Source: Tidjanibacter sp.
Lineage (GTDB): Bacteria > Bacteroidota > Bacteroidia > Bacteroidales > Rikenellaceae
DNA: 64,000 nt
Direction: 5' to 3'
Assembly (NCBI GenBank): GCA_017396085.1
Contig: JAFQNC010000001.1
Span: forward strand, 1 to 64,000
Shown here: positions 1 to 64,000 of the stretch, in pieces
How positions within the stretch are numbered: the stretch's first letter is position 1
How the letters are laid out: every line of letters starts with the position of its first letter
Position numbers and translations under genes: made by a program
Notes under the pieces: model-generated
The model's database searches: none
Told to the model about the DNA's origin: nothing
The model's input: the letters and a program-made list of their open reading frames with translations, nothing else

Positions 1-19
1 CAATTCTCAATTATATTTG

Positions 20-27
20 TATCTTTG
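20..27 (+). promoter_or_regulatory. Bacteroidetes-type -7 box upstream of ricT
   Basis: TATCTTTG matches the TAnnTTTG -7 consensus of the Bacteroidetes primary sigma factor. It ends only 9 bases before the ATG at 37, so the transcript would have almost no leader if that ATG is used. The -33 element would lie outside the window. Confidence 0.5.
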
Positions 28-36
28 TGGGTTAAT

Positions 37-1641
37 ATGGATAACTATATGGATATGCAAGATATAAATACCAACGAAAATCTTATTCCGGAGAGCCGTA
101 GGATTGTGGCCGAGGGCCGCAAAGCCGACATCTCGCTGGGCCACGGATGCGAGTATTGCCGCTGTGGAGAGCAGCAGGAGATGTGTGCCGAGGCTCGTCC
201 CGGATGCTATAAGTTGCACGAAACAGATTGGCTCAAAGAGTATCCCGACAACGAACCCACGGAGATTGTGGAGGTGAGGTTTAAGAACACCCACCGTGGC
301 TACTATGCCAACGAGAACAACATTCCTCTTGCCGAGGGCGACATCGTGGCGGTGGAGGCCTCCCCGGGCCACGACATCGGCATTGTGTCGCTCACGGGCG
401 ATATGGTGGCAAGGCAGATGCGCAGGGTGGGCTTCAACCCCGCCAATGGCGAGTTCCGTAAGGTCTACCGCAAGGCACGCCCCTACGACATTGAGAAGTG
501 GCACGAGGCTGTGGGTAGGGAGCACGAGGTGATGATTCGTTCAAGGCAGATTGCTGCCGATATGGGCCTCAATATGAAGATTGGCGATGTGGAGTTTCAG
601 GGCGATGGTATCAAGGCCATCTTCTACTATATTGCCGATGAGAGGGTCGATTTCCGCGAACTCATCAAAGTTTTTGCCGAGCAGTTCCGCATCCGCATTG
701 AGATGAAGCAGATTGGCGCACGCCAAGAGGCCGGCCGTATTGGCGGTATTGGTGCGTGTGGCAGGCAGTTGTGCTGCTCTTCGTGGATTAGTTCTTTCAA
801 TTCGGTAACCACGGGTGCTGCCCGCACTCAGGACCTCTCGCTCAATCCGCAGAAGTTGGCGGGCCAGTGCAGTAAACTTAAATGCTGTTTGAGTTACGAA
901 CTCGACAGTTACCTCGATGCACGCAAGGAGTTCCCCAAACTCAATGGCCCCTTGCAGGCACTCGATGCCGACTACTTCCACGTCAAGAGCGACATCTTGG
1001 GCCGCACGATGAGTTTCAGCACCCAACCCGGCTCTATGGCGGGCTTGGTTACGTTGAGTATCAAGAGAGTTAGGGAGATTGCCAAACTCAATGCCGAGGG
1101 CAAGAAGCCCGAGAAGATTACCTCCGACACGGTCTATGTTGCCTCCGAGGAGGAGCCGACCTACATCAACGTCATTGGCGAGGATAGCATCACCCGCTTT
1201 GATAAGGCCAAACGCAACAAGAAGCGTAAGGGCAATAAGAATAAGGGCGGTCAGCAACCCCAACAGCAGGGCCAAAAGGGTGCCGATGGTGGCCAGCAGA
1301 GCCAAAACAAGGGCGAGGGCCAGTCGCAGCAGAATAAGGATGGCCAGCAGAATAAGGGTGGCCAGCCCAAACCGAAACAGGAGGGTGGCCAACCCAAGAA
1401 ACAAGAGGGTGGCAAAGGCCAATCTCAGGCCCCCAAGCAACAGGAGGGAGCCCAAAGCAAGGGCGGAGGTAACAACGCCAATAATAGCAACAACGGTGGC
1501 GGTAATAATGGCGGCAACCACCCAAAGGGTAACAATGGCGGTGGTCGCAATGGCCGTGGCCGCAACAACCGAGGCAGGGGTGGCAACCGCCAGCAACAAC
1601 AGCAGGGCGGTGAGGGCCAACCCAAACCACAGCAAGAGTAG
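37..1641 (+). CDS. ricT: PSP1-domain (RicT/YaaT-like) protein with RGG/GQN-rich tail
   Basis: A 534-residue protein of the PSP1/RicT family. In Bacillus, RicT belongs to the RicA-RicF-RicT Fe-S complex that works with RNase Y; its role in Bacteroidetes is not established. A cysteine cluster (CEYCRCGEQQEMC, then a further Cys) near residues 40-60 precedes the PSP1 core. The core carries the family motif CGRQLCCSSW and a second pair in KLKCCLSYE, plausible Fe-S ligands. From about residue 391 the protein becomes a 140-residue low-complexity tail rich in Gly, Gln, Asn and Lys, ending in an RGG-type stretch (GRNGRGRNNRGRGG). ATG 37 was chosen over an upstream TTG at 25 that lies inside the promoter; ATG 49 or 55 is also possible. 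The next gene is a GldH-like lipoprotein, the usual Bacteroidetes neighbour. Confidence 0.85.
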   Translation: MDNYMDMQDINTNENLIPESRRIVAEGRKADISLGHGCEYCRCGEQQEMCAEARPGCYKLHETDWLKEYPDNEPTEIVEVRFKNTHRGYYANENNIPLAEGDIVAVEASPGHDIGIVSLTGDMVARQMRRVGFNPANGEFRKVYRKARPYDIEKWHEAVGREHEVMIRSRQIAADMGLNMKIGDVEFQGDGIKAIFYYIADERVDFRELIKVFAEQFRIRIEMKQIGARQEAGRIGGIGACGRQLCCSSWISSFNSVTTGAARTQDLSLNPQKLAGQCSKLKCCLSYELDSYLDARKEFPKLNGPLQALDADYFHVKSDILGRTMSFSTQPGSMAGLVTLSIKRVREIAKLNAEGKKPEKITSDTVYVASEEEPTYINVIGEDSITRFDKAKRNKKRKGNKNKGGQQPQQQGQKGADGGQQSQNKGEGQSQQNKDGQQNKGGQPKPKQEGGQPKKQEGGKGQSQAPKQQEGAQSKGGGNNANNSNNGGGNNGGNHPKGNNGGGRNGRGRNNRGRGGNRQQQQQGGEGQPKPQQE

Positions 1642-1667
1642 GTGGCATAGAGGCAGGTGTGGACCGT

Positions 1668-2096
1668 ATGGATGCAAAGAGATTGGTGCTGACGGTGGTC
1701 GCTGCGGTGGCGATGATGGGGTGCAGAGTTACCCCACACGGTGCGGTGGTGGCCGATGTGAGCCCCAAAGGGTGGGAGCCGAGTGAGGCTGTGGAGTTGT
1801 GCTACGACAACACCGACACCCTCTCTGCCCGCACGGTGAGCATCGTTGCCCGCAGGGAGTTCGGCAAGGCCGAGGGACCCTTGGAGTTGCACGTGAGGGT
1901 GTGTGCCCCCGACTCGGCGATGGTTGAGGCCGATGTGGTGCTCCCGCAGCGTGGCGACAAGGGCGGCTCCTTTGAGGAGTTGCGAGCCCTCTGGGTGGAG
2001 GGAGCAAGCCTGCAAGGAGGCACCTACACGTTTACGATAGCCCCACAAAAGTCCACCACGGGAGTGTGGAACGTGGGAATAGAGATTGAGAACTAG
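1668..2096 (+). CDS. gldH: GldH-like gliding-motility lipoprotein
   Basis: A 142-residue exported protein. The N-terminus has a Lys/Arg start, a hydrophobic stretch and a weak lipobox ending MMGC, so lipidation at that Cys is likely. The body resembles GldH: a WEPSEAVELCYDNTDT opening that matches the W...D/NTDT pattern, and a C-terminus closing with VGIEIEN, as GldH proteins close with a VGxxIE motif. GldH is an envelope lipoprotein first found in gliding flavobacteria; Bacteroidales homologues occur in non-gliding species and their role is unclear. ATG 1668 is preferred to a GTG three codons upstream. It lies 26 bases after ricT, probably in one transcript. The family call rests on motif resemblance and context. 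Confidence 0.6.
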   Translation: MDAKRLVLTVVAAVAMMGCRVTPHGAVVADVSPKGWEPSEAVELCYDNTDTLSARTVSIVARREFGKAEGPLELHVRVCAPDSAMVEADVVLPQRGDKGGSFEELRALWVEGASLQGGTYTFTIAPQKSTTGVWNVGIEIEN

Positions 2097-2100
2097 AATT

Positions 2101-2805
2101 ATGGGAAAAGATAAGATACGCAGATTTAACGAAAACCTCACCTTCAAGTGCTTGGTGCAGCCGGCATTTGAGGAGGTGTTTGGTAAGGACCACCCGATGA
2201 AGGGGCGCTGGCACGAGGAGTTTTTTGGCAACAACAACCCCATCGTGTTGGAACTCGGTTGTGGCCGTGGCGAGTACACGGTAGCCTTGGCCGAGCGTAA
2301 CCCCGACAAAAACTTCATAGGTGTGGACATCAAGGGAGCAAGGATGTGGCGTGGAGCCAAGACCGTAACGGAGAAGGGTATCCCCAATGCGGGCTTCCTG
2401 CGCACACGCATCGAGTTCATCGCCTCAATGTTTGCCGAGGGCGAGGTGAGCGAGATTTGGATAACCTTCCCCGACCCGCAGATGCCCAAACAGAGGGCCA
2501 AACACCGCCTTACGGGTCCGCTCTTCTTGGCTCGCTATGCGAAGATTTTGCAGCAGGGAGGGTGGATAAACCTCAAAACCGACTCGCAATTTCTGCACGA
2601 GTTCACAAAGGATGTGATTGCGCAGAACGAACTACCCGTGGAGGTGGCCAACAACGACATCTACGGCACAGGCTTTGCCGATGAGGTGCTCTCGGTCAAA
2701 ACCGCCTATGAGAGTAAATTCCTCGCACAGGGTATGCCCATCACCTACCTCCGCTTCGGACTGGGCGACAAGAGGGAGTTTGTGTGGGTTGCTCCGGAGG
2801 AATAA
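2101..2805 (+). CDS. trmB: tRNA (guanine-N7-)-methyltransferase
   Basis: TrmB methylates N7 of G46 in the tRNA variable loop using S-adenosylmethionine. The 234-residue protein has the SAM-binding motif LELGCGRGEYT, the acidic motif FIGVDIKGARMWRGAK, and the family signature ITFPDPQMPKQRAKHRL, in which FPDPW is usual and W is here Q. The C-terminal catalytic segment includes LKTDSQFLHEF. ATG 2101 follows the gldH stop by four bases, suggesting translational coupling. Confidence 0.93.
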   Translation: MGKDKIRRFNENLTFKCLVQPAFEEVFGKDHPMKGRWHEEFFGNNNPIVLELGCGRGEYTVALAERNPDKNFIGVDIKGARMWRGAKTVTEKGIPNAGFLRTRIEFIASMFAEGEVSEIWITFPDPQMPKQRAKHRLTGPLFLARYAKILQQGGWINLKTDSQFLHEFTKDVIAQNELPVEVANNDIYGTGFADEVLSVKTAYESKFLAQGMPITYLRFGLGDKREFVWVAPEE

Positions 2806-2843
2806 CAGACGTTTTTTTAGAATTGACAGTTGAGGATAGACAA

Positions 2844-3941
2844 ATGGAACAAAACAACATAAAAGTAGGCATAACACTTGGCGACCCCAATGGCGTTGGT
2901 GCCGAAACGATTGTGAAGATTTTTAGGGACAGCCGTATGCTCGATATGGCCACTTTTGTGCTCTATGGCTCCTCCAAATCGCTCTCCTTCTACAAACCCA
3001 CGGTGGAGGGTGGCGAGCAGGTGAGTTTCAACGTTGTGCGCTCGGCAGCCGAGGCCAAGGGTAAGAAACTCAACCTTGTGGAGTGTGGCGCCGGTGATGT
3101 GCGCATCACCGCAGGGGAGGCAACTTCCGAGGGAGGTGCTGTGGCTGTGGAGTCGTTGCGTAGGGCTGTGGCCGATGTGAAGGAGGGTACAATAGATGTG
3201 CTCGTTACGGCACCCATAAACAAAAACTGCGTCAATGGCGAGGGCTTTGCCGCCACCGGACACACCGAGTTCTTGGCCCGTGAGTTTGAGGGCGAGGGGC
3301 TGATGCTGATGTGCAGCGATATGATGAAGGTGGGCCTTGCAACCATACACCTGCCCGTGTCGGAGGTGGCTGCTGCGCTCTCCAAGGAGCTCATTGTGAA
3401 ACGTATCGGACAACTTGAGAAGTCGCTCAAGGAGGACTTTGGGGTGCGTAAGCCGAGGATTGCGGTGTTGGCACTCAACCCCCACGCAGGCGATGGCGGC
3501 CTGCTCGGTACCGAGGAGCAGGAGATTATCAAACCCGCCATTGTGGAGGCCTACAAGTCGGGTGTGTTGGCTTTTGGTCCCTTTGCGGCCGATGGCTTCT
3601 TTGCTGTGGGTGGCCACAGCAAGTATGATGCGGTGCTGGCTATGTACCACGACCAAGGCCTTGCTCCCTTCAAGATGCTCACTCCCTATGGGGTGAACGT
3701 AACCACCAACCTCTCGGTGGTGCGCACTTCGCCCGACCACGGTGTGGGCTACGACATTGCGGGCAAGGGTGTGGCCGATGAGAGCTCGATGCGCAACGCC
3801 ATATATATGGCTATGGACATCTATGAGAGTCGCCGCAGGGAGGCCGCCTATGCAGCCAACCCACTGAAACACTACGAGCGTGAGCGTGGCGGTAGGGACG
3901 CCAATGTCAAGGACATCAAAGAGTTGAAGGCTGAGAATTAA
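2844..3941 (+). CDS. pdxA: 4-hydroxythreonine-4-phosphate dehydrogenase
   Basis: PdxA oxidises 4-phosphohydroxy-L-threonine with NAD to 3-amino-1-hydroxyacetone 1-phosphate in the DXP-dependent pyridoxal-phosphate pathway. The 365-residue length is normal. Seen are the N-terminal GDPNGVGAE motif, the metal-binding histidine in TGHTEFLA, another in LNPHAGDGG, and the third in AMYHDQGLAPFK, followed by the C-terminal SPDHGVGYDIAGKG motif. The start ATG 2844 is placed before KVGITLGDPNG, as in homologues; an upstream in-frame GTG start would overlap trmB. It is 38 bases downstream of trmB and ends the ricT-gldH-trmB-pdxA run. Confidence 0.95.
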   Translation: MEQNNIKVGITLGDPNGVGAETIVKIFRDSRMLDMATFVLYGSSKSLSFYKPTVEGGEQVSFNVVRSAAEAKGKKLNLVECGAGDVRITAGEATSEGGAVAVESLRRAVADVKEGTIDVLVTAPINKNCVNGEGFAATGHTEFLAREFEGEGLMLMCSDMMKVGLATIHLPVSEVAAALSKELIVKRIGQLEKSLKEDFGVRKPRIAVLALNPHAGDGGLLGTEEQEIIKPAIVEAYKSGVLAFGPFAADGFFAVGGHSKYDAVLAMYHDQGLAPFKMLTPYGVNVTTNLSVVRTSPDHGVGYDIAGKGVADESSMRNAIYMAMDIYESRRREAAYAANPLKHYERERGGRDANVKDIKELKAEN

Positions 3942-4032
3942 GGACTAAGGCCGACTTGTGTAGAGATAAGGTGGAACCCATCCTAACGACACAAAGCACC
4001 GTGAGGATGAGATTACACTAAAAGTTTTTGGT

Positions 4033-4054
4033 CCCGCTTTTTACAAAAAGCGGG
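4033..4054. other. short perfect hairpin upstream of thrS
   Basis: CCCGCTTTTT and AAAAAGCGGG are exactly complementary around a two-base loop. On the plus strand it is followed by A/G-rich sequence rather than a T run, so it is not an obvious terminator of pdxA. It may be part of the thrS leader. Confidence 0.4.
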
Positions 4055-4089
4055 GAAAAAAGAGAAAATACGATAAAAAAAAGATAACA

Positions 4090-4124
4090 GGGGCGGTAGG
4101 CCGCAGGTCGTATTGCGGTGCCCC
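4090..4124 (+). promoter_or_regulatory. candidate thrS leader operator with anticodon-like loop
   Basis: Outer arms GGGGC (4090-4094) and GCCCC (4120-4124) enclose a 5-bp stem CCGCA (4101-4105)/TGCGG (4114-4118). The 8-base loop GGTCGTAT holds T-CGT-A at 4108-4112. This matches U33, anticodon CGU and A37 of a threonine tRNA. It ends 22 bases before the thrS ATG. In E. coli, ThrRS represses its own translation by binding anticodon-like hairpins in the thrS leader. The structure is seen; the regulatory role is inferred. Confidence 0.4.
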
Positions 4125-4146
4125 ACAAACAGTAACAAAAAACATT

Positions 4147-6090
4147 ATGGAACAAATCAAAATTACTTTCCCTGATGGCAACATTCGTGAGTATGCCAAG
4201 GGAATCACTGCGTTGCAAATCGCAGAGGGAATCAGCCCGCGCTTGGCGGCAGATGTACTTTCGGCTACCGTGAATGATGAGGTTGTCGATTTGACAGCCC
4301 CCATTGAGGCCGACTCCACACTCAAACTCAACAAATGGGATGACGAGGATGGTAAGCGTACCTTCTGGCACACCTCTTCGCACCTGCTGGCCGAGGCCCT
4401 GCAAGAACTCTACCCCGGTATTAAGTTCGGTATCGGCCCCAGCATCGAAAATGGTTTCTACTACGATGTGGACAGCCCCACACCCATCACCGAGGGCGAC
4501 CTTGTGAAGATTGAGAAGAAAATGGAAGAACTCGCACGCACCAAGGAGGATGTTGTGCGCCGCGAGGTACCCAAAGCCGAGGCACTTGAAACATTCAAGG
4601 CCAAAGGCGACCAATATAAAGTGGAACTGATTGAGGCCCTTGAGGATGGCAAGATTAGCTTCTACACCAATGGTGCTTTCACCGACCTCTGCCGTGGTCC
4701 CCACTTGCCCAACACGGGTGTGATTAAGGCCATCAAACTCACCAGCATTGCAGGTGCCTATTGGAGGGGCGATGAGAAGAACAAGATGCTCACCCGTATC
4801 TATGGTGTGAGCTTCCCCAAGAAGGCTCTGCTTGATGAGTATTTGGCAGTGCTGGAGGAGGCCAAGAAGAGGGACCACCGCAAACTCGGCAAGGAACTTG
4901 AACTCTTCACCTTTTCGCAGAGGGTAGGACAGGGTTTGCCTTTGTGGTTGCCCAAGGGTGCCGACCTGAGGGGCCGCTTGGAGAACTTCCTCAAAGCCGT
5001 GCAGAAGAAATATGGCTATGAGCAGGTTATCACTCCCCACATCGGCCAGAAGGAACTCTATGTAACCTCGGGCCACTACGCCAAGTATGGTAAGGACTCC
5101 TTCCAGCCCATCCACACCCCCTATGAGGGCGAGGAATTCCTGCTCAAACCGATGAACTGCCCCCACCACTGCGAGATTTTCAAGTTCAAACCTCGCTCCT
5201 ATAAGGACCTCCCACTGCGCTTTGCGGAGTTCGGTACGGTCTACCGCTATGAGCAGAGTGGCGAGTTGCACGGACTTACCCGAGTGAGGGGATTTACCCA
5301 AGATGACGCCCACCTCTTCGTGCGCCCCGACCAACTGTTGGAGGAGTTTGAGAACGTTATCGACATTGTGCTCTACATCTTCAAGACTTTGAAGTTCAAT
5401 GAGTTTACTGCCCAAATCTCGCTCCGCGACCCCAACAACAAGGAGAAATATATCGGTACTGACGAGAACTGGGAGAAGGCCGAGCAGGCCATCATTCAGG
5501 CCTCGGCCGAGAAAGGACTCAAAACCGTTGTGGAGTATGGCGAGGCTGCATTCTATGGCCCGAAACTTGACTTTATGGTTAAGGACGCCATTGGCCGCAA
5601 GTGGCAGCTGGGTACCATTCAGGTGGACTACAACCTGCCCGAGAGGTTTGACCTCACCTACACCGGCGCCGATGATAAGCCCCACAGGCCTATTATGATT
5701 CACCGTGCACCCTTCGGCTCGATGGAACGCTTTGTGGCTGTGCTGCTTGAGCACACGGGCGGAAAATTCCCCTTGTGGCTGGCTCCAACCCAGTGCGTTG
5801 TGTTGCCAATTAGCGAAAAATATAACGATTATGCAGAAAAAGTTTCAAAATATCTAAATAATTGCGATATTCGCAGTGAGATTGACAACCGTAACGAGAA
5901 GATTGGCCGCAAGATACGCGACAACGAGCTCAAGAAAATACCCTTCCTGCTCATCGTTGGCGAGAAGGAGGAGAGCGAAGGTCTTGTATCGGTACGCCAG
6001 CAGGGTGTGGGCGACAAGGGCCAGATGACCGCCGAGGCATTTGCCGAGATGATTAAGGAGGCTGTGGCTGCCGAAATCGACAACCAGTAG
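4147..6090 (+). CDS. thrS: threonyl-tRNA synthetase
   Basis: ThrRS charges tRNA(Thr) with threonine in the cytoplasm. The 647-residue protein has the full bacterial order: N-terminal TGS domain (opening [23 protein letters not shown]), then the editing domain with the zinc-like [11 protein letters not shown] and TDLCRGPH motifs. The class II catalytic core follows, with motif 2 [24 protein letters not shown] (here [12 protein letters not shown]) and the catalytic zinc residues in MNCPHHCEI, and then the anticodon-binding domain. Motif 3 appears as [12 protein letters not shown]. infC follows after 83 bases, the usual bacterial pairing. The upstream region carries two hairpins, one with a threonine-anticodon-like loop, that may control translation. 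Confidence 0.97.
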
Positions 6091-6173
6091 GCTGAAGGTA
6101 ATGTCAATCGCAAAAAAGAATAGACGAACAAGAAACACATTTAATACTCTAACACATTTTTTTAATTTTCAGG

Positions 6174-6755
6174 ATGGCAGTACCTTACAGACCGAAACCA
6201 ACCTATCCGCAGCGTCCTCCTCAGGGCCCACAGTCCAAGCAGCAGGGCGAGCATCGCATCAATAACCAAATTACCGCACCTCAGGTGAGGGTGGTTAGTG
6301 ATGAACTTGAGGGTGCTCAGGTGATGTCAATCAAAGAGGCACTCCTTTTGGCCGACCAGATGGAGATGGACCTCATTGAGATTTCGCCCAAGGCCGACCC
6401 CCCAGTGTGCCGCATTGCCGACTATCAGAAATTCCTCTACCAACAAAAGAAGAAGGCCAAAGAGATTAAGGCCAAGCAGGCGAAGGTGGTAATCAAGGAG
6501 ATACGTTTTGGTCCCCAGACGGACGACCACGACTACAACTTCAAGTTGCGCCACGCTCAGAACTTCCTTCAGGAGGGAGCCAAGGTTAAGGCTTATGTCT
6601 TTTTCCGTGGTCGCTCGATTGTTTTCAGCGAGCAGGGCCAGATTTTGTTGCTTCGTTTTGCCACCGACCTTGAAGAGTATGGCAAGGTTGAGATGATGCC
6701 GAAGTTGGAGGGTAAGAGGATGACTATGATGTTGGCGCCGAAACCCAAAAAATAA
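6174..6755 (+). CDS. infC: translation initiation factor IF-3
   Basis: IF-3 binds the 30S subunit, keeps it dissociated from 50S and monitors initiator tRNA and start codon. The 193-residue protein has the N-domain opening [14 protein letters not shown], the linker [23 protein letters not shown], and the C-domain [26 protein letters not shown] proline/glutamine-rich extension of about 25 residues precedes RINNQI. An ATG is used at 6174, unlike the AUU start of enterobacterial infC; an in-frame ATT exists three codons upstream but need not be invoked. Genes for L35 and L20, which normally follow, are absent; repeat hairpins begin six bases after the stop. Confidence 0.95.
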
Positions 6756-6760
6756 AAAAA

Positions 6761-7007
6761 ACGCAGATTGCGGGTGAATTTTGCACCGCACTTCGATAGG
6801 CGAGTTCCTCATTTGCGCAAGCAAACTGCGGACTCGCCTTCTTGTTTGGCACAAAATTCACCTCGCACTTTGCATTTTTCAAAAACGCAGATTGCGGGCA
6901 ACTGCTGCGTCATACTGCGATAAACCTCCTCCTCATTTACGTTAAGTAAACTGCGGAGGAGGTTTTCTTGTATTCCTTGCATTTGCACCGCACTTTGCGT
7001 TTTTTTT
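6761..7007. repeat. tandem hairpin elements type A (6761-6879) and type B (6885-7007)
   Basis: Two imperfect palindromes of about 120 bp sit directly after infC. Type A has outer arms GGTGAATTTTG and CAAAATTCACC, a middle stem GGCGAGTTCC/GGACTCGCC and an inner stem TTTGC/GCAAA. Type B has middle arms CCTCCTCC/GGAGGAGG and outer ends CGCAGATTGCGG and CCGCACTTTGCG followed by T7. The same A-B tandem recurs after ntpK (52021-52262), and a type B copy follows hom. Arm changes between copies are compensatory. They may act as transcript ends or 3'-UTR stabilisers; no protein is likely. Confidence 0.8.
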
Positions 7008-7525
7008 ACCGCTACCAAACGTCAGAAAGAACCCCAATCAAAAACACACAAAACAGGCAACGCCTGCGCACTTTGCGTTTTTTTATGGTCCAACGTCTTT
7101 TTTTAAGGCCCTTAAAGCCCTTAGGGCCATTAAAGTCCCTTTCTGCCCTCTACCACTCACGAGTATCTTTTTTAATACCCGTGCCTTCCGACTACTCCTC
7201 CCCTAAGTTAGGGGAGGTGCCCAAAGGGTGGAGGGGTCTGTGGGCTTGTGATTGACAAACCCCCTCGGCTTTCAGCCACTCCCCCTAACTTAGGGGGAGA
7301 GTGGCTTGGGGGAATTGAGTCGCCTCGCACTAACGTCCAACGTCTAACGTCTTAACGTCTTTTTTAGGGAGTTTAGGGAGTTTAGGGAGTGTAGGGAATG
7401 TAGAGAGTTTAGAGAGTGTATAGGCTCTATCCCTAACCTCCCTAAGCTCCCTAACTTCCCTTTCTTGCTCTTCCTGCTCTTTCTGCCTTAAACTTGGGGC
7501 GGTTGGCAACTACCGAGATTACTTC
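7008..7525. repeat. non-coding repeat mosaic between infC and the DUF2007 gene
   Basis: No gene is recognised. The stretch contains a truncated type B end near 7050-7086 and an array of 9-bp units of the AAGGCCCTT family (about 7099-7140). It also has two palindromes: CCTCCCCTAAGTTAGGGGAG (7197-7217) and CCACTCCCCCTAACTTAGGG, running 7276-7304. A GGGAGTTTA 9-mer array (about 7367-7415) is complementary to a CTCCCTAAC-type array (about 7427-7460), so it could fold into a long stem. Similar modules recur in at least six other gaps of this window. Confidence 0.7.
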
Positions 7526-7756
7526 CTATTCCTCCGGTGAGGCTTTGAGCAGGCTGCGGGCCTTGTCGTAGTCATCGCTATTGACCAGCAGGCGCACGCG
7601 GTTGTCGTTGATGTAGGGGAGCATTATGGACGAAATCTCGTTCACTACACTCACCTCCACACCCATACTGCGGAGCATCGAAGCCGCAACTTCGGCCTCG
7701 GCGGCGGTGGCAAAACCGGCAAGTTCCACCACGCTGTTTTCTTTGGTGTGTGTCAT
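7526..7756 (-). CDS. DUF2007-type small putative signal-transducing protein
   Basis: A 76-residue soluble protein with the DUF2007 layout: a beta strand (VVELAGF), helix AAEAEVAASMLRSMGVEVSV, then a variable middle and a closing strand/helix VRLLVNSDDYDKARSLL. The family has a small ferredoxin-like fold and is usually called a putative prokaryotic signal-transducing protein; substrate and partners are unknown. The start ATG at 7756 (MTHTKENS) fits the family length. An upstream in-frame extension would read through the promoter region shared with dnaE and looks non-coding. The gene diverges from dnaE. Confidence 0.7.
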   Translation of the reverse strand: MTHTKENSVVELAGFATAAEAEVAASMLRSMGVEVSVVNEISSIMLPYINDNRVRLLVNSDDYDKARSLLKASPEE

Positions 7757-7849
7757 AGCAAAAAGGGTGTTGATGGTTACCTTTGCAATATACAAATAAA
7801 ATATGTAATAAAAACTAGTGGCGAGTGTAAAAAACCAAATAAATAGTCC

Positions 7850-7857
7850 TATCTTTG
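7850..7857 (+). promoter_or_regulatory. -7 box for dnaE
   Basis: TATCTTTG, a perfect TAnnTTTG match, lies 32 bases upstream of the dnaE ATG in an AT-rich gap between divergent genes. No convincing -33 TTG is seen at the usual spacing. Confidence 0.55.
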
Positions 7858-7889
7858 TGATTGGACTCACCGCTTAAACTTTGACTAAT

Positions 7890-10800
7890 ATGCCCCAATT
7901 CGTTCACCTTCACGTACATACACAATACTCCATCCTTGATGGAGCCGCTTCCATACCCTCACTCATCAAGCGTGCCGGAGAGTATGGAATGGGGGCTGTG
8001 GCCATCACCGACCACGGAAATATGTACGGTGTCAAGGAGTTCTACGACACGGCAACAAAGGCGGGCATAAAACCCATCTTGGGCTGTGAGACCTACATTG
8101 TGGCCGACCGCTTCACCAAGAATAAGGACACCGAGCGAAGATTTCACCTCATACTCCTTGCCAAAAACGAGCAGGGATACAACAATCTGATAAAACTCGT
8201 GTCGCTTGGCTTCACCGAGGGCTCCTACTATGGCAAGCCCCGTATTGACCACAAGATTTTGGAGGAGTTGCACGAGGGTATCATTTGTTGCTCGGCTTGT
8301 ATTGCGGGCGAGGTGCCCAAGGCACTGCTGAGGGACAACGTGGAGGATGCGGAGAAGATTATTGAGTGGTACAAGGGTGTCTTTGGCGAGGACTACTACA
8401 TCGAACTCCAACGCCACGACCCCAAGGACCCCACACGCCCACACGATGTTATTGAGGCCCAAAACAGGGTGAACGACAAACTGGTGGAGTTGGCCAAGAA
8501 GCACGGTGTGAAGTACATCTGCTCCAACGATGTCCACTTTACGGATGCCGATGATGCGATGGCCCACGACCACCTCATCTGCCTTAATACCGGCAAGGAC
8601 CTTGACGACCCCACCCGTATGCGCTACACGGGCGAGGAGTATTTCAAGAGCACGGAGGAGATGGCGGCTCTGTTTGCCGACTATCCCGAGGCCCTTGAAA
8701 CCACTGTGGAGATTGCCGACAAGGTGGAACTCTTCAAACTCGACCGAGGGCCGCTGATGCCCAACTTTGAGGTGCCTGCGGCTTTGCAGATTGACGAGGC
8801 CAAACTCAAAGCGAGTGTGCTCAAAAAGAGCACCGATGAGGGCGAGAAGGCAGCCATTGAGGCGGCCGAGAGTATCTACGCCTACGCCGAGGAGCACCCC
8901 GAGGTGCAGGAGAGGCTCACCGTGGCCAAGCAATTCCAATACCTCTCGCACCTTGTCTACGAGGGTGCCCACGTGAGGTATGGCAAGACGCTGGGTGAGG
9001 AACTTGAAAAGCGTATCGCCTATGAGTTGGGCGTAATTGAGAATATGGGCTTCCCCGGCTACTTCCTCATTGTGTGGGACTACATCAGGGCCGCACGTGA
9101 GTTGGGCGTGTCGGTAGGTCCGGGCCGTGGCTCGGCTGCGGGCTCGGTGGTGGCCTACTGCTTGAAGATTACCAACATTGACCCCATAAAATATGACCTT
9201 CTGTTTGAGCGATTTCTCAACCCCGACCGTATCTCTATGCCCGATGTGGATGTGGACTTCGATGAGGACGGTAGGGCTGATGTGCTCAACTATGTGGTCG
9301 AAAAATATGGTCGCAAGAGGGTTGCACAGATTGTAACCTTCGGCACGATGGCCCCGAAGATGGCCATTAAAGATGTGGCGAGGGTGCAGAAATTGCCCCT
9401 GCCGGAGAGCGATAGGCTCACAAAACTCATCCCCGACAAGATTGAAAACAAGAAGGGACAGTCGCCCTTTGAGTGGCTCTACGAAACCCAGAGCGAGTTT
9501 GCGGCCCAAAAGCAGAGCCCCGACCCGCTGGTGCAGAACACACTCAAGTATGCCGAGAAGTTGGAAGGCTCGGTGCGACAAACGGGCGTACACGCCTGCG
9601 GTGTGATTATCGGTAAGGACGACTTGGAGAAGTTTGCACCCATTGCTACGGCCAAGGACGCCGACCTTAATGTGGTGCAGTTTGAGGGTAAGTTTGTGGA
9701 GAGCGTGGGCCTCATCAAGATGGACTTCTTGGGCCTGAAAACCCTCTCCATCATCAAGGATGCGCTGGAGAACGTAAGGCGCACCACGGGTAAGGTCATT
9801 GACATTGACGCCATACCGCTTGACGACAAGAAGACCTACGAACTCTTCTCTCACGGCGACACCACGGGTGTGTTCCAGTTTGAGTCGCCGGGTATGAAGA
9901 AACACCTTCGCGCACTCCACCCCGGACGTTTGGAGGACCTCATCGCTATGAACGCCCTCTACCGCCCCGGCCCAATGGATAAGATTCCGAACTTCATTGC
10001 GCGTAAGCAGGGTAGGGAGCAGATTACCTACGACTTCCCCGAGATGGAGAAGTACCTCCACGACACCTACGGCATCACGGTCTATCAGGAGCAGGTGATG
10101 TTGCTGTCGCAGTTGCTGGCGGGCTTCACGGGAGGTGAGGCCGACACGTTGCGCAAGGCGATGGGTAAGAAACAGAAGGCTGTGCTGGACAAGATGAAAC
10201 CCAAATTCATTGATGGTGCAGTCGAGAGGGGCCACGATGTGCCCACGTTGGAGAAGATTTGGAGCGAGTGGGAGGCCTTTGCCTCTTATGCGTTCAACAA
10301 GTCGCACGCCACCTGCTATGCCTATGTGGCCTACCAGACCGCCTACTTGAAGGCCCACTACCCCTCGGAGTTTATGGCTGCGCTGCTCAGCCGCAACCTT
10401 TCGAATATCGACAAACTCTCCAACTTTATGGACGAGTGCCGTAAGATGCGCTTGAAGGTGCTGGGCCCCGATGTGAACAAGAGTGTGCACACATTCTCGG
10501 CCGACAAGGAGGGCAACATCCGCTTTGGTATGGCCGGCATTAAGGGTGTGGGCGAGGCTGCGGTTATGGAACTTGTGGCCGAGAGGGAGAAGAACGGAGA
10601 GTTCAAGGATATCTACGACTTTGTGGAGCGCATTAACTTCCAAGCGGTCAATCGCAAGAGCATTGAAAACCTCGCTTTGGCGGGTGCTTTCGACTCCATC
10701 ATTGGTTTTCATCGCAGCAAACTCTTCGCCACCGACCCGAAGGACCCCTCGGCTCCGTGCTATTTGGACCAACTTGTCAGGTATGGACAGATGTTCCAGA

Positions 10801-11543
10801 ACGACAAGAACAATATGCAACAGAGCCTCTTTGGTGGCACGGTTGATGTGAGTGTACAACGCCCTGCAATGCCTGTGGTGAGCGAGTGGACACAGCTCGA
10901 AACGCTCAACAGGGAGAGGGAAGTTACGGGTATGTACCTCTCTTCTCACCCGCTGGACGAGTACTCGGTGATTGTGAAAAACCTCTGCTCGGTGCAACTT
11001 ACCCAATTTGCCAACCTTGAGGACCTCAAAGGTAAGGACTTCCTCATCGGCGGTATGGTAACGGGTGTTACCAACCTCACCACAAGGGATGGCAAGCCCT
11101 ATGGTCGCTTCAAACTGGAAGACTACTCGGGTGAGCACGAATTCACTCTCTTCAGCAGGGAGTATGAGCAGTTCAGGCCCTACCTCTTTGAGAACTACAG
11201 CCTGCTGATTAAGGGCTCGGTGCGCCCCAAGACCTACAAGCCTGATGAGTTGGAGGTAAGGCTCCAGTCGATGACGTTGCTCTCAAAGGTTAAGGAGGAG
11301 GCTGTGGGCGAGGTCATTGCCAACATCTTCTTGGAAGAGATTACGCCCGAGTTCGTGGAACTCTTCACCAAGCAAATCAAACGCTCCAAGGGTAAGAGTA
11401 GGCTCCACCTGAGGGTTGTGGACCGCAAGAAGGGTGTGCAGGTGGAACTCTACCCGAAGAAAATCAAGGTGGATGTGTCGCAGGCTCTGCTCGACTTCTT
11501 TGACGAGAACGGCATCGCCTACAAACTCAAATCCAACTTGTAA
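7890..11543 (+). CDS. dnaE: DNA polymerase III alpha subunit
   Basis: DnaE is the replicative polymerase. The 1217-residue protein opens with the PHP domain (FVHLHVHTQYSILDGAASI, AITDHGNMYG). The polymerase core follows, with GPGRGSAAGSVVAYCL and the catalytic acidic motif MPDVDVDFDEDGR, then the fingers region with FQFESPGM and YRPGPM. A helix-hairpin-helix region follows (IKGVGEAAV) and a C-terminal OB fold around residues 1020-1100. The length fits DnaE1. ATG 7890 gives MPQFVHLHVHT; a TTG three codons upstream is less likely. The gene is monocistronic or leads into trxA after 140 bases. Confidence 0.97.
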   Translation: MPQFVHLHVHTQYSILDGAASIPSLIKRAGEYGMGAVAITDHGNMYGVKEFYDTATKAGIKPILGCETYIVADRFTKNKDTERRFHLILLAKNEQGYNNLIKLVSLGFTEGSYYGKPRIDHKILEELHEGIICCSACIAGEVPKALLRDNVEDAEKIIEWYKGVFGEDYYIELQRHDPKDPTRPHDVIEAQNRVNDKLVELAKKHGVKYICSNDVHFTDADDAMAHDHLICLNTGKDLDDPTRMRYTGEEYFKSTEEMAALFADYPEALETTVEIADKVELFKLDRGPLMPNFEVPAALQIDEAKLKASVLKKSTDEGEKAAIEAAESIYAYAEEHPEVQERLTVAKQFQYLSHLVYEGAHVRYGKTLGEELEKRIAYELGVIENMGFPGYFLIVWDYIRAARELGVSVGPGRGSAAGSVVAYCLKITNIDPIKYDLLFERFLNPDRISMPDVDVDFDEDGRADVLNYVVEKYGRKRVAQIVTFGTMAPKMAIKDVARVQKLPLPESDRLTKLIPDKIENKKGQSPFEWLYETQSEFAAQKQSPDPLVQNTLKYAEKLEGSVRQTGVHACGVIIGKDDLEKFAPIATAKDADLNVVQFEGKFVESVGLIKMDFLGLKTLSIIKDALENVRRTTGKVIDIDAIPLDDKKTYELFSHGDTTGVFQFESPGMKKHLRALHPGRLEDLIAMNALYRPGPMDKIPNFIARKQGREQITYDFPEMEKYLHDTYGITVYQEQVMLLSQLLAGFTGGEADTLRKAMGKKQKAVLDKMKPKFIDGAVERGHDVPTLEKIWSEWEAFASYAFNKSHATCYAYVAYQTAYLKAHYPSEFMAALLSRNLSNIDKLSNFMDECRKMRLKVLGPDVNKSVHTFSADKEGNIRFGMAGIKGVGEAAVMELVAEREKNGEFKDIYDFVERINFQAVNRKSIENLALAGAFDSIIGFHRSKLFATDPKDPSAPCYLDQLVRYGQMFQNDKNNMQQSLFGGTVDVSVQRPAMPVVSEWTQLETLNREREVTGMYLSSHPLDEYSVIVKNLCSVQLTQFANLEDLKGKDFLIGGMVTGVTNLTTRDGKPYGRFKLEDYSGEHEFTLFSREYEQFRPYLFENYSLLIKGSVRPKTYKPDELEVRLQSMTLLSKVKEEAVGEVIANIFLEEITPEFVELFTKQIKRSKGKSRLHLRVVDRKKGVQVELYPKKIKVDVSQALLDFFDENGIAYKLKSNL

Positions 11544-11683
11544 AAAGCAGAGGGGTGAGTGAATGATTAGATTAGAGTAGAGTAGAGTGGCAGTGGCCCC
11601 GTATATATAATAAATAGGTACGAAGTAGGAGAATATAGACACAAGAAACATAATTAACACACTAAAAAACACAAGAAAACACT

Positions 11684-11998
11684 ATGGCACTTGAGATTAA
11701 AGATTCCAACTATGCAGAGTTGGCAGCAGAGGAGAAACTTTTGGTCATTGACTTTTGGGCAGAGTGGTGCGGTCCTTGCCGTATGATGAGCCCTGTGGTT
11801 GAGAAATTGGCCGAGGAGTTTGCAGGCAAAGCAAACATTGGTAAATGCAACGTGGATGAGGAGAACGATGTTCCCGTGAAATTTGCAGTTCGCAACATCC
11901 CCACCATCGTATTTGTTAAGAATGGCGAGTTGGTGGACAAACAGGTTGGTGCTTGCTCGGAGGGCGACCTTCGCAAGAAAGTTGAGGCTAACCTCTAA
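11684..11998 (+). CDS. trxA: thioredoxin
   Basis: A 104-residue cytoplasmic thioredoxin with the active site WCGPC (Cys29 and Cys32) in VIDFWAEWCGPCRMM, the cis-proline in RNIPTIV, and a usual C-terminal helix. It reduces disulfides in ribonucleotide reductase, peroxidases and other targets using thioredoxin reductase, which is not in the window. It lies 140 bases downstream of dnaE and is followed by a strong hairpin at 12022-12053. No TAnnTTTG box is evident in the gap, so its promoter is unclear. Confidence 0.95.
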   Translation: MALEIKDSNYAELAAEEKLLVIDFWAEWCGPCRMMSPVVEKLAEEFAGKANIGKCNVDEENDVPVKFAVRNIPTIVFVKNGELVDKQVGACSEGDLRKKVEANL

Positions 11999-12021
11999 TA
12001 CCAACCCTCTCTCACAAAGCA

Positions 12022-12053
12022 CGAAAGGCAACCCTCCGATGGGTTGCCTTTCG
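12022..12053 (+). terminator. hairpin after trxA
   Basis: CGAAAGGCAACCC and GGGTTGCCTTTCG form a perfect 13-bp stem with loop TCCGAT. The following sequence is only mildly T-rich. It lies between trxA and a convergent glycosyltransferase, so it could serve both strands. Confidence 0.7.
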
Positions 12054-12115
12054 TTGTCTGGTGGAAAAATAAAATATTGTTCTCTTTCTGATGCAATAAC
12101 TTTTTGGAGCAGGGG

Positions 12116-13252
12116 CTACAACTTGCCGACCAACTCCTCAATGCAATCGGCTGTGGCCTCCCACGAGAAGCGACTGCGCTCGGCACACACACCTCGGCGG
12201 TAGCGTTCCAAATTGCCCTCCTCGTAGACCTTCGCAATGGCATCGGCCACACTGCGCCCACTAACCTCGGCCAACACACCCACAACGTCATCCCTGACAA
12301 TCTCCTCCAAGCCGCCCACCTTGGTAACCACCATAGGCACCCCAAAGGCGTAGGCCACCTGCGTTACGCCACTCTGAGTGGCCGATTTGTAGGGCAGTGC
12401 AACCACATCGGCCACCGAAAACCACTCGGCAACCTCGCCATCGGGCACAAACTCGGTGTGCATCACCACATCGGCTCCAATACCCAAGCGGTCAATCTGC
12501 TCCCTATACTTGGTGTCATCGCCATAGACCTCGCCCACAACGAGCAACTTGCGCCCCTCGGTGCGCCCCTCCGCTTTGAGCAGTGCCCACGCATCCAATA
12601 GCAGGTCAAGCCCCTTGTAGTCCCTCACATAGCCGAAGAACATCACGTAGCCCAACTGTGGGTCGAGGCCCAACTTTTGGCACGCCTCGGTGCGGGGCAG
12701 GGGCTCTCCGTAGGTGTCAAAGAGGGGGTGTGGCGAGAAGAGGGCGGGAGCATCGGGACGGTAGGTAAGGAGGTCCTTGTGTACCGCCTCGGACATATAT
12801 ACAAATCCATCGCACGAGCGCAGGAAATATCGGTTGAGGAGTCGGTCGTAGAAGTGTGGCTCGTGGGGAGTGATGTTGTCCACGTGTACCACCACCTTGG
12901 TGTGGCCATTGCGGCGTGCCAGTCGGCAGATGGTGCCAAAGCAGGGGGCCATCAGAGGGGTCCAATATTTGAGCACCACCACATCGGGCCTCTCCTTGCG
13001 GAGCCTACGCCCCACGCGCAACCACGAAAATGGATTTACGGTGCTAACCTCACGTGTGATGTGCAAGTCGGCCGGTGCGGGCCCTGTGCGGAATTGGCTC
13101 TTGCCGGGGAAGAGTAGGCGTGGGTACTGGAGCGAGAAAGTCTTGATTTTCACCTCGTTTCCTCGCCCTTGGAATACCCTCGCAAGGGTCTCTATTATGG
13201 TTGCCAACCCACCTCTATACGGATAAGCAGGACCTATGAATGTAATCTTCAT
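12116..13252 (-). CDS. GT4-family glycosyltransferase
   Basis: A 378-residue GT-B fold enzyme of the GT4 type, which transfers a sugar from a nucleotide donor, probably to a cell-surface glycan. The N-terminal domain begins MKITFIGPAYPYRGGLATII, with the glycine-rich acceptor loop. The C-terminal half has the donor-domain start VMFFGYVRDYKGLDLLLDAW and the signature region ADVVALPYKSATQSGVTQVAYAFGVPMVVTKVGG. There the usual ExxxxG(x)xxxE acidic pair is replaced by SATQSG...GG-LEE. No other surface-polysaccharide genes adjoin it, so acceptor and pathway cannot be named. ATG 13252 is chosen; a longer frame would run through a repeat. Confidence 0.85.
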   Translation of the reverse strand: MKITFIGPAYPYRGGLATIIETLARVFQGRGNEVKIKTFSLQYPRLLFPGKSQFRTGPAPADLHITREVSTVNPFSWLRVGRRLRKERPDVVVLKYWTPLMAPCFGTICRLARRNGHTKVVVHVDNITPHEPHFYDRLLNRYFLRSCDGFVYMSEAVHKDLLTYRPDAPALFSPHPLFDTYGEPLPRTEACQKLGLDPQLGYVMFFGYVRDYKGLDLLLDAWALLKAEGRTEGRKLLVVGEVYGDDTKYREQIDRLGIGADVVMHTEFVPDGEVAEWFSVADVVALPYKSATQSGVTQVAYAFGVPMVVTKVGGLEEIVRDDVVGVLAEVSGRSVADAIAKVYEEGNLERYRRGVCAERSRFSWEATADCIEELVGKL

Positions 13253-13280
13253 TGAATTGAGAATTGAGAATTGAGAATTA
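13253..13280. repeat. GAATTGAGAA direct-repeat tract
   Basis: Three tandem copies of an approximately 10-bp unit (GAATTGAGAA) abut the start codon of the glycosyltransferase gene. The complementary tract (ATTCTCAATTCTC...) occurs at 13669-13705, so the small gene between them is framed by inverted copies. The same unit is present at 41287-41328 and 43976-44006. Confidence 0.75.
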
Positions 13281-13296
13281 TTTTCCCATCTCAACC

Positions 13297-13653
13297 TTAT
13301 TTATTGGTCTTACTACTCTTAATGATTGATGTTAGCAATGATATCAATTCATCTAAATCACCAAATAAGGAGTCATATTCCTCTTTGGTTATAACTTCTG
13401 AGCCAAACAACACGTCCAACCAATACTCTGTTTCATCTGCCTCTTTAAGGGCTATGGATAATTTGTGTACGAAATCTTCCTTACTTTGAGCATTGCGACT
13501 TTCGTAAATGTTTGCACCAATACTCGTACCCGAACGAAGTATCTGGTTGGAAATCACAACTTCCTTCTTATTATTGCGTAGATATTGAGCAAACTTCACA
13601 ATCCTAATTGCAAAGTGTCTACTCTTAATCCTTATGGTATTAGGCTCTTTCAT
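13297..13653 (-). CDS. four-helix-bundle protein (S23/Avd-like)
   Basis: A 118-residue, mostly helical protein of the four-helix-bundle family first described from open reading frames in 23S rRNA intervening sequences, and structurally related to Avd of diversity-generating retroelements. Seen are the family landmarks LRSGTSIGANIYES, SKEDFVHKLSIALKEADETEYWLDVL and a closing helix ending IIKSSKTNK. Function is unknown. Base composition is clearly more AT-rich than the flanking genes, and the gene is framed by inverted GAATTGAGAA tracts, suggesting acquisition as a small cassette. ATG 13653 (MKEPNTIRI) is chosen; ATG 13662 is an alternative. Confidence 0.8.
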   Translation of the reverse strand: MKEPNTIRIKSRHFAIRIVKFAQYLRNNKKEVVISNQILRSGTSIGANIYESRNAQSKEDFVHKLSIALKEADETEYWLDVLFGSEVITKEEYDSLFGDLDELISLLTSIIKSSKTNK

Positions 13654-13668
13654 TGGAAACATAGGGAG

Positions 13669-13705
13669 AATTCTCAATTCTCAATTCTCAATTCTCAACT
13701 CTGAA
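13669..13705. repeat. inverted partner tract of the GAATTGAGAA repeat
   Basis: About four copies of the complement (ATTCTCAATT) lie between the four-helix-bundle gene and the stop codon of the CLC gene. They mirror the tract at 13253-13280. Confidence 0.75.
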
Positions 13706-13707
13706 CT

Positions 13708-15531
13708 CTACTCTTGCGTCATCTCTTTGAGTTTCTCGCGGTAGGCGGTGAGGATGTTGGACTTGCTGATGAAGCCCACATATTTGTTCTCCTTATCCAC
13801 CACGGGCAAGTTCCAAGCACCCGTGTGCTCAAACTTCTCCAACACACTCGTGGCCGACTCGTTCACCACGATGATGTCGGGCGGAGTAATCATATAACGG
13901 GTAACCGAGTTGGGATACTTGCTCTGGTCGAACATATCCTTGCGCAGGCGGTCAAACTCAATCACACCCATCAGGTGCCCATCCTCGGCCACCACGGGGA
14001 AGATGTTGCGCTTGGTGTGGGGGATAACCTTCACGACCATATCGCCCAGCGTGTCGTACTCGCCCACGGCGATGATGTCGTTCTCCACCAGCGAGCGAAT
14101 GGAGAGCACCACGCTCACCGCTTGGTCTTTGTCGTGGGTGAGGAGTTGTCCCTTTTTGCGGAGCGACTTGGTGTAGATGGAGTCGGGCTCAAGGTAGTGG
14201 TCAATGACGTAGGATACACACGACACCAACATAAGCGGAACAAAGAGTTGGTAGGCGCTCGAAATCTCGGCAATGAGGAACACGGCCGTAAGCGGAGCCT
14301 TCATCACTCCCGACATCAAGCCCGCCATACCCACCAGCGAGAAGGCAGCCACCGAGAGGTCCATACCGAGGAAGGTGTTGCAAATGTAGGCCACCGTGGC
14401 ACCCGTGAAGGCTCCCACAAAGAGCGAGGGGGCAAAGGTACCACCCACACCGCCCGAAGCGTTGGTGAGGGCCATAGCCACAACCTTCACAAACATAATG
14501 GCCACAAGGTAGAGCACCACCACCCAACTGATGCCACGGAAGCGGAAGAAGGGGGAGTTGTCGAACACAGCCTGCACATCGCCCTGCATAAAGTGGTGGA
14601 ACATACCATAGCCCTCGCCATAGAGCGGCGGGAAGAGCAGGATGAGCACACCGATGCAGAGGCCACCCACAAGCCACTTTTTCCACTGCTTGTTCAACTT
14701 GTCCACCAGCGACTTGATGCGGAAATTGACCGATGTGAAGTAGTAGCACATCAAACCGCACACCACCGCCAGCAGAGTGTAGAGAGGTATGTGGGAGAGC
14801 CTCAATATGCCGGTCAAATCGACCGTGAGCATAGGCTCAAAACCCCTCACAAAGAACACAAGGGTTACGGCCGACACGGAGGATATAATCAGGGGCACCA
14901 GAGCCGTCATACTCAAATCGAGCATAAGAATTTCCAGCACGAAGATTACGCCCGTAATGGGGGCCTTGAAGATACCCGACAGGGCCGCTGCCACACCACA
15001 AGCCAACATCAGCGTGAGGTTGCGGTAGTTCATCTTCATCAGTCGGCCGATGTTGGAACCGATGGCTGCACCGGTGAGCACGATGGGGGCCTCGGGACCC
15101 ACCGAACCACCAAAACCGATGGTCAGCGCACCGCCCACCACGGAGGAGTAGCAGTTATGAGGCTTGATTTTGGAGGAGTTGGTGCTCATAGCCTTGAGCA
15201 CTTTGGTAACTCCCTCGGAGATGTCGTCTTTGACAATGTGGCGCACAAAGAGGGTGGCAAGGATGATACCCACCATAGGGTAGACCAGATAGAGCCAACC
15301 GGTGCTCTCCCTTGGGAACCAACTTGTCAGGCCCGCCTTGATACCCTCCAGCAACCACTCAAATATGCAGGTAACGCCACCCGCCACAAGGCCTATGACA
15401 ATGGCCACAATGAATGTAAGCTGACGCACCGAGATACGCCGAGTTTGTACCATAAACCACAGCGTAGCCCTTTCGAGCAGTGTTTGCTTGCCATCCTTGC
15501 GAGGCTTTTTGTGTGCTCCGTAGCGTTCCAC
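13708..15531 (-). CDS. CLC-type chloride channel/transporter with CBS pair
   Basis: A 607-residue CLC protein that moves Cl- or a related anion across the inner membrane. About residues 35-440 hold the hydrophobic CLC core. The selectivity segment appears as GGSVGPEAPIVLTGAAIGS. Aligned with GGSxGREGP of classical members, its Glu corresponds to the gating glutamate, while the flanking Arg and Gly are Pro and Ala. A second hallmark, GGVGGTFAPSLFVGAFTGA, matches GGIFAP of the family. Residues about 465-600 form a CBS pair, a possible nucleotide-binding regulatory domain. It lies 28 bases after trpS on the same strand and may share its transcript. Channel versus exchanger activity cannot be decided. 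Confidence 0.9.
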   Translation of the reverse strand: MERYGAHKKPRKDGKQTLLERATLWFMVQTRRISVRQLTFIVAIVIGLVAGGVTCIFEWLLEGIKAGLTSWFPRESTGWLYLVYPMVGIILATLFVRHIVKDDISEGVTKVLKAMSTNSSKIKPHNCYSSVVGGALTIGFGGSVGPEAPIVLTGAAIGSNIGRLMKMNYRNLTLMLACGVAAALSGIFKAPITGVIFVLEILMLDLSMTALVPLIISSVSAVTLVFFVRGFEPMLTVDLTGILRLSHIPLYTLLAVVCGLMCYYFTSVNFRIKSLVDKLNKQWKKWLVGGLCIGVLILLFPPLYGEGYGMFHHFMQGDVQAVFDNSPFFRFRGISWVVVLYLVAIMFVKVVAMALTNASGGVGGTFAPSLFVGAFTGATVAYICNTFLGMDLSVAAFSLVGMAGLMSGVMKAPLTAVFLIAEISSAYQLFVPLMLVSCVSYVIDHYLEPDSIYTKSLRKKGQLLTHDKDQAVSVVLSIRSLVENDIIAVGEYDTLGDMVVKVIPHTKRNIFPVVAEDGHLMGVIEFDRLRKDMFDQSKYPNSVTRYMITPPDIIVVNESATSVLEKFEHTGAWNLPVVDKENKYVGFISKSNILTAYREKLKEMTQE

Positions 15532-15559
15532 GATTTTTTTGTTTTTAGTCTTTTGGCCG

Positions 15560-16555
15560 TTAGAAAGAGTAGATACCCATAATCTCCCTCACGGCATCCA
15601 CGGTCTGCTGGGCACTCTTGCGAGCCTTTTCGGCACCCAAGGCAGTAACCTCGTGGAGATACTTGTCGTTGGACCTAATCTCCTCGATGCGCTCACGAAT
15701 GGGGGCCACAGCAGCGATGATGTCCTCGGCAAGTTGCTTCTTCAGGTCGCCATAGCGGATTTCGCACGAGGCGTATTTCTCCTTGAAGAAAGCAATGGTG
15801 TCGGGAGCGGATACCGACTCCATAATGGTAAAGATGTTCTGAATGGGCTCCGAGATGGGCGAGTTGGGCTCGGTGGGACCACTGTCCGTTACGGCCTTCA
15901 TCACCTTCTTGCGGATTACGTTGTCGGGGTCGGAGAGGTAGATACCGTTACCCTCGCTCTTGCCCATCTTGCCACTACCGTCCAGACCGGGGATTTTCAC
16001 AAGGTCCTTGCCAAAGTTGTAGGCGGCAACCTCCTCGTTGAAGAAGTCGGTCTTGTAGAGTTGGTTGAAACGGTGTGCAAGTTTGCGTGTCATCTCAAGG
16101 TGCTGCTCTTGGTCCTTACCCACGGGCACGTAGTCGGCCCTGTGGAGCAGGATGTCGGCAGCCATCAGCACGGGGTAGTTGAGCAGGCCGATATTGACGT
16201 TGTTGGGGTTCTTACGCACCTTGTCCTTGAAGGAAGCGGTGCGCTCCAGTTCGCCAACATAGGCGTGCATACCGAGCAGCAACGAGAGTTCGGCCACCTG
16301 TGGCACATCGCTCTGGATGTAGATTGTAGCCTTCTCGGGGTCGATACCTGCGGCGAGGTACTCCGAGAGGATGTTTTTCACGTTGCCGTGCAGGATGGTT
16401 GGGTCGGGGTGTGTGGTTAGCGAGTGGTAGTCGGCGATGAAGAAGAAGCACTCGGCCTCCTCTTGCAGTTTCACAAAGTTGCGCAGGGCTCCGAAATAGT
16501 TGCCCAAGTGCAACTGGCCTGTGGAGCGAATACCACTTAAAACTCGTTTTTTCAT
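15560..16555 (-). CDS. trpS: tryptophanyl-tRNA synthetase
   Basis: TrpRS charges tRNA(Trp). The 331-residue class I enzyme has the HIGH counterpart in RSTGQLHLGNYFGALRNFV and the KMSKS counterpart in GSGKMGKSEGNGIYL. The tryptophan-site region VPVGKDQEQHLEMTRKLA is typical. Length and order match bacterial TrpRS. It starts at ATG 16555 with a 44-base leader from a -7 box at 16600-16607, and diverges from an ABC exporter. The CLC gene follows closely. No trp attenuator-like leader peptide was seen. Confidence 0.96.
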   Translation of the reverse strand: MKKRVLSGIRSTGQLHLGNYFGALRNFVKLQEEAECFFFIADYHSLTTHPDPTILHGNVKNILSEYLAAGIDPEKATIYIQSDVPQVAELSLLLGMHAYVGELERTASFKDKVRKNPNNVNIGLLNYPVLMAADILLHRADYVPVGKDQEQHLEMTRKLAHRFNQLYKTDFFNEEVAAYNFGKDLVKIPGLDGSGKMGKSEGNGIYLSDPDNVIRKKVMKAVTDSGPTEPNSPISEPIQNIFTIMESVSAPDTIAFFKEKYASCEIRYGDLKKQLAEDIIAAVAPIRERIEEIRSNDKYLHEVTALGAEKARKSAQQTVDAVREIMGIYSF

Positions 16556-16599
16556 ATACTAAATTTGTAAAAATGTTGTTCTACCTATATTACAAAGAA

Positions 16600-16631
16600 C
16601 AAAAATACACACATTTTGTCAATGTACCCAA
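16600..16631 (-). promoter_or_regulatory. promoter for trpS (TTG - 21 bp - TATTTTTG)
   Basis: On the minus strand TATTTTTG (16600-16607) matches TAnnTTTG. TTG (16629-16631) lies 21 bases upstream, within the usual spacing of Bacteroidetes promoters. It overlaps the divergent ABC exporter promoter. Confidence 0.55.
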
Positions 16632-16648
16632 TATTTTGGTTACTTTTG
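16615..16648 (+). promoter_or_regulatory. promoter for the ABC exporter (TTTG - 22 bp - TACTTTTG)
   Basis: TTTG at 16615-16618 and TACTTTTG at 16641-16648 match the Bacteroidetes -33/-7 pattern with a slightly long 22-base spacer. The ATG follows 39 bases later. Confidence 0.5.
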
Positions 16649-16687
16649 TGGCACATTTTTTTTTAAGAATAATAGTATACCCACGTA

Positions 16688-18529
16688 ATGAAACTATATT
16701 GGAGATTGTTGGGCTTTGCAAAGCCAATCGGTAAATATGCAGTGCCCTATTTTTTCTACACACTCTTTTATGCCCTCTTCAACACGTTCAACTTCGTGAT
16801 GATTATCCCCCTGCTGCGTACCCTCTTTGGGGCGGGTGAGGCAGTGGAGCACATCACCACAGCACCGGAATTTCGATTGAGTGTGGACTACCTCACCGAA
16901 CTGCTCAACTATTGGCTCTTCTCGCTCTATGGGGAGAACTATGGTGCGGTCAATGTGCTGGTCATTTTGGCGGTGTTCGTAACGGTATCGGCTTTTTTGA
17001 GCAATATGTTCCGCTACCTCGGTCAGCGCACCATTGAGAACTTGCGTATCAACACCATACGCAATATGCGCAACCTCGTGTTTGACAACATTATGGGGCT
17101 TAACCTCGGCTACTTCACCTCGGCTCGCAAGGGTGATGTGATGTCGCGCATCACCAACGACATCCAGACCGTGCGCTTCTGCATTGTCAATACCCTTCAG
17201 GTGGCCTTCCGTGAGCCCTTCCTCATCATTGGCTACATTGTGGCTATGGTGGCCATTTCGTGGGAACTTACCCTCTTTGCCGTCATCTACCTGCCACTCA
17301 TTGCGCTCATCATTGGTGGCATTGTCAAGAAACTCCGCAAACCGGCCCTTATCGCACAGGAGAAGTTTGGCGAGATAACCTCGGTGCTTGACGAGTCGCT
17401 CTCCGGCACAAAGGTCATCAAGGCCTACACTGCCGAGGACTTTTTCCGCAACAAGTTCAAGAGCCTCAATCACACCTACTCGGAGATTTGGCGCAAGATG
17501 ATGTACCGCCAACAACTGGCTTCGCCTATGAGCGAGTTTATGGGTATTGCTGCTGCGGCAGGCTTGCTCATCTTTGGTGGTGCCCTTGTGCTGAACGGCC
17601 AGAGTGGGCTGGATGGTAGCGGCTTTATTGCCTACATCGCAATATTCACACAGATTACGCGCCCAATGAGGGCCTTTACGGATGCTTTTGCCAACATCAA
17701 TCAAGGTATCGCTGCCGGTGGCCGTGTGTTGGAATTGCTTGACACCAAGAGTAACATCTGCTCGCCTGAAGATGGCGGCATTGTGCTTGGTGGACTCAAG
17801 GAGGGCATCGAATTTCGCAACGTACACTTCCATTATGACGATGACAATAGGGAGGTTATTGGTGGTGTAAGTTTTACCGTCCGCAAGGGCGAGACGGTAG
17901 CATTGGTGGGCTCCTCGGGTGGTGGCAAGAGTACCCTTTCGGACCTCATTCCACGCTTCTACGATGTGAGCGAGGGCGAGATTCTCATTGACGGGCACAA
18001 CATCAAGGAGTACAACATCACCTCCCTGCGTGAGGCTATGGGTATTGTTACCCAAGAAACCGTGCTGTTCAACGACACCATTGAGAACAACATACGCCTC
18101 GGTAAGTTCGATGCCACAATGGAGGAGATTGAGGCTGCCGCACGCATTGCCAATGCCCACGACTTCATCACCGAGAGCCCCGAGGGCTACCAGACCAACA
18201 TCGGCGACCGTGGCACAAAACTTTCGGGAGGCCAGCGTCAGAGGTTGAGCATTGCCCGTGCGGTGCTGAAAAACCCCGATGTGCTCATTCTTGACGAGGC
18301 CACGAGCGCACTCGACACCGAGAGTGAGAAGTTGGTGCAGGAGGCGTTGGACAAACTCCTTGCGGGGCGCACTTCGGTGGTTATTGCCCACCGCTTGAGC
18401 ACCATCAAGAATGCCGACCGCATCTTGGTTGTGGACGAGGGGCGCATCGCCGAGGAGGGCACCCACGCCGAACTCATTGAGCGTGGTGGTATTTATTCTA
18501 AACTTGTGGCGCTCCAGCAGGTAAACTAA
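16688..18529 (+). CDS. ABC exporter, fused permease and ATPase (MsbA-like)
   Basis: A 613-residue half-transporter that should act as a homodimer in the inner membrane. The first 340 residues form the six-helix type I exporter domain; the last 240 form the nucleotide-binding domain. Seen are Walker A (GSSGGGKST), the Q-loop region (MGIVTQETVLFNDTI), the ABC signature (KLSGGQRQRLSIARA), Walker B (VLILDEATSALD) and the switch histidine (IAHRLSTI). The overall pattern resembles lipid-flipping MsbA-type proteins, but substrate cannot be deduced. It is transcribed alone and ends at a bidirectional terminator facing the hydrogenase gene. Confidence 0.93.
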   Translation: MKLYWRLLGFAKPIGKYAVPYFFYTLFYALFNTFNFVMIIPLLRTLFGAGEAVEHITTAPEFRLSVDYLTELLNYWLFSLYGENYGAVNVLVILAVFVTVSAFLSNMFRYLGQRTIENLRINTIRNMRNLVFDNIMGLNLGYFTSARKGDVMSRITNDIQTVRFCIVNTLQVAFREPFLIIGYIVAMVAISWELTLFAVIYLPLIALIIGGIVKKLRKPALIAQEKFGEITSVLDESLSGTKVIKAYTAEDFFRNKFKSLNHTYSEIWRKMMYRQQLASPMSEFMGIAAAAGLLIFGGALVLNGQSGLDGSGFIAYIAIFTQITRPMRAFTDAFANINQGIAAGGRVLELLDTKSNICSPEDGGIVLGGLKEGIEFRNVHFHYDDDNREVIGGVSFTVRKGETVALVGSSGGGKSTLSDLIPRFYDVSEGEILIDGHNIKEYNITSLREAMGIVTQETVLFNDTIENNIRLGKFDATMEEIEAAARIANAHDFITESPEGYQTNIGDRGTKLSGGQRQRLSIARAVLKNPDVLILDEATSALDTESEKLVQEALDKLLAGRTSVVIAHRLSTIKNADRILVVDEGRIAEEGTHAELIERGGIYSKLVALQQVN

Positions 18530-18582
18530 GCGCAGCAGCAGGGACCCCGATAAAGGTGGGGTGCTTGTGTTACGCACGTATG

Positions 18583-18621
18583 AAAAAAACCGCAGTTTGT
18601 TCTACACAAACTGCGGTTTTT
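18583..18621. terminator. bidirectional terminator between the ABC exporter and hydrogenase genes
   Basis: AAAACCGCAGTTTGT and ACAAACTGCGGTTTT form a 15-bp perfect stem around TCTAC. It is flanked by A and T runs, so it works in both directions between the convergent genes. Confidence 0.85.
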
Positions 18622-18657
18622 CAATTATTAGGTGGGGCGTATGGCCAATAGGCGGCC

Positions 18658-20097
18658 CTACTCCTCGCCGATGACGTTGCGCCAGAGTTTTACCGAGTTG
18701 TTGATTGTCTTTTCGGCGGCCTCGTTGCCATACTTGTCCACATCGGCCATATTGCGTGGGCCGTGGTTGATACACAGCGGGCCATTCAGACAGCCACCCT
18801 CGCAAGCCATACCCTCAAAGAAGTTGAACTCGCTCTTGCCCACCTTCAACTTGGCCATATTGACCTTGCACTGCTCAATGCCGTTCATTTGGATGGGTTT
18901 GAGGTTATCAAGCCCCTTCTCGCTGGCGATGTTCAGCAAACCCTGAATGATACCGCCACTCTTGGCGAAGATACGCCCATAGAACGAGGCGTTGTTCAGC
19001 GGGGTGTCCTCCTGCTCGGTGGTCTCAATGCCGCGTGCGTCAAGGAAGGCTTGCAACTCCTCAAACGACATCACCGAGTCAATCGCACCGCCCGTTTTCT
19101 CCAACGTGTACTCCATCTTCTTCGATGCGCAGGGGCCGATGAAGACAACCTTTGCATTGGGCTCGGAGCGTTTGATGAGCCTTGCCACCTCAATCATAGG
19201 CGAGGGGGTGTGGGAGACGTACTGTTTGAGTTCGGGGTAGTTGATTTCCACAAACCTCACAAACGAGGGGCAGCACGAGGTGGTCAGCAGACCCTTCTCT
19301 TCCCACTCTTTGGACTCCTTGTATAGGGTGATGTCGGCGCCGAGTGCCACCTCCACAACGTCTGTGAAGCCGAGTTTCTTGATGGCCGTAACCACCTGCT
19401 CAATGCGACCATAGCGGCACTGGCTGATGATTGCGGGGGCCACCACGGCGTAGATTTTACCACCCGTCTGCTCGGCCTCGCGCAACATACGGATGATGTC
19501 CAGCAGGAGCGACTTGTCGGTCAGCGCACCAAAGGGGCAGGCGATGACACACGCACCGCACATAATGCACTTGTCGTTGTCAATCTTAGCCTTCTTCTCG
19601 GAGGTCATACTGATGGCCTTCACCTTGCAACTCTGCATACAGGGCCTCACCATCTTGATGATGGCACCATAGGGACAGGCCTGTGTACATTTGCCGCACT
19701 CGATGCACTTGTCGTGGTCCACCACAGCGTGCTTGTCCACGATGCTGATGGCATCTTTGGGGCACACCTCGCGGCAGTTGTGTACGATACATCCGCGACA
19801 GGCGGGCGTAACGAGTATGGCGTTGGCGGGACACTCATCGCAAGCGATGTCGATAACCTCAATCACGTTGGGGTTACTTTTGTCGCCACCGCAAGCCATA
19901 CGCACCCTCTCTTGGAGGATAGCCCTCTCTTTGTAGATGCAACAGCGGAGTTCGGCTTTGGGGCCGGGTGAAATTGTTTTGGGAATATCAAGATAGGCTC
20001 TGTCGAGGGTGCCTTCGTAGGCGTGGCGCACCACCTCTTTGAGCACGTTGTACTTCAGCAACTGTACGCTGGTATCGAATACCTTTGTGTGTTTCAT
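18658..20097 (-). CDS. monomeric [FeFe] hydrogenase, group B-like
   Basis: A 479-residue iron-sulfur enzyme that interconverts H+ and H2; in fermenters such enzymes usually discharge ferredoxin electrons as H2. Cluster motifs in order: CRGCIVHNCREVCP (100-113), CIECGKCTQACP (131-142), CMQSC (153-157) and CIMCGACVIACP (177-188). The three H-cluster loops follow: TSCCPSF (273-279), GPCASKKME (321-329) and EGMACEGGCLNGP (428-440). L2 and L3 differ from the group A forms MPCxxKxxE and GCxxGGG and fit group B better. The maturases HydE, HydF and HydG are not in the window. It has its own divergent promoter opposite metY. The group assignment is from motifs only. Confidence 0.9.
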   Translation of the reverse strand: MKHTKVFDTSVQLLKYNVLKEVVRHAYEGTLDRAYLDIPKTISPGPKAELRCCIYKERAILQERVRMACGGDKSNPNVIEVIDIACDECPANAILVTPACRGCIVHNCREVCPKDAISIVDKHAVVDHDKCIECGKCTQACPYGAIIKMVRPCMQSCKVKAISMTSEKKAKIDNDKCIMCGACVIACPFGALTDKSLLLDIIRMLREAEQTGGKIYAVVAPAIISQCRYGRIEQVVTAIKKLGFTDVVEVALGADITLYKESKEWEEKGLLTTSCCPSFVRFVEINYPELKQYVSHTPSPMIEVARLIKRSEPNAKVVFIGPCASKKMEYTLEKTGGAIDSVMSFEELQAFLDARGIETTEQEDTPLNNASFYGRIFAKSGGIIQGLLNIASEKGLDNLKPIQMNGIEQCKVNMAKLKVGKSEFNFFEGMACEGGCLNGPLCINHGPRNMADVDKYGNEAAEKTINNSVKLWRNVIGEE

Positions 20098-20167
20098 ATT
20101 CGGTGTCAGTGTATTATGGAGTTTGTGATTGGTCTTTTGTGGTTTCTTCTCTTGTCTAAAAACGCTA

Positions 20168-20175
20168 CAAAGATA
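20168..20175 (-). promoter_or_regulatory. -7 box for the hydrogenase gene
   Basis: TATCTTTG on the minus strand is a perfect TAnnTTTG match, about 70 bases upstream of the hydrogenase ATG. No clear -33 element was found. Confidence 0.5.
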
Positions 20176-20215
20176 GGAAACTTTGTCATAAAAAGGTAAT
20201 TATTGATTTTTTTTA

Positions 20216-20223
20216 TAAATTTG
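20216..20223 (+). promoter_or_regulatory. -7 box for metY
   Basis: TAAATTTG matches TAnnTTTG and lies 52 bases before the chosen metY start, in a very AT-rich divergent region. A TTG at the standard -33 distance is not evident. Confidence 0.5.
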
Positions 20224-20275
20224 TGGCTTGATTAGAAGAATTATACAAACCAAACATTTTTTAGATATAAAAGCA

Positions 20276-21559
20276 ATGTCTGACAAACTACACTTTGAGA
20301 CGCTACAAATCCACGCAGGTCGCCACGAGGATGGCACCTACTCGCGTGGTGCAGCCATATACCCCACAGCAGCCTACGAATTCCCCTCGTGCGAATATGC
20401 TGCCGACCTCTTCAATCTTGCCAAGATTGGCAACATCTACACCCGCCTGCAAAACCCCACAAGCAGTGCCTACGAGGAGAAAGTGGCCGCTTTGGAGGGA
20501 GGTGTTGGTGCTCTGGCGGTGGCTTCGGGTATGTCGGCCCAGCTGGTGGTCATCACCTCGCTGGCACAGGCCGGCGACAACATCGTTGCCGCACCACTGC
20601 TCTATGGAGGCACCTTCAACCAGTTCAAGATTACCTTCCGCAAGATGGGTATCGACTGCCGCCGTGCCGAGAACGACAGCGTGGAGGCCTTTGAGAGGCT
20701 CATTGACGAGAACACCAAGGCCATCTACGTGGAGTCGATGAGTAACCCCTCCTGCTCGGTGCCCGACCTTGACGCACTGGCAGAGTTGGCCCACAAGTGG
20801 GACATTCCCTTCATTGTGGACAACACCTTTGGTGCGTGTGGCTACCTCTGCCGCCCCATCGACCACGGAGCCGACATTGTGGTGGAGAGTGCCACCAAGT
20901 GGATAAATGGCCACGGTACGGCTATGGGCGGTGTGATTGTGGATGCCGGCACCTACAACTGGGGTAATGGCAAGTTCCCCGAACTGTGTGGCCCCTCGGA
21001 GGGCTACCACGGCTTGGTGCTTTGGGAGGCCTTTGGCAAGATGGCTTTCATCGTCAAGTGTCGTGTGGATGCCCTGAGGGACTTGGGCTGCTCGCCCTCG
21101 GCCTTCGACTCCTACCTGATGCAACTCGGCCTTCAAACCCTCGCTTTGAGGTGCGAGCACGAGGTGGCTTCCACCGAGAAGTTGGCTCGCTACCTGCGTA
21201 ACCACCCCCTCGTGAAGAGTGTGCAGTGGGTGGGCTTTGAGGAGAACCCCTCCTACAAGAATGCCCAAAAGTACTTCCGCCACGGCTCGGGTGCTGTCTT
21301 TTCGGTGGAACTCAAAGGTACACTCGAAACCACAGTGAAGTTTGTAGAGGCTCTGCGCTTGGTGAAACATATGACGATGATTGGCGACTCCATCACGGTG
21401 GTTACCCACTCGGCATCCACCACCCACAAACAACTCTCCGAGCAGGAGCAGAGGGCTGCGGGTGTAACTCCCACGCTGTTGCGCATCTCGCCCGGCTTGG
21501 AGCACGCCGATGACCTCATTGCCGACTTCGAGCAAGCCTTCAAGGTGGCAATGGAGTAG
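20276..21559 (+). CDS. metY: O-acetylhomoserine sulfhydrylase (PLP-dependent)
   Basis: The 427-residue Cys/Met metabolism PLP enzyme should combine O-acetylhomoserine with sulfide to give homocysteine. Seen are the opening [13 protein letters not shown], the [21 protein letters not shown] motif that binds PLP phosphate in the partner subunit, and [12 protein letters not shown]. The PLP lysine is in [17 protein letters not shown]. The C-terminal SLGxxxTL-like region reads [17 protein letters not shown]. The long insertion typical of O-acetylhomoserine enzymes ([18 protein letters not shown]) distinguishes it from cystathionine synthases. It heads metY-metX-hom, which fits direct sulfhydrylation. 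ATG 20276 matches homologues; the longer frame overlaps the promoter. Confidence 0.93.
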
Positions 21560-21570
21560 AATTCAACATT

Positions 21571-21636
21571 AGGGGCCTTAAAGGCCTTAAAGGCCTTAAA
21601 GACCTTAAAGATCTTAAAGACGTTAAAGACCTTAAT
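21571..21636. repeat. 9-bp tandem array (GGCCTTAAA) between metY and metX
   Basis: About seven consecutive 9-bp units vary from GGCCTTAAA to GACCTTAAA, GATCTTAAA and GACGTTAAA. The array lies inside an apparent operon, so it would be transcribed. Units contain the palindromes AAGGCCTT or TTTAAA and could fold. Related arrays occur in at least seven other gaps. Confidence 0.85.
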
Positions 21637-21668
21637 GCCCAACAGCCCAACAACAACTCAAAAACAAG

Positions 21669-22685
21669 ATGATAGAACGTTTTGACATACCGCTTGCGCT
21701 GGAGTGTGGCGAGGTGCTCCCCTCGTTTGAGGTGGAGTACACCACCTATGGCACGCTGTCGCCCACAAGGGACAACGTCATCTGGGTGTGCCACGCTCTG
21801 ACGGCCGACAGTCGTGTGGCCGAATGGTGGCCCCACACCGTGGAGGAGGGCCGCTTTTTGGACCCTGCAAAGTGGTTTGTCATCTGCGCCAACTTCCTGC
21901 TCTCGCCCTATGGGAGCACCTCGCCCGTGAGTGTAAACCCCACCACCGGCAGGCCTTGGAGGGGCGATTTTCCGCAGGTTACGGTGAGGGATATGGTCGC
22001 TGCCCACAGGGCACTGGCCCGCAGACTCGGCATTGAGAGCGTGGAGTTGCTCATTGGCAGTTCCATAGGTGGCTTTCAGACTATGGAGTGGGCCATTGTG
22101 GAGCCCCACTTTGCCAAACGCATAGCACTCATAGCCACCTGTGTGCGCTCCTCGGCGTGGGCCATAGCCTTCAACGAGTCGCAGAGGATGGCTATTGAGG
22201 CCGATGGCACCTTTGGGGAGGATAGCCCCACGGCAGGTGCGGCAGGTATGGCGGCTGCACGCAGCATAGCCCTGCTGAGTTATCGAGGTGCGGCAGCCTA
22301 CAACGCCACCCAGACCGACCCCGAGAGGGAGAAACTCGGCCACTACCGAGCCACCACCTACCAACAACACCAAGGCGAAAAACTACGCCGCAGATTTGAT
22401 GCCCACTGCTACTACCGCCTCACTCAAGCGGTGGATAGCCACGACATTGCACGTGGGCGTGGGGGCGATGAGGCCGAGGTGCTGCGCTCCATTAGGGCCA
22501 AGGCCCTCGTGGTGGCCATCACGAGCGACATACTCTTCCCGCCCGAGGACCACAAGGTTATGGTCGATAACATCCCCGATGTTACCTACCGACTCATTGA
22601 GTCGCCCTTTGGGCACGATGGCTTTCTCGTGGAGTACGAACAACTTGACGCCATCATCAAGGAGTTTATGAGCCTTCCCCGCTAA
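21669..22685 (+). CDS. metX: homoserine O-acetyltransferase
   Basis: A 338-residue alpha/beta hydrolase that acylates homoserine, supplying the metY substrate. Seen are the nucleophile elbow GSSIGGFQTMEW (usually GGSMGGMQALEW), the acid in ITSDILFPPEDH and the histidine in ESPFGHDGFLVEY. The oxyanion/substrate segment reads NFLLSPYGSTSPVS instead of the common NxLGGCxGSTGPxS, so it is a divergent subtype. Acetyl specificity is inferred from the neighbouring sulfhydrylase and not from residues. It lacks the CBS domains found in some archaeal and actinobacterial forms. hom follows 32 bases later. Confidence 0.88.
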   Translation: MIERFDIPLALECGEVLPSFEVEYTTYGTLSPTRDNVIWVCHALTADSRVAEWWPHTVEEGRFLDPAKWFVICANFLLSPYGSTSPVSVNPTTGRPWRGDFPQVTVRDMVAAHRALARRLGIESVELLIGSSIGGFQTMEWAIVEPHFAKRIALIATCVRSSAWAIAFNESQRMAIEADGTFGEDSPTAGAAGMAAARSIALLSYRGAAAYNATQTDPEREKLGHYRATTYQQHQGEKLRRRFDAHCYYRLTQAVDSHDIARGRGGDEAEVLRSIRAKALVVAITSDILFPPEDHKVMVDNIPDVTYRLIESPFGHDGFLVEYEQLDAIIKEFMSLPR

Positions 22686-22717
22686 CCACACAACAAGAAA
22701 AAACACATACACGATAT

Positions 22718-23905
22718 ATGAAAAAAGAGATTAAGATTGGTCTGTTTGGCTTTGGTAGCGTAGGGCGAGGGCTCTACGATGTGCTGGGCGCAGTGGAGGG
22801 TAAGGATATTACCATCCGCCGCATCTGCGTGCGCGATTTGAGCAAGGATAGGGGCGTGTCGGCCGAGTTCACCGACCAGCCCGACCGCATCTTCGAGGAC
22901 CCCGAAATCAATATGATTGTGGAACTCATTGACGATGCCGAAGCCGCCTACCGCATCGTGCGCCGTGCTTTGGAGGCCCACCTGCCCGTGGTGAGCGGCA
23001 ACAAGAAGATGCTCGCCTACCACCTGCCCGAACTCATTGAACTGGGTAAGCAGACCGCCACACCCTTCCTCTACGATGCTTCGGCTTGTGGCAGTATTCC
23101 CGTAATTCGCAACCTTGAGGAGTACTACGACAACGACCTGCTGGTGTCGGTGAAGGGTATCCTCAATGGCTCCTCCAACTTTGTGCTCTCCAAGATTTTC
23201 AACGAGAATATGACCTACGACAAGGCGCTCCGCTTGGCGCAGGAGTTGGGCTTTGCCGAGAGCGACCCCTCGCTTGACTTTGACGGCTGGGACTCGCTCT
23301 TCAAACTCGTCATCCTCACCATCCACGCCTTTGGTATCTATGTGGCTCCGGAGAAGATTTTCCGCTATGGTATCTCCACGATGAACGAGGCCGACATCCG
23401 CTTTGCGAGCGAGAAACAGAGGCGCATAAAACTTGTGGGCCACGTGGAGAAGAAGAACGATGGGGGTGTCTACCTTTGGGTTGTGCCCCAACTCATTTCG
23501 AGGGACAAATACATCTATAGCGTTGAGGACGAGTTTAATGGCGTGGTAATCAAGGGTCGCTACTACTACAAGCAGTTTATGTTTGGCCGTGGGGCAGGTG
23601 GCCATCCCACGGGTGCAGCCGTGTTGAGCGACATCACCGCCTGCAAGTACGACTACCGCTATGAGTACAAGCGTATGAACTCCGGTCTTGACATTCGCCA
23701 CACCGATGATGTGTGCCACCGCATCTACTTCCGCTACCGCACCGAGGAGGACCGCAACCTGCTGAAATTCCAACTCATACGTGAGCAGTACACTTCGGGC
23801 GAGTGGAACTATGTTGTGGGCGATGTTTGTTTGTCCGACCTTGTTGCCGTGAAGGATTCTTTAGCGGGGAGGGATATATTCATAGCGGCCTACCCTTGGA
23901 ATTAA
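22718..23905 (+). CDS. hom: homoserine dehydrogenase
   Basis: Reduces aspartate semialdehyde to homoserine with NAD(P)H. The 395-residue protein has the nucleotide-binding motif GLFGFGSVGRGLYDVL, the substrate-domain motif YDASACGSIPVIRNLEEYY, KGILNGSSNFVLSKI and the catalytic-lysine region ESDPSLDFDGWDSLFKLVIL. The C-terminus is longer than the minimal enzyme but lacks a recognisable ACT domain, so feedback control is not evident. As third gene of metY-metX-hom it supplies homoserine to MetX. Its stop codon is followed almost at once by a type B hairpin element. Confidence 0.93.
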   Translation: MKKEIKIGLFGFGSVGRGLYDVLGAVEGKDITIRRICVRDLSKDRGVSAEFTDQPDRIFEDPEINMIVELIDDAEAAYRIVRRALEAHLPVVSGNKKMLAYHLPELIELGKQTATPFLYDASACGSIPVIRNLEEYYDNDLLVSVKGILNGSSNFVLSKIFNENMTYDKALRLAQELGFAESDPSLDFDGWDSLFKLVILTIHAFGIYVAPEKIFRYGISTMNEADIRFASEKQRRIKLVGHVEKKNDGGVYLWVVPQLISRDKYIYSVEDEFNGVVIKGRYYYKQFMFGRGAGGHPTGAAVLSDITACKYDYRYEYKRMNSGLDIRHTDDVCHRIYFRYRTEEDRNLLKFQLIREQYTSGEWNYVVGDVCLSDLVAVKDSLAGRDIFIAAYPWN

Positions 23906-24264
23906 AAAATGCACAATAGCGGGCAACTGCTGCGTCATACTGCGACAAACCACCTCCTCATTTGCGTTTAAGCAAACTGCGGAGGTGGTTTTCTTGTATT
24001 CCTTGCATTTGCTTCGCTCTGTGCATTTTTTTTAGCACCACGACCAAAAATCACAAAACGGCCTGTGGCCGCTGCGGACTCGCCTTTTCGTTTGGCACAA
24101 AATTCCCCTCGCTCTCTGCATTTTTTACTGCTTTCAAACGTTTGATAGCCCCACTGCCAAAAAACACAAAACGGCCTATGGCCGCTCCTCATTTGCGTTT
24201 AAGCAAACTGCGGAGGTGGTTTTCTTGTATTCCTTGCATTTGCCTCGCTCTCTGCATTTTTTTA
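23906..24264. repeat. type B hairpin element followed by partial A and B copies
   Basis: A full type B element (about 23909-24032) begins directly after the hom stop, with middle arms CCACCTCC/GGAGGTGG. Its outer arms are GCACAATAGCGG and CGCTCTGTGC, where other copies have CGCAGATTGCGG and CGCACTTTGCG; the changes keep the pairing. A right-half type A fragment lies at about 24078-24127 and a right-half type B fragment at about 24184-24264. Each fragment is preceded by ACAAAACGGCCTNTGGCCGC. No coding sequence is supported. Confidence 0.8.
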
Positions 24265-24276
24265 GCCCAACGTCCA

Positions 24277-24345
24277 ACTTAAGGGCCTTAAAGCCCTTAA
24301 GGCCCTTAAAGCCCTTAAGGCCCTTAAAGCCCTTAAAGCCCCTTT
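24277..24345. repeat. 9-bp tandem array (GCCCTTAAA/GGCCCTTAA)
   Basis: About seven tandem units alternate CTTAAAGCC and CTTAAGGCC. The tract and the pyrimidine-rich run after it (to about 24420) hold no gene. The rest of the gap up to 24470 shows nothing recognisable. Confidence 0.8.
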
Positions 24346-24470
24346 CTGCTCTTTCTGCTCTTTCTGCCCTTTTTTGCCCCTCTGAAAGAAATGAATTCCC
24401 CGTGCTTTCTGCATTTTTTTGTCTACCGCCTGCCGTCAATCCCACCCCATTTGCGGGCTTGTAGAGGAAA

Positions 24471-24509
24471 TGTTAAGTTTTTGTTAGGCACATATTAAGT
24501 AATTGTTAA
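24471..24509 (+). promoter_or_regulatory. Pho-box-like array upstream of the phosphate transporter
   Basis: Four hexamers, TGTTAA (24471), TGTTAG (24482), TATTAA (24493) and TGTTAA (24504), are spaced at exactly 11 bp. Direct repeats of this period are the binding pattern of PhoB/PhoP response regulators, and TGTTAA-like units resemble the Gram-positive PhoP site. The array ends 16 bases before the -33 TTG of the PiT promoter, a classic activator position. Regulator binding is inferred. Confidence 0.65.
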
Positions 24510-24525
24510 TTAAGTAACAAGGGGC

Positions 24526-24555
24526 TTGGTGGTCTGAAATATTGGGTTACATTTG
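24526..24555 (+). promoter_or_regulatory. promoter for the PiT transporter (TTG - 19 bp - TACATTTG)
   Basis: TTG at 24526-24528 and TACATTTG at 24548-24555 have a 19-base spacer, the canonical Bacteroidetes arrangement. The ATG follows 53 bases downstream. Confidence 0.7.
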
Positions 24556-24608
24556 TACCGTCAAATTAACTTTACAGCGAAAATTTAACAAAACATTAAA
24601 GATAAGTA

Positions 24609-26834
24609 ATGTCAGCAATTTACACTTTCATTGTCGTTGTACTGCTCTTGTTGGCAGTGGGAGGCCTCTATGTGGGCGTATCCAACGATGCTGTAAACTT
24701 TCTTAACTCGGCTCTCGGCTCCAAGGCCGCACCCAAGAAGGTCATCCTCGCAGTGGCCTCGGTGGGTATTATCATCGGTGCGCTCACCTCAAGCGGTATG
24801 ATGGAGGTAGCCCGTAGCGGTGTCTACTACCCCGAGTTCTTCACCTTCCACGAAGTGATTATGCTCTTTACGGGTGTGATGTTTGCCAACGTGATTTTGT
24901 TGGATGTATTCAACTCGCTCGGTCTGCCCACCTCGACTACCGTAGCCCTCGTGTTCGGCTTGCTCGGCTCGGCTATCGCAGTGAGCATCTTCAAGGAGCC
25001 CGTGATTGGCCCCGATGGCACGCCCGAAACGCTCATCAACTCCGGCAAGGCTCTGGCAATGATTGCGGGTATTCTGCTTTCGGTCGTGTTGGCCTTCATC
25101 ACAGGTACCATCCTGATGTTCTTCAGCCGCCTTCTGTTCACCTTCCGCTACCACAAGCAGTTGCGCCATTATGGTGCGCTTTGGTGTGGTGTGGCATTCA
25201 CCATTATCATCTATTTTGCACTTATCAAAGGCCTGAAGTCATCGGGCTTGGCTGTGGATTTGGTGGCCTACATCAATGAACACACGGCGATGTGCCTACT
25301 GATTGTCTATGCCGCCAGTTCGCTGTTGCTGTTCTTGTTGCAGAAACTCAAAGTGAATATTCTCAAAATAACCATCCTTGCAGGTACTTTTTCGTTGGCG
25401 TTGGCGTTTGCAGGTAACGACCTTGTGAACTTCATCGGTGTACCTTTGGCAGGTCTGGATTCGTGGAAGATTGCCCAGCAGACGGGCGACCCCAATATGC
25501 TGATGGGTATGCTTAATAACCCCGTGAAGGCAGATACCATCTTCCTTGTGCTCTCCGGTCTGATTATGGTTGTGGTGCTTTGCACCTCTTCGAAGGCAGA
25601 GACTGTGTCCGAAACAGAGCTCAGCCTCGCCTCCACCCAAGATGATGGTAACGAGAAGTTTGGCTCCACCGCATTTTCGAGGGCCATTGTGAGGGTGGCA
25701 GTGTCGTGCAGCCGTTGGTTTGAGGACCACACCCCCAAGAAGTTGCAGAACGCTGTGGCACGTCGTTTTGAGACTCCTGCTGCATCGGAGATGGTCGCAG
25801 ACCAAGGACAGTTTGACCTCATTCGTGCCGTGGTGAACCTCACCGCAGGCTCAATGCTGATTATCATCGGTACCTCGCTCAAGTTGCCCCTCTCGACCAC
25901 CTACGTTACCTTTATGGTGGCAATGGGTTCTTCGCTTGCTGATAAGGCTTGGGGCCGTGAGAGTGCAGTCTACCGCATCACCGGTGTAATCACCGTGGTG
26001 GCAGGTTGGTTCCTCACAGGTTTTGCTGCTTTCGTGCTCTCGATTGTCATCACCCTGCTGCTCCTCTGGGGTGGCGTGGTGGCTATCATACTCCTCTCCA
26101 TCGTCTGCGTCTATATGATGTTGCCCAAGAAGAGCAAGAAGAAAGAGGCCAAGCAGGAGACCGTGAAGGTAGCCTTCTCCGATGACCAAGACGAGGCTTT
26201 GGGTACGCTCATCACCGAGGTGTGCCAGACTATGCAGACCACAACCGACATCTATGCACAAACCATCGCCGCAACCCTCAAAGAGGACCGCAAGGCACTC
26301 CGCACGTTGGTGCGCCAAAGTAACGACCTCTTCTATGCGGCACGTGAGCGCAAGTATGCAATGCTGCCCACCCTGCACAAATTCCACGAGGAGAACTACA
26401 TCGACACCGGACACTACTACGTGCAGGTGGTGGACTACATCAGCGAGATGTGTAAGGCACTTGTCCACATCACCCGCCCCTGCTATGAGCATATCGACAA
26501 CAACCACCGTGGTATGAGCGAGGAGCAGGTGGAGGACCTCACCACCATCAACAACTCTGTGTCGGAACTCTACACCCGCATCAACGATATGTTGCAGGCC
26601 AACGACTTCGCACAAATTGACCTCGTGCTGGCTATGCGTGATGAACTCTTCGACCTGATTGCACAGGCCATCAAGAACCAGTTGCGCCGCATCCAGAACA
26701 ACTCCACCTCGACCAAGGCAAGTATGCTCTACCTGACCATCCTCAACGAGACCAAGACGATGGTGCTTCAGAGCCGCAACCTGCTCAAATCACAAAAATA
26801 CTTTGTGGAGGCCCAGAGGACCGAGGCAAAATAG
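24609..26834 (+). CDS. pit: PiT-family inorganic phosphate transporter with PhoU-like tail
   Basis: A 741-residue inner-membrane symporter for phosphate. Two family repeats are present: GVSNDAVNFLNSALGSKAAP near the N-terminus and AGNDLVNFIGVPLAG in the middle. The PTSTTV and PLSTTY helices belong to the two inverted halves. Roughly residues 1-510 carry the membrane helices. From about 520 a soluble helical region (DDQDEALGTLITEVCQTMQ onward) resembles PhoU/DUF47 domains that accompany PiT proteins. The single-protein fusion suggests built-in regulation. Coupling ion (H+ or Na+) cannot be decided. The Pho-box-like array upstream points to induction by phosphate starvation. A hairpin terminator follows. 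Confidence 0.93.
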   Translation: MSAIYTFIVVVLLLLAVGGLYVGVSNDAVNFLNSALGSKAAPKKVILAVASVGIIIGALTSSGMMEVARSGVYYPEFFTFHEVIMLFTGVMFANVILLDVFNSLGLPTSTTVALVFGLLGSAIAVSIFKEPVIGPDGTPETLINSGKALAMIAGILLSVVLAFITGTILMFFSRLLFTFRYHKQLRHYGALWCGVAFTIIIYFALIKGLKSSGLAVDLVAYINEHTAMCLLIVYAASSLLLFLLQKLKVNILKITILAGTFSLALAFAGNDLVNFIGVPLAGLDSWKIAQQTGDPNMLMGMLNNPVKADTIFLVLSGLIMVVVLCTSSKAETVSETELSLASTQDDGNEKFGSTAFSRAIVRVAVSCSRWFEDHTPKKLQNAVARRFETPAASEMVADQGQFDLIRAVVNLTAGSMLIIIGTSLKLPLSTTYVTFMVAMGSSLADKAWGRESAVYRITGVITVVAGWFLTGFAAFVLSIVITLLLLWGGVVAIILLSIVCVYMMLPKKSKKKEAKQETVKVAFSDDQDEALGTLITEVCQTMQTTTDIYAQTIAATLKEDRKALRTLVRQSNDLFYAARERKYAMLPTLHKFHEENYIDTGHYYVQVVDYISEMCKALVHITRPCYEHIDNNHRGMSEEQVEDLTTINNSVSELYTRINDMLQANDFAQIDLVLAMRDELFDLIAQAIKNQLRRIQNNSTSTKASMLYLTILNETKTMVLQSRNLLKSQKYFVEAQRTEAK

Positions 26835-26894
26835 AGATAGTGTGGGCGCTGCAAGGGCTCCGCAAGGGCCAATAATTGAAGGGGCCACACAACG

Positions 26895-26935
26895 AAAAAT
26901 CCCGCCGACAAGTTAGATTGTCCGGCGGGATTTTT
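26895..26935. terminator. bidirectional terminator after pit
   Basis: AAAAATCCCGCCGACA pairs with TGTCCGGCGGGATTTTT, leaving one bulged base, around AGTTAGAT. Flanking A and T runs allow function for both the phosphate transporter and the convergent small gene. Confidence 0.85.
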
Positions 26936-26961
26936 GTGTGTGCCTACGTCAGTAGCGACAT

Positions 26962-27387
26962 TCAGTCGATTTTCACCACGTTGCCCTTCGGGTTGAAGGT
27001 GAGTTCGGTGCCATCGGAGAGTTCCACCTCGTGGCCTTGCCCCTCCTGCTCGATGCTCATAATTAGCATATTGGGATACTGCTCCCACACATAGGTGGTG
27101 ATGTACTCGGGGATAATCTCCACGGGGATGGAGTCGTTGCGGAGTTTGATTTTGGTCCATTGGCCCTTGGAGTCGAAGTTGATTTTGCTACCATCGGTGA
27201 AGAGCACATTGTAGGTGTTGCCACTGTGGTGGCGGTGCATACGAATCTTTTTCACTTGGTCCTTGGCAAAATACTCCTTGATGAACTCCTGTGCGGGCTG
27301 TGGGAGTTGCTTTGTGGTGATTTCGGCTGCCACCACCCCCAGCACCACGGCGAGGGTGGCGAGTGTTGCTAACATCAGTTTTTTCAT
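26962..27387 (-). CDS. exported PepSY-like (DUF2874) protein
   Basis: A 141-residue protein with a signal peptide (MKKLMLATLATLAVVLGVVA, cleavage near AAE) and two similar halves. Each half contains a helix start of the type PQPAQEFIKEYF or IPEYITTYV, then strands with a DG turn (FTDGSKINFDSKGQW and LSDGTELTFNPKGNV). This is the pattern of the PepSY-like/DUF2874 family common in Bacteroidales periplasms, structurally akin to beta-lactamase inhibitor protein repeats. Its function is unknown. It faces pit convergently and does not share an operon with any other gene. Confidence 0.75.
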   Translation of the reverse strand: MKKLMLATLATLAVVLGVVAAEITTKQLPQPAQEFIKEYFAKDQVKKIRMHRHHSGNTYNVLFTDGSKINFDSKGQWTKIKLRNDSIPVEIIPEYITTYVWEQYPNMLIMSIEQEGQGHEVELSDGTELTFNPKGNVVKID

Positions 27388-27856
27388 AGACGTGTGTGTT
27401 TTGTTGGTTTGTTGATAAAGAACACCCCCTCACATCCAAGAATGGTGCAAAACAGCCCCCGACCGCAAAAAATCAAAATAAAAACCCCTCTTCACAAGTG
27501 TGGCACGAGTTTTGCGAAATAATAAGGCGTAGTTGAATACTACAAGGTTTCTTCATTTATTTAAGTTTGGGTTAGTAGTTTTGAAAGGGTAGCCGTTGCG
27601 ACAACGCCTACCTTTTTTTGTTGCTTGTGCGGATACAAACTTAAATAAATGAAGAGTTTATACATTCCTCCCTAAATCCCTCCTTTGAAAAGGAGGGACT
27701 TACTCCTCGCCTTATGGCTCGACAGCAGTGTGGCGACCCTGCGAGGTCGCCACATCCTTTGTTTTATTCGTTTGGGTTAGTAGTGAAACTCGCAATGAGT
27801 TTCGAGGTAAGAGGTCGTTGGGAAAAGCCCTCTTATTTTTTGTCTATGCTGCAAGT
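27388..27856. repeat. non-coding gap with inverted repeats
   Basis: No gene is recognised. A 19-bp perfect inverted repeat, CTTCATTTATTTAAGTTTG (27551-27569) and its complement (27636-27654), encloses 66 bases. Inside is a second hairpin (about 27584-27614, AAAGGGTAGCCGTTG against CAACGCCTACCTTT) followed by seven Ts. A further hairpin TGTGGCGACC/GGTCGCCACA spans 27729-27754. The phrase TTTGGGTTAGT occurs at about 27566, 27770 and 28350. The gap is more AT-rich than the coding regions. Confidence 0.7.
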
Positions 27857-28228
27857 TTAAAAATCAATAGTATAAGTTAATGATGAAGAGCCATGTTTCT
27901 TTAATGCAAAAGGCCCATTGTTCTTACTAACATGTATTGATGTTATACCATTTCCTGAACCAACCGATATTTTTGCAATTGCCCCCTTAGGTGCTGGTCC
28001 TAATACCTCTGAAAACGCAGTACCATTGCTCGTGAACGAGTAACCTTCACAACCTGTAAGAGAAATCTTAACACTACCAAGACCATATTGGGCGTTAGCA
28101 TCAAACCTTACATAATAAAAGTCTTCTTGGGTGTTTTGCCCTTTATTATTATCATTTTCTATTTTTTCACAACCCAAACAAGTGATTACAGCAAATAGAA
28201 CCAAAAATAGTTTTGTAATAGCTTTCAT
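27857..28228 (-). CDS. small hypothetical lipoprotein
   Basis: A 123-residue protein with a clear lipoprotein signal: KLFLVLFAVITCLGC, lipidated Cys at 20. The mature part begins with an acidic, Asn-rich linker (EKIENDNNKGQNTQED). A short probably beta-rich domain follows, with the segments YYVRFDANAQYGLGSVKISL and SVGSGNGITSIHVS. No family is recognised. Codon usage is markedly more AT-rich than in neighbouring genes, and both flanks are repeat-rich, which suggests recent acquisition. No operon partner is seen. Confidence 0.65.
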   Translation of the reverse strand: MKAITKLFLVLFAVITCLGCEKIENDNNKGQNTQEDFYYVRFDANAQYGLGSVKISLTGCEGYSFTSNGTAFSEVLGPAPKGAIAKISVGSGNGITSIHVSKNNGPFALKKHGSSSLTYTIDF

Positions 28229-28349
28229 AGTTTATGATGATTAAACTGTTTCAATATCACAAATTTAGAGAATTATTTTTGATTGAGCAAAATGTTGAAG
28301 TAAAAATAGATTTAGAAATTTTAGGTGTATCATCAAATGTTTACAACCT

Positions 28350-28407
28350 TTGGGTTAGTTGCTTTGAAAGGGATAGTCGCCCAGATAACGCCTACCTTTT
28401 TTTGTTG
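28350..28407. repeat. second copy of the TTTGGGTTAGT...CTACCTTTTTTT element
   Basis: TTTGGGTTAGT, TTTGAAAGGG, TAG and ACGCCTACCTTTTTTTGTTG occur in the same order as at 27566-27624. The hairpin core is altered here (GATAGTCGCCCAGATA), giving a weaker stem. The remaining part of the gap from 28229 to 28350 shows no feature. Confidence 0.65.
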
Positions 28408-28436
28408 CCTACCGTCAATGTCCCCCTCTAAGTTAG

Positions 28437-28685
28437 AGGGGGACAATTTTGAATTTTGAATTTTGCATTTCCTTAATGCCCTTAAAGGCTTTAAGGACCT
28501 TAGAGGCCTTAGGGGCCCCAGTCGGCCCAGTCGGCAACAGACGCCCCCGCCCTTCGGGCTGCTCGGCGGGGACGCCGAGCGCAATTTCGACCACCCCTCC
28601 CGACCTCCCCTATCGTAGGGGAGGGGGACTCAGAGGGGGACAATTTTGAATTTTGCATTTTGAATTTTGAATTTTGAATTCCCCC
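28437..28685. repeat. modular composite repeat next to the AraC gene
   Basis: Modules in order: a GAATTTTGAATTTT tract, a 9-mer array (CTTAATGCCCTTAAAGG family, about 28474-28515), then a GC-rich element. The GC-rich element starts CAGACGCCCCCGCCCTTCGG (about 28540) and includes CGAGCGCAATTTCGACCACC and a palindrome around CTCCCCTATCGTAGGGGAG. It ends GAGGGGGACAATTTTGAATT, followed by more GAATTTT units. Closely similar composites lie at 41108-41328 and, inverted, at 43976-44190. Confidence 0.8.
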
Positions 28686-28690
28686 TCCCG

Positions 28691-29551
28691 TCAGCTTCTT
28701 CTGAATTTCAGTGGGGTGGTGCCGGTGTGGTGCTTGAAGTATTGCACGAAGGCCGAGGGATTGGAGAAGTTGAGTGCTTCGGATATTTCCCACACGGTGA
28801 GCGATGTGGTTTTGAGCATAACCTTAATCTCCGTAATGACCGTTTCGTTTATCCATTCGAGGATACTTTTGCCCGTTATATGCTTGATTTGCGAGGAGAG
28901 GTACTTGGGTGTGAGGTGCATCTGTTCGGCATAGAACGCCACCGAGCGTTCACTCTTGTAGTGTTCGGCCAGCAGGAAGAAAAAGTCGTCAGAGAGCCTT
29001 TCGGGCCTCACTTTGGCCTCATTTGTGCCCTCGCCCTGTGTGATGTGTTGCAGGTGGGCAACTTCGAGTATGAGGGCGTAGAGGAATGCTTGGTGCATCT
29101 CGTGATGGAAGGTGTGCTCCATCATTTGGTCGCACTCATCAACGAGGTCGAAGAAACGCTCCACGGAGCCGATGTCCGTACCGCTTGGCAACTCTATTCG
29201 TGGGGTGCGGCGTGCGGTGGTGATGATGTCGGTGTCGATGGGGGTGGGCATATCGAGTATTTGCTGCAACGATATGGGCACCACCCTTGCTTTGAAATCG
29301 TCCGAGAGGGCAACGACCTTACACAACGTGTTGGGCGCAATGAGCAGAATGGTGCCTTGTGTGGCGGCATAGGAGCGACCTCCGATGACGATTTGGAGCG
29401 ACCCGCAGGTGGTGAGTATGACCACAAGGCCGTCAAAGAGTATGTGGTTGGGGGCGTCAATGTGTTTATATGGGTATGATGATAGAGAGGCTGTTGCCGA
29501 CTTTTTCAACAATGCACTCTTGTTTGTATGGCTGATTTTGTGCTCTTTCAT
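28691..29551 (-). CDS. AraC-family transcriptional regulator
   Basis: A 286-residue regulator. The N-terminal half looks like a cupin-type sensor domain (LVVILTTCGSLQIVIGG, GTILLIAPNTL). The C-terminal 100 residues carry the two AraC helix-turn-helix motifs: SVAFYAEQMHLTPKYLSSQI, then WEISEALNFSNPSAFVQYFK with the family ending HTGTTPLKFR. The gene diverges from the P-type ATPase 110 bases away, and both have -7 boxes in that gap, so the ATPase gene is a plausible target. Ligand is unknown. Only stop-to-start context is available; no inverted operator was recognised. Confidence 0.88.
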   Translation of the reverse strand: MKEHKISHTNKSALLKKSATASLSSYPYKHIDAPNHILFDGLVVILTTCGSLQIVIGGRSYAATQGTILLIAPNTLCKVVALSDDFKARVVPISLQQILDMPTPIDTDIITTARRTPRIELPSGTDIGSVERFFDLVDECDQMMEHTFHHEMHQAFLYALILEVAHLQHITQGEGTNEAKVRPERLSDDFFFLLAEHYKSERSVAFYAEQMHLTPKYLSSQIKHITGKSILEWINETVITEIKVMLKTTSLTVWEISEALNFSNPSAFVQYFKHHTGTTPLKFRRS

Positions 29552-29599
29552 TGGGTGTAAGTTTTTGGCAAACCGACTTTTTCGACATTTTTTGTGCTA

Positions 29600-29607
29600 C
29601 AAATGTA
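29600..29607 (-). promoter_or_regulatory. -7 box for the AraC-family gene
   Basis: TACATTTG on the minus strand, 48 bases upstream of the regulator ATG. Confidence 0.5.
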
Positions 29608-29630
29608 ATGATTTATATTGGGTAAAGGCG

Positions 29631-29638
29631 TAGTTTTG
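29631..29638 (+). promoter_or_regulatory. -7 box for the P-type ATPase gene
   Basis: TAGTTTTG matches TAnnTTTG, 23 bases before the ATPase ATG. It lies back to back with the regulator's promoter. Confidence 0.5.
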
Positions 29639-29661
29639 CACTACAAACTAAAAATATTGAG

Positions 29662-32304
29662 ATGATACAAGAAGAATTTTACAGACTCTCCGCCGAGGAG
29701 AGTGCCACAAGGGTGGGGGCCGACCTCCAAAACGGACTGACCTCTGCCGAGGCTGCACGCCGCCTTGCCGAGGGTGGAGCCAACGAGTTTGAGAAGAAGA
29801 AACACACCTCTCTGCTGACCAAGTTTGTGAGTCAGTTCAAGAGTTTTATGATATTGGTGCTGATTGCGGCGGCCGTGATTTCGGGCGTTGTGGGCTACAT
29901 TGGTGGCGAGGGCTTCGTGGATGCCATCATCATTATGATTATTGTGGTTATCAACGCCATCATCGGAGTTTTTCAGGAGGCCAAGGCCGAGAAGAGCCTC
30001 GATGCGCTGGAGCGAATGTCGGCACCGCAGTGCAAGGTGCTGAGAGATGGCGAGGTGGTTGTGGTGCCTTCGCGGGAGTTGGTTGTGGGCGATGTTGTGG
30101 TCATTGAGACGGGCGACAGTGTGCCGGCCGACTTGCGACTTGTGGAGGCCACCAACCTCAAAGTGCAGGAGGCAGCCCTCACGGGCGAGTCGCTGCCTGT
30201 GGAGAAACACACCCTGCCACTGGCCGAGGAGGCCCCCATTGGCGACAGGGTGAATATGGCCTTTGGGTCGTGTAGTGTAACCTATGGCCACGGCCGAGGA
30301 GTGGTTGTTGCCACGGGTGTGCGCTCCGAGGTGGGCAAGATTGCTGCGATGATACAGTCGGTGCCCGAGATGAAGACTCCGATGCAGGAGAGGCTTGATA
30401 AGTTGGGTAAGACCTTGGCGGTGGCTGCATTGGCCATCTGTGCTGTGATTTTTGTGGTGGGACTGCTCTATGGCAACCCGCTGTTGGAGATGTTTATGAC
30501 GGCTGTGAGCCTTGCTGCTGCGGCCATACCCGAGGGACTGCCTGCCGTGTCTACCATTGTGCTTGCTATGGGTGTGCAACGCCTTGCGGGACGTAATGCC
30601 ATAGTGCGCAACCTGCCCTCGGTGGAGACACTGGGTAGCACCACGGTGATTTGCTCCGACAAGACCGGCACGCTCACCCAAAACCGTATGACGGTGATGA
30701 AGGTCTATGCCGATGGCCGCCTGATGGAGCCGAGCGAGAAGAGTGAGGCCATAGGAAGGGTGGTACACGTGGCTGTGCTGGCCAACGATACCACCGTTAG
30801 CCGTAGCGAGAGTGGCGAGGTGGAGAACATTGGCGACCCCACCGAAACAGCCTTCGTGGACTTGGGCTTTGCCGTGGGCGTGGACAAGGAGCAGGAGGAG
30901 CAGCGCACTCCTCGTGTGGCCGAGATACCATTTGACTCGGAACGAAAATTGATGACAACCCTCCACCGCACCGAGGAGAGTCGCATTGAGATATGCACCA
31001 AGGGTGGTGTAGACGAACTGCTTGCTTGCTGCGACAGCATCGAGGAGGGTGGAGTGGCCCGACCGCTCACCGAGGCCGACCGAGGGCGCATTGCGCAGGA
31101 GAATGTGCAGATGGCCTCGCAGGCACTCCGAGTGCTGGCTATGGCCCACAAGGTTGTGGAGCAACTGCCGCAGGAGATTACTCCCGCCGAGGTGGAGCGT
31201 GGGCTCACCTATGTCGGTATGGTCGGAATGATTGACCCGCCGAGGGAGGAGGTTAAGGCTGCCGTTGCGGAGTGCAAGGCTGCGGGTATCAGGCCTGTGA
31301 TGATTACGGGCGACCACCTCATCACCGCCTCTGCCATAGGTCGCTCGCTGGGCATCTATGCCGAGGGCGACAGTGCCCTCACGGGTGCCGAGGTGGAGCG
31401 TATGAGTAGTGAGGATTTGAGGGAGGCGGCTGCCACCACCAGTGTCTTTGCCCGTGTGGCCCCCGAGCACAAGGTGCGCATCGTGGAGGCCTACCAGCAG
31501 AGGGGTAACATTGTGGCTATGACGGGCGATGGTGTGAACGATGCTCCGGCCCTCAAATTGGCCGACATTGGCGTGGCTATGGGTATCACCGGTACGGATG
31601 TGTCGAAGGAGGCTGCCGATGTGGTGCTGGCCGATGACAACTTTGCCACCATTGTGTCGGCAGTGAGCGAGGGTAGGCGCATCTACGACAACCTGATGAA
31701 GAGTATCCAGTTTATGCTCTCCACCAACTTTGGCGAGATTATGGTGCTGTTTGTGGCTGTGATTGTCGGCCACTCGGCTCCGCTGCTGCCCATACACATT
31801 CTGTGGATAAACCTTGTAACCGACAGCCTGCCGGCCTTGGCCCTCAGTTTTGACCCTGCCGAGAGGGACATTATGCGCCGTGGGCCAATCAACTCCAAGC
31901 AGGGCATTATGACCCGTGGGTTTGCTCTGCGCACGCTGTTGCAGGGTGCTTTGGTGGCTACGGCTTCGCTGCTGGCCTACAACATTGGTGCCCACACCTC
32001 GGTGGAGGCTGCCCAAACGATGACTTTTGCCACGGTGGCTTTCTCGCAGATGACACTCATATTCAGCATACGCTCGGGTATGCACGCCGCTGTGCGAGGC
32101 CTCTTTGCCAATGGGTTCTTGTGGGGTGCCATAGCCTTTGTGCTGGTGCTTATGCTCGGAGTGATGTTGCTGCCCGCCTTGCAGGGAGCATTCCACGTGG
32201 TGGCTCTCTCGGGTGCTCAGTGGCTCTGGGTGGGTGCCCTTTCACTGGGTGTGTTGATTGTGAGCGAGATTACCAAATTGGGCGTGCGATTGATGAGAAA
32301 GTAG
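29662..32304 (+). CDS. P-type cation ATPase, Ca2+-ATPase (P2) type
   Basis: An 880-residue inner-membrane pump. Domains in order: N-terminal cation-ATPase domain, actuator loop with [11 protein letters not shown], helix 4 with [18 protein letters not shown], the phosphorylation site [15 protein letters not shown], a nucleotide domain containing KGGVDELL, and the hinge [13 protein letters not shown]. Helix 6 reads [18 protein letters not shown]. The PEGLPA and NxxTD motifs are those of Ca2+ pumps of the SERCA/PMCA group, so Ca2+ export is most likely, though Mn2+ or another divalent ion cannot be excluded. It is divergent from an AraC regulator, an unusual partner for such pumps. Confidence 0.9.
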
Positions 32305-32313
32305 CCCGAAAGA

Positions 32314-32345
32314 TTTGACCCCAACATATACATATATTATATTTG
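32314..32345 (+). promoter_or_regulatory. promoter for the thioesterase/oxidoreductase pair (TTTG - 20 bp - TATATTTG)
   Basis: TTTG (32314-32317) and TATATTTG (32338-32345) are separated by 20 bases, the canonical spacing. The ATG is 33 bases downstream. Confidence 0.7.
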
Positions 32346-32378
32346 TAACCCAAAACTTTTTTTCAAGAAGAGAAGACA

Positions 32379-32756
32379 ATGAAGAGTATCGAAGTGGGAA
32401 CGGCCCACGTTAGCACCACCGTGGTGGACAAACTCAACGTAGCACGTGTGATTGGCTCAGGCGACCTTGATGTTTTTGCCACACCGGCGATGGTGGCCCT
32501 GATGGAGAATGCGGCAATGAAGGCCTTGAAACCCTTTTTGGATGAGGGCGAAACCACCGTAGGTGGCGAAATGAACTGCACCCACACGGCTCCTTCGCCC
32601 ATTGGGGCCACCGTGGAGGCCGAGGCTACTGTGGTGGCTGTTGAGGGCCGCAAAATCACCTATCGTGTGGAGGCTCGCTGTGGCGGTAGGAGTATCGGTA
32701 GTGGCACCCACGTGCGCTTTGTGGTGAACGTGGAGAGGTTTTTGGCCAAGTTGTAA
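32379..32756 (+). CDS. hot-dog fold thioesterase, FlK-like
   Basis: A 125-residue protein that resembles the fluoroacetyl-CoA thioesterase-like family of hot-dog folds. Seen are the helix FATPAMVALMENAAMKAL, with the conserved Glu, the loop ETTVGGEMNCTHTAPSPIG with the family's Thr-His pair, and the strand VEARCGGRSIGSGTHVRFVV. These are the expected positions of the Thr/Glu/His catalytic set. Such enzymes hydrolyse small acyl-CoAs, but the substrate here is unknown. It is followed after 25 bases by an exported FAD oxidoreductase, with no obvious shared pathway. Confidence 0.82.
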   Translation: MKSIEVGTAHVSTTVVDKLNVARVIGSGDLDVFATPAMVALMENAAMKALKPFLDEGETTVGGEMNCTHTAPSPIGATVEAEATVVAVEGRKITYRVEARCGGRSIGSGTHVRFVVNVERFLAKL

Positions 32757-32781
32757 AACAATAGAGAGAGGGGAGAAGAGT

Positions 32782-34641
32782 ATGAAAAGATACGGAACTC
32801 TGTGGGCTCTTGCAGTGGCAACCCTCCTGATGTCGTGTGCTCCCACCCAAAAGACTCCTGTGGTGATTGTGGGTGGAGGTGCTTCGGGCGTGAGTGCGGG
32901 TGTGCAGGCAGCGAGGATGGGGGTGGAAACCCTCATCTTGGAGCAGACGCCATGGGTGGGTGGAATGCTCACTTCGGCAGGCGTGAGTTGCATTGATGGC
33001 AACTACAAGATGCGTAGCGGCATTTTCGGGGAGTTCACCGACTCCCTTGCGGCCCGTTATGGTGGCTACCCTGCAATGCAAACGGGCTGGGTGAGCAACA
33101 TCAACTTTGACCCCCACGTGGGGCAGGCTGTGCTCACCAACATCTGCGCCTCTTGCGCCGACCTCCTTACGGTGGAACGAAACGCAGAGGTGCTCAAAAT
33201 CAGCAAACGCAACGGCGGCTGGAAGGTGCTCTATCGCAACGCCCAAGGGCGCAAGAGGTGCGCTGTGGCCGAGGTGCTGATTGATGGCACCGAACTGGGC
33301 GATGTGGCCGCAGCGTGTGGGGTGGACTACCGCATCGGTATGGACTCAAGGCACGACACGGGGGAGAGCATTGCCCCCGAGGTTGCCAACGATGTTATTC
33401 AGGACCTCACCTACGTTGCTTTCCTCAAAGACTACGGCCCCGATGCCGACTGCACCATCCCGCAACCGCAGGGCTACGACCCCGCACAGTTTGCCAATTC
33501 GTGCCTCAATCCGTTGAGCGATGGGGTGGCCGAAACGGGCCAGACGGTGTGGCCTGCGGGGATGATGATTTCCTATGGCCGCACACCCGAGGGGCGCTAT
33601 ATGATAAACTGGCCCATCTATGGTAACGACTTCTACGCCAACATCATAGAAGCTTCGCCTGCCGAGCGGCAAAGGGCTTTGGAGGAGGCCAAAAACTTCA
33701 CCCTCTGTTTTGTCTACTTCATTCAGACTCAACTCGGTATGAAAAACCTCGGCATCGCAGACGATGTTTTCCCCACCGATGACGGACTACCTCTGTTCCC
33801 CTACCACAGGGAGTCGAGGCGCATTGTGGGAGAGGCCTTTTTCACTATGGATGCGGCCGCTGCTCCCTACGACTACGAGAGCCCCTATTATAGGACCGGC
33901 ATTGCGGTTGGCGACTATGCGGTGGACCACCACCACTTCCGCCACCCGCAGTGGCGCAACCTGCCCGACCTGCATTTCTACCCCATTCCTTCGTTCAACG
34001 TACCCCTCGGAGTGATTATTCCGCAGGGAGTGGAGGGACTTTTGGTTACGGAAAAGTCGGTGTCGGTGTCAAACCTCATCAATGGAGCCACCCGCCTGCA
34101 ACCCGTAGTGATGCAACTCGGACAAGCGGCAGGTGTGGTTGCTGCGCTTGCGGTGAAGGAGGACAAAGGGGTTGATGAGGTGTCGGTGAGGGAGGTGCAG
34201 AGCGAACTGCTCGCATCGGGCGGCTACATTATGCCCTATGTGGACCTGCCGAAAGAACATCCCCACTTTGGAGCCCTGCAACGCATTGGTGCCACGGGTA
34301 TCCTGCGTGGCGAGGGTAGGAATGTGGGCTGGGAGAACCAGACGCTTTTCAGGGCCAATGACCCGCTGCTGGCCGAGGAGGTCCACGCCGAGGAGTTCTA
34401 TGGTGGCTCGTTGGGACTTGGTAGGGGAGAGGTTACGATTGGAACGCTTACCGGGGCATTGAGGAGTTTGGGTGCCCACATACCTACGCCTGAGGGGGAG
34501 TGGTGGACCTCGTTGGGATTGGAGAACTACTCACCGAGCCGCACTGCAACAAGACTTGAAGCAGCAGTGGTGGTGGATGCACTTTTTAGGCCCTTTGAAC
34601 TGTTGGATGTGGACTTTGACGGAGAGTTCAAACGCTATTGA
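32782..34641 (+). CDS. exported FAD-dependent oxidoreductase (lipoprotein)
   Basis: A 619-residue flavoprotein with a lipoprotein-type leader (LWALAVATLLMSC, lipidated Cys at about 19). The FAD-binding motif VVIVGGGASGVSAGVQAARMG follows at once (the family's GxGxxG is GGGASG), then LILEQTPWVGGMLTSAG and the TELGDVAAACG motif of the FAD_oxidored (PF12831) family. A C-terminal FAD contact region is SVSVSNLINGATRLQPVVMQ. Homologues in Bacteroidetes often accompany glycan use, but no polysaccharide genes adjoin here. A strong purine ribosome-binding stretch (AGAGAGGGGAGAAG) precedes ATG 32782, unusual for this genome. Substrate is unknown. A terminator follows. Confidence 0.85.
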   Translation: MKRYGTLWALAVATLLMSCAPTQKTPVVIVGGGASGVSAGVQAARMGVETLILEQTPWVGGMLTSAGVSCIDGNYKMRSGIFGEFTDSLAARYGGYPAMQTGWVSNINFDPHVGQAVLTNICASCADLLTVERNAEVLKISKRNGGWKVLYRNAQGRKRCAVAEVLIDGTELGDVAAACGVDYRIGMDSRHDTGESIAPEVANDVIQDLTYVAFLKDYGPDADCTIPQPQGYDPAQFANSCLNPLSDGVAETGQTVWPAGMMISYGRTPEGRYMINWPIYGNDFYANIIEASPAERQRALEEAKNFTLCFVYFIQTQLGMKNLGIADDVFPTDDGLPLFPYHRESRRIVGEAFFTMDAAAAPYDYESPYYRTGIAVGDYAVDHHHFRHPQWRNLPDLHFYPIPSFNVPLGVIIPQGVEGLLVTEKSVSVSNLINGATRLQPVVMQLGQAAGVVAALAVKEDKGVDEVSVREVQSELLASGGYIMPYVDLPKEHPHFGALQRIGATGILRGEGRNVGWENQTLFRANDPLLAEEVHAEEFYGGSLGLGRGEVTIGTLTGALRSLGAHIPTPEGEWWTSLGLENYSPSRTATRLEAAVVVDALFRPFELLDVDFDGEFKRY

Positions 34642-34655
34642 TGCTCCCACTCGCA

Positions 34656-34702
34656 AAGAAAAAACAAGTCGGAACGTGTACCGTTCCGACTTGTTTTTTC
34701 TT
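34656..34702. terminator. long bidirectional terminator
   Basis: A perfect 21-bp stem (arm core ACAAGTCGGAACG against CGTTCCGACTTGT) encloses a five-base loop TGTAC. It is bounded by A6 and T6 runs, between the oxidoreductase gene and a convergent barrel gene. Confidence 0.9.
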
Positions 34703-34716
34703 GGAATAGAGTGGCG

Positions 34717-35277
34717 TTAGAACCTCCAACCTGCCGAGATTTGCAGCATACCCGAGTAGGCATCTTTGGTCTGGGTGGAGATGGGAGTAAGGCCGTAGCA
34801 ATACCTGCCTTCAAGGACCATACCGAAGTCGAAGTCGTAGGCCATACCGGCAATCAGCTGAATGTTGAACTTGTTGAAGTCGCCGTCAATGCTGATGTCG
34901 GTCTTGGCATTGGTCTTGATGCCGGAGTGGATAAGGTAGTCGAAGGAGGCACCCATCTGGAGGTTGAGGCCGTCAATCACGTAGTACTTACCCACAATGG
35001 GCATAGAGATGTAGTTGAGTCGCACCTTGGTGTCGAGTTCATCATCCACCTTGAAGCCCTGCATCGAGAAGAGCAAGTCGCCCTCGATTACAAACCAATT
35101 GGTGGCCACGCTCTCAAAGAAAAGACCTGCGCTGATACCCTCACGCAATTTGAGGTCGGGCACACCGTTGATGGTGGCGAAGGTTGCACCAACCTTTGGT
35201 CCCCAAGCCCAACCTTGGGCGGAGGCAGCCACGGTAACCATCAGTGCCGTAGCACACATAAGTAAAATCTTTTTCAT
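34717..35277 (-). CDS. outer-membrane beta-barrel protein (PorT/OmpW-like)
   Basis: A 186-residue exported protein. The signal peptide is MKKILLMCATALMVTVAASA with cleavage before QGWAWG. The mature part alternates polar and hydrophobic residues in strands typical of eight-stranded barrels, opening GPKVGATFATI. Mid-strands are LNYISMPIVGKYYVIDGLNLQMG, as in the PorT family outer membrane beta-barrel domain (the fragment YISMPIVGKYY is diagnostic), and it ends on an aromatic residue (AGWRF). Function is unknown. It is monocistronic on the minus strand, facing a terminator. Confidence 0.85.
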   Translation of the reverse strand: MKKILLMCATALMVTVAASAQGWAWGPKVGATFATINGVPDLKLREGISAGLFFESVATNWFVIEGDLLFSMQGFKVDDELDTKVRLNYISMPIVGKYYVIDGLNLQMGASFDYLIHSGIKTNAKTDISIDGDFNKFNIQLIAGMAYDFDFGMVLEGRYCYGLTPISTQTKDAYSGMLQISAGWRF

Positions 35278-35396
35278 AACATTTTGTTTTTATTTGGTTA
35301 AACATAGCCGCCACGCAACCTCTGTTTTGCGCCCGACTTTTGCCCCAAAGAGGACAAAACAAGTGCCAAAGGGGCGTTTTGTATGGAAAAATTGCC

Positions 35397-35404
35397 TACC
35401 TTTG
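35397..35404 (+). promoter_or_regulatory. -7 box for the yeiH-prmC-recX run
   Basis: TACCTTTG matches TAnnTTTG, 27 bases before the yeiH ATG. A TTTG at 35378 is closer (15 bases) than the usual -33 spacing. Confidence 0.5.
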
Positions 35405-35431
35405 GGGCGAAACTGAAGATGATAAGATACA

Positions 35432-36376
35432 ATGAGTAGCAACAAAACGAGCAAAGAGCGAATGATGTACACGCTGCGCACGATGACCTATTGGCTCTGC
35501 GCCATAGGCAGCCTTTGGGTGTCGCCTGCAGTGGCACTTTTTATGGGTATCGTGCTGGCCCTCACCATCGGAGCCCCCTATGGGACCTACAACAAGAAGG
35601 TGTCGAAGGTGCTCCTTCAGGCCTCGGTGGTGGGCCTTGGATTTGGTATGAATCTGCACGCCTCGTTGGCAGCAGGCCGTGAGGGTATGCTCTTCACGAT
35701 TGTGTCGGTGGTGGGAGTGATGTTGCTGGGTGTGCTGCTCGGCAGGGTGCTGAAGGTAAACCCCAAGAACGCCTACCTCATATCCTCCGGTACGGCCATT
35801 TGTGGCGGTAGTGCCATTGCTGCCGTGGCTCCGATTATTGACGCAGACGACAACGACACCTCGCTGGCGTTGGCCACCATATTCATCCTCAATGCCGTAG
35901 CCCTCTTTGTATTTCCGCCCATCGGCCACGCACTCGGACTGAGCGAGCAACAGTTTGGCACGTGGGCAGCCATCGCCATTCACGACACAAGCTCGGTGGT
36001 GGGTGCAGGTGCGGCCTATGGCGAGGAGGCTCTGGCGGTGGCCACCACCATCAAACTCACCCGTGCGCTGTGGATATTCCCCTTGGCACTGGTGTCGGTG
36101 TTGGTGTTCCGTTCCAAGGGTAAGCGTGTGGCCATTCCGTGGTTCATCCTGATGTTCATTGTGGCTATGGTGTGCAACACCTATCTTCCCCTGCCCGAAT
36201 GGCTCACGGGAGGTATCGTTAAGGTGGCTCGCAAGGCCCTTTGCCTCACGCTGTTCCTCATCGGTTGCGGACTCTCCGTTGGGGCCATACGCAAGGTGGG
36301 TGCCAAGCCGCTTGTACTGGGTGTGGTGCTGTGGACCATTATATCGCTGACCACTTTGGCTGTTGTAATGATTTGA
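35432..36376 (+). CDS. YeiH/UPF0324-family permease
   Basis: A 314-residue polytopic membrane protein of the UPF0324 family, which includes E. coli YeiH and is often labelled putative sulfate exporter. About ten hydrophobic segments are visible. Family landmarks include LLQASVVGLGFGMNL, SSGTAICGGSAIAAVAPII and AIAIHDTSSVVGAGAAYG. Transport of sulfate or another sulfonate is a family proposal with little proof. It is followed after six bases by prmC, then recX, so the three may be co-transcribed without a functional link. Confidence 0.88.
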   Translation: MSSNKTSKERMMYTLRTMTYWLCAIGSLWVSPAVALFMGIVLALTIGAPYGTYNKKVSKVLLQASVVGLGFGMNLHASLAAGREGMLFTIVSVVGVMLLGVLLGRVLKVNPKNAYLISSGTAICGGSAIAAVAPIIDADDNDTSLALATIFILNAVALFVFPPIGHALGLSEQQFGTWAAIAIHDTSSVVGAGAAYGEEALAVATTIKLTRALWIFPLALVSVLVFRSKGKRVAIPWFILMFIVAMVCNTYLPLPEWLTGGIVKVARKALCLTLFLIGCGLSVGAIRKVGAKPLVLGVVLWTIISLTTLAVVMI

Positions 36377-36382
36377 TAGACA

Positions 36383-37231
36383 ATGACTCGCAGGGAACTG
36401 TATAACAAAGTGTGGATGAGCGTTGCTCCTCTCTACGACCACCCCGAACCCGTGGCGGTGGCCGAGCGCATTTGTGCCGACCTGTATGGCTTCGACCGCT
36501 TTGGTATGACGCTTATGCCGAGTGCCGAGGTGGAGGGGTTTGACGAGGAGGCTTTTGAGCAGGTGTGCAAACGGCTTGCCGAGGGGTGTCCGGTGCAATA
36601 CGTGGTGGGCCACACGGAGTTCTGCGACCTTCGCTTTGCGGTGCGAGAGGGTGTGCTGGTGCCGAGGCCCGAAACGGAACAACTCGTAAGGCTCGTGGCC
36701 GAGAAACACCCCAACAGCGGGGTGCGCCTGATGGATATTGGTACGGGTAGTGGTGCCATTGCCGTGTCGCTGGCTAAACTGATTGAGGGTGCGAGGGTTA
36801 CGGCTGTGGATGTGTCGGAAGATGCACTTGCTGTGGCGAGCGAAAATGCCGCTGCCAATGGCGCAAAGGTGGAGTTTGTGAGGGCCGATATTTTCGCCTA
36901 CGAGCCCACCCCCGAAAGTCTTGATGTGGTGGTGTCCAACCCTCCCTACATTCCAGAGAGTGAACGCTCACAGATGGCCCGCAATGTGGTCGGCTATGAG
37001 CCCTCGTTGGCGCTGTTTGTGCCCGACCATAGCCCGATAATGTTCTATCAGTGCATTGCCGATGTGGCCCGAGCCACGCTTGTGGCGGGCGGTGCGCTCT
37101 ACTTTGAGGTGCACGAGCGATATGCCTCAGAGGTGGCCGAGTGCCTTGTTTGTAGAGGTTTTGTAGAGGTTAAGGTGATTGAGGATTTCTTCTTCAAACC
37201 TCGCATTGTGTCGGCCCGCAAGCCTCGGTAA
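36383..37231 (+). CDS. prmC: release factor glutamine methyltransferase
   Basis: PrmC (HemK) methylates the glutamine of the GGQ motif in peptide chain release factors. The 282-residue protein has an N-terminal helical domain, the connecting motif YVVGHTEFCDLRFAVREGVLVPRPET, the SAM motif LMDIGTGSGAIAVSLAK and the catalytic NPPY in VVVSNPPYIPESERSQM. Length is normal. ATG 36383 comes six bases after the stop of the permease gene. recX follows 48 bases downstream. Confidence 0.94.
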   Translation: MTRRELYNKVWMSVAPLYDHPEPVAVAERICADLYGFDRFGMTLMPSAEVEGFDEEAFEQVCKRLAEGCPVQYVVGHTEFCDLRFAVREGVLVPRPETEQLVRLVAEKHPNSGVRLMDIGTGSGAIAVSLAKLIEGARVTAVDVSEDALAVASENAAANGAKVEFVRADIFAYEPTPESLDVVVSNPPYIPESERSQMARNVVGYEPSLALFVPDHSPIMFYQCIADVARATLVAGGALYFEVHERYASEVAECLVCRGFVEVKVIEDFFFKPRIVSARKPR

Positions 37232-37279
37232 ATAGTCTCTTTTCCCCATTTTTGATAGTCTAACACACACTCCCCCAAT

Positions 37280-37786
37280 ATGACCTACACCCCAAAAACA
37301 TACGCCCCCAAGGTGCCCCGTACCAAAACTCCCGAGCAGGCGCTCTCCTCGCTTATGAGGCTCTGCGCAAGGGCCGAAAAGTGCAGTGGCGATGCGCTGC
37401 GACTGATGCGCCGTTGGGGACTCTCGGATGCCGATGCACAGGGGGTGCTTGCCCGCCTTGTGAGGGAGCGTTTCATTGACGACCGCCGCTATGCCGAGGC
37501 CTATGTGAGGGAGAAGGTGCGCTTTTCGGGGTGGGGTGCCCACAAGATTAGGGCCTCGTTGAGGGCCAAGTCGGTGGCACCTGCCATTGTGGAGGCCGCC
37601 TTGGCTGAGTTCGCCCCCTCCGACAACAACCGAGAGCGACTCTCGGAAATGATACGAAAAAAGGCCGCAAAGACCTCCTATAAAGATGCTTACGACCTAA
37701 AAGCAAAACTTGTTCGTTTCGGTATGAGCCGAGGCTTCGACCTCAATGACGTGTTGGCCGCTACCGAAGAATTCCTTGCCGAGTGA
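37280..37786 (+). CDS. recX: RecX regulatory protein
   Basis: RecX modulates RecA filaments. The 168-residue protein is built from three-helix RecX repeats: EQALSSLMRLCARAEKCSGD, then VLARLVRERFIDDRRYAEAYVREK, then the GWGAHKIRASLRAKSVAPAIVEAAL repeat and a last repeat ending in FGMSRGFDLNDVLAATEEF. The motif FIDDRRYAEAYVREK is characteristic. recA is not in the window. Its last 26 bases overlap the 3' end of a convergent aminotransferase gene. Confidence 0.9.
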   Translation: MTYTPKTYAPKVPRTKTPEQALSSLMRLCARAEKCSGDALRLMRRWGLSDADAQGVLARLVRERFIDDRRYAEAYVREKVRFSGWGAHKIRASLRAKSVAPAIVEAALAEFAPSDNNRERLSEMIRKKAAKTSYKDAYDLKAKLVRFGMSRGFDLNDVLAATEEFLAE

Positions 37787-38573
37787 GGGCCCTCAGGTGT
37801 GGCTCCAAACGGTGGGCTGTGATGCTGTGCAGAAGCCTGTCGCCCGCACTCCCAACCATCTGAATACCAACTGGTGTGAAGGCCATAATCTCCTCGTAAT
37901 CACCAATTTCATCCACTCTCAACTCTCCTTCCACAAGTGGCACTCCTGCCATTTCGCACACCCTTGCCATCAAGTCGCGCTCTGCCGAGGGCCGTGCCCC
38001 CTTGCCTATGGCGGTGGTCAGCAAAGTGTTGCCACGCAGGGCATAGAGAGGGTTGTCGCCTGTGGATATGAGCGTGCCGGCACGATTGGCTCGCAGCCCA
38101 ATGCCCGCACCACTGCGGATGGCAAAATCATCGGCAAAACGTGCCGCCGTAAGCGACACGGCCGTGTGGTGTTTCTCAAAGGGAATTTCGTAGTTTGCTA
38201 TGGCTGCCTGTGGGCGTAGACTTAGTAGCGAATACCCATCGTAGGGTGTTGAGGCCAAGTGGGTTAGCAGCGTGTCGCACCCTCCGTCTTGGTTGGGTAT
38301 GAGGTAGAGATTGAGGGTGTTGCCGTGCTCGGGGTAGATGCCATAGTAGAGCAACCCACGCACCTGACCGGCCACCTCCTCGGCCGTTACCTCGGGCCTC
38401 ACTCCATAGAGAGTTTGGAAGGAGCCGAGGGCGTGGTGCAATTTGAGAGCCACGTGCATAGGTTGGTGGGCGTAGGTGTTGATTGTGGTGTAGACCCAGT
38501 TACGCCCCAAAAGAGTCTCGGGGCTCAAACCTGCCTCGCTCCACGAGGTGCGCTCTCCGTTGTAGTAAATCAT
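37761..38573 (-). CDS. class IV aminotransferase-like PLP protein
   Basis: A 270-residue protein with the fold-type IV PLP layout of branched-chain and D-amino-acid aminotransferases. An early arm (MIYYNGERTSW) leads into LKLHHALGSFQTLYGV. A central region PFEKHHTAVSLTAARFADDFAI occupies the catalytic-lysine segment (possibly Lys in PFEKHH). TLISTGDNPLYALRGNTLLT follows, matching the N-F/phosphate-binding strand, then GARPSAERDLM. The family's Glu at IxxEGxxSN is not evident (LRANRAGTLIS instead), so activity and substrate are uncertain. It is third in the tilS-holA run and overlaps recX at the 3' end. Confidence 0.72.
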   Translation of the reverse strand: MIYYNGERTSWSEAGLSPETLLGRNWVYTTINTYAHQPMHVALKLHHALGSFQTLYGVRPEVTAEEVAGQVRGLLYYGIYPEHGNTLNLYLIPNQDGGCDTLLTHLASTPYDGYSLLSLRPQAAIANYEIPFEKHHTAVSLTAARFADDFAIRSGAGIGLRANRAGTLISTGDNPLYALRGNTLLTTAIGKGARPSAERDLMARVCEMAGVPLVEGELRVDEIGDYEEIMAFTPVGIQMVGSAGDRLLHSITAHRLEPHLRALTRQGILR

Positions 38574-38603
38574 ATTTCTATAAGCCGTTAGCCATCAACT
38601 GGT

Positions 38604-39671
38604 TTATAACATCATAATCTTCATTAGCAACTCTCGGAGGAGTTCGCCCGGCTCGGCTCCGCCACCACCAATACCCTTGCTCTTCATATCATACTCCCTG
38701 ATGTAGCCCAAGATGACGAAAATCTTCTTGTTGGGGTAGAGTGCTGCCGCCTGCTTGTAGCCACCCAGCATAAAGGGCGACACCTTCAGCAGACCTGCCA
38801 ACTCTGCATCGCTCACGGGAGGCAGGCCCTTTACCCTTGTCTGCCAAGCCTTGTAGTTGATGATGAAGAGTTTTTGGAAGTACCCAAAGAGGGTGGAGAT
38901 GGTAACCACCATCGGGTTGCTCTTCTGATTGCGCCCAAAGTAGTCGGCTATGCGCATAGCCTTGGCAAACTGCTTGCGTGCCACGGCCTCAATGAGTTCA
39001 AAATTGTTGTACTCCTTGCTTATGCCGATGTTCTGCTCAATGTGGTCGGCAGTGATGGTCTTGGTGCCCTCGGGCAGTCGTGTGAGGAGTTTGTCAAACT
39101 CGTTGATGATTTTGGCAATGTCGGTACCCATATGGTCGGTAACCATTTTGAGGGCCTTTTCCTCAATGGTGCAACCTTTGGTGCGTTTGATGTAGCCGGC
39201 GAGCCAAGGGGCGAGTTCGTTGTCGTAGGGCTTTGACGACTCAAAGACCACACCCTTTGCAAGCGAGTGCTTGTAGAAGGTGGTGCGCTTGTCCACACTC
39301 TTACCCTTGCAGGCCACCACCAACACGGTGGTTGGGGCAGGCGAGGCGGTGTAGAGCGACAGGGTGTCAATCTTCTTGAGCGAGGCAGCGTCTTTGACGA
39401 TGATGACCATTCGGCCACCCATCATAGGCATCTGTCGGGCATAGTTGATGATGGTGCCCTCATCGGTGTCCTTACCATAGACCACAATCTGGTTGAAAGC
39501 CCTCTCGTGCTCCTCCAACAGGTTGTTTTCCAGCAACTCCACCAGAGAGTCCACAAAATAGCCTTCCTCGCCCATAAGCAGGTAGATGGGGGCGAACTTG
39601 TGCGCCTTGATGTCGGCCACAAGTTGCTCATACTGTGCGTAGGAATCTCTGAAACGTACTGCCTTTGCCAT
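38604..39671 (-). CDS. holA: DNA polymerase III delta subunit
   Basis: HolA opens the beta clamp within the clamp loader. The 355-residue protein has the N-terminal AAA-like start FAPIYLLMGEEGYFVDSLVELLEN, the segment MMGGRMVIIVKDA, the C-terminal collar-like helices around LIEAVARKQFAKAMRIADYF, and LSPFMLGGYKQAA-type sequence (here KVSPFMLGGYKQAAAL). It starts at ATG 39671, 15 bases after the tilS stop, and is followed by the aminotransferase after 30 bases, so the three form a minus-strand operon. Confidence 0.9.
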   Translation of the reverse strand: MAKAVRFRDSYAQYEQLVADIKAHKFAPIYLLMGEEGYFVDSLVELLENNLLEEHERAFNQIVVYGKDTDEGTIINYARQMPMMGGRMVIIVKDAASLKKIDTLSLYTASPAPTTVLVVACKGKSVDKRTTFYKHSLAKGVVFESSKPYDNELAPWLAGYIKRTKGCTIEEKALKMVTDHMGTDIAKIINEFDKLLTRLPEGTKTITADHIEQNIGISKEYNNFELIEAVARKQFAKAMRIADYFGRNQKSNPMVVTISTLFGYFQKLFIINYKAWQTRVKGLPPVSDAELAGLLKVSPFMLGGYKQAAALYPNKKIFVILGYIREYDMKSKGIGGGGAEPGELLRELLMKIMML

Positions 39672-39686
39672 AATGGTCCATGTGTT

Positions 39687-41039
39687 CTATACTATTTCCT
39701 TGACAATCTTGACCACATTCTCCGTTGCGGAGGTGATTTTGTACCTCTCGTCAATGCGGTGTCCCACGAGCCACACAATCTGCTCGCCAGCACACAGCAC
39801 AAACTGACGGCTCTTCTCGGCCATCGACACTTTGGCGTTGATGAGGTAGTCGCTCACCTTCTTCTCGCCACTCATACCGAGGGGCACAAACCTGTCGCCC
39901 TCCCTCCACTTGCGCAGTGTGAGAGGCTCGGTGAGGGTGTCGGTATCCAGCAGGGCGATGTTGTCGGGCTGGAAGAGCGAGTCAATGTGGTCTATGTTGG
40001 TGCGCTCAATGTAGAGCACCGAGTTGCCGCAGTAGACCTTGGACTTGCCGAGGTCAAAGGGCACTTCGCACTCGTCATCCACACCGATGCGGGATATTAC
40101 AATGCGCCCACGGTCAATGTAGGCCACCCAGTCGCGTGAGTAGAAACGCTTTCCGGTGGCCCCTGCACGCAGGGCATCACACAGACTATCCACCACATCG
40201 CCCTTGAAACCGTAGTTTTGGCTCATCAGCTCGTAGATTACGAAGTTGAGCGGAAAGCCTCGGTCTATCTTTGCGGGGTTGATGATGTCCTCTCCACCGA
40301 AGTGCTCCACCGCCTCGGCCTCAATCTTGCCAATGGCGTGGTTGATGAAGTGCTGCGCATCGGTCAGACGGTCGATGTTGCTACCCATTGTTTGTGTGAA
40401 CGAGGGCACAATCTCCCTCAGTCGGGGTACAATGCCGAGCCTGATTTTGTTGCGCAAGTACTTGGTGGAACGATTGGAGGAGTCCTCACGGAAGGGTATC
40501 TTGTGCGCTTTGGCGTAGTCGTTGATTTCGTGTCGGGTGGCAAAGAGCAGGGGGCGTATGATGCGCCCGTTGGTGAGGCTTATACCCGTGAGCCCTTTGA
40601 GGCCGGTGCCACGCAGGAGGTTGATGAAAAATGTTTCGATGCTGTCGTCAGCGTGGTGTGCCACGGCTATGGTGTCGTATCCCTCATCGGTACACAACTC
40701 GGCAAACCACCCATAGCGCAACCTGCGTGCGGCAATCTGCACGCTCTCACCCGTTGCGGCCATCTCGCCTTTGGTGTCAAAACGGCGATTGTAGCAGGGC
40801 ACTCCGAGTGCGGCGGCCTGCTCGGCCACGAGCACCTCGTCTTCTTCGCTCTCGGTGCCACGCAACTGGAAGTTGCAGTGTGCCACACCCACATTAAATC
40901 CGGCCTCCACAAAGAGGTGCATCATCACCATTGAGTCCACACCGCCACTGACAGTCAGCAGTATGCGATTGTCGGCTGTGGCGAGTTGGTGCTCTTTGAT
41001 GTACTCCCTAAACCTGTATGTCAGATTTTCAACTTTCAA
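39687..41039 (-). CDS. tilS: tRNA(Ile)-lysidine synthetase
   Basis: TilS adds lysine to C34 of the CAU-anticodon isoleucine tRNA so that it reads AUA. The 450-residue protein has the PP-loop ATP pyrophosphatase motif LTVSGGVDSMVMMHLF near the N-terminus, HCNFQLRGTESEEDE, AVAHHADDSIETFFINLLRGTGLKGLTGI, and the C-terminal TilS domain with LRKWREGDRFVPLGMSGEKKVSDYLIN. The frame opens at a TTG at 41039, with an in-frame stop two codons upstream and no nearby ATG before the PP-loop, so a TTG start is indicated. holA follows directly. Confidence 0.93.
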   Translation of the reverse strand: MKVENLTYRFREYIKEHQLATADNRILLTVSGGVDSMVMMHLFVEAGFNVGVAHCNFQLRGTESEEDEVLVAEQAAALGVPCYNRRFDTKGEMAATGESVQIAARRLRYGWFAELCTDEGYDTIAVAHHADDSIETFFINLLRGTGLKGLTGISLTNGRIIRPLLFATRHEINDYAKAHKIPFREDSSNRSTKYLRNKIRLGIVPRLREIVPSFTQTMGSNIDRLTDAQHFINHAIGKIEAEAVEHFGGEDIINPAKIDRGFPLNFVIYELMSQNYGFKGDVVDSLCDALRAGATGKRFYSRDWVAYIDRGRIVISRIGVDDECEVPFDLGKSKVYCGNSVLYIERTNIDHIDSLFQPDNIALLDTDTLTEPLTLRKWREGDRFVPLGMSGEKKVSDYLINAKVSMAEKSRQFVLCAGEQIVWLVGHRIDERYKITSATENVVKIVKEIV

Positions 41040-41107
41040 TGCTTATGTTCTTAATTTTTAGTTCTATGGGTATCTTTTTTAATGTCTGGGCCATCTTGGC
41101 CTACTGG

Positions 41108-41328
41108 GTTTTTTAGGGGCCTTAATGGCCTTAAGGGCTTTAAGGACTTTAGTGAGTCTTTCCTTTCTGCCTTTCCAAAACAGACGCCCCCGCCCTTCGG
41201 GCTGCTCGGCGGGGCCGCCGAGCGCAATTTCGACCACCCCTCCCAGCCTCCCCTTTCGTAGGGGAGGGGTACTCAGAGGGGGACAATTTCGAATTCTCAA
41301 TTCTCAATTCTCAATTTTCAATTCTCAA
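41108..41328. repeat. composite repeat downstream of murB (left arm)
   Basis: Modules in order: 9-mer array (GGCCTTAATGGCCTTAAGGG, about 41113-41155), pyrimidine spacer, GC-rich element beginning CAGACGCCCCCGCCCTTCGG (about 41182), palindrome around CTCCCCTTTCGTAGGGGAGG, GAGGGGGACAATTTCGAATT, then repeated AATTCTC units. The TGA stop of murB lies within the last repeat unit. An inverted copy at 43976-44190 frames murB and the DUF4301 gene. The gap 41040-41107 before it shows nothing recognisable. Confidence 0.85.
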
Positions 41329-42350
41329 AGTATGTTTACTTCGGGACTGATGTCCACCCCGAATTTATTCTTCACCTCTTTGCAGATGCGCTCTGCAAGG
41401 GCCACCACCTCGCACCCCTCGGCACCTCCGAGGTTTACGAGCACAAGGGCCTGCTTGTCGTGCACGCCCGCACGCCCCAAACTGCGCCCCTTCCAACCGA
41501 GCGAGTCAATCATCCAACCGGTGGCGATTTTCAGACACTCGGGCCTGCCCTCCACCTCGTAGATGGGCATTGTGGGGTGCTCCGCTTTGAGGGCCTCCAC
41601 CTGCGTGCGGGGCAGGATGGGGTTCTTGAAGAAACTACCGGCATTGCCCACCACCTCGGGGTCGGGCAACTTGCCGTTGCGTATGGTCGTTATGGCCTGA
41701 CGGATAGCCTGCGGGGTAATCTCGCCGAGTTTTGCCACCTCCTCTTGCAGACTTCCGTAGCCAAGTTTTGGTGCGGGGGTGCGGGAGAGTAGGTAGTTTA
41801 CGGCGGTGATTATGACCTTGCCTTTGAGAGCACTCTTGAAGATGCTCTCGCGATAGCCAAAGGCGCAATCGGAGCCCTTGATGAGCCCCACCGTGAGGGT
41901 ATCCACGTGGAGCACCTCCACACTCTCAATGCAATCTTTGGCCTCCACACCGTAGGCACCGATGTTTTGCACGGCACTTGCGCCCACACTGCTCGGTATG
42001 GCCGAGAGGTTTTCTATGCCCCACAGCCCCTGTGCGCAACTCCACGCCACCACATCATCCCACGTGTGGCCCGCCTCGGCACGGATTAACACTCCCTCGG
42101 GGGTGTCGCTCACAATGGAGATACCCTTGGCCACCGAGTGGAGCAGGGTGCCACGATAGGGCCCCGTCAAGAGGGTGTTGCACCCACTGCCGAGAATGTC
42201 CCACTGCCCACCGAAGAGAGCCTTGCCCTCGGTGTGCAAAAATTCCACAAGGTCAGCCACCGACTCCCACTCGACCAGCAGGTCGGCAGTGGTGTCAATG
42301 CCGAAACTATTGTACCCTTTCAGGCTTGCGTTGTGTTGTTTTCGTACCAT
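41325..42350 (-). CDS. murB: UDP-N-acetylenolpyruvoylglucosamine reductase
   Basis: MurB reduces UDP-GlcNAc-enolpyruvate to UDP-MurNAc with NADPH and FAD in peptidoglycan synthesis. The 341-residue protein is the longer, type I form. Seen are the FAD-binding motif LGSGCNTLL, NLSAIPSSVGASAVQNIGAYG, the catalytic Ser in GNAGSFFKNPIL (GSFFKNP), and the C-terminal substrate segment WMIDSLGWKGRSLGRAGVHDKQALVLVN. The start ATG 42350 is only nine bases from a -7 box. The stop codon falls in a GAATTGAGAA repeat unit. It diverges from the DUF4301 gene. Confidence 0.94.
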   Translation of the reverse strand: MVRKQHNASLKGYNSFGIDTTADLLVEWESVADLVEFLHTEGKALFGGQWDILGSGCNTLLTGPYRGTLLHSVAKGISIVSDTPEGVLIRAEAGHTWDDVVAWSCAQGLWGIENLSAIPSSVGASAVQNIGAYGVEAKDCIESVEVLHVDTLTVGLIKGSDCAFGYRESIFKSALKGKVIITAVNYLLSRTPAPKLGYGSLQEEVAKLGEITPQAIRQAITTIRNGKLPDPEVVGNAGSFFKNPILPRTQVEALKAEHPTMPIYEVEGRPECLKIATGWMIDSLGWKGRSLGRAGVHDKQALVLVNLGGAEGCEVVALAERICKEVKNKFGVDISPEVNIL

Positions 42351-42359
42351 ATCAAATCA

Positions 42360-42367
42360 CAAAGTTA
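42360..42367 (-). promoter_or_regulatory. -7 box for murB
   Basis: TAACTTTG on the minus strand ends nine bases before the murB ATG, implying a leader of only a few bases or none. Confidence 0.5.
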
Positions 42368-42449
42368 ATATTTTTCGCCGAAAAGTGCCATCTGTGGAAA
42401 AATATTTACACAAATTACTCTAATGAGTAATAAATTGGGATAAGGGGGC

Positions 42450-42479
42450 TTGGAAATCGAAAGTAAAATGGTATATTTG
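42450..42479 (+). promoter_or_regulatory. promoter for the DUF4301 gene (TTG - 19 bp - TATATTTG)
   Basis: TTG (42450-42452) and TATATTTG (42472-42479) have a 19-base spacer. The ATG follows 35 bases later. Confidence 0.65.
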
Positions 42480-42514
42480 TGGGATATTTATGCACACCTG
42501 AAAAACTGACCAAA

Positions 42515-43972
42515 ATGTTTACTGAACAAGACCTTCAACAAATCGCCGCTCACGGACTTTCGCTGTGCGAAGTGGAGCAGCAGGTGGAGAACTTTCGCAA
42601 AGGTTTTCCCTATCTTAACATCAAATCATCCGCCACTGTTGGTAATGGTATTCAATCCATAGACGAGGCTGCGGCCGAGAAGTTGCGTGCCGAGTATAGG
42701 GCCGCAACGGGCGAGATGAAAGTGGAGAAGTTTGTGCCCGCAAGTGGTGCGGCAACCCGTATGTTCAAAGACCTCTTTGCCTATGTGAATGAGGGTGAGA
42801 TGAACGCCACGGTTGAGAAAGTGGGGGCCAACCTTGATAAGTTTGCTTTTGCGGAGGCTCTAAAAGAGGTTGTTCCGCAGGGGGCTTCGCTGACTGAGAT
42901 TATCTCCGCAATCATCGGCGAGGGCCTTGAATATGGCGCCAAGCCCAAAGGACTTGTTCTCTTCCACCGCTACCCGACAGGGGCGGCCCGCACAGCCTTT
43001 GAGGAGCACTTGGTGGAGGGCGCAATGTATGCCGCTTGCGATGGGGTGGTGAACATCCACTTCACCGTGTCGCCCGAACATATGGAGGGCTTCCGTGCGC
43101 TGTTTGAGAGCGTGAGGGAGCACTATGAGAGTCGCTATGATGTGCGCTACAACATCTCAATGTCGGTGCAGAAGAGCAGTACCGACACCATTGCCGTAAA
43201 TCCCGACTGTACCCCCTTCCGTGGCGATGACGGCAAGTTGCTTTTCAGGCCCGCAGGCCACGGAGCACTCATTGAGAATTTGAACGATATTGATGCAGAC
43301 ATCATCTTCATCAAGACCATTGATAATGTTGCCCCCGATGCACGCAAGGGCGACACGATTAAGTATAAGGAGATTTTGGCAGGTATCCTCGTTACCACCC
43401 AGCGCAAGGTCTACGACTATGTGGCTGCTCTGGAGGAGGGCGTGGCCGACTTGGAAGAGGTTGTACGCTTTGTGGAGAACGACCTCTGCGTGAAGTTGCC
43501 CGAGAGTGTGAAGAGTGCCGGGGAGGCCGAACTGAAAGCCACCCTGCTCGGTGTGCTCGACAGGCCACTGAGGGTGTGTGGTATGGTGCGCAATGAGGGC
43601 GAGCCCGGAGGTGGTCCCTTCTGGGCCGAGGGTGCCGATGGCGTGGTGTCGTTGCAGATTGCCGAGTCCTCGCAGATTTCGCCCGAGCAGAAACACCTTA
43701 TGTCGGAGGCTACCCACTTCAACCCCGTGGACATTGTGTGTGGTACCAAGAATCACAAGGGTGAGAAGTATGACTTCAAACGCTTTGTGGACCCCGCCAC
43801 GGGCTTCATTTCGAGTAAATCTTCGGCAGGCCGTACCTTGTTGGCGCAAGAGTTGCCCGGTTTGTGGAATGGTGCGATGGCATCGTGGAATACCTTGTTT
43901 GTTGAGGTGCCCATCTCGACCTTCTCGCCCATCAAGGTGGTTACCGACCTGCTCCGCCCCGAGCACCAATAG
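42515..43972 (+). CDS. DUF4301 protein, possible nucleotidyltransferase
   Basis: A 485-residue cytoplasmic protein that matches the Bacteroidetes family DUF4301 as recalled. No biochemical role is established. Several motifs resemble UDP-sugar pyrophosphorylases of the UGP/UAP kind. PASGAATRMFK (75-85) looks like the nucleotide loop GGxGTRLG. PKGLVLFH (144-151) and RTAFEEHLVE (159-168) look like the PKG sugar-phosphate segment. RPAGHGALIENL (245-256) resembles PxGHGDxxxxL, and DADIIFIKTIDNV (260-272) resembles the NxDN metal motif. ATG 42515 follows a good promoter. It diverges from murB, an enzyme acting on UDP-GlcNAc derivatives, which fits a nucleotide-sugar role but proves nothing. Confidence 0.75.
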   Translation: MFTEQDLQQIAAHGLSLCEVEQQVENFRKGFPYLNIKSSATVGNGIQSIDEAAAEKLRAEYRAATGEMKVEKFVPASGAATRMFKDLFAYVNEGEMNATVEKVGANLDKFAFAEALKEVVPQGASLTEIISAIIGEGLEYGAKPKGLVLFHRYPTGAARTAFEEHLVEGAMYAACDGVVNIHFTVSPEHMEGFRALFESVREHYESRYDVRYNISMSVQKSSTDTIAVNPDCTPFRGDDGKLLFRPAGHGALIENLNDIDADIIFIKTIDNVAPDARKGDTIKYKEILAGILVTTQRKVYDYVAALEEGVADLEEVVRFVENDLCVKLPESVKSAGEAELKATLLGVLDRPLRVCGMVRNEGEPGGGPFWAEGADGVVSLQIAESSQISPEQKHLMSEATHFNPVDIVCGTKNHKGEKYDFKRFVDPATGFISSKSSAGRTLLAQELPGLWNGAMASWNTLFVEVPISTFSPIKVVTDLLRPEHQ

Positions 43973-43975
43973 AGT

Positions 43976-44190
43976 TAAAATTGAGAATTGAGAATTGAGA
44001 ATTGAGAAAATTCCCCCTCTAAGTACTCCTCCCCTACGACAGGGGAGGCCGGGAGGGGTGGTCGAAATTGCGCTCGGCGGCCCCGCTGAGCAGCCCGAAG
44101 GGCGGGGGCGTCTGTTTTGGAGAGGGCAGAAAGGAAAAACTCAATAAAGTCCTTAAGGCCATTAAGGCCCTTAAGGCCCCTAAAAGCCCA
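43976..44190. repeat. composite repeat, inverted copy (right arm)
   Basis: The module order mirrors 41108-41328: GAATTGAGAA units, TCCCCCTCTAAGTACTCC, a CTCCCCTACGACAGGGGAGG palindrome, then GGTGGTCGAAATTGCGCTCG, GAAGGGCGGGGGCGTCTG, a purine spacer and a 9-mer array (CTTAAGGCCATTAAGGCC, about 44148-44180). The gap from here to 44308 holds two copies of GTAGTCCCAGATGGC and no gene. No clear TAnnTTTG box for the V-ATPase operon was found. Confidence 0.85.
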
Positions 44191-44308
44191 GTAGTCCCAG
44201 ATGGCGTAGTAGTCCCAGATGGCCCAATAGGCTAACGGCTAACAGCAACAGCAGTAAGGTACTGCGTAGATTGAGAAACAAACAAAATAAACATACAAAA
44301 ACAGAATA

Positions 44309-44911
44309 ATGGAAAACAAAAAACTTCAAGAACTGACGGAGAAACTCTATGCCGAGGGGCTCTCCAAAGGCCGTGAGGATGCCGAGCGTATGGTAGCAGA
44401 GGCCGAGCAAAAGGCTGCCGCCATTGTGGCCGAGGCCGAGAAAACCGCCGCAGCAACCATCAAGGCTGCCGAGCAGAAAGCCGAGGAAATCAAAAAGAAC
44501 AACCAGACCGAGGTGGCTCTCGCCACCCGCCAAGCTGTGGCTGCACTCAAAGAGCAGATTGCATCCCTCGTGGTGGCAAAGGCTGTGGAGCCTGCTGTGC
44601 ACGCTGCAACCATTGAGCCCGACTTCGTGAAGGAGATGTTGCTCGGTATTGCCCGCAGTTGGAATGGCGAGAGGGTGGAGTTGGAGGCAACCCTGCCTGC
44701 CGACCTCAAAGCCAAACTTGAGGCCGATGCCGAGGGTGCTGTGAAGGCTCTGCTCGCCGAGGGTGTGGAGGTTGGCTACTCCGACAAGGTGAAGAGTGGC
44801 TTCAAGGTGGCACCCAAGGAGGGCGGCTACTACATCAGCTTCACCGATGAGGATTTTGCTGCCCTGCTGGGTGAGTACCTCAAAGAGAAGGTTGTTAAGA
44901 TGCTTTTCTAA
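44309..44911 (+). CDS. ntpE: V-type ATPase subunit E
   Basis: A 200-residue peripheral-stalk subunit. The N-terminal 100 residues form a long Ala/Glu/Lys-rich helix (repeats of the type AEAEQKAAAIVAEAEKTAAA), as expected for the coiled-coil stator, and the C-terminal domain ends GEYLKEKVVKMLF. The E subunit normally pairs with subunit G or H in the stator; no G/H gene is present here. It opens the seven-gene operon E, DUF2764, A, B, D, I, K. The name follows the Enterococcus ntp nomenclature. Confidence 0.85.
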   Translation: MENKKLQELTEKLYAEGLSKGREDAERMVAEAEQKAAAIVAEAEKTAAATIKAAEQKAEEIKKNNQTEVALATRQAVAALKEQIASLVVAKAVEPAVHAATIEPDFVKEMLLGIARSWNGERVELEATLPADLKAKLEADAEGAVKALLAEGVEVGYSDKVKSGFKVAPKEGGYYISFTDEDFAALLGEYLKEKVVKMLF

Positions 44912-44960
44912 ACTGTGGGAGAGTGTGTAAGCACCCCATTATTGTTACAAAACGAAACTT

Positions 44961-45836
44961 ATGGCTACAAACTACTATTGCCTTGTGGCAAGCCTAAGGG
45001 ACTACCAACTCGATGGCGACCTGAAGGGGTTTGACGCAAGGGATATTATAGACGAGATTGCACACGAACTCTCGGCTGCCGACCGCAAAGCGCTGAGTGC
45101 TTTTCTGCTCTACTACGATGTTTGCAACCTTGTGAACATCCGCGCGGGCAGGGAGGCTTTCTCTGCCTTGGGCAACTTCTCGCGTGAGGAGTTGGAGGAG
45201 CAGTTGGTGAGCCCCGTGGCACTCCCTGCGGAGTTGGCCGAGGTGGTGGCTCTCTATGGCGAGGCCACTCGTGGCGAGTTGGATGCCGATGACGTGCGCC
45301 TGCAAAGGGTGAATGTTGAGGCTCCGTTTGAGAACTCGCTCTTTGAGGCCTACTACCGCTACTGCTCCAAGAGCAAGTGCCGCTTTGTGAGGGAGTGGAG
45401 CGAGGCCGACCGCAACCTGCGCAACATATCGGTTGCGCTGACGGCTCGACGTAGGGGGCTGCCTGTGGGTGACCGCCTTGTGGGTGGTGGCGAGATTGTG
45501 TCGCAACTCTCCCGCTCTTCGGCTGCCGACTTTGGCCTTAAAGGCGAGGTTGGCTACATCGACACCCTCATTGGTGCCCTCTCGGAGGGGGACAACCTGC
45601 TGGAGAAGGAACACCGCATCGACCTGATACGCTGGGCCATCGCCGAGGATATTGCCACCTTCGACTACTTCAACATCAACCTGCTGCTGTGCTATGTGTC
45701 GCACCTCTGCCTTGTGCACCGCTGGGCTACGCTTGATGCGGCCAGGGGCAAGGAGATGTTCCGCAAACTTGTGGCATCGCTGAGCGCAGGTGAGCGCATT
45801 GCACAGGCCGAAAAACGCTATGCCGAGGAGAGGTAG
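44961..45836 (+). CDS. DUF2764 protein of the V-ATPase operon, candidate subunit C substitute
   Basis: A 291-residue helical soluble protein starting MATNYYCLVASLRDYQLDG. It fits the DUF2764 family, which in spirochaetes, Chlamydia and Bacteroidetes sits between subunits E and A of V-ATPase operons. No enzymatic motif is visible. Because these operons lack a recognisable subunit C (the rotor-stalk funnel that joins D to the K ring), DUF2764 has been suspected to take its place. The two share length and a largely helical content, but homology cannot be shown from the sequence alone. Position and spacing (49 bases after E, 85 before A) support co-expression. Confidence 0.8.
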   Translation: MATNYYCLVASLRDYQLDGDLKGFDARDIIDEIAHELSAADRKALSAFLLYYDVCNLVNIRAGREAFSALGNFSREELEEQLVSPVALPAELAEVVALYGEATRGELDADDVRLQRVNVEAPFENSLFEAYYRYCSKSKCRFVREWSEADRNLRNISVALTARRRGLPVGDRLVGGGEIVSQLSRSSAADFGLKGEVGYIDTLIGALSEGDNLLEKEHRIDLIRWAIAEDIATFDYFNINLLLCYVSHLCLVHRWATLDAARGKEMFRKLVASLSAGERIAQAEKRYAEER

Positions 45837-45921
45837 GAGCGTGCGGCGAGTGCAGGCGGAGTAGGCTGAGAGAGAAGAAGAAAAAAGAGAGAAAAAAAGA
45901 TAAAACAATAAACAAAGAGTA

Positions 45922-47670
45922 ATGAAAACTACCGGTAAAGTACAAGGTATTATCTCTAACATCGTCATTGTGCGTGTGGATGGTCCTGTGGCGCAGAACG
46001 AAATCTGCCACATCACCGTTGGGGGCGTAAATCTGATGGCCGAGGTAATCAAAGTAACAGGCAAGGATGCCTATGTTCAGGTGTTCGACTCCACCCGAGG
46101 TCTGCGCATTGGTGCAGAGGTGGAGTTTGAGGCACATATGCTGGAAGCCACTCTGGCTCCGGGTATCATCTCCCGCAACTACGATGGCCTCCAAAACGAC
46201 CTCGAAAGGATGGAGAGCCTCTTCATTGAGAGGGGTACACAAACCGACCCCATCGACTATGAGAAACTGTGGGACTACACCCCGCTGGCAAAGGTGGGTG
46301 ATGTGGTTACGGCAGGTGATTGGCTTGGTCAGGTCAGGGAGTTGTGGATTGACCACAAGATTATGGTCCCCTTTGTGATGACCGACACCTACACCATCAA
46401 GTCGCTCACCGAGGCAGGCTCCTACAACGTGAAGACCGTTGTGGCGGTGCTGACCGACTCCAAGGGCGAGGACCACGAGGTTACAATGGTGCAGAAGTGG
46501 CCTGTGAAGAAGGCCATCAAGGGCTATGTGTCCAAACCCCGCCCCAGCCGCATTATGGAGACTGGTGTGAGGGCTATCGACACCTTCAACCCTCTGGCCG
46601 ATGGCGGTACGGGCTTCATTCCCGGCCCCTTTGGTGCAGGTAAGACCGTGTTGCAGCACGCCATTTCAAAGCAGGCCGAGGCCGATGTAATTATTATGGT
46701 GGCTTGCGGTGAGCGTGCCAACGAGGTGGTGGAGATTTTCGCCGAGTTCCCCCATTTGGACGACCCCCGCACGGGCCACAAACTTATGGAGCGTACCACC
46801 ATCATCTGTAACACCTCCAATATGCCCGTGGCAGCACGTGAGGCTTCGGTCTACACGGGTATGACCATTGCGGAGTACTACCGTGCAATGGGTCTGAAGG
46901 TGCTGTTGCTGGCCGACTCCACTTCGCGTTGGGCTCAGGCTCTGAGGGAGATGAGTAACCGCTTGGAGGAGTTGCCCGGTCAGGATGCATTCCCTATGGA
47001 CCTTTCGGCCATCATCTCCAACTTCTATTCAAGGGCAGGTCTTGTTCACTTGCGCAGTGGTGCTACCGGCTCGGTAACTTTCCTCGGTACGGTGTCGCCT
47101 GCGGGTGGTAACCTCAAAGAGCCCGTTACGGAGTCCACCAAGAAGGCCGCAAGGTGCTTCTATGCACTCTCGCAGCAGAGGGCCGACTCCAAACGCTACC
47201 CTGCGATTGACCCGCTGGATAGCTACTCCAAATACCTTGAATATCCCGAAATCGTGGAGTACCTTGACGAACACATCGAGCCCGGCTGGGCAAAGAATGT
47301 GATGGAGGGTAAGACCCTTGTGCAGAGGGGTAAGGAGGCCGCCGAACAGATTAACATTCTGGGCGATGACGGTGTGCCTGTGGAGTACCACGAGAGGTTC
47401 TGGAAGAGCGAGTTGTTGGACTTCGTGATTTTGCAGCAGGATGCATTTGATGCGATTGATGCCAACTGCCCCATTGAGCGTCAGAAATATATGTTTGACC
47501 TTGTGATGGATGTGTGCCGCAAGGAGTATGGCTTTGGCGACTTTGAGGAGTGCTCGGCCTACTTCAAGGCTCTCATCAACCTCTTCAAACAGCTCAACTA
47601 CACCGAGTGGAAGAGTGCAGAATTTGATAACTACCGCCAACAGATTGACACGTTTGTTGCCGGCAAATAA
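45922..47670 (+). CDS. ntpA: V-type ATPase catalytic subunit A
   Basis: A 582-residue catalytic subunit. It has the N-terminal beta barrel (GIISNIVIVRVDGPVAQNEI), the non-homologous bulge region typical of A subunits, the Walker A loop GPFGAGKTVLQ, ACGERANEVVEIFAEF, and the Walker B region KVLLLADSTSRWAQALREMSNRLEELPG. Length matches other A subunits. It hydrolyses or makes ATP in the A3B3 head. The B gene follows after 14 bases. Confidence 0.96.
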   Translation: MKTTGKVQGIISNIVIVRVDGPVAQNEICHITVGGVNLMAEVIKVTGKDAYVQVFDSTRGLRIGAEVEFEAHMLEATLAPGIISRNYDGLQNDLERMESLFIERGTQTDPIDYEKLWDYTPLAKVGDVVTAGDWLGQVRELWIDHKIMVPFVMTDTYTIKSLTEAGSYNVKTVVAVLTDSKGEDHEVTMVQKWPVKKAIKGYVSKPRPSRIMETGVRAIDTFNPLADGGTGFIPGPFGAGKTVLQHAISKQAEADVIIMVACGERANEVVEIFAEFPHLDDPRTGHKLMERTTIICNTSNMPVAAREASVYTGMTIAEYYRAMGLKVLLLADSTSRWAQALREMSNRLEELPGQDAFPMDLSAIISNFYSRAGLVHLRSGATGSVTFLGTVSPAGGNLKEPVTESTKKAARCFYALSQQRADSKRYPAIDPLDSYSKYLEYPEIVEYLDEHIEPGWAKNVMEGKTLVQRGKEAAEQINILGDDGVPVEYHERFWKSELLDFVILQQDAFDAIDANCPIERQKYMFDLVMDVCRKEYGFGDFEECSAYFKALINLFKQLNYTEWKSAEFDNYRQQIDTFVAGK

Positions 47671-47684
47671 AGGAGCGTAAGACT

Positions 47685-49007
47685 ATGGAAACAAAGGCTT
47701 TTCAGAAGATATACACAAAGATTGAGAACATCACCAAAGCAACCGTGTCGCTCAGGGCTACGGGTGTTGGTAATGACGAGTTGGCGACCGTTGGTGGCCA
47801 CTTGGCGCAGGTGGTGAAGATTATGGGCGACCAAGTAACCTTGCAGGTGTTTGAGGGTACGGAGGGTATCTCCACCGATGCAGAGGTTGTGTTCCACGGT
47901 GTGCCCCCAACCCTGAAGGTTGGCGATGGCTTGGCAGGCAGGTTCTTCAATGCCTACGGTCAGCCCCTTGAGGGTGGTGCCCCTGTGGAGGGCGAGGAGA
48001 GGGAGATTGGCGGTCCTACCGTGAATCCCTTCAAACGCCGCCAGCCTTCGGAACTGATTGCTACCGGTATTGCAGGTATTGACCTTAATAATACTATTGT
48101 GTCGGGCCAGAAGATTCCCTTCTTTGCCGACCCCGACCAGCCCTACAACCAAGTGATGGCCAATGTGGCTCTGCGAGCACAGGCCGACAAGATTATCTTG
48201 GGCGGTATGGGTATGACCAACGATGACTTCCTCTACTTCAAAAACCTCTTTGAGAATGCAGGTGTGTTGGATAGGATTGTCTGCTTTGTGAACACCACCG
48301 AGAATCCCCCCGTGGAGCGTCTGCTGGTACCCGATATGGCACTGACTGCGGCCGAATACTTTGCTGCCGACAAGGGCGAGAAAGTACTGGTGCTGCTGAC
48401 CGATATGACTCTCTATGCCGATGCGTTGGCGATTGTGTCGAACCGTATGGACCAAATTCCATCCAAGGACTCTATGCCCGGCTCGCTCTACTCCGACTTG
48501 GCGAAGATTTACGAGAAGGCTGTGCAACTCCCCTCGGGTGGCTCCATTACCATCATTGCCGTTACCACGCTGTCGGGTGGCGACATCACCCACGCAGTGC
48601 CCGACAACACGGGTTACATCACCGAGGGTCAGCTCTTCTTGCGTAACGACACCGACACCGGTAAGGTTATCGTGGACCCCTTCCGCTCGCTTTCGCGTCT
48701 GAAACAGCTTGTGATTGGCAAGAAAACAAGGGAGGACCACCCGCAGGTTATGAACGCTGCCGTGCGACTCTACTCGGATGCAGCAGGTGCCAAGACCAAA
48801 TTGGAGAACGGTTTTGACCTCTCGGACTACGATGAGCGTGCTCTGGCCTTTGCGAAGGAGTATTCGGACAAACTGCTCTCCATTGACGTAAACATCGACA
48901 TCGAGGAGATGCTCGACACGGCTTGGGCTCTGTTTGCCAAACACTTCAAGAAGAGTGAGGTTACCATCAAATCGGAACTCGTGGCCAAGTATTGGCCCGA
49001 GGCATAG
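47685..49007 (+). CDS. ntpB: V-type ATPase subunit B
   Basis: A 440-residue non-catalytic head subunit, alternating with A. As expected it lacks a Walker A lysine loop. Typical segments are the N-terminal barrel VSLRATGVGNDELATVGG, then PELIATGIAGID-like (here PSELIATGIAGIDLNNTIVSG), VLVLLTDMTLYADALAIVSN and PSKDSMPGSLYSDLAKIYEKA. The motif GQKIPFFADPDQPYNQVMANV corresponds to the GQKIPIFSxSGLPHN region. It follows A by 14 bases. The shorter C-terminus is normal for this bacterial subgroup. Confidence 0.95.
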   Translation: METKAFQKIYTKIENITKATVSLRATGVGNDELATVGGHLAQVVKIMGDQVTLQVFEGTEGISTDAEVVFHGVPPTLKVGDGLAGRFFNAYGQPLEGGAPVEGEEREIGGPTVNPFKRRQPSELIATGIAGIDLNNTIVSGQKIPFFADPDQPYNQVMANVALRAQADKIILGGMGMTNDDFLYFKNLFENAGVLDRIVCFVNTTENPPVERLLVPDMALTAAEYFAADKGEKVLVLLTDMTLYADALAIVSNRMDQIPSKDSMPGSLYSDLAKIYEKAVQLPSGGSITIIAVTTLSGGDITHAVPDNTGYITEGQLFLRNDTDTGKVIVDPFRSLSRLKQLVIGKKTREDHPQVMNAAVRLYSDAAGAKTKLENGFDLSDYDERALAFAKEYSDKLLSIDVNIDIEEMLDTAWALFAKHFKKSEVTIKSELVAKYWPEA

Positions 49008-49079
49008 ATGGCCTTGCGCTAACGTCATAGAATTAGCAACGAAAGAAACACATACCCTTCTAACACAAAAAGTAATTAG

Positions 49080-49679
49080 ATGGCAATAAAGTTTCAATAC
49101 AACAAAACATCGCTCGGCGAACTCGGCAAGCAGCTCAAGATGCGCCAGAGGGCCCTTCCTACCATCAAGAGTAAGGAGTCGGCCCTGAGGGTGGAGGTGT
49201 CGGCGGCCAAGGATAGGGCCGAAGGCTACCGCCAACGCATTGACGCTCTGATGTCGCGCTACGACTATATGGCGGCCCTGTGGGGTGAGTTCGACAGCGA
49301 CCTTCTGCGGGTTAAGGATGTGGAGTTGGGAATGAGCAAAATTGCGGGCGTGAAGATTCCTCTGCTGAAGGAGGTTATCTTTGAGCAGAAGGACTACGAC
49401 CTCTTCTCTGCGCCTGCGTGGTATGCCGATGGAGTTGAGGTGCTCAAAGAGATTGCCCGCTTGGGTATTGAGTTTGAGGTCTTCAACCGCCGTACCGAAC
49501 TGCTCGACCACGCACGTAAGAAAACCACACAGAAGGTAAACCTCTATGAGAAGGTGCAAATCCCCGGCTATGAAGACGCAATTCGCAAGATTAAGCGTTT
49601 CTTGGAGGACGAGGAAAACCTCTCAAAGAGTGCCCAAAAGATTGTGAAAACCAAACACGAACAACTTGAAGCCCTATGA
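49080..49679 (+). CDS. ntpD: V-type ATPase subunit D
   Basis: A 199-residue central rotor shaft. It is mostly two long helices: KTSLGELGKQLKMRQRALPTIKSKESAL at the N-terminus and RTELLDHARKKTTQKVNLYEKVQIPGYEDAIRKIKRFLEDEEN near the C-terminus, the standard antiparallel coiled coil of D/gamma subunits. No subunit F gene, the usual partner of D, is present. It overlaps the following I gene by the four bases ATGA, indicating coupled translation. Confidence 0.9.
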   Translation: MAIKFQYNKTSLGELGKQLKMRQRALPTIKSKESALRVEVSAAKDRAEGYRQRIDALMSRYDYMAALWGEFDSDLLRVKDVELGMSKIAGVKIPLLKEVIFEQKDYDLFSAPAWYADGVEVLKEIARLGIEFEVFNRRTELLDHARKKTTQKVNLYEKVQIPGYEDAIRKIKRFLEDEENLSKSAQKIVKTKHEQLEAL

Positions 49680-51499
49680 TAGTACGGATGAACAAATATA
49701 CTCTTGTGCTCTATCATAAGGCACAGGAGGAGTTCCTCGCACAGTTGCAGGAACTCGGAGTGGTCGATATTACCACCACAGGCTGGGAGCCCAACGAGGA
49801 GGAACACGCTCTGTTGTCGGAGATTGAGGGCCACAAGGCTGCGGCCGAGGAGTTTGCAGCCCTGCGTAAGAAGGAGGGCTTTGAGTTGGGCGCACCCTAT
49901 GCTACGGGCGAGGAGGCCTATGAACGCTACAAGACCGCCACAGCACGTGTGGAGAGCCTGAAAGCACAAATCGGTAGGACCGAGAAGGAGGCCGAGGAAC
50001 TCTCTATGTGGGGCGAGTTTGACCCTGCGTTGGTGAGCAAGTTGGAGAGTGAGGGCATCGTGCTCCACTTCTATTCGTGCTACTCCAACGAGTTTGCCCA
50101 CGCCGAGGCGGAGTGGAGGGAGAACTACACCCTTGAGGTGATTGCCGAAAAGGGTGGGGTAACCTACTTTGTGGCCGTTGGCCGCAAGGGCGAGGCCGCT
50201 CCTGCCATTGACGCCCAACCGATGCGCACCCCGCAGACCAATGCGGAGGGCAAAAGGGCCGAATTGAAGAGCCTAAATGAGCAACTGAACGAGTGGATGA
50301 AGGTGCTGGGTAGGTGCGTTGCGAGTGCCGACCTCGTGGCCGCCCACGGTGCAAGCCTTACCGATAGACTCCAATTCAGCCAAGTTAGCCACAGTGGCGA
50401 GTCCGAGGCCGAGGGCCGACTCGTTGTGTTGCAGGGCTGGGCTCCGGTGGCAAACGAGCAGGCAGTGGATGCTCTGCTGGATAGCCAGTCTGATGTTATC
50501 TACGCCAAGGAGAAACCCACAATGGAGGACGACACCCCCGTGGTGCTCAAGAACGGCTGGTTTGCCAAACCGTTTGAGTTCATCGGCGACTTCTATGCAG
50601 TGCCCAAGTATGGCACAATGGACCTCACGAGGTACTTTGCACCCTTCTATATGCTCTTCTTCGGCTTCTGTATTGGCGATGCGGGCTATGGTGCAACATT
50701 CTTCCTGATAGGTCTGTTTATGTGGCTGAAGAAGATTAAGGGAATGGGCCTTGTGTCGCAACTTGTGATGTGGCTTGGCTTGGCTTCGGTGCTCTTTGGC
50801 CTGTGTGTGGGCAACGTGTTTGGCGTGTCGCTGCGCACGTTGGGAGTGCCTGAGTGGTACCACAACGCAATGCAGACGGTCAATGACCAACTCTTCTACA
50901 TCGCACTCGGTTGCGGTATTGTGCAGATTATCTTTGCGCTGGTACTCAACGTGATAAATACCACCATCGCCTATGGGTTCAAGTATAGCTTCGGCACCCT
51001 CGGATGGCTCATCATCCTTGTGGACTGCCTGCTGGCCTTCCTGCTGCCGATGGTGGGCGTGGAGGGCTTCTCGTTCTCATCGCCCTTGTGCTTGGGCATC
51101 TTGGGCGTGGGTGCAGTGCTGATGTTGCTGCTCAACAACCCCAATAGGAATCCGCTGGTGAACTTCGGCTCCGGATTGTGGGACACCTACAACAACCTCA
51201 CGGGTCTGTTGGGCGATGTGTTGAGCTATGTCCGCCTGTTCGCCATCAGCCTTTCGGGTGGTGCTTTGGCGGTTGTGTTCAACGACTTGGCGGCTAGCCT
51301 TGCGCCGGATATACCCGTTGCAAAACAACTCGTGATGTTCCTCATCTTGGCCTTTGGCCACGGTATCAACATCTTTATGTCGGCCATTGGTGCCTTTGTT
51401 CACCCGATGCGACTCACCTTCATCGAGTTCTACAAGAACGCAGGTTTTGAGGCCGCAACGCGCATCTACACTCCCTTCAAAAAGAGTGTTAAGGAGTGA
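49676..51499 (+). CDS. ntpI: V-type ATPase membrane subunit I (a-type)
   Basis: A 607-residue stator subunit forming the ion half-channels. The first 300 residues are soluble and helical; the C-terminal half has about seven or eight membrane helices. The motif LSYVRLFAISLSGGAL includes the essential channel arginine (Arg520), equivalent to SYLRLWALSL in eukaryotic subunit a. GHGINIFMSAIGAFVHPMRLTFIEFYKNAGF is the typical C-terminal helix. The start overlaps the ntpD stop; ATG 49688 (MNKYTLVLYH) is an alternative. The rotor subunit K follows. Confidence 0.93.
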   Translation: MIVRMNKYTLVLYHKAQEEFLAQLQELGVVDITTTGWEPNEEEHALLSEIEGHKAAAEEFAALRKKEGFELGAPYATGEEAYERYKTATARVESLKAQIGRTEKEAEELSMWGEFDPALVSKLESEGIVLHFYSCYSNEFAHAEAEWRENYTLEVIAEKGGVTYFVAVGRKGEAAPAIDAQPMRTPQTNAEGKRAELKSLNEQLNEWMKVLGRCVASADLVAAHGASLTDRLQFSQVSHSGESEAEGRLVVLQGWAPVANEQAVDALLDSQSDVIYAKEKPTMEDDTPVVLKNGWFAKPFEFIGDFYAVPKYGTMDLTRYFAPFYMLFFGFCIGDAGYGATFFLIGLFMWLKKIKGMGLVSQLVMWLGLASVLFGLCVGNVFGVSLRTLGVPEWYHNAMQTVNDQLFYIALGCGIVQIIFALVLNVINTTIAYGFKYSFGTLGWLIILVDCLLAFLLPMVGVEGFSFSSPLCLGILGVGAVLMLLLNNPNRNPLVNFGSGLWDTYNNLTGLLGDVLSYVRLFAISLSGGALAVVFNDLAASLAPDIPVAKQLVMFLILAFGHGINIFMSAIGAFVHPMRLTFIEFYKNAGFEAATRIYTPFKKSVKE

Positions 51500-51546
51500 T
51501 TAAATCAGAGAAAAACAATAGATTAACAAACTTTCAAAAACATTAA

Positions 51547-52014
<468 letters not shown>

Positions 52015-52020
52015 AAAAAA

Positions 52021-52262
52021 CGCAGATTGCGGGCGAATTTTGCACCGCACTTCGATAAGCGGCTCCTCATTTGCGAAAGCAAACTGCGGGGCCGCTTTCT
52101 TGTTTGGCACAAAATTCCCTCCGCACTTTGCATTTTTCAAAAACGCAGATTGCGGGCAACTGCTGCGTCATACTGCGATAAACCCCCACCGCATTTGCGT
52201 GAGCAAACTGCGGTGGGGGTTTTCTTGTATTCCTTGCATTTGCCTCGCACTTTGCGTTTTTT
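52021..52262. repeat. tandem hairpin elements type A (52021-52137) and type B (52144-52262)
   Basis: The same A-B arrangement as after infC. Type A has middle arms AAGCGGCTCC/GGGGCCGCTT and type B CCCCCACCGC/GCGGTGGGGG, both different from the infC copies but still complementary. Outer ends CGCAGATTGCGG and CGCACTTTGCG with a T run are kept. The element begins six bases after the ntpK stop and may end the V-ATPase transcript. Confidence 0.85.
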
Positions 52263-52625
52263 ATTTCTTCCAAACGTCAGATAGTGCTCCGAGTAGAAAT
52301 GGGGAAAGCGTCATTCTGACGCCCTTGCATTTGCCTCGCACTTTGCGTTTTTTAACGTCTAACGTCTTTTTTAAGGGCCTTAAGGGCCTTAAGGGCTTTA
52401 AGGCCGACTATGGCTACTAGGAGTGATAGTGACGATAGTCCTTCTTCCTATTCTTCTTATCCTGCCTAGCAGACCTAGCAGACCTAGCAGACCTAGTTGC
52501 CCCAGTTGCCCCAGTTGCCCCAGTTGCCCCAGCCTCCCTGCTTGCCCTTTCTTGCCCTTTCTTGCCCTTCCTGCCCTTCCTGCCCTTTCAATAATTTTCC
52601 ATTTTCCATTTTCCATTGTCAATTT
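52263..52625. repeat. 9-mer arrays between ntpK and glyS
   Basis: No gene is seen. The stretch holds AAGGGCCTT units (about 52372-52405), then AGCAGACCT three times and AGTTGCCCC four times (about 52466-52530), then TTGCCCTTTC/TGCCCTTCC units to about 52588, and TTTTCCA units to 52615. All arrays have a period of 9 or nearly 9 bases although the unit sequences differ. Confidence 0.8.
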
Positions 52626-52632
52626 CTTTTTG

Positions 52633-52640
52633 TATTTTTG
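52633..52640 (+). promoter_or_regulatory. -7 box for glyS
   Basis: TATTTTTG matches TAnnTTTG, 68 bases before the glyS ATG. The nearest upstream TTG is only 14 bases away, so the -33 element is unclear. Confidence 0.45.
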
Positions 52641-52708
52641 TAGATTGAATAGGTGTGGACACACCCGAAGAAGAGAAACAATAGAAAACAATAAAAATAT
52701 AGAAGACT

Positions 52709-54250
52709 ATGACACAGGAAGAACTCTTTAAGAAACTGATTGCTCACTGCAAGGAGTATGGTTTTATTTTCCCTTCGAGCGAGATTTACGATGGCCTCAG
52801 CGCAGTCTATGACTACGGACAGCTGGGCGTGGAGTTGAAGAACAACATCAAAACCTATTGGTGGGATTCGATGACCAAACTCCACGACAACATCGTGGGT
52901 ATTGATGCGGCCATCTTTATGCACCCCAAGGTGTGGGAGGCAAGTGGCCACGTTGGAGCCTTCAACGACCCTCTGATTGATAACAAGGACTCCAAGAAAC
53001 GCTATCGTGCCGATGTCCTCATCGAGGATTGGATTGCCAAGCAGGACGAGAAGATTGAGAAGGAGTGTACCAAGGCAGCAAAACGCTTTGGCGAGAGTTT
53101 CAACAAGGAGATGTTCCTCCAAACCAACGGTCGCGTGTTGGAGATTGCGGCCAAGAGGGATGAGGTTAATAAACGTATGGCCGATGCTCTCAATGCCAAC
53201 GACCTTGTGGAGTTGAGGCAGATTATCATCGACTGCGAGATTGTGTGCCCCATTTCGGGCTCGCGCAACTGGACCGAGGTTAGGCAGTTCAACCTGATGT
53301 TCTCCACCCAGATGGGCTCGGTGGCAGAGGGTGCCAACACCGTCTACCTGCGCCCCGAGACCGCACAGGGTATCTTTGTGAACTTCCTCAATGTGCAAAA
53401 GACCGGTAGGATGAAGATTCCTTTCGGTATTGCCCAGATTGGTAAGGCCTTCCGCAACGAGATTGTGGCTCGCCAGTTCATCTTCCGTATGAGGGAGTTT
53501 GAGCAGATGGAGATGCAGTTCTTCGTGCGCCCGGGTGAGGAGATGATGTGGTGGAACAAGTGGAAGGAGACCCGTATGAGTTGGCACCGTGCCCTTGGCT
53601 TTGGTGATGACAACTACCGCTTCCACGACCACGAAAAACTCGCCCACTACGCCAACGCTGCTACCGATGTGGAGTACAACTTCCCCTTCGGCTTCAAGGA
53701 GGTGGAGGGTATCCACAGCCGTACCGATTACGACTTGGGCCGCCACCAGCAGTACTCGGGTAAGAAGATTCAGTACTTTGACCCCGAAACGGGCGAGAGT
53801 TATGTTCCCTATGTGGTTGAGACCTCCATTGGTGTAGACCGTATGACCTTGCAGGTGCTCTCGGCTGCCTACAAGGAGGAGCAGTTGGAGAATGGCGAGA
53901 CCCGCACGGTACTCTCGTTCCCCGCACCATTGGCCCCTGTGAAGGTTGCAGTGCTGCCTTTGGTTAAGAAAGATGGCTTGCAGGAGATTGCTATGGACCT
54001 CGTGCACAAACTCAAATTCAGCCACAACGTGCAGTATGACGAGAAGGACTCCATCGGCAAACGCTACCGCCGTCAGGACGCCATCGGTACCCCCTTCTGC
54101 GTTACTGTGGACCACCAGACCAAGGAGGACGGCACCGTAACCATCCGTGAGAGGGATACGATGAAGCAGTGGAGGGTTAGCATCAGCGAACTTGAGGCCA
54201 TTGTTGCCGAGAAGGTTAGTATGCGCCAACTCTTTGAGAAATTGGTATAG
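52709..54250 (+). CDS. glyS: glycyl-tRNA synthetase, dimeric (eukaryote-like) type
   Basis: A 513-residue class II synthetase of the alpha2 type, in contrast to the tetrameric glyQ/glyS enzymes. Seen are the N-terminal YGFIFPSSEIYDGLSAVYDYG, motif 2 with IGKAFRNEIVARQFIFRMREFEQMEMQFFV, the glycine-site region YLRPETAQGIFVNF, motif 3 in ETSIGVDRM, and an anticodon-binding domain ending with a DAIGTPFCVTVD motif. Length fits. coaD follows after 29 bases, and coaD-lpxD-ruvC probably continue the transcript. Confidence 0.96.
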   Translation: MTQEELFKKLIAHCKEYGFIFPSSEIYDGLSAVYDYGQLGVELKNNIKTYWWDSMTKLHDNIVGIDAAIFMHPKVWEASGHVGAFNDPLIDNKDSKKRYRADVLIEDWIAKQDEKIEKECTKAAKRFGESFNKEMFLQTNGRVLEIAAKRDEVNKRMADALNANDLVELRQIIIDCEIVCPISGSRNWTEVRQFNLMFSTQMGSVAEGANTVYLRPETAQGIFVNFLNVQKTGRMKIPFGIAQIGKAFRNEIVARQFIFRMREFEQMEMQFFVRPGEEMMWWNKWKETRMSWHRALGFGDDNYRFHDHEKLAHYANAATDVEYNFPFGFKEVEGIHSRTDYDLGRHQQYSGKKIQYFDPETGESYVPYVVETSIGVDRMTLQVLSAAYKEEQLENGETRTVLSFPAPLAPVKVAVLPLVKKDGLQEIAMDLVHKLKFSHNVQYDEKDSIGKRYRRQDAIGTPFCVTVDHQTKEDGTVTIRERDTMKQWRVSISELEAIVAEKVSMRQLFEKLV

Positions 54251-54279
54251 TAAGCCGTTTGCCATCAGGCGCATAAGTT

Positions 54280-54747
54280 ATGAGAACAGCACTCTTTCCG
54301 GGGTCGTTTGACCCCTTCACGGTGGGGCACCAAGCCCTTGTGAGCGAAGGGCTCCGCTTCTTCGACAAGATTGTTGTGGCCGTGGGCGAGAACCCCGACA
54401 AGAGGGGCCTGCTGACCACCGAAAACCGCAAACGGCTCATTGAGGACCTCTACAAAGACGAGCCGAGGGTGGAGGTGGTTAGTTATAGTGGTCTTACGGG
54501 CAACTACTGCCGAGAGAACGAACTGAAATTTATACTGCGTGGTATGCGTAATACGGTCGATTTCGACTTCGAGCGCAATATGATGCAGATAAACCAGAGG
54601 CTCTATCCGGAGATTACCACCGTGTTGCTCTTCACCCCTTCGGAGTATGTGGCAGTGTCGAGCAGTGTCATCAGGGAGATACTCTCGTTTGGTGGCGATG
54701 TGGCTCAATTTATGCCCCAAGGTGTTGATATTAAGGACTATTTGTAG
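54280..54747 (+). CDS. coaD: phosphopantetheine adenylyltransferase
   Basis: CoaD adenylates 4'-phosphopantetheine, the penultimate step of coenzyme A synthesis. The 155-residue protein has the nucleotidyltransferase motif FPGSFDPFTVGHQALV (TxGH), the RGMRNTVDFDFE motif (R-G-x-R in most species) and the ISS-like SSSVIREILSFGGDV. All expected catalytic positions are visible. It lies between glyS and lpxD, close on both sides. Confidence 0.95.
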   Translation: MRTALFPGSFDPFTVGHQALVSEGLRFFDKIVVAVGENPDKRGLLTTENRKRLIEDLYKDEPRVEVVSYSGLTGNYCRENELKFILRGMRNTVDFDFERNMMQINQRLYPEITTVLLFTPSEYVAVSSSVIREILSFGGDVAQFMPQGVDIKDYL

Positions 54748-54783
54748 AAAAATATTGTAGAGATAAATATACACACAATAGAG

Positions 54784-55821
54784 ATGCAATTCAGTGCAGA
54801 GATGATTGCCGCCGGTTTGGGTGGCGAGATTGTTGGTAACAAAGATGTTACCGTGAGCGAGTTTGCAAAGATTGAGGAGGGCCACAAGGGGGCAATTTCC
54901 TTTATGGCCAACCCCAAGTATGAACACTATGTCTACACGACCGAGTCGTCAATTGTGATTGTCAATCGCTCGTGGGAGCCCAAGGGTGAGGTTAAGGCCA
55001 CACTGATTAAGGTAGACGATGCCTATGGCTGCTTTGCCAAACTGCTGGAACTCTATGCGGCCTACAAGCCCAAGAAGAAGGGTGTACACCCCACGGCTGT
55101 CGTGGCCGAGAGTGCCACCGTGGGCGAGGATTGCTACATCGGAGCCTATGCGGTGATAGACGAGGGAGCCAAGATTGGCAATGGGGTTAGTATCTACCCC
55201 CACGTCTATGTTGGCGATGGAGCCACCATTGGCGATGGCACCACGCTCTACTCGGGTGTGAAGATATATGAGGGCTGCAAGATTGGCAAGAGGTGTGTAT
55301 TGCACGCAGGTGCAGTGGTGGGCTCGGATGGCTTTGGGTTTGCTCCCAATGCGGAGGGCTCCTACGATAAGATACCCCAGATTGGCATTGTAACCATTGA
55401 GGACGATGTGGAGATTGGTGCCAACACCACCATCGACCGTGCCACTATGGGCTCCACAGTCATTGAGAAGGGTGCCAAGTTGGACAACCTTGTGCAGATT
55501 GGCCACAATGTGGTCATCGGCGAGAGCACCGTTATGGCGGGCCAGTCGGCAGTGGCAGGCTCGGCCAAGGTGGGCAAGAGGTGTATGATTGGTGGTCAGG
55601 CAGGCGTTGTGGGCCACATCACTGTGGGCGATGGCTCGATTGTGGCTTCGGTTACGGGTGTGAGCAACTCGGTACCTGCGGGCTCACAGATTATGGGCAA
55701 CCACGGCATTGATGCTCGCCGCTTCCGCAGGGTGAACGCCGTCTACCGCAACCTGCCCGAACTGCAACGCACCGTAAACCAACTCGAAAAGGAACTCAAA
55801 GCCCTCAAAACCCAAGAATAG
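54784..55821 (+). CDS. lpxD: UDP-3-O-acylglucosamine N-acyltransferase
   Basis: LpxD adds the second hydroxyacyl chain to UDP-3-O-acylglucosamine in lipid A synthesis. The 345-residue protein has an N-terminal uridine-binding domain ([25 protein letters not shown]) and a long left-handed beta helix of hexapeptide repeats. The repeats include [20 protein letters not shown], then [12 protein letters not shown] and the catalytic His in [11 protein letters not shown], and it closes with a C-terminal helical coil ([16 protein letters not shown]). It indicates an LPS-bearing outer membrane. Other lpx genes are not in the window. Confidence 0.95.
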
Positions 55822-55876
55822 GATAGGTATTTACTATTTACTAATTACTCTTTACTCTTTACTCTTTGTCCCTCTA

Positions 55877-56470
55877 ATGGCCGACCAACACCACCGCATA
55901 ATTATGGGTATCGACCCCGGCACAAACCGTATGGGCTACGGGGTGCTGGAGGTGCTGGGCAAAAACAAACTGCGCGCTGTGGTCATTGGCGATGTGGATA
56001 TGGTGAGGATGAAGGACCCCTATGAGAAGTTGCGCTACATCTTCGATAGGGTGCTGGCCTTGGTGGATGAGTATAGGCCCGATGAGGTGGCTTTGGAGAG
56101 CCCCTTCTTTGGGGAGAACGTGCAGAGTATGCTCAAGTTGGGCAGGGCGCAGGGGGTGGCTATGGCTGCCGCATTGTGCCGTGGACACAAGGTCTTTGAG
56201 TATGCTCCGAGGAGGGTTAAGCAGGCCATCACGGGTAATGGCGGTGCCGCCAAGGAACAAGTGGCCTCAATGTTGAAGAGTATGCTGGGTGTGGAGTACA
56301 ACCCCAAGAGGTTGGACGCCACGGATGGCTTGGCAGTGGCTTTGTGCCACTACTTTGAGAGTTCGCAAGTAATTCCCCACCAGCCTGTTAGCCGCACCCG
56401 AAAGAGCAGTAAGGGGGCTTCGTGGGAGAAGTTTGTGAGTAGCAACCCCGATAGGGTGGTGAAAAACTGA
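55877..56470 (+). CDS. ruvC: Holliday junction endodeoxyribonuclease
   Basis: RuvC resolves Holliday junctions during recombinational repair, with RuvAB. The 197-residue protein shows the catalytic acidic residues of the RNase H-like fold: Asp13 in MGIDPGTNRMGYGVL, Glu74 in VALESPFFGENVQS, and the late DATDGLAVALCHY pair. The PRRVKQAITGNGGAAKEQV motif is characteristic. A basic C-terminal tail of about 30 residues (SRTRKSSKGASWEKFV) extends beyond the core. ATG 55877 is used; an internal ATG at 55904 would start just before the first catalytic residue. Confidence 0.95.
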   Translation: MADQHHRIIMGIDPGTNRMGYGVLEVLGKNKLRAVVIGDVDMVRMKDPYEKLRYIFDRVLALVDEYRPDEVALESPFFGENVQSMLKLGRAQGVAMAAALCRGHKVFEYAPRRVKQAITGNGGAAKEQVASMLKSMLGVEYNPKRLDATDGLAVALCHYFESSQVIPHQPVSRTRKSSKGASWEKFVSSNPDRVVKN

Positions 56471-56520
56471 CACTGGGAAAATCAAGTATAACAACACAAT
56501 AATAAAAAACCGTAGAAAAG

Positions 56521-57576
56521 ATGAAAAAGATTGTTCTTTTTGCAGCCGCTGCCGCAATGTTGCTGGTGGGCTGCCAGAATGCAAAAACCTACGCCGTGAG
56601 CGGTACCATTGAGGGCCTTGAGGGCACCGTGGCACTGATGCCTATGTCGGGCGATGCCGAGGAGTTGTATGGCGAGGCTACCGTTGAGAATGGCGCATTT
56701 ACCATTGAGGTGGAGAGTATGACTCCGCTGTTCACACTGTTGGCTGTCAATGGCCAGCCCGTGGTGCCTGTGTTCTTGGAGAGCGGTGAGATTACCGTGA
56801 GTGGTAACGCCGAGGAGTTGCAGGGCGTGAAGGCTACCGGCACCGTGTCCAACGATGCCTATGCTGCTTATGTTGAGGCCCAGAGCGCTCTGGCTGCCAC
56901 GCTGGAGAACCCCGAGGCTACCGAGGAGGAGGTTAAGGCTGTCTATGAGCAGATTGAGGCTCTGAACGAGGAGAGCTACGAGGCCAACAAGGATAACCTT
57001 TGGGGTGCCTACATCCTTGTGATGAACAAATACTACTCGATGGAGGCCGAGGACATCTTGGCTGCCGTTGCTGCCTACCCCAAGGAGTTGCAGAAACTGC
57101 CCGAGCTGGTGAAGGTTAAGGGCAGAGCCGAGGGTATGCTGCGCACGGCTGTTGGCAAGCAGTTCATTGAGGTGAAGATGCCCAACGCCGAGGGCGAGGA
57201 GATTTCGCTGAGCGAGGTTGTGAAGGCCAACAAGGTTACCCTGCTGGACTTCTGGGCTTCGTGGTGCCGCCCCTGTATGGGCGAGGTGCCCTACCTGCTG
57301 GCCGACTATGCCGAGTACCACGACAAGGGCTTTGAGATTTATGGCGTGAGCCTCGATAATAATAAGGATGCTTGGGTGAACACTATGAACGATAAGGGTA
57401 TGCAGTGGGTGAACGTGAGTATTCTTGGCGGCTGGGAGGCTCCTGCTGTCAAGGACTACGCCGTTAGCTCCATTCCCACCAACTTCCTCATCAATAGCGA
57501 GGGCGTGATTATTGCGAAGAACCTCCGTGGCGAGGCTTTGGGCGAGAAATTGGCCGAGATTTTTGCTGAGGAGTAG
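56521..57576 (+). CDS. TlpA-like thioredoxin lipoprotein with DUF4369 domain
   Basis: A 351-residue exported thiol protein. The lipoprotein signal is KIVLFAAAAAMLLVGC with Cys19 lipidated. Residues about 25-110 match the DUF4369 beta domain found ahead of thioredoxins in Bacteroidetes. After a helical linker, residues about 215-351 form an AhpC/TSA-like redoxin: LLDFWASWCRPCMGEVPYL with active-site CRPC, YGVSLDNNKDAWVN, and the cis-proline in SSIPTNFLIN. It probably reduces disulfides of periplasmic proteins or cytochromes; partners are not evident. It follows ruvC by 50 bases and ends at a strong terminator. Confidence 0.9.
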   Translation: MKKIVLFAAAAAMLLVGCQNAKTYAVSGTIEGLEGTVALMPMSGDAEELYGEATVENGAFTIEVESMTPLFTLLAVNGQPVVPVFLESGEITVSGNAEELQGVKATGTVSNDAYAAYVEAQSALAATLENPEATEEEVKAVYEQIEALNEESYEANKDNLWGAYILVMNKYYSMEAEDILAAVAAYPKELQKLPELVKVKGRAEGMLRTAVGKQFIEVKMPNAEGEEISLSEVVKANKVTLLDFWASWCRPCMGEVPYLLADYAEYHDKGFEIYGVSLDNNKDAWVNTMNDKGMQWVNVSILGGWEAPAVKDYAVSSIPTNFLINSEGVIIAKNLRGEALGEKLAEIFAEE

Positions 57577-57590
57577 TTCTGCTGATTGAA

Positions 57591-57625
57591 CAAAAAAGCC
57601 ACGGGAAACACCCGTGGCTTTTTTG
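57591..57625. terminator. terminator after the TlpA-like gene
   Basis: CAAAAAAGCCACGGG and CCCGTGGCTTTTTTG form a perfect 15-bp stem with loop AAACA, with A6 and T6 at the sides. Confidence 0.9.
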
Positions 57626-57659
57626 TTGTTGACCGTCAATCGTCAGTTCAAATTTCTCT

Positions 57660-57725
57660 CCTTATCGCCCCTAAACTCCTTAAAGCCCTTAAAGCCCTTA
57701 GGGAGTTTAGGGAGTGTAGGGGAAA
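57660..57725. repeat. self-complementary 9-mer array
   Basis: CCCCTAAACTCC, then CTTAAAGCC units, then GGGAGTTTAGGG form an inverted array whose ends pair. The following 100 bases up to the heparinase stop codon show no gene or motif beyond a GAATTTTG unit. Confidence 0.65.
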
Positions 57726-57829
57726 TAATTTTGAATTTTGGCAAATGCGAGTAAGCGAGCGCAAAGGCTGCTTGCAGACTCTGCCGAGCGGGAGCATTTT
57801 AGACAAAACAACGTTTTGTCAATTTTGAA

Positions 57830-60262
57830 TTACCTTGTGATGGTGTAGTTGCCGGCGGCGAGGGTAACGTAGAGAGTGCCCTCCTCGGCGGTAACGGTGG
57901 CGGAGGCCACCTTCTTACCATTCTGCATAACCTTCCAATTACCCTCGGCAAGGTCGCACACGAGCAGTTTGACCTTACCCTTCTCGGGAGCAGCCTCGGG
58001 TGCGGGCACGCTCACGTTGAAGGCCTCGCTCTCGGTGGTGCCGTCCTTGCGGAAGAGCACAACACGGTCGGCAATGGCAACACCCACGTGGCGGTCGCCA
58101 CACTCCACACGGCTCACTGCGTTGAGCGAGGGAGCACTGTTGTCGGCCACCTGAATGACATTGAGGAAGAGGTTCTCGGCTGCGGCAGCCTTGGGAGTAA
58201 CCTCCACCCTCCATTCGCCCCTCTCGTTGCAGGGGTCGGGACGTGTGGTGGCGGCATTGGCGTAGTTGGTGCCGAACACCCAGAACTCCTTGCCGGGACC
58301 ACCCACCTTCTCGATGTTTACATCGTCAGCCTCAGGCAGCAACACATTGCAACGGAGCATACCGCTGTCGCCATCTTTGGTGCGCTTGACCACAAACGAA
58401 CTCTCCCCGATGGTGGGCTCTTCGATGCTGTGCAGGAGCCAATATTTCTTGAAATCGGGGTTGGATGCAACCACGCGGTCAAATACTATGAGTGCTGCGG
58501 GCTCGGTGCGGGCCGCTGCCTTCTTCACGCTCTTGCCCTTAGCATCGGTGGTCTCAAAGTTGAGGAACACAAAACTACGCCTAACATCCTGAACCTTTGC
58601 GGTGTAGGCCTTGGTGATGTCGCCTTTGAGGTAGGAGTACTCGGGGCGTTGCTTGGAGGGGCCAAAGCCGTGTCCGAGCATCTTACCCACGGTGTACTCC
58701 TCGCTGAGCAACTGCTCAAAACTACGGCACGACTCCCAACGGTCGCCGGGCATACGCTGTCCGCCATCGTTGTCGGCAAACTCGGTCTTGCCACCGCCAC
58801 CATAGTTCCAGCAGGCAAATTTCTCATCGGGGTCGTAGATGAGCAGCGAGTTGTGGGCGATGGTGCGCTTGAAGTAGTTTTTGTTGTGGGGGCTGTTGTA
58901 GCCGCCCGAAGAGCCCTGATAGGAGCCGGAGTCAATGGCCAAGGGGCCCTTGTGGTAGATTTGGAACGAGCCACCATCGAGGTGCTGGTGGTTGCCGTAG
59001 AAGTGCTCATTGATGCGCATATCGGCAATCACGCAGTTGCTGTCCCACCCCGTGCGGGCAATCATCCAACCAAAGGGGGTGCCGCTGTAACGAGTCAGAG
59101 GCAGGTCGTTGGGGGCCTTACCCACGAGGTCGAAATCCCTCCAAAGGAGTTCGAGCAGGTACATATGGGGCTCCACCTTGTTGCGGCGGTCAAACTCGTA
59201 GGCGATGTAGGGGTCGTGGTAGTAACTTGCGGCCAAGAATGCGGGCTGCGAGTAGTTTTGTTGCTGCTTGCGAGGTGCGGGGTTTTCATCACCGAAGTAC
59301 ATCATTTGCCCATCGGGACGGCGGCGGTAGATGAGGTCATACATCACATACTGCTGTGCGGGGTCGTAGATGGCACCTGCTCCCATCCTGTCGAGTATCC
59401 AGAGGGAGTTGAGGTCGTTGGTGAAACGCACCGACACGTAACTACTACCTTGGTGGTAGTTTTGGCCCTTGTAGGTGAAGTTACGCACAGGGATGTAGTC
59501 TTCATAAATCATCTCGATGACGTGGTGGTACATATCGGGATACTCGTCATAGATGGCGATACCACACGAGAGCATATCGCGCAAAATCATCCACTCCGAG
59601 CCGTGGCCCACCACCGATTCGTTACGCTTCGGGGGGTAGTGGCACTCCATTGTGCCGGCAATGCGCACAAACTCTTTGATGTACTGCTGCCTCTCGCCGG
59701 GGGTCATCACATCGTAGCACCAGTCGTAGACCAGACCACCCACCATAAGCATAATACCGCTGGCACGCGAAAGGTCGTTTTTGGTGCCGAAGTTGGTGGT
59801 TTTGAGGGTGTCGAGCATTGCGGTTACCGCCTTGCGTCCGAGAATCATATCATCGTAGAGCAGGTGGTTGAGTGCGTGGAGTTGCACTTCGGAGGTTACG
59901 CCTCTCATTTGGGCATAGTAGCGGAAGCCGTGGTCGGTGATGGCTGCCTCTTCCTCGGGAGTGCGCGGCACCGAGGCCTTTTCGATGCGCCTGATGATGG
60001 AGCGAGCATCGGGTGTGTTGAGTTTTTCCATAAGGGCGGGAATATCGCTCCTACGGAGGAATACCCTCGGGTGCTCGGTTGGGGGCAGGGGAACGGTGGT
60101 GCCACCAACGGTACCCCACACAACCTCGTTGGGTTTGCGCTCGGGCAACACGGTTTCGTTAGAGTTGTTGTTGGCTTGGTTGTTCCACTCCGTTTCGGGT
60201 TGAGCACAAGCCACGCTGAAGAGCGTCATTACAGAAAGAAATATTCCGTGCATACTATTCAT
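57830..60262 (-). CDS. hepB: heparinase II-like polysaccharide lyase (PL21)
   Basis: An 810-residue exported lyase closely resembling, as recalled, Pedobacter heparinase II, which eliminates heparin and heparan sulfate. A signal peptide precedes Cys19-Ala (SVACAQ), possibly a weak lipobox. The helical toroid domain follows and then the beta-sandwich domains. Residues equivalent to its catalytic set are present: His220 and Glu223 in VGHGSEWM, Tyr275 and Arg279 in YHQGSSYVSVRF, and His425 in NHQHLDGGSFQIY. GSYQGSSGGYNSPHNKNYF is almost identical. ATG 60262 was chosen; a longer open frame upstream covers the promoter. It diverges from an HTCS regulator. No SusC/SusD or sulfatase genes appear before the window ends. 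Confidence 0.9.
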   Translation of the reverse strand: MNSMHGIFLSVMTLFSVACAQPETEWNNQANNNSNETVLPERKPNEVVWGTVGGTTVPLPPTEHPRVFLRRSDIPALMEKLNTPDARSIIRRIEKASVPRTPEEEAAITDHGFRYYAQMRGVTSEVQLHALNHLLYDDMILGRKAVTAMLDTLKTTNFGTKNDLSRASGIMLMVGGLVYDWCYDVMTPGERQQYIKEFVRIAGTMECHYPPKRNESVVGHGSEWMILRDMLSCGIAIYDEYPDMYHHVIEMIYEDYIPVRNFTYKGQNYHQGSSYVSVRFTNDLNSLWILDRMGAGAIYDPAQQYVMYDLIYRRRPDGQMMYFGDENPAPRKQQQNYSQPAFLAASYYHDPYIAYEFDRRNKVEPHMYLLELLWRDFDLVGKAPNDLPLTRYSGTPFGWMIARTGWDSNCVIADMRINEHFYGNHQHLDGGSFQIYHKGPLAIDSGSYQGSSGGYNSPHNKNYFKRTIAHNSLLIYDPDEKFACWNYGGGGKTEFADNDGGQRMPGDRWESCRSFEQLLSEEYTVGKMLGHGFGPSKQRPEYSYLKGDITKAYTAKVQDVRRSFVFLNFETTDAKGKSVKKAAARTEPAALIVFDRVVASNPDFKKYWLLHSIEEPTIGESSFVVKRTKDGDSGMLRCNVLLPEADDVNIEKVGGPGKEFWVFGTNYANAATTRPDPCNERGEWRVEVTPKAAAAENLFLNVIQVADNSAPSLNAVSRVECGDRHVGVAIADRVVLFRKDGTTESEAFNVSVPAPEAAPEKGKVKLLVCDLAEGNWKVMQNGKKVASATVTAEEGTLYVTLAAGNYTITR

Positions 60263-60294
60263 TGATTTTTTTAAGGTTAGTCTATCTATGCATA

Positions 60295-60302
60295 CAAAAG
60301 TA
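60295..60302 (-). promoter_or_regulatory. -7 box for the heparinase gene
   Basis: TACTTTTG on the minus strand, 32 bases upstream of the heparinase ATG. The same octamer serves the divergent HTCS gene. The gap between the genes is very AT-rich. Confidence 0.5.
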
Positions 60303-60397
60303 CAAACAAAAATGCGAATAATGTGCAGACTTATGCATTTTATAATTTCAATTTTATGCAAATTTGCGTGTTTAATTACATTTTTGTGTAATGTGAG

Positions 60398-60428
60398 TTG
60401 CAATTTTGTTGAAAAGTACCTACTTTTG
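60398..60428 (+). promoter_or_regulatory. promoter for the HTCS gene (TTG - 20 bp - TACTTTTG)
   Basis: TTG (60398-60400) and TACTTTTG (60421-60428) have a 20-base spacer. The HTCS ATG follows 26 bases later. Confidence 0.65.
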
Positions 60429-60454
60429 GACAAAATCAAAACTACTGCGACTAT

Positions 60455-63400
60455 ATGAACCACATTCGTAGAGCTGTGCTTATTATCCGTAGAGTTGCAC
60501 TTGCTGCGCTGCTGTGCTTTGCCCCAAGCCTTGCCGAGGCCCAACACTTCACACACATATCCACCTCCGATGGACTTTCGCAACACACGGTGATGTCCGT
60601 GGTGCAAGACACGCAGGGGTGTATGTGGTTTGGTACGCTCGATGGACTCAATCGCTACGATGGCTATGAGTTTGAGGTCTTTCGCCACGTGGCCGACCAA
60701 CCGCACAGCATAGCCAACAACCACATCCGCAAGGTGGCTCTTGATAGCCGTGGACACATTTGGGCGGCCACCAAGAGTGGACTGTCGGTCTACAATCCGA
60801 TTACTCAACGTTTTACCAATATTCCCTCGGAGAGCCCCGTGGCCGACTTTGTGGAGATTGACGAGGGTGTGATGATGGTCTGCACCGAGGGAAGACTACG
60901 TTTCTACGATGTGGAGCAGGGAGCCTTTGTGGAGAACGCCACGACCTCGGCGGTAAGTCCAATGAGGGCGGTTGCGTTGCTGCGAGATGGGGATGTTGTG
61001 TGGCTTGGCACCCCTGATGAGGGCCTTTTTACCTACTCCATAAGTCGTGGTGAGGTGATGCGCTCATCGCTCTTGCCGAGCCGCCGAAGCGTGCAACAAA
61101 TGCTCTTTGACCCGCAGGGGAGGCTGTGGGTAGCCACCGAGGGCGATGGTCTCTACTGCCTTGACGTGAAACAAAAACGAGTGGTAAATCACTTTCGCCA
61201 CGGCGAGGGTATCAGCTCCAACTTTGTCCGCACGCTGGCTCTTGACACCGAGGGCCGACTTTGGATAGGCACCTATGGTGGTCTTGACATCTACGATGGC
61301 GGCACCATAACCTCCCTGCATAGCGACCCCTTTGAGAAGGGTTCGCTGTCGCAAAACTCCATTCGCAGCATCTACTGCGACAACCAAGGCGGTATGTGGC
61401 TCGGTACCTACTTTGGCGGTATCAACTACCACCACCCGATGGCCAACCATTTCACCCACATTGAACGCACTGCCGATGGTAAGTCGCTCAACAGCAACTT
61501 CATCAGCTGTATTGTGGAAGACGGGAGTGGCTCCCTGTGGATAGGCACCAATAGTGGCGGTGTGAACCACTACAACCCCACCACCAAGCGAGTGCGACAC
61601 TATCTGACAGACCTTAACCCGATGGAGGGTGTTGAGTCCAACGACATCAAGGCCATCTATGTGGATGATAAGCGAGGGGAGGTCTATGTTGGCGCCCACG
61701 CAGGCGGACTTCACATTCTTGATAAACAGACCGGCAGGGTGCGCTACCGCTCACTCCCCGGCTCCGAAAGGCTCGACATCTATGCCATTTTGCCCAAAGA
61801 CCACAAAACTCTTTGGATTGGTACCCTCAACGGACTAATGGAGTTTGATATGCTTGCCCAACGCTTTGAACACCCGAAGGTTGTATCGGCCGAAGGGGAT
61901 GGCATTTCGTTGGAGCGTTTGCGTATTCGTTGCCTCTTTGTGGACTCGGAGGGTAACCTTTGGGTGGGTGGCGAAAATGGCCTTTGTGTCTACTCGGTGG
62001 AGGAGGACTCGGTGTTGTTGGAGAAGCGCAATGCTGCTGTGGAGGCTTCGCCCCGCATCGACTTCATCAATGGTATTTGCGAGAACAGCCAACGTATGGT
62101 GTGGATAGCCACGAGCAACGGGCTCTACTGCTACACCCCCATTCTCAACACCCTGCGCCACCTGACCACTGCCGATGGCCTGCCGAGCAACACCATCAAT
62201 GGGGTGGAGGAGGACTCCAATGGTCGCCTATGGGTGAGTACCACCAATGGATTGAGCCTTTTCAATCCCTACACGGGGTCGTTCCGTAACTACACCACCG
62301 AGGATGGCCTGCCCGGCAACCAGTTCAACACCTCCTCGCACTGCTATTCGAGCCGTGGGGTGATGTACTTTGGCGGTTTCAACGGCATCACTGCCTTTGT
62401 GCCGGAGTCGTTGCGCGACAACCCCTACACTCCCGCACCCCTGCTCACGGCTCTCTACCTGCTGGACCAAAAGGTGGCTCCCAACGATGAGTCGAAGGTG
62501 CTTTTGCGTGCTCTCTCCCACACTCGCCGTATAGACCTCCGACACGACAACAACACCTTTGCGCTCCACTTTTCGGTGCCCAACTACCTCTCCGGCCAAC
62601 ACAACACCTTCTCGTGGATACTTGAGGGCTACGACAAGGAGTGGAGTACCCCTTCGGGCACAAGGAGTGTCTCCTATGCCAATGTGCCCAGTGGTACCTA
62701 TGTGTTCAAAGTGAGGGTGGCTAACAACAACGGCAAGTGGAGCCCTGAGGTGGCCTCGGTGGAGGTGCGCATACACCCTGCTTGGTGGCAGACGGTGTGG
62801 GCCAAGGTGCTCTTTGGGCTGCTTGTGGTGGGCATTGCACTGCTTGTGTTCAAATTTGTGTTGGAGCGAAAGACCATCGAAAACCGCTTGCGACTCGAAC
62901 AGCAGGAGAGCACCCACAAGGAGGAACTGCACCAAATGAAACAGAGGTTTTTCATCAACATATCCCACGAATTCCGTACCCCGCTGACGCTCATTATCAA
63001 CCCGTTGAGCGAGATGATTGGACGTGCGGGCGATGGATGGATGCGCAAGCAACTCAAATATGTGGAGCGCAACGCCAAACGACTCCTGCACCTGATAAAC
63101 CAACTTATGGACTATCGTAGGGCCGAACTCGGCGTGTTCAAACTGCGTATCGCACAGGCCAACGTACACGGTATCGTGGCCGAAAACTTTGCCTACTATG
63201 AGAACTTGGCCCACACCAAGAAAATCAAATACACACTCCACAGCGAGGTGGAGGGCGAGAGGTTGCTGGTGGATGAGCAGTACCTCGAGCTGATTATCAA
63301 CAACCTGCTCTCCAACGCCTTCAAATATACCGCTTCGGGTGCGGTGTCGGTGGAGGTTGCTGTGCGTGGCGAGCAACTTGTGCTGAAGGTGAGCGACACG

Positions 63401-64000
63401 GGTGTTGGCATTGCAGCCGACCAGCAGAGTCGCATCTTTGAGCGTTTCTACCAAGTGGGCTCCGACCACATCGGTAGTGGCGTGGGCCTTTCGTTGGTGC
63501 AGAGGCTTGTGGAGTTGCACCACGGAAGGGTGGAGTTGGAGAGCGTTCCGGGTGAGGGCTCAACCTTCACGGTCATCTTGCCCCAGAGGGTGGATGCCTA
63601 CGCCACGGAGGAGTTGGCCGTTTCGGAGCCACAGGAGCCGAGGGCCCACACAAGCAACACCCACGAGATGTATCTGATTGGTGGCGAGGCTGCAGCGGAG
63701 AATAGCACCGATGAGATGGAGAGTGGCCGCCACGGCACAATCCTCATTGCCGAGGATGAAGACGACATCAGAGATTACCTGCGTGAGGGACTTGGAAGGA
63801 ACTTTACGGTCCTACTGGCCAAGGATGGCAAGGAGGCTCTTGCGCTCTTGGCGGAGAACGATGTGGACCTTGTGCTGACCGACACGATGATGCCCGTGAT
63901 GGACGGACTCAAATTGTGCGCCCAAATCAAGCAGAACGTGAAGACGAGCCACCTGCCGGTGATTATGATTTCGGCCAAGAGCGACATTGACGACCAACTC
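60455..64000 (+). CDS. hybrid two-component system sensor/regulator (HTCS), partial
   Basis: The first 1182 codons of a one-protein two-component system; the frame is open to the window edge. A signal peptide (cleavage near LAEAQ, residue 28) leads into a periplasmic sensor of Reg_prop beta-propeller repeats, seen as recurrent WFGTLDGLNRYD, LWVATEGDGLYC and LWIGTNSGGVNHYN blades, then a Y_Y_Y-type domain (YVFKVRVANNNGKWSP). One membrane helix lies near residues 778-800. The histidine kinase has His838 in INISHEFRTPLTL and the ATPase motifs NNLLSNAFKY and DTGVGIA. A receiver domain has Asp1143 in LTDTMMPVMDG. An AraC-type DNA-binding domain should follow outside the window. Its neighbour is a heparinase, so the ligand may be a heparin or heparan sulfate oligosaccharide. 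Confidence 0.92.
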   Translation, partial: MNHIRRAVLIIRRVALAALLCFAPSLAEAQHFTHISTSDGLSQHTVMSVVQDTQGCMWFGTLDGLNRYDGYEFEVFRHVADQPHSIANNHIRKVALDSRGHIWAATKSGLSVYNPITQRFTNIPSESPVADFVEIDEGVMMVCTEGRLRFYDVEQGAFVENATTSAVSPMRAVALLRDGDVVWLGTPDEGLFTYSISRGEVMRSSLLPSRRSVQQMLFDPQGRLWVATEGDGLYCLDVKQKRVVNHFRHGEGISSNFVRTLALDTEGRLWIGTYGGLDIYDGGTITSLHSDPFEKGSLSQNSIRSIYCDNQGGMWLGTYFGGINYHHPMANHFTHIERTADGKSLNSNFISCIVEDGSGSLWIGTNSGGVNHYNPTTKRVRHYLTDLNPMEGVESNDIKAIYVDDKRGEVYVGAHAGGLHILDKQTGRVRYRSLPGSERLDIYAILPKDHKTLWIGTLNGLMEFDMLAQRFEHPKVVSAEGDGISLERLRIRCLFVDSEGNLWVGGENGLCVYSVEEDSVLLEKRNAAVEASPRIDFINGICENSQRMVWIATSNGLYCYTPILNTLRHLTTADGLPSNTINGVEEDSNGRLWVSTTNGLSLFNPYTGSFRNYTTEDGLPGNQFNTSSHCYSSRGVMYFGGFNGITAFVPESLRDNPYTPAPLLTALYLLDQKVAPNDESKVLLRALSHTRRIDLRHDNNTFALHFSVPNYLSGQHNTFSWILEGYDKEWSTPSGTRSVSYANVPSGTYVFKVRVANNNGKWSPEVASVEVRIHPAWWQTVWAKVLFGLLVVGIALLVFKFVLERKTIENRLRLEQQESTHKEELHQMKQRFFINISHEFRTPLTLIINPLSEMIGRAGDGWMRKQLKYVERNAKRLLHLINQLMDYRRAELGVFKLRIAQANVHGIVAENFAYYENLAHTKKIKYTLHSEVEGERLLVDEQYLELIINNLLSNAFKYTASGAVSVEVAVRGEQLVLKVSDTGVGIAADQQSRIFERFYQVGSDHIGSGVGLSLVQRLVELHHGRVELESVPGEGSTFTVILPQRVDAYATEELAVSEPQEPRAHTSNTHEMYLIGGEAAAENSTDEMESGRHGTILIAEDEDDIRDYLREGLGRNFTVLLAKDGKEALALLAENDVDLVLTDTMMPVMDGLKLCAQIKQNVKTSHLPVIMISAKSDIDDQL

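Follow-up and report, generated by a model that had tools for sequence, protein, structure and literature searches.

Palindromic repeats that abut stop codons in Rikenellaceae and probably serve as gene 3' ends

We analysed a window of 64,000 nucleotides (G000:C20:1-64000) from a draft genome of 2.02 Mb that is 95% complete, in which the genes infC, hom and ntpK are each followed by long hairpin elements (Table 1). All copies described in the initial annotation were found, namely types A and B after infC and ntpK and type B after hom, and the arm changes that it quoted between copies read as written in an alignment of the copies. Types A and B are forms of a single imperfect palindrome of about 124 nt. 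Their start had been placed 3-6 bases past the stop codon, which is not the case: the A-run begins at the stop, and the TAA often forms the first three bases of the palindrome.

Table 1. Genes and palindromic elements of the window
Feature	Position	Strand	Remarks
infC (IF-3)	6174..6755	+	TAA stop 6753-6755; Pfam IF3_N and IF3_C; sequence
Type A hairpin element	6756..6879	+	adjoins infC stop codon; T-run at end
Type B hairpin element	6881..7005	+	in tandem with type A after infC
Truncated copy	7020..7084	+	small hairpin CAGGCAACGCCTG fused to element right arm GCGCACTTTGCG and T-run
hom (homoserine dehydrogenase)	22718..23905	+	TAA stop 23903-23905; Pfam
Type B element	23903..24031	+	hom stop codon is palindrome start (TAAAAAATGCACAATAGCGGG / CGCTCTGTGCATTTTTT)
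Two truncated right-half copies after hom	24032..24263	+	A-type, then apex and B-type right half
ntpK (V-ATPase subunit K/c)	51553..52014	+	TAA stop 52012-52014; Pfam ATP-synt_C
Type A element	52015..52137	+	adjoins ntpK stop codon
Type B element	52139..52262	+	in tandem with type A after ntpK
Truncated copy	52300..52353	+	GCGTCATTCTGACGC hairpin fused to B right half and T-run

Truncated right-half copies trail each of the three arrays, those after hom being fused to small perfect hairpins (CGGCCTGTGGCCG / CGGCCTATGGCCG). Across the array tails (7020-7084, 24032-24263 and 52263-52353), right halves of varying length are fused to short perfect hairpins (GCGTCATTCTGACGC, CGGCCTGTGGCCG and CAGGCTGTGCCTG) that have the spacer ACCGCTNNCAAACGTCAGATAGCACC..CGACCAAAA in common, and the join point varies but comes after GC. 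Short tandem repeats are present at 7100-7140 and 7363-7416 of the window (AAGGCCCTTAAAGCCC type, and a nine-base TTTAGGGAG) and also just past most arrays of the genome, and a 48-nt inverted repeat around CTCCCCTAAGTTAGGGGAGG (7194-7302) was found again near several other genome copies.

The source genome holds about 45 full-length sense copies. A DNA search yielded 76 matches, counting partial and antisense ones, and one that used a covariance model of 27 full copies yielded 73, palindromes matching in antisense too. The covariance model added a second subfamily (L280-L284) with other outer arms (AGAAGCCGTCTAACAAGG / CTTGTTATACAACTTC) and an unchanged apex; the copies at L275, L276 and L278 have unique outer arms and the same apex as the rest of the family. 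Members of the second subfamily (G000 C12, C27, C32, C15 and C14) are without a T-run, lie near stop codons and are followed by a common GGTGTGTC-like motif. As a pattern, the apex occurs 43 times in the source genome, and with the pattern reversed 0 times. The covariance models of Rfam gave no match at gathering score in the window, and when nine loci were scanned permissively no match fell on the elements, so that on these searches they belong to no known Rfam RNA family.

The apex, CCTCA-(stem)-CTGCGG, which contains a T.C mismatch and one bulged C, was present in 77 of 200 sampled Rikenellaceae genomes, all of them drafts in which many contigs stop at element copies and relatives are not independent samples; those relatives that are named are Rikenellaceae MAGs from ruminant guts, a number of which bear the label Tidjanibacter. 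Within one genus, pattern matches ranged from 0 to 72 per genome and were patchy between close species. Homogeneous amplification is recent in G596 and G597, and independent, more homogeneous expansions were found in one Alistipes-related and one Bacteroidaceae-labelled MAG. Beyond Rikenellaceae, a 395-genome sample of the phylum gave a single occurrence (G330), which resembles coding sequence and was rejected as an element. Neither the Alistipes-type core nor the element found a match in collections of plasmids, phages and E. coli. Viral contigs of phages or prophages (L163, L166-L171 and L173) have a stable hairpin that contains the apex as CCTCACGTAC..GTACGCTGCGG and CCTCATGTAC..GTACACTGCGG, six of these contigs being one conserved locus, and the genome of a gammaproteobacterium, Pseudoalteromonas (G594), has two apex copies (L324 and L327) with stops 45 and 54 nt upstream, a spacing like that in Rikenellaceae; on so few cases, deep homology with the Pseudoalteromonas and phage copies is not established.

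The five window copies folded as RNA with z-scores of -7.0 to -9.3, no shuffle being equally good. Over 27 copies of the source genome we counted 114 double-changed cells, against 36 +/- 7 after re-dealing the 3' letters, cells that are not independent events, since A and B differ as blocks and part of the covariation is the exchange of whole paired blocks. In the same copies, 96.2% of paired cells held standard pairs (85.8% when re-dealt), double changes occurred at 17 of 35 pairs, and shifting the partner by 1-3 columns abolished the signal. Two further counts are less exposed to block exchange. For 46 distinct inner-arm pairs from across the genus, a mean of 6.65 of 8 positions paired, against 4.75 when re-dealt, with a maximum of 5.39 in 2000 re-deals. 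In the apical stem, 230-231 of 231 distinct sites were paired at each of four positions, of which two barely vary and the first and fourth hold most of the information, the variants including TTTA/TAAA, TTTG/CAAA, CTTA/TAAG, CCTA/TAGG and CATA/TATG. Genome-wide covariation, for which the initial annotation had proposed a test, is strong, and the absence of excess that would have spoken against it did not occur. Its reading of the covariation as selection on a folded RNA or cruciform is supported, with the reservation that part of the covariation is block exchange and that arm-to-arm templating could yield some of it without selection on the RNA. A scan for the apex that left its unpaired letters free again gave CCTCA/CTGCGG most often, at 44 of 70 sites, with roughly a dozen of the 70 read in antisense. 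The conservation of these letters amid changing arms speaks for recognition or a function and against simple upkeep of the palindrome.

To locate the elements relative to genes, we counted stop codons as the ends of open frames of at least 90 codons, used in place of gene calls, and found a stop 44-57 nt 5' of the apex in 27 of 39 first-in-array copies in the source genome, in 48 of 68 in sister Tidjanibacter genomes and in 40 of 74 at other named Bacteroidales loci, against 2.1-2.5% of random positions and 1, 1 and 2 copies in the mirrored controls (opposite strand, other end). The preference for stop codons that had been claimed is therefore borne out, and placement is stricter than had been noticed, the scattered placement that would have contradicted it having failed to appear. 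In Tidjanibacter, 70 of 75 stops at this spacing are TAA, and the element can supply this codon: in two relatives the element comes after a TAG that ends secA, in the source genome secA runs directly into the element's TAA, and infC orthologues end in TAA in 8 of 8 cases with an element and in 2 of 10 others. In some copies the stem takes in the last codons of the host gene. Copies that have the stop inside the arm show a right arm complementary to these codons, as for infC in G017 and for the orthologous genes at L174 and L216 (...ELNKILAKKQK*). Comparing the CDS tail with the right arm over 161 copies showed a weak overall effect (182 of 5000 permutations were as high), and we rejected templating of the right arm by the CDS tail as a general rule, the effect being confined to copies with the stop inside the arm.

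Alistipes and Bacteroidaceae relatives show looser placement: their copies lie 0-35 nt beyond the stop, often with a second, terminator-like hairpin behind them, so that in these relatives the role of terminator may not belong to the element itself. At L036 (137-208), and 5' of the copies in L004 and L263, we observed sub-threshold matches to the Bacteroides FopS/BTnc231 sRNAs, the element beginning right after the T-run of the putative sRNA's terminator; a stop codon would thus not be obligatory. BTnc231/FopS was rejected as the RNA family of the element itself, the matches falling on the sRNA just upstream of one copy.

We then compared the orthologues of infC, ntpK and hom, which carry either an element or an ordinary terminator and very rarely both. 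Among 29 orthologues scored element-free, one of which (L191) bears a variant element, 24 had an ordinary short-loop terminator in the first 130 nt after the stop. Among 16 element-bearing ones 2 had one, in both cases overlapping element sequence; the 130 nt scanned correspond to about one element, so that these counts describe displacement from the usual place rather than absence everywhere downstream. The simple scan does not call full element copies. In the 420-520 nt downstream of the infC, ntpK and hom sites, no ordinary terminator further out was judged convincing. The elements also turn over at fixed sites: L012, with a CDS 98% identical, has type A in the source genome and type B in G007, the arrays behind ntpK differ between close species whose CDS is 99% identical, and at one G007 site the basal stem is the sole remnant. 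Identical arm types were found again at unrelated genes, from which it follows that arms travel with the element; travelling arms and locally matched arms must both be explained. Neither element-bearing versus element-free orthologous sites nor homogeneous copy sets revealed a target-site duplication, in a comparison that lacks a clean empty site as the old terminator is gone as well.

On balance we favour the view that these elements are a non-autonomous palindromic repeat family that recombines and spreads between genes, serves as gene 3' ends and takes over the role of the terminator. A copy would be transcribed with its upstream gene and fold into a hairpin of about 124 nt. Its variable basal stem would run from the A-run at the stop codon to the T-run; above this would lie a middle stem of A or B type and an inner stem, both variable as well, with the conserved apex at the tip. 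The basal stem and T-run would act as an intrinsic terminator and 3' cap in place of the gene's ordinary terminator, so that the transcript would end at the element. Pairing would be kept by selection for this 3'-end function, giving the covariation, and recombination between copies would give the block exchange; with arms swapped as matched blocks and copies expanding into local arrays, the sequence could change fast with pairing preserved. Taking the repeats as working 3' ends is the most economical account, because it explains together the stem and T-run, the polarity, the abutment on stop codons and the exclusion of ordinary terminators. A 3'-UTR stabiliser or terminator and a non-autonomous mobile element had been proposed as options; both fit, and function and mobile origin need not exclude each other, while the Y1/REP route suggested for the latter fails.

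A purely selfish, MITE-like palindrome, moved by some recombinase or transposase that targets the 3' ends of transcription units, where it does little harm and any terminator effect is incidental, is in our view rather unlikely. The outer arms do form the terminal inverted repeats of a MITE, and the patchy presence within one genus, the amplification in G596 and G597 and the copies behind an sRNA terminator T-run instead of a stop codon are all as such an element would have it, but ordinary terminators are missing at element sites and not simply moved downstream, and pairing survives many arm changes.

For the CDS-matched arms, the most interesting alternative is templating of one arm by the other. 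A mobile palindrome would then target stop codons and form its outer stem with the host gene, its right arm becoming complementary on arrival to the sequence surrounding the stop codon, so that each gene receives a tailor-made terminator without a HUH transposase; we hold this to be improbable, and over the copies tested the effect is weak and limited to a subset. A purely mutational origin of the covariation, by template switching between arms (quasipalindrome correction) and gene conversion between copies with no function, is a doubtful proposition too. The blockwise arm changes, the tendency of right-half arrays toward the local arm type and the right arms complementing the host's last codons at L141, L174, L216 and L253, as one-arm templating predicts, are in line with it; arm correction should, however, erase the T.C mismatch and bulged C of the apex, which is instead the commonest form, and element-free orthologous genes mostly bear an ordinary terminator instead. 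Very unlikely, in our assessment, is a site acting at the DNA level, a cruciform or protein-binding apex that would serve to organise the chromosome or take up DNA, with gene 3' ends as a safe harbour: a DNA strand could take the same fold, and the fixed unpaired letters recall a protein-recognition hairpin, but the near-absolute polarity to the upstream gene, with 1-2 mirrored copies per set, is not needed by an orientation-free site.

Hardly credible, finally, are REP/RAYT-type elements moved by a Y1 (HUH) transposase, which these many extragenic palindromes with a conserved bulge resemble, given their length, the lack of a GTAG or CGTC foot and the distribution of PF01797. Running the transposase search that had been suggested, we found 0 Pfam matches to PF01797 in the source genome and matches in 4 of 200 Rikenellaceae relatives, all four with zero element copies; within Pfam detection limits, a Y1/REP transposase was thus rejected as the mover. 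A requirement for reverse-transcriptase-based spread was also rejected: RVT_1 is present in G000, G018 and G011 and was not found in most element-rich members of the genus (e.g. G009, G017, G007 and G010). No mobilising gene was identified among the candidates examined, Y1 and RT.

Terminators in bacteria are generally regarded as products of local evolution. In this lineage, housekeeping genes appear to have had theirs replaced by a repeat family that is in exact register with the stop codon and switches type quickly at fixed sites. Two questions can thereby be tested: do intergenic palindromes spread by virtue of working as 3' ends, and what copies REP-like elements in the absence of a HUH transposase? 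In a literature search for the apex sequence the matches listed were unrelated, and one for Alistipes repeats or terminators gave nothing relevant; we did not find described an exact stop-codon registration combined with stems containing coding sequence, nor a cross-genus apex.

Like intrinsic (Rho-independent) terminators, the elements consist of a G+C-containing stem and then a T-run at the gene end, the two kinds very rarely sharing an orthologous site, but they are much longer than the textbook form, are repeated and have an apex conserved across species. With REP/BIME moved by RAYT (TnpA-REP) and with CGTC-tagged REPs they share extragenic palindromes, conserved unpaired letters and clustered copies. 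REPs are 20-40 bp with a GTAG or CGTC foot (PMC3733652), whereas the elements measure about 124 nt, have the feet AAAAACGC/GCGTTTTT and variants, and lack a Y1 transposase. A GTCATTGCGAGCC repeat resembling CGTC-tagged REPs was observed near the element array in the downstream flank of L008.

The nearest known kind is the YPAL/ERIC/REP-type intergenic palindrome: like YPAL and ERIC, the element is an imperfect palindrome present in many non-coding, intergenic copies, which turn over between relatives. ERIC (IRU, RU-1) is a multi-copy, intergenic, 127-bp imperfect palindrome of enterobacteria with no known mover, and the likeness lies in similar size, imperfect palindromy, multiple copies and intergenic position. 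ERICs are enterobacterial and have 5'-TA-3' ends (PMC2229807). A search of 5,426 E. coli genomes with an Alistipes-type core of the Rikenellaceae family gave no match. YPAL (RU-2), of 168 bp and found in Yersinia and Erwinia with variable target-site duplications, is described as lying closely 3' of stop codons and over terminators. This long palindromic intergenic repeat has been recently mobile, its targets adjoin or span dyad symmetries, and it possibly influences the stability of upstream transcripts (PMC2229807). YPAL is the nearest functional parallel, as a long, mobile intergenic palindrome with a proposed effect on upstream mRNA, from which the Rikenellaceae element differs in its length of about 124 nt, in a stem that starts at the stop codon itself and in the coding sequence that some copies include.
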